DNA of 25,000 nucleotides from the NCBI RefSeq assembly GCF_963675165.1, contig NC_087388.1, positions 3,357,547 to 3,382,546 on the forward strand, read 5' to 3'. This DNA comes from Halichondria panicea (lineage: Eukaryota > Porifera > Demospongiae > Suberitida > Halichondriidae). Shown here in pieces: positions 1-25,000 of the stretch (positions are counted from its first letter, which is position 1; every line of letters starts with the position of its first letter). The notes beneath the pieces were generated by a model, which saw only the letters and a list, made by a program, of their open reading frames with translations, was not told the DNA's origin and made no database searches. The position numbers and the translations under genes are program-made.

Positions 1-48
1 CACACATGCACATACACACGCACACACACACGCACACACACACACACA

Positions 49-99
<51 letters not shown>

Positions 100-997
100 A
101 CGCACGCACACGCACACACAGGGGCACACAGGGGCACACACACCACACACACCACATACTAGCACACGCACACACACACACACGCACACGCACACAGAGG
201 GGGCACACACACAAGCACACATAGGGGGCACACACACACACACTCACACGCACACAGAGGGGGCACACACACACAGCACTCACACACACACACCAGGGAG
301 CACACACACAGGGGTACACATGCACACGCACACACCACACACTCACACATACATACATCACACATATACATACAGGGGGCACACAACACAGGACACACAC
401 ACACACGCATACACGCACACACCAACACACACACACAGGGGCACAAACACACAGGGGCACACACACACACACACACACACATGCCCCCTGTGTGTGCGCG
501 CGTGTGTGTGGTGTGTGTGTGGGGTTGGTGTGTGTGTGTGTGTGGTGTGGTGTGTGTGAGTGGGTGGTTTGTGTGTCTGTGTGTGCGTGTGTGTGTACAC
601 GCCCCTGTGTGTGCGTGTGTATGTGTGCTGTGTGTGTGTGTGTGCGTGTGTGTGTGCGTGTTTGTGCCCCCTGTGTGTGTGTGTGTGTGCGTGTGTGTGT
701 GCGTGTTTGTGTCCCCTGTATGTGTGTGTGTGTGTGTGTGTGTACCTCTGTGTTCCCCCTGTGTGTGTGTGTGTGCGTACACACAAACACACAGGGGCAC
801 ACACACACACACACACGCACACACACTTACACACACAGGGGGCACACAACACAGAGGGCACACATACACACACGCACACGCACACACAGGGGCACACACA
901 CACGCTCACTCAGGGGGCACACGCACACGCACACACGCACACGCACACAGAGGGGGCACACATACAAGCACACACAGAGGTCACACACACACACACA
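1..997. repeat. CA/TG microsatellite array with spaced G-runs
   Basis: Almost pure alternating CA (or TG) interrupted every 20-50 bases by GGGG or GGGGG, with occasional CG or AT substitutions. The strand of the C/A tract changes inside the array: CA on the plus strand up to about 480, TG with CCCC blocks from about 481 to 775, then CA again. All long reading frames here (His-Thr or Cys-Val dipeptide strings) are translation of the repeat. Alternating purine-pyrimidine DNA of this kind is known to favour Z-DNA. The left end is cut by the window edge. Confidence 0.97.
481..775. repeat. Inverted segment within the CA/GGGG array
   Basis: In this segment the plus strand reads TG repeats with CCCC interruptions, the reverse complement of both flanks. 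The left switch is at CACACATGCCCCCTGTGTG (around 477-495) and the right switch around 773-782 (GCGTACACAC). Flanks and middle can therefore pair over long stretches, giving potential for a large cruciform. It could be an inversion or two arrays joined head to head. Confidence 0.85.
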
Positions 998-1790
998 CTT
1001 CCACTATTGTCGCTTCCAGTGGACCACCACCTGTTACATCATATGACATCATCATTCCAAAATGGCTGCTAGAATATGTGTACATTGGAAATATGTTAGG
1101 CATGGAACTATCTTATATGTTTGAGTTAAGATCTGAAATTTGTTGTGCAAGTACTTCATTACCTTGTGCAAGTGCAGGTTGTTAGTAAGTTCTGAGATAC
1201 ACAGAATTTTGTAAATTTTTAGTAGCAAATGTGTTAGGCAGAGTTTATGCTAGTTAAGGTCTGATTTTTGAGGAGCATGTACTACAATAGTATACTTTTC
1301 ATTTGTGCTAACTCTACACCAGTCTCTTCTTTGCTGTGATTTTAGCTGATTTTCTTGGTTTCTGTTGCGTAGTAGTGTAAATTGCCATGCCCCTGTGACA
1401 CATTATGACTGAACAACTGGGTGTAGTTGCCAGGTAGACATCACATGAGCAAGTGTCAGAATGAGCAAAGATGATAGACCTGAGCATTCTTGGTGTCAAC
1501 TTGCTCAAACTACTTAGCATAGCAACTCTAATACAAGAGAGCAAGGTGACAGGTATTGACGGAGCTCTCTGAGCAAGATTTGATAGATAATGCTAAGCTA
1601 TGTTCAAGTAATGTTGGTGTGAGCATTATATTTGAAAGTGCAGCCAAAGTGCAGCCAGACGAGTACAGAACGATACTAAGCAGGTAGTCTTAGGCTAGCA
1701 GAGAGTGTGGTGTCACTGACTGACTTAAAGTACTGAGTATTGCCAGATAAACTTAATTTATTATATAGTGTACGAGTAGTGTACAAGTGT
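998..1790. other. No recognisable gene
   Basis: AT-rich unique-looking sequence between the first CA array and the helicase remnant. The only open frame of note (minus, 1314-1544) has no recognisable motif and I do not support it as a gene. No RNA gene or clear transposon end was seen. Confidence 0.6.
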
Positions 1791-1794
1791 ACTA

Positions 1795-2022
1795 AGCGGG
1801 TAGCATTGCTACCCGGTACCCGTACCCATGAATTGTGGTTGCCCAAGCTAATGTGAGAGGAAACTGTAATCTAGTGATCTCTGCACCACGTTTACCTTTA
1901 GCCAAAAACACAACTTCAAGTTTACTCAGTGGTACTGCATTACCCACTCTTGTTGGACTCTTTGTGTTGACGGCTTCAGAGTTACTAAGAACTTGTGAAT
2001 AACTTTTAGTACCTGCACTCAA
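1795..2022 (-). pseudogene. Pif1-like helicase C-terminal remnant
   Basis: The minus-strand frame ends with a stretch that reads like the C-terminal 2B/motif VI part of Pif1-family helicases (cellular Pif1 or the Rep-helicase part of Helitrons). A vain F-x-V-P-L-S run is followed by R-L-Q-F-P-L-T-L-A-W-A-T-T-I-H. In intact family members TIH is followed by K-x-Q-G; here the next residues are GYGYRV, so the motif is damaged. No Walker A or B motif is visible upstream (higher coordinates), so only the last part of the domain survives. The assignment is from motif memory only. It is most likely a fragment of a dead Helitron or Pif1 copy. Confidence 0.55.
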
Positions 2023-2282
2023 ATTGATCCACTCACATTTAGTTTAGAAGATATACACAAAAACGTAAAAAAACAAAAGTTCTACTCTCTTTGGTTGTTG
2101 CACTGTTAAACTGTTAACTAGTTTCAGAACCAGAAAATAATCAAATTGATGGTGAAACTGTTTAGTTCAGACTTTCGATTCCGAATCAGTGTTCTTGACA
2201 ACATTATTACAACGTAAAGAGCGATTTTTTGATCCGAAATTTGATTATCGCATTGGTCAACTTGTACGATCACTCCACAATC

Positions 2283-2310
2283 TAAGAACGAGCACCTAAG
2301 AACGAGCACC
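2283..2310. repeat. 14-bp perfect tandem duplication
   Basis: TAAGAACGAGCACC occurs twice with no gap (2283-2296 and 2297-2310). The flanks do not continue the repeat, so this is a single duplication, not a satellite. Confidence 0.95.
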
Positions 2311-2331
2311 GTCGGATCTACTCTTCCATTA

Positions 2332-2352
2332 CCCCCACTTTGCCCCCACTTT
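2332..2352. repeat. 10-bp tandem duplication, period 11
   Basis: CCCCCACTTT at 2332-2341 recurs at 2343-2352, separated by one G. Confidence 0.85.
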
Positions 2353-2501
2353 ACAAGGACTATAGTGGTGAGCCTTGCTGTGGCCAAAACCGTTGCTGTG
2401 TACAGGATCACCAAGGCAATTCCACGGCGACTTGTTTCAACCCACTTCACCAATAGGGGACAAATTGCTTGGAATTGGTATAGAGAAATCATAAATTAAA
2501 A

Positions 2502-2529
2502 TGAAAGGTAATAATTGAAAGGTAATAAT
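2502..2529. repeat. 14-bp perfect tandem duplication
   Basis: TGAAAGGTAATAAT occurs at 2502-2515 and again at 2516-2529 with no gap. Confidence 0.95.
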
Positions 2530-3216
2530 TACACGAAAATGGTATCTGTATCACTAGCCAAATTACAGTCACAGCACTTTATACATATCCATATACATAT
2601 TCAGTTGTAGTAACTGAAGATTTATAAAAATAGGGCAGACTAGTTGACATTGGCAGTACTACAAATGAAATCATAACCACGGCTATTCGGTTAACAGGAG
2701 CCGTTGATAAGTATTTTATTTTATAAGGTTTAGTGTTGTGCACTATTTTTAACCAAGGAGTCAAAACGTAAACATGGCGGGATTCAAACAACACCAAAAA
2801 AACCGAAAGTATGCTGATATTGACTAAAATCACCGAAGTTGATGAGGATTAACGTGATACTTATCGACCTTTGTCCTCCTAACCCTTACAAGTATTCCAA
2901 TAACTACCTACACATAATTATATGTTACACACGTTAAGCTAATCCTATGGACTATATAAACAATTATTATTGCATGTCTAGAGACATGCAATAGCACTTG
3001 TTTTACTGTACTTTGGGAAATAGTGTGTTACAGAGCTAATTCCCACCACCACAGTGAGTATGGAGACTGGGTTTGGTTGCAGGCAATTACATCATTGGAA
3101 TATTCCTGTATTTAGCTTCACTCTCCCCAATTATTATGGTATAAGAAGTCTAAGAACAAGAGCTGTGATTCATCCAAGAAGCTGGTGGTACAAAATACAT
3201 ACACCCTTACTGATCC

Positions 3217-3443
3217 GGTGAGTTTACACACACACACCACACACACACGCACACGCACGCACACGCACACACAGGGGGCACACACACACCCACACGCACA
3301 AACTCACACACACACACACATTCACTCACATGCGCACACCAGGGGGCACACAGGCTGTGTGCCCACACACAACACACGCACGCACACGCACACACACTCA
3401 CACACACCACACACGCACACACACACACACATACACGCACACC
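3217..3443. repeat. CA/GGGG array, left part of the split target
   Basis: Same composition as the first array: CA dinucleotides with GGGGG interruptions and CG variants. It stops abruptly at the CAGGGGCGTAGC terminus of the large element. The array resumes immediately beyond the other terminus at 11443, so the two pieces look like one array split by insertion. Confidence 0.9.
3438..3443. repeat. Putative target-site duplication, left copy
   Basis: CACACC directly precedes the left terminal repeat and is repeated directly after the right terminal repeat (11437-11442). Six bases fit a transposition duplication. The weight is reduced because the target is a CA-rich array in which CACAC is expected; only the final CC is informative. 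Confidence 0.55.
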
Positions 3444-3455
3444 CAGGGGCGTAGC
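3444..3455 (+). repeat. Left terminal inverted repeat of the composite element
   Basis: CAGGGGCGTAGC, a perfect 12-bp inverted match to 11425-11436. Homology between the ends does not continue directly inward; it resumes in the subterminal repeats. Confidence 0.75.
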
Positions 3456-3507
3456 AACCATTGTTTCCTGGTTGCCCAGAAACCCCCCCAGGAGCTGCTG
3501 AGAAAAT

Positions 3508-3550
3508 TGGGCAGGGCTCCCCAATAATTGAAATCAAGCAGCCCTGCCCA
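3508..3550. repeat. Hairpin near the left element end
   Basis: TGGGCAGGGCT (3508-3518) pairs with AGCCCTGCCCA (3540-3550): an 11-bp GC-rich stem with a 21-base loop. It is absent from the other end of the element. Confidence 0.75.
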
Positions 3551-3845
3551 TCTTTTCATGCACGTGGCTGCAAATCATGTAGAGATAGCACCGTGAATCG
3601 TTACACTTTGGCTAGCTTTGTCTCAGCTAGCTAGCTAGCTACCTCAAACAAAGAAGACCAAGACTTAAGTTCTAGTATCAATCCTGCATGCTCCAGTATT
3701 CTCAGACTCAGCTCTAAGCACAACTTTATTCGATATTCAGGAAGGACAAGTTTAGAACAATCTCAGCCACATGAAACTTCTCGGGTAAATGTAATGGTGC
3801 TCAGCTAGACTAGCAATACACAATTGACACCTGCCTTTTAGAATG

Positions 3846-4054
3846 TCTATTATGAGGCGTTTGATGGGCAAAAAATTGATAGCTAGTATTCTCTGATGAA
3901 ACTGGTAAAACAGTGACTGATTCTATTACATCGATCGATTGATCTGACAATCCTTCGAAGTCTAAATACAAAAGTATCGGTCAGTAGCCATACAACTGTA
4001 ATTCGACCTTTTCCATACCATGTTGCCTCACATAACTCGAACCTGAATGGGAGA
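3846..4054 (+). repeat. Left subterminal inverted repeat
   Basis: About 205 bp that match the reverse complement of 11047-11246 at roughly 90% by eye, with a 4-bp indel (GAAAC region near 3900) and a few substitutions. A perfect core runs from GGGCAAAAAATTG through AGTATTCTCTGATG. A weaker match (CTAGACTAGC) may extend outward to about 3801. The inner end lies about 80 bp upstream of the integrase ATG, so it may also act as a promoter; that role is inference. Confidence 0.9.
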
Positions 4055-5230
4055 TTTCACCATACCTGCAAACCCTGTCACCCGTATATTTTATTTAGAG
4101 CACTGCTAAAGCTAGCTAGCTGGCTGGGGGATATATGGAGACCACCATAGAACAAGCTTTTTTAGATATTGCATCCTTTGTTCGAGTGACTGCATCAAGG
4201 GAGGAAGGAGCGACACCTTCTGTTGCCGAAGCTACATTGCTTAGGTTGGACGCCTACATCCACTTTCTAAGCTCGTTTAGAGACTTACTAGGAGGTAAGA
4301 ATATAGATCAGTATTCCATATGCTTTTTATAATGTTTGATACTTAGGTGGGGATGTGGATATGGCTGAAGAATTAGTACGTGATGTGGATACTCTAACCG
4401 AGAATATCAGCACAATATACGATCGACGGAAAGATATTGAAGCTGGAGTAGACATCACGTGTCCTAGTAGTGGACTCTTTGCTGAACTGAGACGAAATGG
4501 CAGCCGAGGGAGCCCAAAGTATATAATAAGCCGTGAACAGCTTCTGTTCTTGCATGAATTGAGACTAACCTGGACGAAAATAGCCACAATGTATGGTGTA
4601 AGCCGTCGCACCATGTACAACATAAGGTTAGAATTAGGACTGACGCAAATTGAGTGCCCAAGATTCTCAACAATATCAAATGGAGAACTTGTGTCTATTG
4701 TGTCTGAAATCAAGTGTGATTTTCCAGATATTGGTCAAACCATGCTAAAAGGTATTTTAGATTCGAGAGGAATCTATGTACCAACAACAAGACTACGTGA
4801 TTGTTTGTCTGAGGTTGATCCTGTCAACACTGCTCTACGCTGGACACTACCTATTAGTAGGAGAGTATACTCTGTCCACATGCAAACTCATTGTGGCACA
4901 TCGACAGAAACCACAAATTAGTGAGGTAAGAACACTCGGTAACCCTGTTATAATGCCCCATCTTTTGTTTTTTCACACAGATGGCGATTTGTTGTTCACG
5001 GTTCCATTGATGGATTCTCGAGGTTTATTGTATACCTATGGTGCTCCACTAACAACAAAAGTGACACAGTTTTGGCATTGTTCCATAATGCAGTCCTGGA
5101 GTTTGGCCTTCCTGCAAGATGCAGGAGTGACAAAGGAGGGGAGAACGTTAAGGTACATAGTAGTATGTGGCCCATTATCTCTACGTAATTACCATAATTA
5201 TGGATTCATTTGAATAGCTCGGTCAGTAAA

Positions 5231-5410
5231 ATACCGTAAGACCTCAATATAAGCCAACCCTCCGAATATGCAATGCCCTCGAGCTTACGCAATTTTCTGT
5301 AGCGACAGCTGCGTTGACAACAATTACCCTGTAGTCTGTAGTGGAATATAACTACAAAAAATAGATTTTTGTGTACATATAGTACAGTAGATTCTCGTTA
5401 ATCCGGCCAC
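5231..5410. other. Possible solitary transposon ends in integrase intron 3
   Basis: CAGTAGATTCTCGTTAATCC (from 5385, after TA) resembles the terminal repeat of pogo/Tigger-type elements. The sequence from 5231 (CGTAAGACCTCAATATAAGCC region) resembles another element terminus. No inverted partner was found for either within the window, so these may be deleted remnants. Confidence 0.3.
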
Positions 5411-5498
5411 CCTTGAAGTCCTTTAGTAGACTTCAACATAATTTTTCAAGCAACCTTTGGCATTTAAAAGTATCGATCACCTTAAATTAAGGTATTAC

Positions 5499-5711
5499 CA
5501 AGGGCGTATGAAGAGAAGAGGGCATGCAACTCCCAATGTATACTGTGTATGCGTCGTATTATTGATGAGTCAGCAGGATATGCTATATTTAGCCAACCGC
5601 CCACTAGGGAATAAAGCTAGTCAGAGTATACATTCTTTAATATTTTTAGACCCGCTCATTTGTAATACGATACATTGTAGTTGCATGCCCTCTTCTCTTC
5701 ATACGCCCTTG
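5499..5711. mobile_element. 213-bp MITE inside integrase intron 3
   Basis: CAAGGGCGTATGAAGAG and the following bases (5499-5533) are mirrored by the reverse complement at 5678-5711, a near-perfect terminal inverted repeat of about 35 bp. The pairing continues more loosely inward (CAATGTAT against ATACATTG, then CGTATTA against TAATACG) with a 12-base gap. GTATTAC flanks both sides directly (5492-5498 and 5712-5718), consistent with a 7-bp duplication, although the boundary is ambiguous by one or two bases. No coding capacity. It landed within the intron and so lengthened the intron without cutting an exon. Confidence 0.88.
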
Positions 5712-6337
5712 GTATTACGGTAACAGTTTGTTCATATAATTATTAGATACTGTTTCAGCTAGTACTGAGATACAAATGTACTACAATGATTCTCTTTTTA
5801 GGTTGCGGAGTACATGCTATTGCACAGCCGATGCTCTAATCCCATGCTTACCGGCTCATCAGTTCATAACCAACGAGTAGAACGACTGTGGAGGGATGCA
5901 TATCGTTGTGTGCTGTCACTTTATTATCAGGTTTTTTATTACCTTGAGAACACGGAATTGCTGGATCCGATTAATGACATCGATTTGTTTTGCTTACATT
6001 TTGTATATGAACAAAGGATCAATAATTCTTTAAAAGCTTTTGTAGATGGTTGGAACAATCACGGCTTATCTTATCCACAGAAAATAACAGAACTCCTATA
6101 CAGCTATTTGTCTCAAGTTGTATACAAACAACAGCTGCACAAAACCATACTGATGATATTATACACCCGTTTATGAATGAAGTGTTCGCTGAAACTGTCG
6201 AAGTTCCATCAACCTCATGCCCTCTATCACCGTCTCAGGAGAGGCACTTAAGGGGCATCACATCCTCAGAATCCAGTGATTATGGCATTGAAATGTATAA
6301 GAGTGTTCGTGACTTTGTTTATAATTGTGTTAATTAA

Positions 6338-6532
6338 GTATTATTTTGTCATCAATAATTGATAATTAATAATTTTTTCATGATATTGAAGAACATGACA
6401 TGGTTGATCACTTGAAATTGAATCGACAGTTGTGACAAGAATAGCATATAATAGCAATGCTTATGAAAATGAGAATGAGTAGTATAGGTATAAGTAATTA
6501 AGCTTTGGGAAGTTTGTTGTTTCAGTGATGTT
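6338..6532. terminator. Shared 3' intergenic gap between convergent genes
   Basis: Only 195 bp separates the stop of the integrase gene (plus) from the stop of the HECT gene (minus). It is AT-rich, with ATCAATAATTGATAATTAATAATT directly after the integrase stop forming short dyads, and no canonical AATAAA near either stop was noted. Polyadenylation of both genes must occur here or overlap; this is inference from the layout. Confidence 0.35.
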
Positions 6533-6664
6533 TCACGCAAGTCCATATCCGAATCCAAAGACTAGAGCTTTGCGGAAAGCGTCTACAAAGTCATGATTAG
6601 AATCGTGAACAGTAGGTAAGTAGAGCTTTGAGAAGCAAGCCTGTGCTTTCGGGAGTGTTTCTTT

Positions 6665-6667
6665 CTA
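6665..6667 (-). other. In-frame nonsense codon before the HECT catalytic cysteine
   Basis: In the last exon the frame reads ...FPIELT, TAG, KETLPKAQAC... The homology to the HECT C-lobe runs straight through the stop, so it is a substitution in coding sequence and not an exon end. The last 40 or so residues, including the thioester Cys and the terminal aromatic tail, would be lost. Confidence 0.85.
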
Positions 6668-8454
6668 GGTCAATTCAATCGGAAACTCCAAACCCATTGG
6701 GGGAATGGCAGACGCCCCAGTTATGAATTTCAGAACGCAACGAAGTTCAGAATCTGTAATGAAGTAAACATGCTGTATGTAAATAGATCTAGGTGATAAA
6801 AAGGTACCTTTCCTAGCTGGCAATAATTAAGGCTAATAAGCAAATAATTTATGTTTACTGCTTTGAGGCCATGGAAGCAAGCATGCATGTGTGCTCTAAT
6901 AAGCTAAGCACCACAACAAAATAATTAATGAGAACAGGAAAAAATTGTTAGTGCTTGTATTACGGCAGTTCTATAATTAGAATGGCTACGGTACAGGCTA
7001 CGTCTTTTCTACTAGTACAAACAGGGGCTCCTGATATGAACAAACAAACCAAGAGTAACGCACAGTCGTCCCACATAGTTCTACATTTCCTGTAATTACT
7101 AAGACTGTTTTACAAACTATAGTTATACAACTCACCTCCTAGAGATGAAACAAAATCCTTAAAGAATCCAAACGCTTGAAGCTCCCGTGTTTTCTTTGGT
7201 TGAATTGAGCCTACAAGCTTCATGAAAGTATCTGGAGTCATCAGAACATTCTCGGTCACAAATAACTTCTTGGTCATAGCTGGATGCCTTCTGATCATAT
7301 CTGTGATACCAAGTACTTTCAGGCCACGCACAAAGGCTTTCAAGTTTCGCTCACGCTTCACAATTACTTCATCAAGCATCAAATGCTGGAGAAAATGGTG
7401 CTTGTTGCTTGGGGTGATAGGCTCGATGAGGCTCCAACCACACCCATTCAAAATGTATGTATTTGCAGGCTTGTCAAGAATTTCATCAATCTGATCTTCG
7501 TTCAAAGCAGTAGCCATCTGTAAGTGTTGGTACACAACACACTCATTACGTTTAACTGTGGCAATTAAGACACACATCACAATCACAAACCAGGAAATCA
7601 CTTACCTCTTCAATGAAGGTAATTAGCTCGTGTGAAGAAATGTTGAGTGGTATATCTTCTTTCACTGGATAGCACTGGTCAACTTCACCGTGCACCATGT
7701 AGTCATATACACAGACACTAAGACAGGGAAGCCCAGGTCCTTCTTGAAGAATGGAGTGACCAATCATCATTCCGCACATTTCAAACATGAGTTCTAGGCC
7801 CCAGTCTTTCTTTGGTACACGTCTATCTGACTCTCCTTCAAACATTCGCTTATTAGCCTCGATGATTACAGCCTCGAAAAACTCTTTCCTAAGAGCTCCA
7901 GAATCAACTCCTACTTCTCCAACATATTCCACGACAAATTCCCGTTGCAATTTTTGAGGCTTCGACTTTGCGCCTTTATGCCTTTATAAAAAGCAATTGC
8001 TGTTTGCCATAGAACGTCATCTGAGGATCGGTCGACACAAAGTTTGTATACTCGTTCAATTCCAATTGTCTTCTGAGCATGAGATCGTAGTAGATGACTG
8101 AGAGAGTGAGGTTGGATGACAATTGGATCATGTGAGCTTGACCCTGAGGCAGCACCAAATGAGGTACTGGAAAGGTACTCGCTGGCCCCTGGAGAGTGCC
8201 CACAACTCGTCGAGACATCCTACAGACAAATGAGTAAAGCATAATTAAAAAATATTAACAGGGATCTGCCCAGAATTTTTAAGTGGTGGCTAATTCATCT
8301 TCAATGAGGAATTTAATCTTGGTCCGTGACTTCATAATTACAACTTGTTTTACATCCGTAGTAAAAATGTGCTGAGCTGGCAGCCTTTTACTACGAAGTG
8401 TATGTAAATCAATGCGTTTTTGCAGCCTCTGCATTGTGCAATTCAAGCGATGTT

Positions 8455-8640
8455 AAAGGAAGTTTGTGAAATATTGCTACCCGATGGTTTTTGTCCCAGA
8501 GAGTGGTTAACTGTCAGTAAGCGGTCTTTAAGATACCTACTACATACACATTAAGTATAATATCTAGTAGGTATCTTCTAGCTTGTTGACCAACCACTCT
8601 CTGGGACAACCATTGGGTAGCTTTTACACAAACTTCCTTT
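8455..8640. mobile_element. Foldback element in a HECT intron
   Basis: A long imperfect palindrome lies in the 659-bp intron 8220-8878. AAAGGAAGTTTGTG at the left is mirrored at the right, then GCTACCC, ATGGTT and GTCCCAGAGAGTGGTT pair with their complements at 8595-8624, and an inner AGATACCTACTA pairs with TAGTAGGTATCT. The arms are interrupted by unpaired stretches of 3-20 bases. An outer pair (GAGGAATTTAATCT at ~8306 and AGATTAAAATTCCTC at ~8651) suggests a larger ancestral inverted structure. No convincing target duplication was found. Confidence 0.75.
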
Positions 8641-8682
8641 CTTTAGATCTAGATTAAAATTCCTCATGCTCGAAAAAAGTAC

Positions 8683-8701
8683 AAGAGTGTTCGTGACTTT
8701 G
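8683..8701 (+). repeat. 19-base copy of the integrase 3' end
   Basis: AAGAGTGTTCGTGACTTTG here is identical to 6299-6317, which lies in the last codons of the integrase gene. The flanks differ apart from one more shared base upstream. Confidence 0.7.
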
Positions 8702-9532
8702 AAGCAGGTCTAGGTTTGAGCTGTATGTTTTTCAATATCATGAGATTTAAACTTGCCTTTTCTTTATTTATAGCCTAACAGTGGCCCCCGACCAGTGCGG
8801 GTACCACCCCTAGTCCTGACATTATACAAGTATGATAGTAATAATTATGATTGGTACAGCAGTCACAAATGTACTTACAACACCAGGGACTCCTAGTAGT
8901 TTATCGACAGCACCAGAAAATCCAAGCTCCTTAAAGACACCTTCAATATTTTCCCTGCTCACACTAGGGAACATATCAGCTAAGCAAAGCATTCGATCAT
9001 CACATTCATCCTACAACAACAAAATAATGAGTATCAGTCATGGTACAGCTACCAGGGTTCTAGTGTACATAATGAGGGTGGTGGTGGTTTAATGAATGGT
9101 TTTGACTACAAAAGTACTATATATACCACCTCCATATTAAGTTTTCAACACACTTACCGCAGATTCAGTGTCTTCTTTGACAGGTGTAGCACTGCGCTTC
9201 ACAGCCGTCCGCAATACATAGAGACATCCACTGCCCATGAGAGCCCTCACTGTTTCAGCATCCCAGCTAGTAGCATTCTCAACATCATCGAGACTTGCTG
9301 GACGCATGTATCGCCCATTTACATACTGAAAGGACACATCCCACGCATCAGACCAGCAAAAACTCTCCTTTATTTTGACTGCAATTTCAGAAGCGGAAGC
9401 ACTACCTCGGATCCATATCGAACGCGTGTATTTGTCTCTTTCTGAACCAACAGGAGTGTTCTGACGAGGCATAGTTAGTCCCACTACTTTCATTCGTATC
9501 TCTTTCACCTTTTTCTTGCAAGATTTCATTGG

Positions 9533-9562
9533 TTGCTTCCCTTTGCTTCCCTTTGCTTCCCT
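9533..9562. repeat. Three tandem copies of a 10-bp unit in HECT exon 2
   Basis: TTGCTTCCCT three times without a gap (plus strand). On the coding (minus) strand this falls in a basic linker. With a single copy the upstream frame (ending PNKGKQ) runs directly into the downstream frame (MKSCKKKVKEIR); with three copies the frame shifts by 20 bases. The expansion is therefore the apparent cause of the break. Confidence 0.9.
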
Positions 9563-10447
9563 TTGTTAGGACGCTTTGAACGGGGACGAGCGCCAATATT
9601 TGGTGTAGGCTGAAACTCATTATCACTACCCTTACTATTTGCAGAATCAGTACCCGACTTTGTCCCAAACAATTTGCCGAGTTTTTCGCGTATATTATGA
9701 GTTTTTGATGAGAGTTGAGAGGCTTGTTGTTCACTTGTAGTATAAGCTTCGGCCTTATTCATACCAGATTTTGCAGATTGAATGAGGCCACGCAACAGAC
9801 ATCGCTGGCCACAGTTCAGCTCTTCCAGTAGTTGACTGCATTCACTAGAGCTCATATCCAAATTACCTGAATACAAATTTCAGTGATAAAATGTTCTAGC
9901 AAGAGTTCATTAGGAAGAGTACACAACTCCAATAGATCAAAGGAAGGGGATTGGAAACGAAAACGTTTGCATGAAACACTCCGCATTATAGGGCATGGCT
10001 AAAACTACAAAGGAATTATTTTATAGCCAGCATGCTCATTACCTGTCTTGGCTGCCATACAATGTGCTGTACATAGAAATGGTGAAATTGATCACTTTTA
10101 ATGTTAAAAAGTAAAGAGAATATAGCTCTAAAAGGTCGACTAAGCAACGCAACCACTATAACTAAACAGCTATAAAAGAAGGAATAGCCCTTACTATGAA
10201 GTCGTGAGAGGTCAAGGCCCGTGGTGTGTCTAAAAGTATACTAAAGCAGTTTGAAGGACTATACTGCAAACGTTTATGAACAGTAAAGCTTATCCATAGC
10301 ATGAAACCATCCTATATAGCACTTAGATACATAATAACCAAGTCAAGTAATGTCTTTTGCTGTTTAGGCTTCGCAGCAGGGAAAGAGAAAAGTTGACATG
10401 GAGTAATTCAAGCTATACTCAACAAAAACTAAAAACAGAGTAAAGAC

Positions 10448-10465
10448 AGCGGACTTAGCGGACTT
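10448..10465. repeat. 9-bp perfect tandem duplication
   Basis: AGCGGACTT at 10448-10456 and 10457-10465. Confidence 0.9.
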
Positions 10466-10606
10466 AGACAAGTTAGAGCTTGTGTAAACTTACTTCTCTA
10501 GAGTAACCTCCCAGCCTCTGAGTGATCGCTAGTGGATAGGAGAGCTAGAAACAGTTGAAATACAACCAGAGTACGGTCAAAACAAAAATAATCGCGAGCG
10601 CGAAAT

Positions 10607-10634
10607 CATAACGCGGAGTGCATAACGCGGAGTG
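10607..10634. repeat. 14-bp perfect tandem duplication
   Basis: CATAACGCGGAGTG at 10607-10620 and again at 10621-10634. Confidence 0.95.
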
Positions 10635-11046
10635 TTTCAACCATTTACACAGGGAGGCCTGGTCGTTTCCAATCCCTTTCCTTTTCAATATAATTATGAA
10701 TAGACTGTATACACAGGAGGCATTCTGTCTGACCTATGTCACAGATACTCTGTAACCGGTACAAGGCGCTAATCTCCTAGATCCTAGCAACTGCATGAAA
10801 GTAAGTACGTAGGTATAATTATTATTCACTTACTCAGGGACATAGTGGATCTAAATCCATGATAATGAAGAATTCTAATAATGTCTTCTTCTCCTCCTTG
10901 CAACTTCACCCATGTGACAAAATCAGAAGGGCAAGCTCCACTGGATCCTGCCTGGCCTGGACTCTCAGCCATCATAAAAATTTTTATACACGAGGCAGTG
11001 CTACAAATGCGCATGTGCAATCTTAGTTCTATTCTATCTAGATCTA

Positions 11047-11246
11047 ATTCTCATTCCGGTTCGAGATATGTGGCAACATAGTATGGAAAAGGTCGAATTG
11101 CAGTTGTATGGCTATTGACTGAATCACATAGACTTCGACGGATTGTCAGATTGATCGATCGATGTAATAGAATCAGTCACTGTTTTACCACATCAGAGAA
11201 TACTAGCTATCAATTTTTTGCCCACCAAACGCCCCATAGTCTATAG
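11047..11246 (-). repeat. Right subterminal inverted repeat
   Basis: Inverted partner of 3846-4054. Its inner end lies about 71 bp upstream of the HECT ATG, almost the same spacing as on the integrase side. Outside it, 11242-11275 is a CTAG-rich stretch (repeated GCTAGCTAGACTAG). Confidence 0.9.
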
Positions 11247-11424
11247 CTAGCTAGACTAGCTAGTCTAGCTAGCTTCTCACAAACATGTAAAAAAAGTCAT
11301 TACAAACAATGAGCAGTAGGTGTAACCAGTAGGTGTGCCCAATCAAGAGGGTGTGGCACCAGAAGTGGGCGTGACTAAGCGGCGCCGCTGGTTTTTCAAA
11401 GGAAACCCCTATGTCAAAAGTCTG

Positions 11425-11436
11425 GCTACGCCCCTG
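11425..11436 (-). repeat. Right terminal inverted repeat of the composite element
   Basis: GCTACGCCCCTG, the perfect reverse complement of 3444-3455. It is followed at once by CACACC and CA/GGGG array DNA. Confidence 0.75.
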
Positions 11437-11442
11437 CACACC
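11437..11442. repeat. Putative target-site duplication, right copy
   Basis: CACACC, identical to 3438-3443. Confidence 0.55.
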
Positions 11443-11942
11443 AGAGAGGGGCACACACAACACACACACGCAACGCACACAAGGGCACACACACACACAC
11501 ACACACATACACACACACAGGAGCACACAATTATGGATAAGAAGTATAAGAAGTCTCAGGGGCACACACGCACGCACACGCACACACACTCACACACTCA
11601 CACACACACACATACACGCACACCAGAGGGGGCACACACAACACACACACGCACAAGCACACACACACACACGAGGGCATCACACACACACACAGAGGGG
11701 GAAACAAACACGCACACACGCAGGGCACACACACACACACACACACACCACACACACACGCACGCACACACAGGGGGCACACACACACACACACACAAAC
11801 ACTCACATGCACACATCAGGGAGCACAAACACACACACCACACACACACACACACACACTCACATGCACACATCAGGGGGCACAAACACACACACCACAC
11901 ACACACACACAACCACGCGCACACAGAGGGGGCACACACACT

Positions 11943-11978
<36 letters not shown>

Positions 11979-12940
11979 GGGAACACACACACACACACGC
12001 ACACGCACACGCACTCACATGCACACACCACACACGCACATACACATATATACAAACAGGGGGCACACATCACGGGGGGCACACGAGGTACACACACACA
12101 CACACGCACATACACACACACACCACAGGCCACAGGGCACACACACACACAAACATGCCCCCAGTGTGTGCGCGGGTGTGTGTGTGTGTGTGTGTGTGTG
12201 TCCCCTGTATGTTGAGTGTGTGTGTGGTGTGTGTGTGTGGGTAGTGTGTGTGCACAAACACACATACACACACACAGGGGCACACACACGCACACGCACA
12301 CACACACACTCACATGCACACACCAGGGGCACACACCACACACTCATACATATATATATATATATATAAACAGGGGGCACACAACACAGGGGGCACACAA
12401 GAGGCACACAGAGGTACACACACACACACACGCACACACATACACACACACAGGGCACACACACATGTACACACAGGGCACACACACACACACACAACCC
12501 CCACACACACACACACACGCACGCACACACAGGGGCACAAACACACAAACCACACACAGTGTGTGTGCGTATACACACGAACACAGGGGGCACACACACA
12601 CACACACATAGGGGCACACACACACACACACAGGAGCACACACACACACACACACACAGGGGCACTCACACACACACACGCACACACAGGGCAAACAAAC
12701 ACACACACACACAGGGGGCACACAACACACACATACACACACACACGCACACGCACACACACATAGGGGCACACACGCGCATACTCAGGGGGCACACGCA
12801 CACGCACACACAGGGGCACACACACACATGCACACACACTCACACACTACACACATGAACGACACACACACACACACACGCACGCACGCACGCACACAAT
12901 TGGGGGCACAAGCGCACATACACACACCCACACACACACT
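11443..12940. repeat. CA/GGGG microsatellite array, right part
   Basis: Same architecture as 1-997: CA tracts punctuated by GGGG/GGGGG, with small islands of other sequence (for example 11530-11555). Two AT islands (12044-12054 and a TATATA run at 12349-12369) recur in the same context, each preceded by CACACACTCA or CACACATACA and followed by AAACAGGGGGCACACA, so blocks of the array are duplicated. The strand flips to TG at 12156-12250 and briefly at 12559-12570. The large open frames here are repeat translation. Confidence 0.96.
12156..12250. repeat. Inverted TG island in the right array
   Basis: From CATGCCCCCAGTGTGTGCGCG the plus strand reads TG with CCCC, and it returns to CA at about 12250 (GTGTGCACAAACAC). 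It repeats the switch seen at 481-775, including the same CATGCCCCC junction sequence. Confidence 0.85.
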
Positions 12941-12945
12941 CATGC

Positions 12946-13390
12946 TTGTTCCGGCTCTTCTTGTGAAAAAACCGAAAAATTGAACTTAGTTTCAATGCTG
13001 GTATCTCAAGTGGAAGCATGGCCTGGTTTCTCTCCCAAATACACTCAGTTTTACTCCGTTGTATCTGTTAAAAGTGGAGTTGGAAAATTAAATTACAAAC
13101 AGGTATTACGGATATTTGATATAATTATAATTATAACAAGCCCATTATTAGCAAGCTTTACAACCACACCTTTCAACAACCTTGTTTTTTCTTTTTCCTC
13201 CTGTCTCTTGTTTTTAGTGGAAGGTTCCATGGCTGCATGCAACTTCTTTGCAAAACAGTTCTGCAGCTCAGCTATAGTATATAGAGAAGCTCTTGCCGCC
13301 TTCCAATTACCTAGACACTTCCAGCTTAATAGGGCAGCCTAAAAACCTGTTTGCTGCATCGCAACTGTTGCTATAAGATCCCTTTTCCCT
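12946..13390 (+). other. Possible exons of unknown nature
   Basis: An open frame from 12980 with a clean exit into GTATTACGG at about 13101, and a pyrimidine-rich acceptor (TCTTGTTTTTAG, ending about 13217) followed by a second open stretch. The predicted residues (including VSMLVSQVEAWPGFSPKYTQF) match no family I know. They could be upstream exons of the kinase or BEN-like fragments that follow, or chance. Confidence 0.25.
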
Positions 13391-13394
13391 CAGG

Positions 13395-13610
13395 CGCTAG
13401 GCGCAAGTATTCACTTAGTACTATTGAACAACTAGAGTACAAGCAAAAGTTTCCTCACATCTCGCCGGAAGTGATTGAGGGTTAGTGATATTTTCTCACT
13501 AGGTCACATTTTATATAAAATTGCTTCAAATTCTGTAGTATGTGATTCTACAAAGAGCCATCTCAATGCCGTTGCCACTAATTGTCGAGATCTTGGAACC
13601 CTCTTACCTA
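13395..13610 (+). pseudogene. Protein kinase C-lobe fragment, frameshifted
   Basis: The first frame reads YKQKFPHISPEVIEG, which resembles the APE region (subdomain VIII), and the next frame reads SDIFSLGHILYKIA (subdomain IX, the D-x-x-S-x-G motif). They are out of register by a small indel around 13472-13476 (GAGGGTTAG). The following residues SHLNAVATNC look like a remnant of the C-terminal helices. No HRD or DFG motif lies upstream, so only the end of the domain remains. The same degenerate kinase family seems to supply the N-lobe fragment at 16.5-17.2 kb, but that piece lies downstream, so the two cannot be one gene in the present order. Confidence 0.5.
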
Positions 13611-14157
13611 TGACACCCTCCAATCAAAGGAAATTGTCCCTGCTTCTAAGCCTTCCCAATAAAACTGAGTGTGCTGCCATGTACAAAGGAAAACTATACA
13701 AAGTTATAGTCGTGTCCTCAGGTAAGACAAAATAATGTTTGAAAAAATCTCATGCATAATTATTATAATTAAATGTAGGTCCCTACTCTCAAATGAAAAA
13801 ACTACAGGCAACGAAGGAGGAAGAAGCAGGTATGTATACCTTAATAAAATTATGTATTTTTGTGTTAATTTATTCCTTCATTTTAAAGAGACATTGGAAA
13901 ACAATCAAGCCCTGGAAAAACAGGTAAATTGATGTGTATGTGATCGGCAAGTGCATGTGCATGCATGCTGTGGAAATTAAGGTATTGAAGTGTCTTGCAA
14001 TCTGACAATGTGTAGATACCAACGAAAGAATGTGCCAGAACATCTTTGTTAGAAGATATTTATAGTGGGAAAACTTCAGGTGGTGAGCGATAATTATGTT
14101 ATGCGTCATGACATGGATCTAATTATATAGAGAGAAAAAGGGTCTCTATAGCGGTAT

Positions 14158-14191
14158 TAAACCCACACCAAAACTAAACCCACACCAAAAG
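14158..14191. repeat. 17-bp tandem duplication inside an exon
   Basis: TAAACCCACACCAAAAC at 14158-14174 is followed by the same 17 bases with one change (last base G) at 14175-14191. With both copies the exon contains a TAA; with one copy it reads ...VLNPHQKRKAAVSKPKN... and keeps phase with both neighbours. Confidence 0.93.
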
Positions 14192-15128
14192 AGGAAGGCC
14201 GCCGTTTCGAAACCAAAAAATGTTGTTAAGGTAAACTGTATATTGCTTAATATAACATGCGCAAGTTCCATGCATGCATTGATTATATTTTTAGAAACGC
14301 TCTCGAGTCAATCAGGTCACTACAATTCCCGCATTGTCTGATTCGGAAAGCTAGATTCCTGGTCAGAACAACCTTCTGAGGTAATATAATTATAATTATA
14401 GTAATAGCTACATGCATGTATATAAGACGCTCTGTCATCGATATTCCTGTAGCGTACATATACGTATACATTTAGCCCTTTCATGCTACACTTGTATAGT
14501 TTGAGGTCCGACGTCAACAAAAAATTTGTGAAAACAAAATAATGCTTGAGTCTCTTGGCTTTGTAAGTTCGATTACAGTTCTTTAGCACTAACATAATTA
14601 TTTATGGTGGTTACCACCATGGCATAGGTGTCGTCCACTGCTGAAAAGTCTCTCAAAGAGCAACTGAACACAGAGTCAAAACATTAGAGGTATGTATATA
14701 ATTTTTTAACGTATGTATATGTACATACATGCAGATATATGCCACACCTACTCAGAGGATTATACTGTACATATCCTCCTCTTATATAATTATGTGTGGT
14801 GTAATCCTATATATGCATGCAATTTATGATACGTTATACTGAATCAGAATAATTATATGTGCATGCTTGCATGTTATTACAGGAGAAGCTTGAAGTTATG
14901 GTAAAAGATGTGTTGAAGCAGCTGAAACACCGGGACAACACCAATCACACCTATCTGTCCTAGTGTGAAAGCTGCAGCAATTAGACCAGCCACTCCCTCA
15001 ACTTTTCCGCTGAACAGCACTCAAAAAATTGACCATCAGCTCATGCCTGGAGTGGGGCATGCATGCATGATGGGCATTCTTATAATTGTAATAATTTTTA
15101 CGGCAAAGAAAACATCATCAGTGTATTG

Positions 15129-15158
15129 TTTTGTTCATGTATATTTTGTTCATGTATA
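15129..15158. repeat. 15-bp perfect tandem duplication
   Basis: TTTTGTTCATGTATA at 15129-15143 and 15144-15158, in an intron-like AT-rich stretch. Confidence 0.93.
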
Positions 15159-15621
15159 TATATATATATAATTATGCAGATTGATGCTGCCTGGAAAGTG
15201 GATGAGCTAAGGCTAGCAAGCTCATGCCGGATCCACACCATGCAGCATTGAAGATGATCGATTGCCTCTTCACAATTGAGGAGATGGTGAATGGGAATCC
15301 CTCAGGGAATACCAAGTCTGCCAATCTGGACAGAAAATCCACAATTTTCCCACTAGATGCCAGCAAAATGAAATAATTATATAGTTTAAAATTAATGATT
15401 GGTAGAGATTGAACAAAACACGTGCATGTACACTTAAATAGAACATAACATAACCTAGAACATTATAATCATTTTTTTCTACATTCACTTGCGCAGATTT
15501 CATTGAACTCAAATGGCCTGGAAGTGGAAAGGAAAAAGGAATTAAAAGAAAAATAACACAAAAATGTACAGACTATTATAATGATGAAAGGTGGCATACT
15601 GTTGATATATTAAGCAATTAA

Positions 15622-16121
15622 CACATCTATATAATTATATATACAGCACAGTCACTCATTAGCATTATTAAATAATTCATTGTATCATGCATCTCATGAC
15701 AACCACACAGCAGACTACCTCATAGAATACGGAGGCAGTCCAATAATGAAACGGATACCAACATACACGTTGTTTACACGGATTCTACCTAATGTAGGGA
15801 AACGGGGAAACGGTCCCGGTGTGGGACCACTTCATACGGACTGAACGTTTACTGACCGTTGTTCTGGTCCGTGGAGAGCCGTCATGCACTCGGACATTCA
15901 ACGGACTACGTACAATTTAGCTGTAGCTACACTGCACATGCGCAGTAAGTTATAATTAATTATCATGACCACACCTTCTTCATCAACAATAACAATTAAA
16001 TTGCAAGCAAAAGACAATACATCAATTGGAGTCACTAGAGTCTGATAATGAATCAAGTTCAAGTACGTATTGGTACCACTAGTGGTAGTGGTACCACTAG
16101 TAGTATGCGATGTTTCTGCAT
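15622..16121. other. No recognisable gene
   Basis: Intergenic sequence. It holds an 8-bp tandem duplication (GGGAAACG, 15797-15812) and a Kpn/Spe-type palindromic repeat in which GGTACCACTAGT occurs at 16072-16083 and again at 16090-16101. The stretch 15770-15930 is more GC-rich than its surroundings, but nothing in it could be named. Confidence 0.55.
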
Positions 16122-16487
16122 CTAATCAGCTATGCAACGAACACAAAGTCCACCTTCTTTCTCAATTCCTTCTTTTTGCTCTTTTCTATCAGGGACATCT
16201 TTTATATGATGGTCAACTTCACATTTCAAGGCATTGAACTCGGCTTTCAACTCCTTTGTTTCCTTTGTTTGATCCTCTATTAGGCTAGTTAGCCTGTCAA
16301 TTTTCTGGTTGATCGAGAGTTGGTCTGTAGTCGTAGGCGAATTATACAAAGGGTCAAAATGATTCATTCTGAGACCATAACCACTTGTCCCAAACGTTGA
16401 GACAGGTGAGTGACCATATCCTGCAGATCCATCTTCTTCCCTGGTTGATGGATTCAAGATTTCAACAGATTCGTTCAGCGTCCACAC
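16122..16487 (-). CDS. Hypothetical coiled-coil protein (121 residues)
   Basis: Open minus-strand frame from ATG (16487) to stop. The N-terminal half is Gly/Ser/Thr-rich and acidic; residues ~70-105 (INQKIDRLTSLIEDQTKETKELKAEFNALK) have heptad spacing of I/L residues and read as a coiled coil. A 9-bp tandem duplication (TCCTTTGTT, 16252-16269) falls within it and is in frame, adding Thr-Lys-Glu. It lies divergently from the kinase fragment starting at 16541, only 53 bp apart, so a bidirectional promoter is possible. No family recognised; it might be the first exon of a longer gene. Confidence 0.42.
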   Translation of the reverse strand: MWTLNESVEILNPSTREEDGSAGYGHSPVSTFGTSGYGLRMNHFDPLYNSPTTTDQLSINQKIDRLTSLIEDQTKETKELKAEFNALKCEVDHHIKDVPDRKEQKEGIEKEGGLCVRCIAD

Positions 16488-16540
16488 TCAGCACCACTCT
16501 GGTAGTCGAACGTGATGTCTGATGACAGTTTAATAGCAAA

Positions 16541-17218
16541 ATGGCCGACGAGCTAGAGCTAGGAGATGTTTCAGCAGGAAGAACACTAAAGCTGAAAAAC
16601 GTAGAATGAGAGTCAAGAGAAAGCGTTCTCAACTTCGAGCTGCTGTTCAAACTCAGCTAGAATTAGAACGTAGTCTAAAAGTCGAGGCAGAGAAGAAAGT
16701 TGTAGTAACATGTCCAGGAGTTACTGGGAACATTTGTGTTGGGAACTAGAAAAAAGGAGGACTAGTGTTGCTGAAGAGAAAAGGCAGCTACTGTCAATTT
16801 TAAGTAGCTCCAAAACATGTGAGCTACATGAAATTCATCCTGATCTTTTACAGGATGTTATAGTAAATGGAAAGAAGAAAGAACTCTTTATAGGCAGAGG
16901 CTCATTTGGTGTTGTTCGCTTGCAAATGTACAGAAAAATGAAGGTCGCAGTCAAAGAGCTACTTCCTCACACGGATGTTGTCAAAGAAGCAGCGATTCTC
17001 ACAATTGTGTCATCCAAACCTTCCGTTATTATTTGGAGTAGTGACAAGCAAATTGCCATATCGGATTGTTATGCAATACCATGGATTGCCAAACTCATCT
17101 ACGTCTGTAACACTTGCTAAGTACCTAACAACTGAAAAATATGGATCATCTGCCTGTGTGCACAGCTAGCTGAAGCTCTACGTACAATGCACTCTAGCTC
17201 TAGCTTTGTTGACAGTTG
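16541..17218 (+). pseudogene. Protein kinase N-lobe with charged N-terminus, frameshifted
   Basis: From ATG at 16541 the product begins MADELELGDVSA, then shifts frame near 16575 into a Lys/Arg/Glu-rich helix (RVKRKRSQLRAAVQTQLELE). It shifts again near 16705 into NMSRSYWEHLCWELEKRR, and on to LHEIHPDLLQD. A glycine loop (GRGSFGVV) and the catalytic Lys (VAVKEL) follow. A third shift near 16995 leads to HPNLPLLFGVV and a hinge-like IVMQYHGL, and a fourth to an alpha-E-like CAQLAEALRTMH at about 17155-17200. The fragment stops before the HRD loop, so it lacks catalytic and DFG residues. I recall this arrangement (charged helix, SRSYWE, kinase) from a large sponge kinase family; that is memory, not a search. 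At least four indels make it a pseudogene. Confidence 0.65.
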
Positions 17219-17272
17219 AGACAAGAACTAAGATATGCTCTATACTAGTAGTCTATAGTTAGTAGTAGAGTA

Positions 17273-17294
17273 AACTGTACACCAACTGTACACC
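17273..17294. repeat. 11-bp perfect tandem duplication
   Basis: AACTGTACACC at 17273-17283 and 17284-17294, just before the transposase ATG at 17311. Confidence 0.92.
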
Positions 17295-17350
17295 ACCGTC
17301 TGTGCCTGCCATGTCTGACAAGTCACTTTCTTCGAGGACAAGGAAACGCT

Positions 17351-17376
17351 GGAGGAAGAAATTGGAGGAAGAAATT
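17351..17376. repeat. 13-bp tandem duplication that shifts the transposase frame
   Basis: GGAGGAAGAAATT at 17351-17363 and 17364-17376. With one copy the frame from the ATG at 17311 (RKRWRKK) continues directly into LAEHFCTQGSK; with two it ends at an early stop. Confidence 0.92.
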
Positions 17377-17403
17377 GGCAGAGCATTTCTGCACTCAAGG
17401 CTC

Positions 17404-17439
17404 TAAACACCAGAATAAACACCAGAATAAACACCAGAA
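17404..17439. repeat. 12-bp unit in three perfect tandem copies, in frame
   Basis: TAAACACCAGAA at 17404-17415, 17416-17427 and 17428-17439. The unit length is a multiple of three, so it adds repeated KHQN residues without a shift. Confidence 0.95.
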
Positions 17440-19109
17440 AATGAACAGTGGTGAGAGTTCTCAAGCAAACGAATCCCCATCAGCCGACCTTGAAGACCTT
17501 GAACATCATTCTTTGTTGAATGTAGCTGACTCTGAGGACAGTTGTTCGTACCGACCCAGTTGTCTCAAGTTTCTTGCGATTTGTCAGATGATGAAAGCGT
17601 ACATGACAGTTTCATTTTTGATAATGAACTTGCAATTACCACACAGTGTGATAGGGCTCCTAGCACCTGTGAAGCGGCAATATTTCCTGGCTCACCTCTT
17701 GGCTCTGAGGAGTTCACTGTTGCTTTTATGCAGCTTTGCCAGAATGATTTGACAAAACTTCTTACACTGTCACACTGTTCACACCCTGCTCCAAGTTGTC
17801 TCCCACGTTCAAGTTACTCACTTATGAAACGCTTTGTTGATCTCAAAGAAGAATGCACAATCGATCGCTACTGTGCATCATGCTTAAAGTGCTTACAACC
17901 TCCTGTACGAATCCAACATGTACAGGAGGTCTCTCTCAAAGCTTTTGAAGCAACAGATGCAAGGTAAATGACATTTGTAATTATACATGTGATGTGTCAT
18001 CTGTGCATGTATAATTGCGATTCGAGAACCCATGGAGGGATGCGTCTGTGAGGTGAAGTGTACAAAAAGTATGCGGACTTCTTCAGTGGTGAATACAACA
18101 TATCCCTATCGATAAATCAGTTCATTATAAATGAACTACCACCCTCAAAGCGGTACGGTAATATCTTTACACAGCCATGCAATAATTATAGTTTATATAA
18201 TTCAAGATTTTCACGTAAAATTTGGTGCTCTACAAAAAAAGCTCCCCCAGTGACTGTATTGGAACCCGTTATGAAAGAGATTTCACTGCTGGAAACAGAA
18301 GGTGTTGTCATGAGTGTTTGAGTGTTTTGTGAAAGCAATGTCATATATCGTCGGTTCCGACTTTAGGGGACATCACTTACAAAGTAAAGTTACTCTCCTG
18401 TGTTGCTGATTTACCAGCAAAGGCAGCTCTTTTAAACTGTGTGCAATACAATGGATATTGCACAGTACGGCTGTCATACATGCACCCATGAGGGCAAACA
18501 GGTATATTGTTATTATAATAATAAAAAAATTTATTATAATAGTATACAATTGGCTGATGCTAAATTTAACAGGTGAAAGTTGGTTAGAGGGGTGTACACA
18601 TTCCCTGAAGCGAGCATTCGTGAGCATTTGAGACATGCAAGTCTTGCTGAAACCACAAAAAAGGTGATTTATTGACTAAACACTTCTATAATTATTATAT
18701 ACATTCAGTCTGTATTTGCGGTGAAGGGAAAGTCAATGATCTTCTCCCTGTTCCCTGTCTGGGTGTAACGTTGTTGAGAGCTTTCCAATTGATTACATGC
18801 ATGCTGGGCGTGGTCCGAAGATTACTTGGGTTGTGGTTTGGAAGTTCAAACAGCAAGAAAAATTGGTATGATTATTAATTTTCAGCATGTATTGTTAGTA
18901 CCTCTCTTCTTCAATGACAGGTACATCGGCAAGAAAGTGAATGAGAGACTCTCAGCACCTTTCCTAATCAGCAGATTACCTGAGAATATTCAAAAAGGAT
19001 CTAGTTGGACGACCTTTGTGACTGTAGCATCCCAGTGTAGAGCATTTATACTCTACTATGTGCCATCTACACTTCATGGAATACTAAGTACCTCGCTCAT
19101 GTACTGCTC

Positions 19110-19131
19110 CTGCTATTAGACTGCTATTAGA
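19110..19131. repeat. 11-bp tandem duplication that shifts the transposase frame
   Basis: CTGCTATTAGA at 19110-19120 and 19121-19131. Removing one copy joins the leucine-rich segment before it to DDCITKDNLALADNLLQLF after it. Confidence 0.9.
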
Positions 19132-19396
19132 CGACTGCATTACAAAGGACAACTTGGCTCTTGCAGATAACTTACTGCAGTTATTTTCAAAACTGACAGA
19201 ACTATTATGGTACGTGCTCATAATTATTTACATAGTTATTTTGCGTATAAATTATAATGCATGCATGGATAACATAAATGATTTTTTCCAATAGGATCTG
19301 AGCAATGTGCCATGCACTTGACAATGTACGTAAAGATGGGATGCCTCGCTCATGGTACAAGAGACATTGGACTTATTATTATAATAATTATTGTGT

Positions 19397-19416
19397 TTGT
19401 AGCTACTTGTAGCTAC
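19397..19416. repeat. 10-bp perfect tandem duplication
   Basis: TTGTAGCTAC at 19397-19406 and 19407-19416. Confidence 0.9.
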
Positions 19417-20242
19417 TAACTAATTTTTCTGTATGAAATTACGATTATACGATTATTATAATTTGTCTGTGACAACCAGGTTTGTTATTACAGGTTTTTA
19501 CAACTTTCTTCGAAGGAGATTAGACTACCACTTGCCCAATTGAACTCCGGGACTTATCTGAGACGCTTACTGTTGGTCATAAAAAGTTAGTGTTTGGGAT
19601 AATAATAATTGTGTTAAAACAAGTTCGTGAGGTAATTCTGTAACTATAATATTGTATACTCCCAGGAGGTCACCCACTACCAATCTTTGCTCATACTTCG
19701 ATGTTGTTGGAAATGTCAGCCCGGTAGCACTTGATGAGACAAGTTCTGTGTCCCTTCAAAGAATGAGTACAGCTGTTGGTCTGGAAATTGATTTTATCCC
19801 CAGGATGCCAGTGACTACATACTTCTCCGTGGCCAACTTTTTGTTAGTAAGGCAGGAAGTAGAAACCAAAAGCGTAATAGCTCCACTGTAACCTATAGTG
19901 ATCGGTGTGTTTTGGAGTGATTCAAAAGTTTCTCACAAAAGAATGCCCTGAGAAGATACCTCTTGTATCCTCCACGAATGTGGATTTTCCTGAAGAAATT
20001 GACACTTATAAGCACTTACTCACTTCTGATTATGTGTCCGTAACAGGTCATCAGAGATTACTTGCTGTGAGAATATCAAATATTGCAATGATGTGCTTTG
20101 ATGTGTCCACTTCCACATCTTCTATTATCTGTTTTGTTGAAAGAAAGAGACACAAATTGATATTGATGTGTTGATGCGCATGTCTGTAAACTCCAATTAA
20201 ATGAACTTTGTGAAAAATTGTCATTCCTATAATGATTATTAA

Positions 20243-20274
20243 CCTCGAATCCAGGCCTCTGTCTGGATTCGAGG
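20243..20274. repeat. Perfect 12-bp hairpin
   Basis: CCTCGAATCCAG (20243-20254) pairs perfectly with CTGGATTCGAGG (20263-20274) around the 8-base loop GCCTCTGT. It lies about 70 bp beyond the last transposase-like fragment. It could be a tiny foldback element or an RNA hairpin; no TTTT run follows. Confidence 0.85.
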
Positions 20275-20345
20275 CTAGCGACTTCCTACCATGCATGCTT
20301 GTTTATATAGGTGAGTGTTGAGTATATATAGCATGCATTCCATGT

Positions 20346-20381
20346 ACAAATGCTGTTACAAATGCTGTTACAAATGCTGTT
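20346..20381. repeat. 12-bp unit in three perfect tandem copies
   Basis: ACAAATGCTGTT at 20346-20357, 20358-20369 and 20370-20381, followed by unrelated sequence. Confidence 0.95.
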
Positions 20382-20461
20382 ATCCATACATGTGTATAAC
20401 ACTTGTATAGATATTTATTATTAGAATACAGGGAACATGCACCCTCGAAAGGCCCAACTAG

Positions 20462-20889
20462 TATGGGGGGCCATTTGTTGTTATTTGCACACTTACCTCT
20501 CTGGTCGCAGTTGCTCTCTGGCCTCCTTCGCTCTGTGTCAGACTGTGGACCAGGAGGTGATCTGTTCATTGCGTTGGTAACTGCTTCTACAACAGCCAAA
20601 GATATGGCTTGGATTGTACTGATCTTGATCTCTCTTCCCATAGGCCATGTGGTTCTGAACTAAAATACTGCTATTGTGCGCATGCGCATAACAAGCCATA
20701 CAACTTTGCACATAAGCACATGTGCAGTCCTTTTTAGTGTGTGGACTAGAGGAACTCATGCAACAGATTTGAAAGTATTGTATACACAAACATTGACTAA
20801 ACAATAATACCATAAACCCAATGCTAAACAATGACATGATCTCTATACAATTGCAATAACTGTATTATGCAACAAATGGCCCCCCATAA
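20462..20889. mobile_element. 430-bp element with 19-bp terminal inverted repeats
   Basis: TATGGGGGGCCATTTGTTG at the left end (20462-20480) is matched by its reverse complement at the right end (20871-20889). ACTAG flanks the left end directly and occurs two bases beyond the right end, so a target duplication is possible but not clean. Inside is a minus-strand open stretch (ATG at 20641, ending at a GTAAGTGTGC donor near 20502) with MGREIKISTIQAISLAVVEAVTNAM; it could be the first exon of a parent transposon left by internal deletion. The element is too short to be autonomous. Confidence 0.75.
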
Positions 20890-20928
20890 ACTAGCGACAT
20901 AACGACGGTGACATATTCTGCCCCTTTC

Positions 20929-20952
20929 CACGTACAACCTCACGTACAACCT
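20929..20952. repeat. 12-bp perfect tandem duplication
   Basis: CACGTACAACCT at 20929-20940 and 20941-20952. Confidence 0.94.
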
Positions 20953-20960
20953 ACAATCTT

Positions 20961-21676
20961 AAACGGGTTGTCGACTCTCATTCAAACTGGTAGTTTTTCC
21001 TGAAGACCAAAGATGAACTTTAGGAGAGTCCTCTTCGTCCTGCTTCTTGACTCTGTTGTGACTTGCTCTCTGAAGCTCTGTGCGTTTAGGCAGGTCGTTG
21101 CCACATGGGAAAGGCACTACTGAGCCAATATAGAGTATTTTAGCAAAATGTTCTAGCCGTGTGTGCTCTAACAAACACGAAGCACTTTTGTTTAAATGTA
21201 ATGCTGAATTTTATCCATTGTTGCACTGTAAGCATTGTTGCACTGTAAGTTCCATGCGTGATACCTCGTCTCTACGCAGGACGGCAAGTAATACTATCGA
21301 GCACAATACTGAATAATTACCTGTTCATCGCCATATTAATTGTTGGCACGGATATACCTGCAATTAGACGATAATTCCTGTATGCAAAACCGGTTTCTTC
21401 TGGGTTCTGATCATCTCCAGAACTTAAACGTTTACAAGTACCAACTACCAGCTAGTTAATAATAGTGTATGTGTATACGTTAATGATTAAGATGATGTAA
21501 TGTTAGGTAAGCAGAAGAAGCAGAAGAAAAGAAGTACCGTTAATGGGTCAACCGGAGCTTCTTGTTTAGACGGTTGAGTTTCGACAGCTCTAACGGTCGA
21601 TCGTATGGGGTCACCGTTGTGTAGCTCCGTCTGAGCGGTTCCCAGACGACCACCGTCCCATTGCGACACGGTCATT
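20961..21676 (-). other. Possible short minus-strand gene, two candidate exons
   Basis: The candidate first exon begins with ATG near 21675 (MTVSQWDGGRLGTAQTELHN) and stays open to a GTAC donor near 21536. A second open stretch at about 20963-21124 follows an AG acceptor (ATTGGCTCAG) and contains a polar, basic sequence (PKRTELQRASHNRVKKQDEE) ending at a stop. Both have a more coding-like composition than their surroundings. The phases of the obvious donor and acceptor do not match in the most open frame; an alternative acceptor 3 bases further would. No family recognised. Confidence 0.28.
21216..21249. repeat. 17-bp perfect tandem duplication
   Basis: CATTGTTGCACTGTAAG at 21216-21232 and 21233-21249. 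Confidence 0.95.
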
Positions 21677-22181
21677 TTCTGCCACAGAGTATTTTTCCTA
21701 TGGCGTCTTTCAGCATGTCAACTCACATCACTCATGGAGTCTAGTCTTTTAAATCAAAGCCTTCATACTGAACATACCCCTACACAATCACTTGGATTGC
21801 AACGAAACAGAACGAAACTGTGCTTCTGGTCACCAAAAATGTGTGTGGTCTGTGTTTTCCCAATTTCGGATTGCTGGTCAGTACCTGAAGGTTTCAGACA
21901 ATGTTTAAAAAAATGTGGTTCGGAACCAAAAATGAAAATCGTTGGAACGGATCTGCTGTGGCCTGTGAAAATTTCCTAAAAGTTGGGCCGTTGCCACAAC
22001 TTTTGGTACCATTCAGAACCCAAAAATTAACCACAAAATTGGAAAACGGAGCGTCACCAGGCGCACAAATTTTCAAAAAACTTGTACCATTCCGAACGAA
22101 CTGTGCACGAGTGTCACCAGGCTGTGTTCATAAAAAAAAAACTTGTACATGACTGTGGGTTTTATAATAGAAATGTGGATG

Positions 22182-22216
22182 ACACTCAATATCCACACTC
22201 AATATCCACACTCAAT
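22182..22216. repeat. 13-bp unit in almost three tandem copies
   Basis: ACACTCAATATCC at 22182-22194 and 22195-22207, then ACACTCAAT at 22208-22216. Confidence 0.94.
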
Positions 22217-22517
22217 TATATTTTCTGCCTACAAGAAACATAGAATTTCAAGCTGTGTGGCAGGTACAAGATAGGCCCATGTACAGGAAACACCTACACA
22301 CAATATCATGTTTCTGCTGCAGACCATTAAATGTGTTTTTTACATTCTACCCGTTAGTTCACCTTTCATGTGCATAAAACATAGGTTACATGACTTCCAA
22401 CCCGTACCCTCCTCTCCTTTCGCAAAATGTTTGCATAGAAAATCTATACATTAGAAAATTATACAAAACACAAGAGTTCAGTCCAAGTAGGCATACCATA
22501 TGGAATTGGCATCTAGA

Positions 22518-22561
22518 CATCTTGATCCCACTGCCATCTTGATCCATCTTGATCCCACTGC
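22518..22561. repeat. 17-10-17 nested tandem duplication
   Basis: CATCTTGATCCCACTGC (22518-22534), then its first ten bases again (22535-22544), then the full 17 again (22545-22561). An 8-bp duplication (TGACCAGA, 22594-22609) lies close by. Confidence 0.93.
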
Positions 22562-23084
22562 ACGGTCCTGTGAGTTCGAGGTGTGCTTGTAGGTGACCAG
22601 ATGACCAGATCAAATTGAGAGTGTGTTACACATTTTTCTTGTTTAGAGCATTAATTAGAAAATCAAAACTGTGAAATTACCTAAGTTCTATGCGAATAAT
22701 TAGACTAAGAATTACCAATTTGTGTGAATCCTTAACACTGAAGCTACATACCATTTTGTTCTTTGTTCTTAATACGTGGCATAAAATAAAAAAAACTTGC
22801 CACTTCGAGCGAGGGTGTTACTTCAGGACAGGAGCTATAGCCAGAGAGGCACAAGCGTTTCGTTAGCATGAAATCGCACCACTTAGTTTTAACAGGAAGT
22901 GGTTACAGATATTTTTAACATTTTTCAATAATTAGAGTCACAAGCTTTGCTCAAGAAAGACACAATCTGGAAATATTGTTGTGTGTGAAGGCGATATACC
23001 TGTCGGGTAACAAGGTGGAGAAAAAACAAATGCATGCATGCTGCATGCCGTGCATCTATCATGTATTCTTCCAAACAAAAACAG

Positions 23085-23245
23085 TGATGGTAGCAGCGGT
23101 GATAGTGGCGTAGTGGCGGGATTAGTGATGGCGATGGCAGTGATGGACGGAGTGACAATAGCGCGGGATTAGTGAATAGTGATGCCATGCCGATGGCAGT
23201 GAGGCACTAAGCGGTGATGGCGATGGTAGTGATGGACTAAGCACT
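23085..23245. repeat. Degenerate GTGATGGCGATGG minisatellite
   Basis: About 160 bp built from irregular repeats of GTGATGG, GCGATGGCA and GGCGGGATTAGTGA. Larger blocks recur (GGGATTAGTGA at ~23118 and ~23165; GGTGATGGCGATGG at ~23213). It is G-rich and much less regular than the CA arrays. Confidence 0.8.
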
Positions 23246-23835
23246 AAATTCAAACACTGAAAAGAAATGCCTAGGTTGCTAAATCCAAGCCTGGCCATTT
23301 AAAGAAGATGCTGTTGTGGTAACCAGAAAAGTACACGCTGAGAAACAAGCACACGCTGAGAACAACAGCATCTATCAATTTGGCTGCACCAATTGATTAT
23401 ATGCACTCGTTTAAGCCATACCATAATTATTAGTAAGTGACTGTTCAGTGTCCCCCTCATCGATCATCGATTGATTTTGGTAGGGTAGCATTCAAAAACA
23501 TGCAGTGGTTAGGGGACTTGTGTTGGTGAGGTTTTAAAATGTTCTGCATGGGAATAACTGAGCTGAGAGAAGAATTTTGGCAGGGGTCCACATCCTGGGT
23601 CTTCGGATCAGTGGCGCAGATCCTGGGGTCTATTGGGAGCTGTGGGTCTGTCACAGTTAAAATTGTTCCTGGTTTGTTGCTTTGGGCGTTTTCTTTGTCT
23701 CCGTCCTGTTTTCTCTTTCTCTAACTCAATCTTTTCAATTCAAACATAGTAAACTTGTACCATGAAGATTGTTCTACACAGCATACATGCCAGTGTGCAT
23801 TGTACACATACATGGATTCCAACTTCCATATTTTA

Positions 23836-23865
23836 CCAAGTAGTCTTTCCCCAAGTAGTCTTTCC
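23836..23865. repeat. 15-bp perfect tandem duplication
   Basis: CCAAGTAGTCTTTCC at 23836-23850 and 23851-23865. Confidence 0.95.
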
Positions 23866-24180
23866 CCTTGGTAATGGGAGCACGGAAGCACGGATGTCTT
23901 TTTCGGTGACAGTTTTGTCGCAGTGCCAGGAAAACTTCTCTGTGTGGGAGATAAGATAAAGTAATGCAAGTAAAGTAGCTACAAGTATTAAACATGCATG
24001 TACGTGTACATCCAACACATTACAGGACAGTATATGCTCACTGTTTCGTAGCTGAAGTTCCTGCCATAATCTTGTTAAATATCTTCAAAATGGTTGATAA
24101 ATGAATGACTTGGTCACTCACTATCTTTATACTGCTGACACTCCAATCACAACCTGTTCAAATCAATCACCTTTGCCACT

Positions 24181-24206
24181 GCACTAATAGAATGCACTAA
24201 TAGAAG
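24181..24206. repeat. 12-13-bp tandem duplication
   Basis: GCACTAATAGAAT at 24181-24193 followed by GCACTAATAGAAG at 24194-24206. Confidence 0.93.
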
Positions 24207-25000
24207 ATCTAACCTTGAGTTGTTATTTCTTTGACTCTGCTGCTGTAACATGGTTGCTCTGCAAAGGTACAGAGACAGATCCATCCACGTCCACAGAGAC
24301 TAGCTATCTTTAATAGAGAGTAAGAGTAAGAGACGGCATCAAATTTTACCCGTTTTTTTCAAAAATATTATAGTCTATTGTAGACCTACAAGGTAAGCTA
24401 TACTACTGTGCATACTGTCTGAGAACATACCTTGCCCTTGGTGTCCTTTACAGTAACAACGGACGGTGAATAATACGCTTCCGTTCGATTCACGTTTTTC
24501 TGGTGCCGTAAAAACGGAACGGGAACTTTTATATGAGGGCTACTGTACATGCTTTCGATATGAGCTGAAATTTCTGTACAGCTCACTCGATTCCACAAAC
24601 AAAATTCAAACCAGGATCAGATCTATGATGACTCATAATGACGAAACACAGCCTTGAAAGATCTTCTGGTGAAATGGTGGCAAACAGTGCACACATAGTA
24701 CATTCTTCCACCATTCTTACACCAACAAAATAATATGCTTTGTATTATGCTGAAACTGCACTATCACCCATGCAGCAATCTCATTGGTCAACTAACTATA
24801 GCCCCAGGCAAAAAATGAATGGTGATGTAATAGAAATGCTATGCTAATGGCAACTGCAGCTTGAGAATGACTTCTATACACAAGATAGCTACTGTACCAT
24901 TGGCATTCCAGCGTCTGAAGTATCATTCTGGGAGTGAAGAGGTCATTACACTTTTCCAAGGTACTATCTATATGTACGTATGGCAACTATTTTCTCATGC

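Follow-up and report, generated by a model that had tools for sequence, protein, structure and literature searches.

The window is a stretch of 25,000 nucleotides from the sponge Halichondria panicea, and within it lie two convergent genes. The first is an integrase gene on the forward strand (4135 to 6176), recognised by Pfam and by its reading frames. Its exons were placed by eye from frames and GT/AG boundaries, at approximately 4135-4294, 4347-4925, 4981-5152 and 5802-6176. Exons 3 and 4 match the rva_4 family (PF24764) with E-values of 7.6e-25 and 9.8e-29, and exon 2 has an HTH_23 match below the cut-off. The second gene is a HECT ligase gene on the reverse strand (6536 to 10979), found through Pfam, a profile match and its frames. 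The coding stretches, again by eye, are at approximately 10979-10835, 9866-9157, 9010-8876, 8216-7606, 7517-7131 and 6755-6536. The HECT domain itself (PF00632) is matched in the last of these, at 6608-6772, with 34.4 bits, which is above the cut-off.

A preliminary description of this DNA had already reported the rve-type integrase and the HECT gene facing each other, and rightly so. It also called the ligase complete. Both genes can indeed be recognised, but both are broken: the integrase changes frame near 4880, and the HECT gene does so near 9550 and 7980, and also has an in-frame TAG at 6665-6667. This makes the element around them a decayed copy.

The C-lobe of the window HECT has its cysteine preceded by alanine, located behind the stop. 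A C-lobe profile matches AREL1 in the PDB (E 7.3e-10), which likewise has the catalytic cysteine. For the N-lobe, a profile of pieces from the window and from two related elements, L066 and L070, matches E6AP (E 1.4e-7); the window piece alone has no Pfam match. A structure model of the C-lobe is of moderate confidence (pLDDT 69.8), and its matches to PDB structures are all weak, the best having an E-value of 0.028. On these likenesses the reverse-strand gene encodes a ubiquitin ligase of the HECT type, with ubiquitin transfer as its predicted activity. Unlike AREL1 and E6AP, it is encoded inside a transposon, and at the thresholds used the N-terminal regions of these HECTs resemble neither those two nor any other known family. 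No likeness was found between the N-terminal regions of the window HECT and that of the related L068, while L068 and L093 have theirs in common.

Further domains that had been suggested for the gene did not hold up. For a 'SAM-like' domain the exon has no Pfam match at E<=1, and the 'CUE' match is weak, at E 0.11 and below the cut-off. The gene had also been likened to G2E3, which has PHD/RING fingers before its HECT domain. The HECT domain is what the two have in common; of the window exons scanned, none has a PHD or RING match in Pfam at E<=1. The origin of G2E3 is dated after the split of chordates and echinoderms in the accessible text of PMC2837046.

The borders of the unit were initially placed at two inverted 12-bp CAGGGGCGTAGC sequences. 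These are present and exact, at 3444-3455 and 11425-11436, and there are 493 exact sites genome-wide, versus 0 in the control. We fetched 20 facing CAGGGGCGTAGC pairs from the genome and compared these with 3444-11436. In 13 of them the match covers ~376-407 bp on the left and ~109-198 bp on the right, with the genes absent. Two match over 44 bp only, and five have no match. The occurrence of CAGGGGCGTAGC ends apart from the genes had been named beforehand as what would count against these borders, and it is what the 13 copies show. The ends are found apart from the genes because they belong to a repeat that was hit by a transposon insertion.

Two intact CAGGGGCGTAGC copies, L050 and L051, are the empty site. 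They run on across the junction with 95.3% and 93.8% identity, and each contains GTCTAT once. In the window GTCTAT is present twice, at 3845-3850 and at 11239-11244, as an exact target-site duplication. The left part of the host repeat (3444 to 3850, forward) is 98.3% identical to L050 and 98.8% to L051; the right part (11239 to 11436, also forward) is 84-90% identical, and is contiguous with the left part in both copies. Given this continuity and the 13 copies without genes, CAGGGGCGTAGC marks the ends of a short repeat of some 600 bp, split by an inner transposon at 3851-11238. Empty sites had been expected for the CAGGGGCGTAGC unit; they exist, but for the inner element.

That inner element, of 7,388 bp and with TATG...CATA ends, is the window's only pair to pass an end scan asking for TA..TA ends, an exact 6-bp repeat and >=15 of 20 matching end bases. 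Its terminal inverted repeats (3851 to 4056, forward, and 11046 to 11238, reverse) are identical in 178 of 206 aligned columns, or 86%. These had been reported as long subterminal inverted repeats; they are real, but terminal to the inner transposon.

CACACC does stand on both outer sides of the CAGGGGCGTAGC ends, as had been noted. As a 6-bp duplication it is weak evidence, because two 6-mers match by chance in these CA-rich flanks about 5% of the time, and because other CAGGGGCGTAGC copies have exact 5-bp duplications instead (13 of 20, the remaining 7, one of them with its left flank not fetched, being without). A single transposon with CAGGGGCGTAGC termini that carries both genes, attractive for its exact inverted ends and flanking CACACC, is refuted by the gene-less copies and the empty sites, and is scarcely credible.

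Searching the genome with each terminal repeat of the inner element gives 4 matches. Two are the element itself, the others are at C3:3755053 and C16:3276967. The window HECT exon has one other genome match, C16:3258316, at 63% identity and with two TGA codons. Retroelement-like frames, seen by eye, adjoin this match. The C16 copy looks fragmented, since its repeat is about 18 kb away from the HECT match and such frames lie beside the latter.

Four further complete elements, from three other families, also hold a convergent integrase and HECT gene between TATG ends. L066, L068, L069 and L070 all have the TATG...CATA ends of the window element. Their exact 6-bp duplications are CGCATA (L066), ATTACT (L091/L068), CTTTTT (L069) and GGAGGT (L070). 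No element ends were found for L064/L065, L063 and L061/L062. The integrases have rva_4 and rve matches, and D and E are 32-36 residues apart in all but two of 17 rows, and those two are decayed or do not fit the search pattern. The integrases of L066, L068 and L070 have no zinc finger match at E<=0.1, and hence no N-terminal HHCC finger. An HTH_7 match in L066 is just above its cut-off, with other HTH matches in these three below theirs. The L070 integrase has no match in a virus collection.

IS3EU, or GingerRoot, elements are described in the accessible text of PMC10045372 as having TA..TA ends, usually 6-bp target duplications, and an rve-like DDE transposase that lacks the N-terminal HHCC finger. 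All of this is also found here. Judged by ends, duplication and rve/rva_4 integrase, the window element and its relatives are IS3EU-like. The HECT gene sets them apart from the elements of that text, in which 'hect' has 0 occurrences. Outside subscription papers and Repbase, our literature search turned up no IS3EU-type element described as carrying HECT.

A further parallel is fungal. TET-carrying IS3EU elements, in the accessible text of PMC12730594, have 6-bp duplications, ends of the form TAYGG..CCRTA, and a second enzyme gene, an alpha-kinase, oriented opposite to the transposase. L068, L069/L070 and, in the window element, the right end fit this fungal form; L066 and the left window end do not, as they read TATGA. 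Where the fungal elements have alpha-kinase and TET, those studied here have HECT, and no alpha-kinase match near rva_4 (0 of 8 within 7 kb, among the rva_4 matches listed). For RING, a further control, this is 1 in 150, also within 7 kb and among matches listed.

The pairing of HECT and integrase extends across the genome. An rva_4 integrase is within 6 kb of 41 of the 68 HECT loci found, and 40 of these 41 pairs are convergent. Random placement leads to a mean of 0.79 pairs and a maximum of 5 over 200 runs. Seen from the other side, 75 rva_4 matches are strong, meaning 150 bits or more. For 53 of these the nearest HECT-like match within 6 kb is convergent, for 5 it is in tandem, and 17 have none at that distance. 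Three of the 17 were inspected for about 3 kb downstream and no HECT was seen, from which it follows that the HECT module is not universal among rva_4 elements. The initial proposal that a DNA transposon carries a HECT gene with its integrase, and does so repeatedly, is thus right in substance.

The HECT Thr-Cys, which includes the catalytic cysteine, is unchanged in every one of the 16 families of relatives that were aligned. Divergence of the HECTs is correlated with that of the integrases (Mantel r 0.458, a value that none of 20,000 permutations reached). Two family pairs have dN/dS values of 0.20 and 0.26, and in six pairs dS is saturated and dN low; these estimates are based on 58 to 74 codons, with dS mostly saturated. 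The B-type HECTs form one clade (99/100), while their integrases are in two places in the tree (p-AU 0.105 when held together), which makes an exchange of the HECT module possible.

Many diverged families have this facing pair and retain the catalytic cysteine, so the HECT ligase seems to be a regular component of the transposon lineage and not a chance passenger. We propose that an older CAGGGGCGTAGC repeat was the insertion site of an IS3EU-like cut-and-paste transposon, which carried two convergent genes and has decayed since. By analogy with its family, the integrase would cut at the TA..TA ends and join these to target DNA staggered by 6 bp. The structure, and a HECT module long kept by the lineage, we hold to be highly probable. 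The ligase would work for the element, ubiquitinating a host factor that limits expression or integration; control of integrase turnover seems the lesser candidate. That the ligase counters a host factor restraining the element has, in our estimate, slightly less than an even chance.

The strongest competitor is a ligase that acts on the integrase itself or the transpososome, either to curb over-transposition or to release the strand-transfer complex. Convergent genes in one unit and correlated divergence are what co-adapted partners would show, but co-inheritance alone yields an equal correlation, and the N-terminal region differs between the window HECT and L068, even if L068 and L093 are alike. 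We consider it rather unlikely. Less likely still is a passenger HECT gene, picked up in one capture or in several and doing nothing for the element. The 17 strong rva_4 matches without a HECT-like neighbour would agree with this, in that some copies persist HECT-less, if complete; the invariant Thr-Cys, the low dN against dS and the single orientation in 40 of 41 pairs do not. That the HECT genes simply belong to the host, with rva_4 elements preferring to insert beside them, is very improbable: host HECT genes do exist, as 27 of 68 loci lack an rva_4 neighbour at 6 kb or less, but near-identical pairs with equal spacing sit on different contigs, and for five elements with the HECT inside matched ends and a duplication the idea is refuted. 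A tree of host and transposon HECT ends does not show a separate transposon clade, with only 4 of 14 fetched exons long enough.

Returning to the element-serving ligase, a broader and more tentative reading is that animal IS3EU-type elements may have a standing slot for a second gene, convergent to the transposase and filled by a protein-modifying enzyme, HECT here and alpha-kinase in fungi. The ligase would then be a dedicated factor for counter-defence or control of transposition, with the elements supplying most HECT loci here (41 of 68). The earlier idea that transposition is behind the abundance of HECT genes agrees with what is seen in this one genome.

Should the pairing prove general, an entire lineage of transposons would be equipped with a ubiquitin ligase of its own. 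Such a ligase would direct attention to the host proteins that hold DNA transposons in check, and be an immediate way of reaching them. Mobile elements would then also have swollen the HECT counts of some genomes, and expanded E3 families there would need re-examination before being called host innovation.

The window spans C12:3357547-3382546. The 12-bp inverted ends with CACACC flanks, the long inverted repeat (206 columns) and the two genes of the preliminary description are all present in the window. On the + strand, PF24764 (rva_4, an integrase core domain) is matched by Pfam in two exons, and on the - strand the last exon of the facing gene is a HECT C-lobe (PF00632, a ubiquitin ligase domain; 34.4 bits). 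The CAGGGGCGTAGC ends at 3444-11436 had also been taken for the termini of the gene-carrying unit, and this does not hold. CAGGGGCGTAGC has 493 exact sites (216 + 277) in the 131 Mb searched (39 contigs), and its control, the pattern read backwards, has 0. Twenty facing CAGGGGCGTAGC pairs were fetched, from the first places among the sites listed. Thirteen match the left ~376-407 bp and right ~109-198 bp of that unit with the genes absent, two match 44 bp only and five do not match it. An exact 5-bp duplication flanks 13 of the 20.

The outer parts of the window, joined with one GTCTAT, are 95.3% identical to L050 and 93.8% to L051, two gene-less copies of the ~600-bp CAGGGGCGTAGC repeat. This is an empty site: the outer parts are contiguous there, with a single GTCTAT, and therefore the inner transposon is 3851-11238 (7,388 bp; flanks GTCTAT; ends TATGAGGCGTTTG and TATGGGGCGTTTG). 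A window scan that required TA..TA ends separated by over 2.5 kb, an exact 6-bp repeat and a match at 15/20 end bases or more also gave this pair alone (18/20). The reversed-window control yields two pairs (17/20 and 15/20), so the scan by itself is no proof; the borders are proven by the empty site. Such TA..TA ends and 6-bp duplications are published features of IS3EU, for which the accessible text of PMC10045372 lists TA..TA ends, duplications that are usually of 6 bp, and an IS3-like transposase that lacks the HHCC finger.

The window copy is old and inactive. Its integrase gene has a frame change near 4880, and its HECT gene has frame changes near 9550 and 7980 and a TAG at 6665-6667, ahead of the catalytic Cys. 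The two terminal repeats diverge by 14%. The integrase retains its second catalytic Asp and the Glu, with 33 residues between them.

Other repeats lie in the introns. A 215-bp inverted-repeat element (5498-5712; CCAAGGGCGTATGAAGAG ends, TATTA on both sides) is in the last integrase intron, a 186-bp imperfect palindrome (75%; 8455-8640) is in a HECT intron, and a 728-bp repeat (9948-10675; GGATTGGAAACGA inverted ends) is between the first two HECT exons. Sequence ~90% identical to the last occurs in L066, outside the element there. L050 also contains a piece of a repeat found in the window HECT gene region, and its own repeat lies within a relative of 9948-10675. An open frame at 16674-17120 contains, as judged by eye, a glycine loop resembling that of protein kinases (GRGSFGVVRL).

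Integrase and HECT genes face one another in four further elements of this genome. L069 (3,950 bp; duplication CTTTTT) and L070 (4,102 bp; GGAGGT) both have ends TATGGAACGCC and are two copies, 98.5% identical over the main stretch. L091/L068 covers C6:6850387-6857378 (6,992 bp; ATTACT; ends TATGGAGCGCC). The element at L066 1242-6072 (CGCATA; ends TATGAGGTGCC) is the weakest of the four, because tandem repeats give many further candidate end pairs in L066 and in its reversed control; the inverted-repeat alignment begins and terminates exactly at its ends. Long open integrase frames are found in L068 (435 aa), L066 (347 aa) and L070 (335 aa).

L064/L065 (C9:2872001-2884500) is an inverted pair with 1,975-bp arms, 99.8% identical, each bearing facing integrase and HECT ends. 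Coordinates suggest similar pairs, at most 26 kb apart, on C1 (two), C8, C13 and C16. These are possibly composite elements; the TA..TA end scan found no element ends in L064/L065. A fragmented relative of the window element lies at C16:3253-3277 kb (L061/L062); L061 contains its HECT exons, and ~18 kb off there is a terminal repeat.

Genome-wide, at least 120 PF00632 matches merge into 68 HECT loci, and the 150 listed of at least 156 PF24764 matches merge into 113 rva_4 loci. An rva_4 locus is within 6 kb of 41 HECT loci (40 convergent, one divergent at 4.8 kb), 27 have no listed rva_4 locus that near, and 46 of the 113 listed rva_4 loci have a PF00632 neighbour within 6 kb; near-identical copies are each counted, so these counts are not independent. 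Random placement brought a mean of 0.79 and a maximum of 5 HECT loci near rva_4 in 200 trials, a mean that is somewhat low because HECT loci on C11, C14 and C23 were left out. As controls, the starts of listed rva_4 matches were compared with 150 zf-RING_2 matches scored and listed (552 candidates) and with 8 alpha-kinase matches: one of the former and none of the latter came within 7 kb. On C3, C6 and C12 the listed zf-RING_2 matches cluster in a small number of stretches (e.g. C3:0.08-0.8 Mb, C6:0.84-1.26 Mb), possibly a RING gene expansion of another kind.

The HECT-like set was then widened with matches to two HECT ends and the window HECT exon. Of the 75 rva_4 matches of at least 150 bits, 17 have no HECT-like match within 6 kb; for the others the closest one is convergent in 53 cases and tandem in 5. 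Four tandem cases belong to a single family whose HECT gene faces another rva_4 piece, a decayed one; the fifth has a separation of 4.9 kb. Among the 17, a local profile detects a HECT end in L038, and a HECT match that faces C3:4576379 lies 7.4 kb from it, beyond the 6-kb limit. No HECT end was seen in ~3 kb downstream in L092-L094, or across the 3.3 kb of L034. L093 holds an integrase-strand relative (36% over 126) of the L068 5179-5685 frame, which is upstream of the HECT exons in L068.

The C-lobe profile finds AREL1 at 7.3e-10, then HUWE1, SMURF2, E6AP and others, and an N-lobe profile (window, L066 and L070 pieces) finds E6AP at 1.4e-7. With the predicted C-lobe structure (pLDDT 69.8), HECT proteins take ranks 1-49 among the best 50 matches, none of which has E <0.001. 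B-type HECT ends score 24.8, 23.3 and 15.2 bits, near or under the Pfam cut-off of 23.9.

Dropping nine near-duplicates (L066, L071, L076, L082, L083, L085, L087, L089, L090) from 26 sequences leaves 17 families, with median pairwise identities of 34% (HECT end) and 52% (integrase core). The HECT and integrase distance matrices correlate (r 0.458; reached in 0 of 20,000 permutations). Thr-Cys is invariant in all 16 non-window rows, and the window row has Ala-Cys. pN is well under pS in 8 family pairs. In six of these dS is saturated; the other two give dN/dS of 0.20 and 0.26. The two genes were likely inherited jointly over a long time. Some exchange of the HECT module between elements is possible: the five families of the B clade in the HECT tree (support 99/100) have integrases in two tree positions, without strong support, and their joint placement is not rejected (p-AU 0.105).

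These elements insert with a 6-bp duplication, and have common ends, paired genes and retained active-site residues. Going by the family, movement would proceed by DDE excision and strand transfer. The ligase may act on a host factor that restrains the element, a reading favoured tentatively because catalysis is kept, yet a comparison found no likeness between the N-terminal regions of the window and L068 HECT genes, as expected of shifting targets. A second reason comes from fungal IS3EU, which carry TET genes, read by their author as aiding escape from silencing, beside an alpha-kinase for which the accessible text gives no role (PMC12730594). Action on the integrase itself ranks second and seems rather doubtful; passive carriage of the ligase, third, would be quite improbable.

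No report of HECT in IS3EU-type elements was found in the literature, and the association is provisionally unreported, since subscription papers and Repbase were outside the search. A table in PMC2837046 gives HECT gene totals of 9 to 28 per species. The 27 HECT loci away from rva_4 and the 41 near it are consistent with an ordinary complement of host genes and, added to it, a set borne by transposons.
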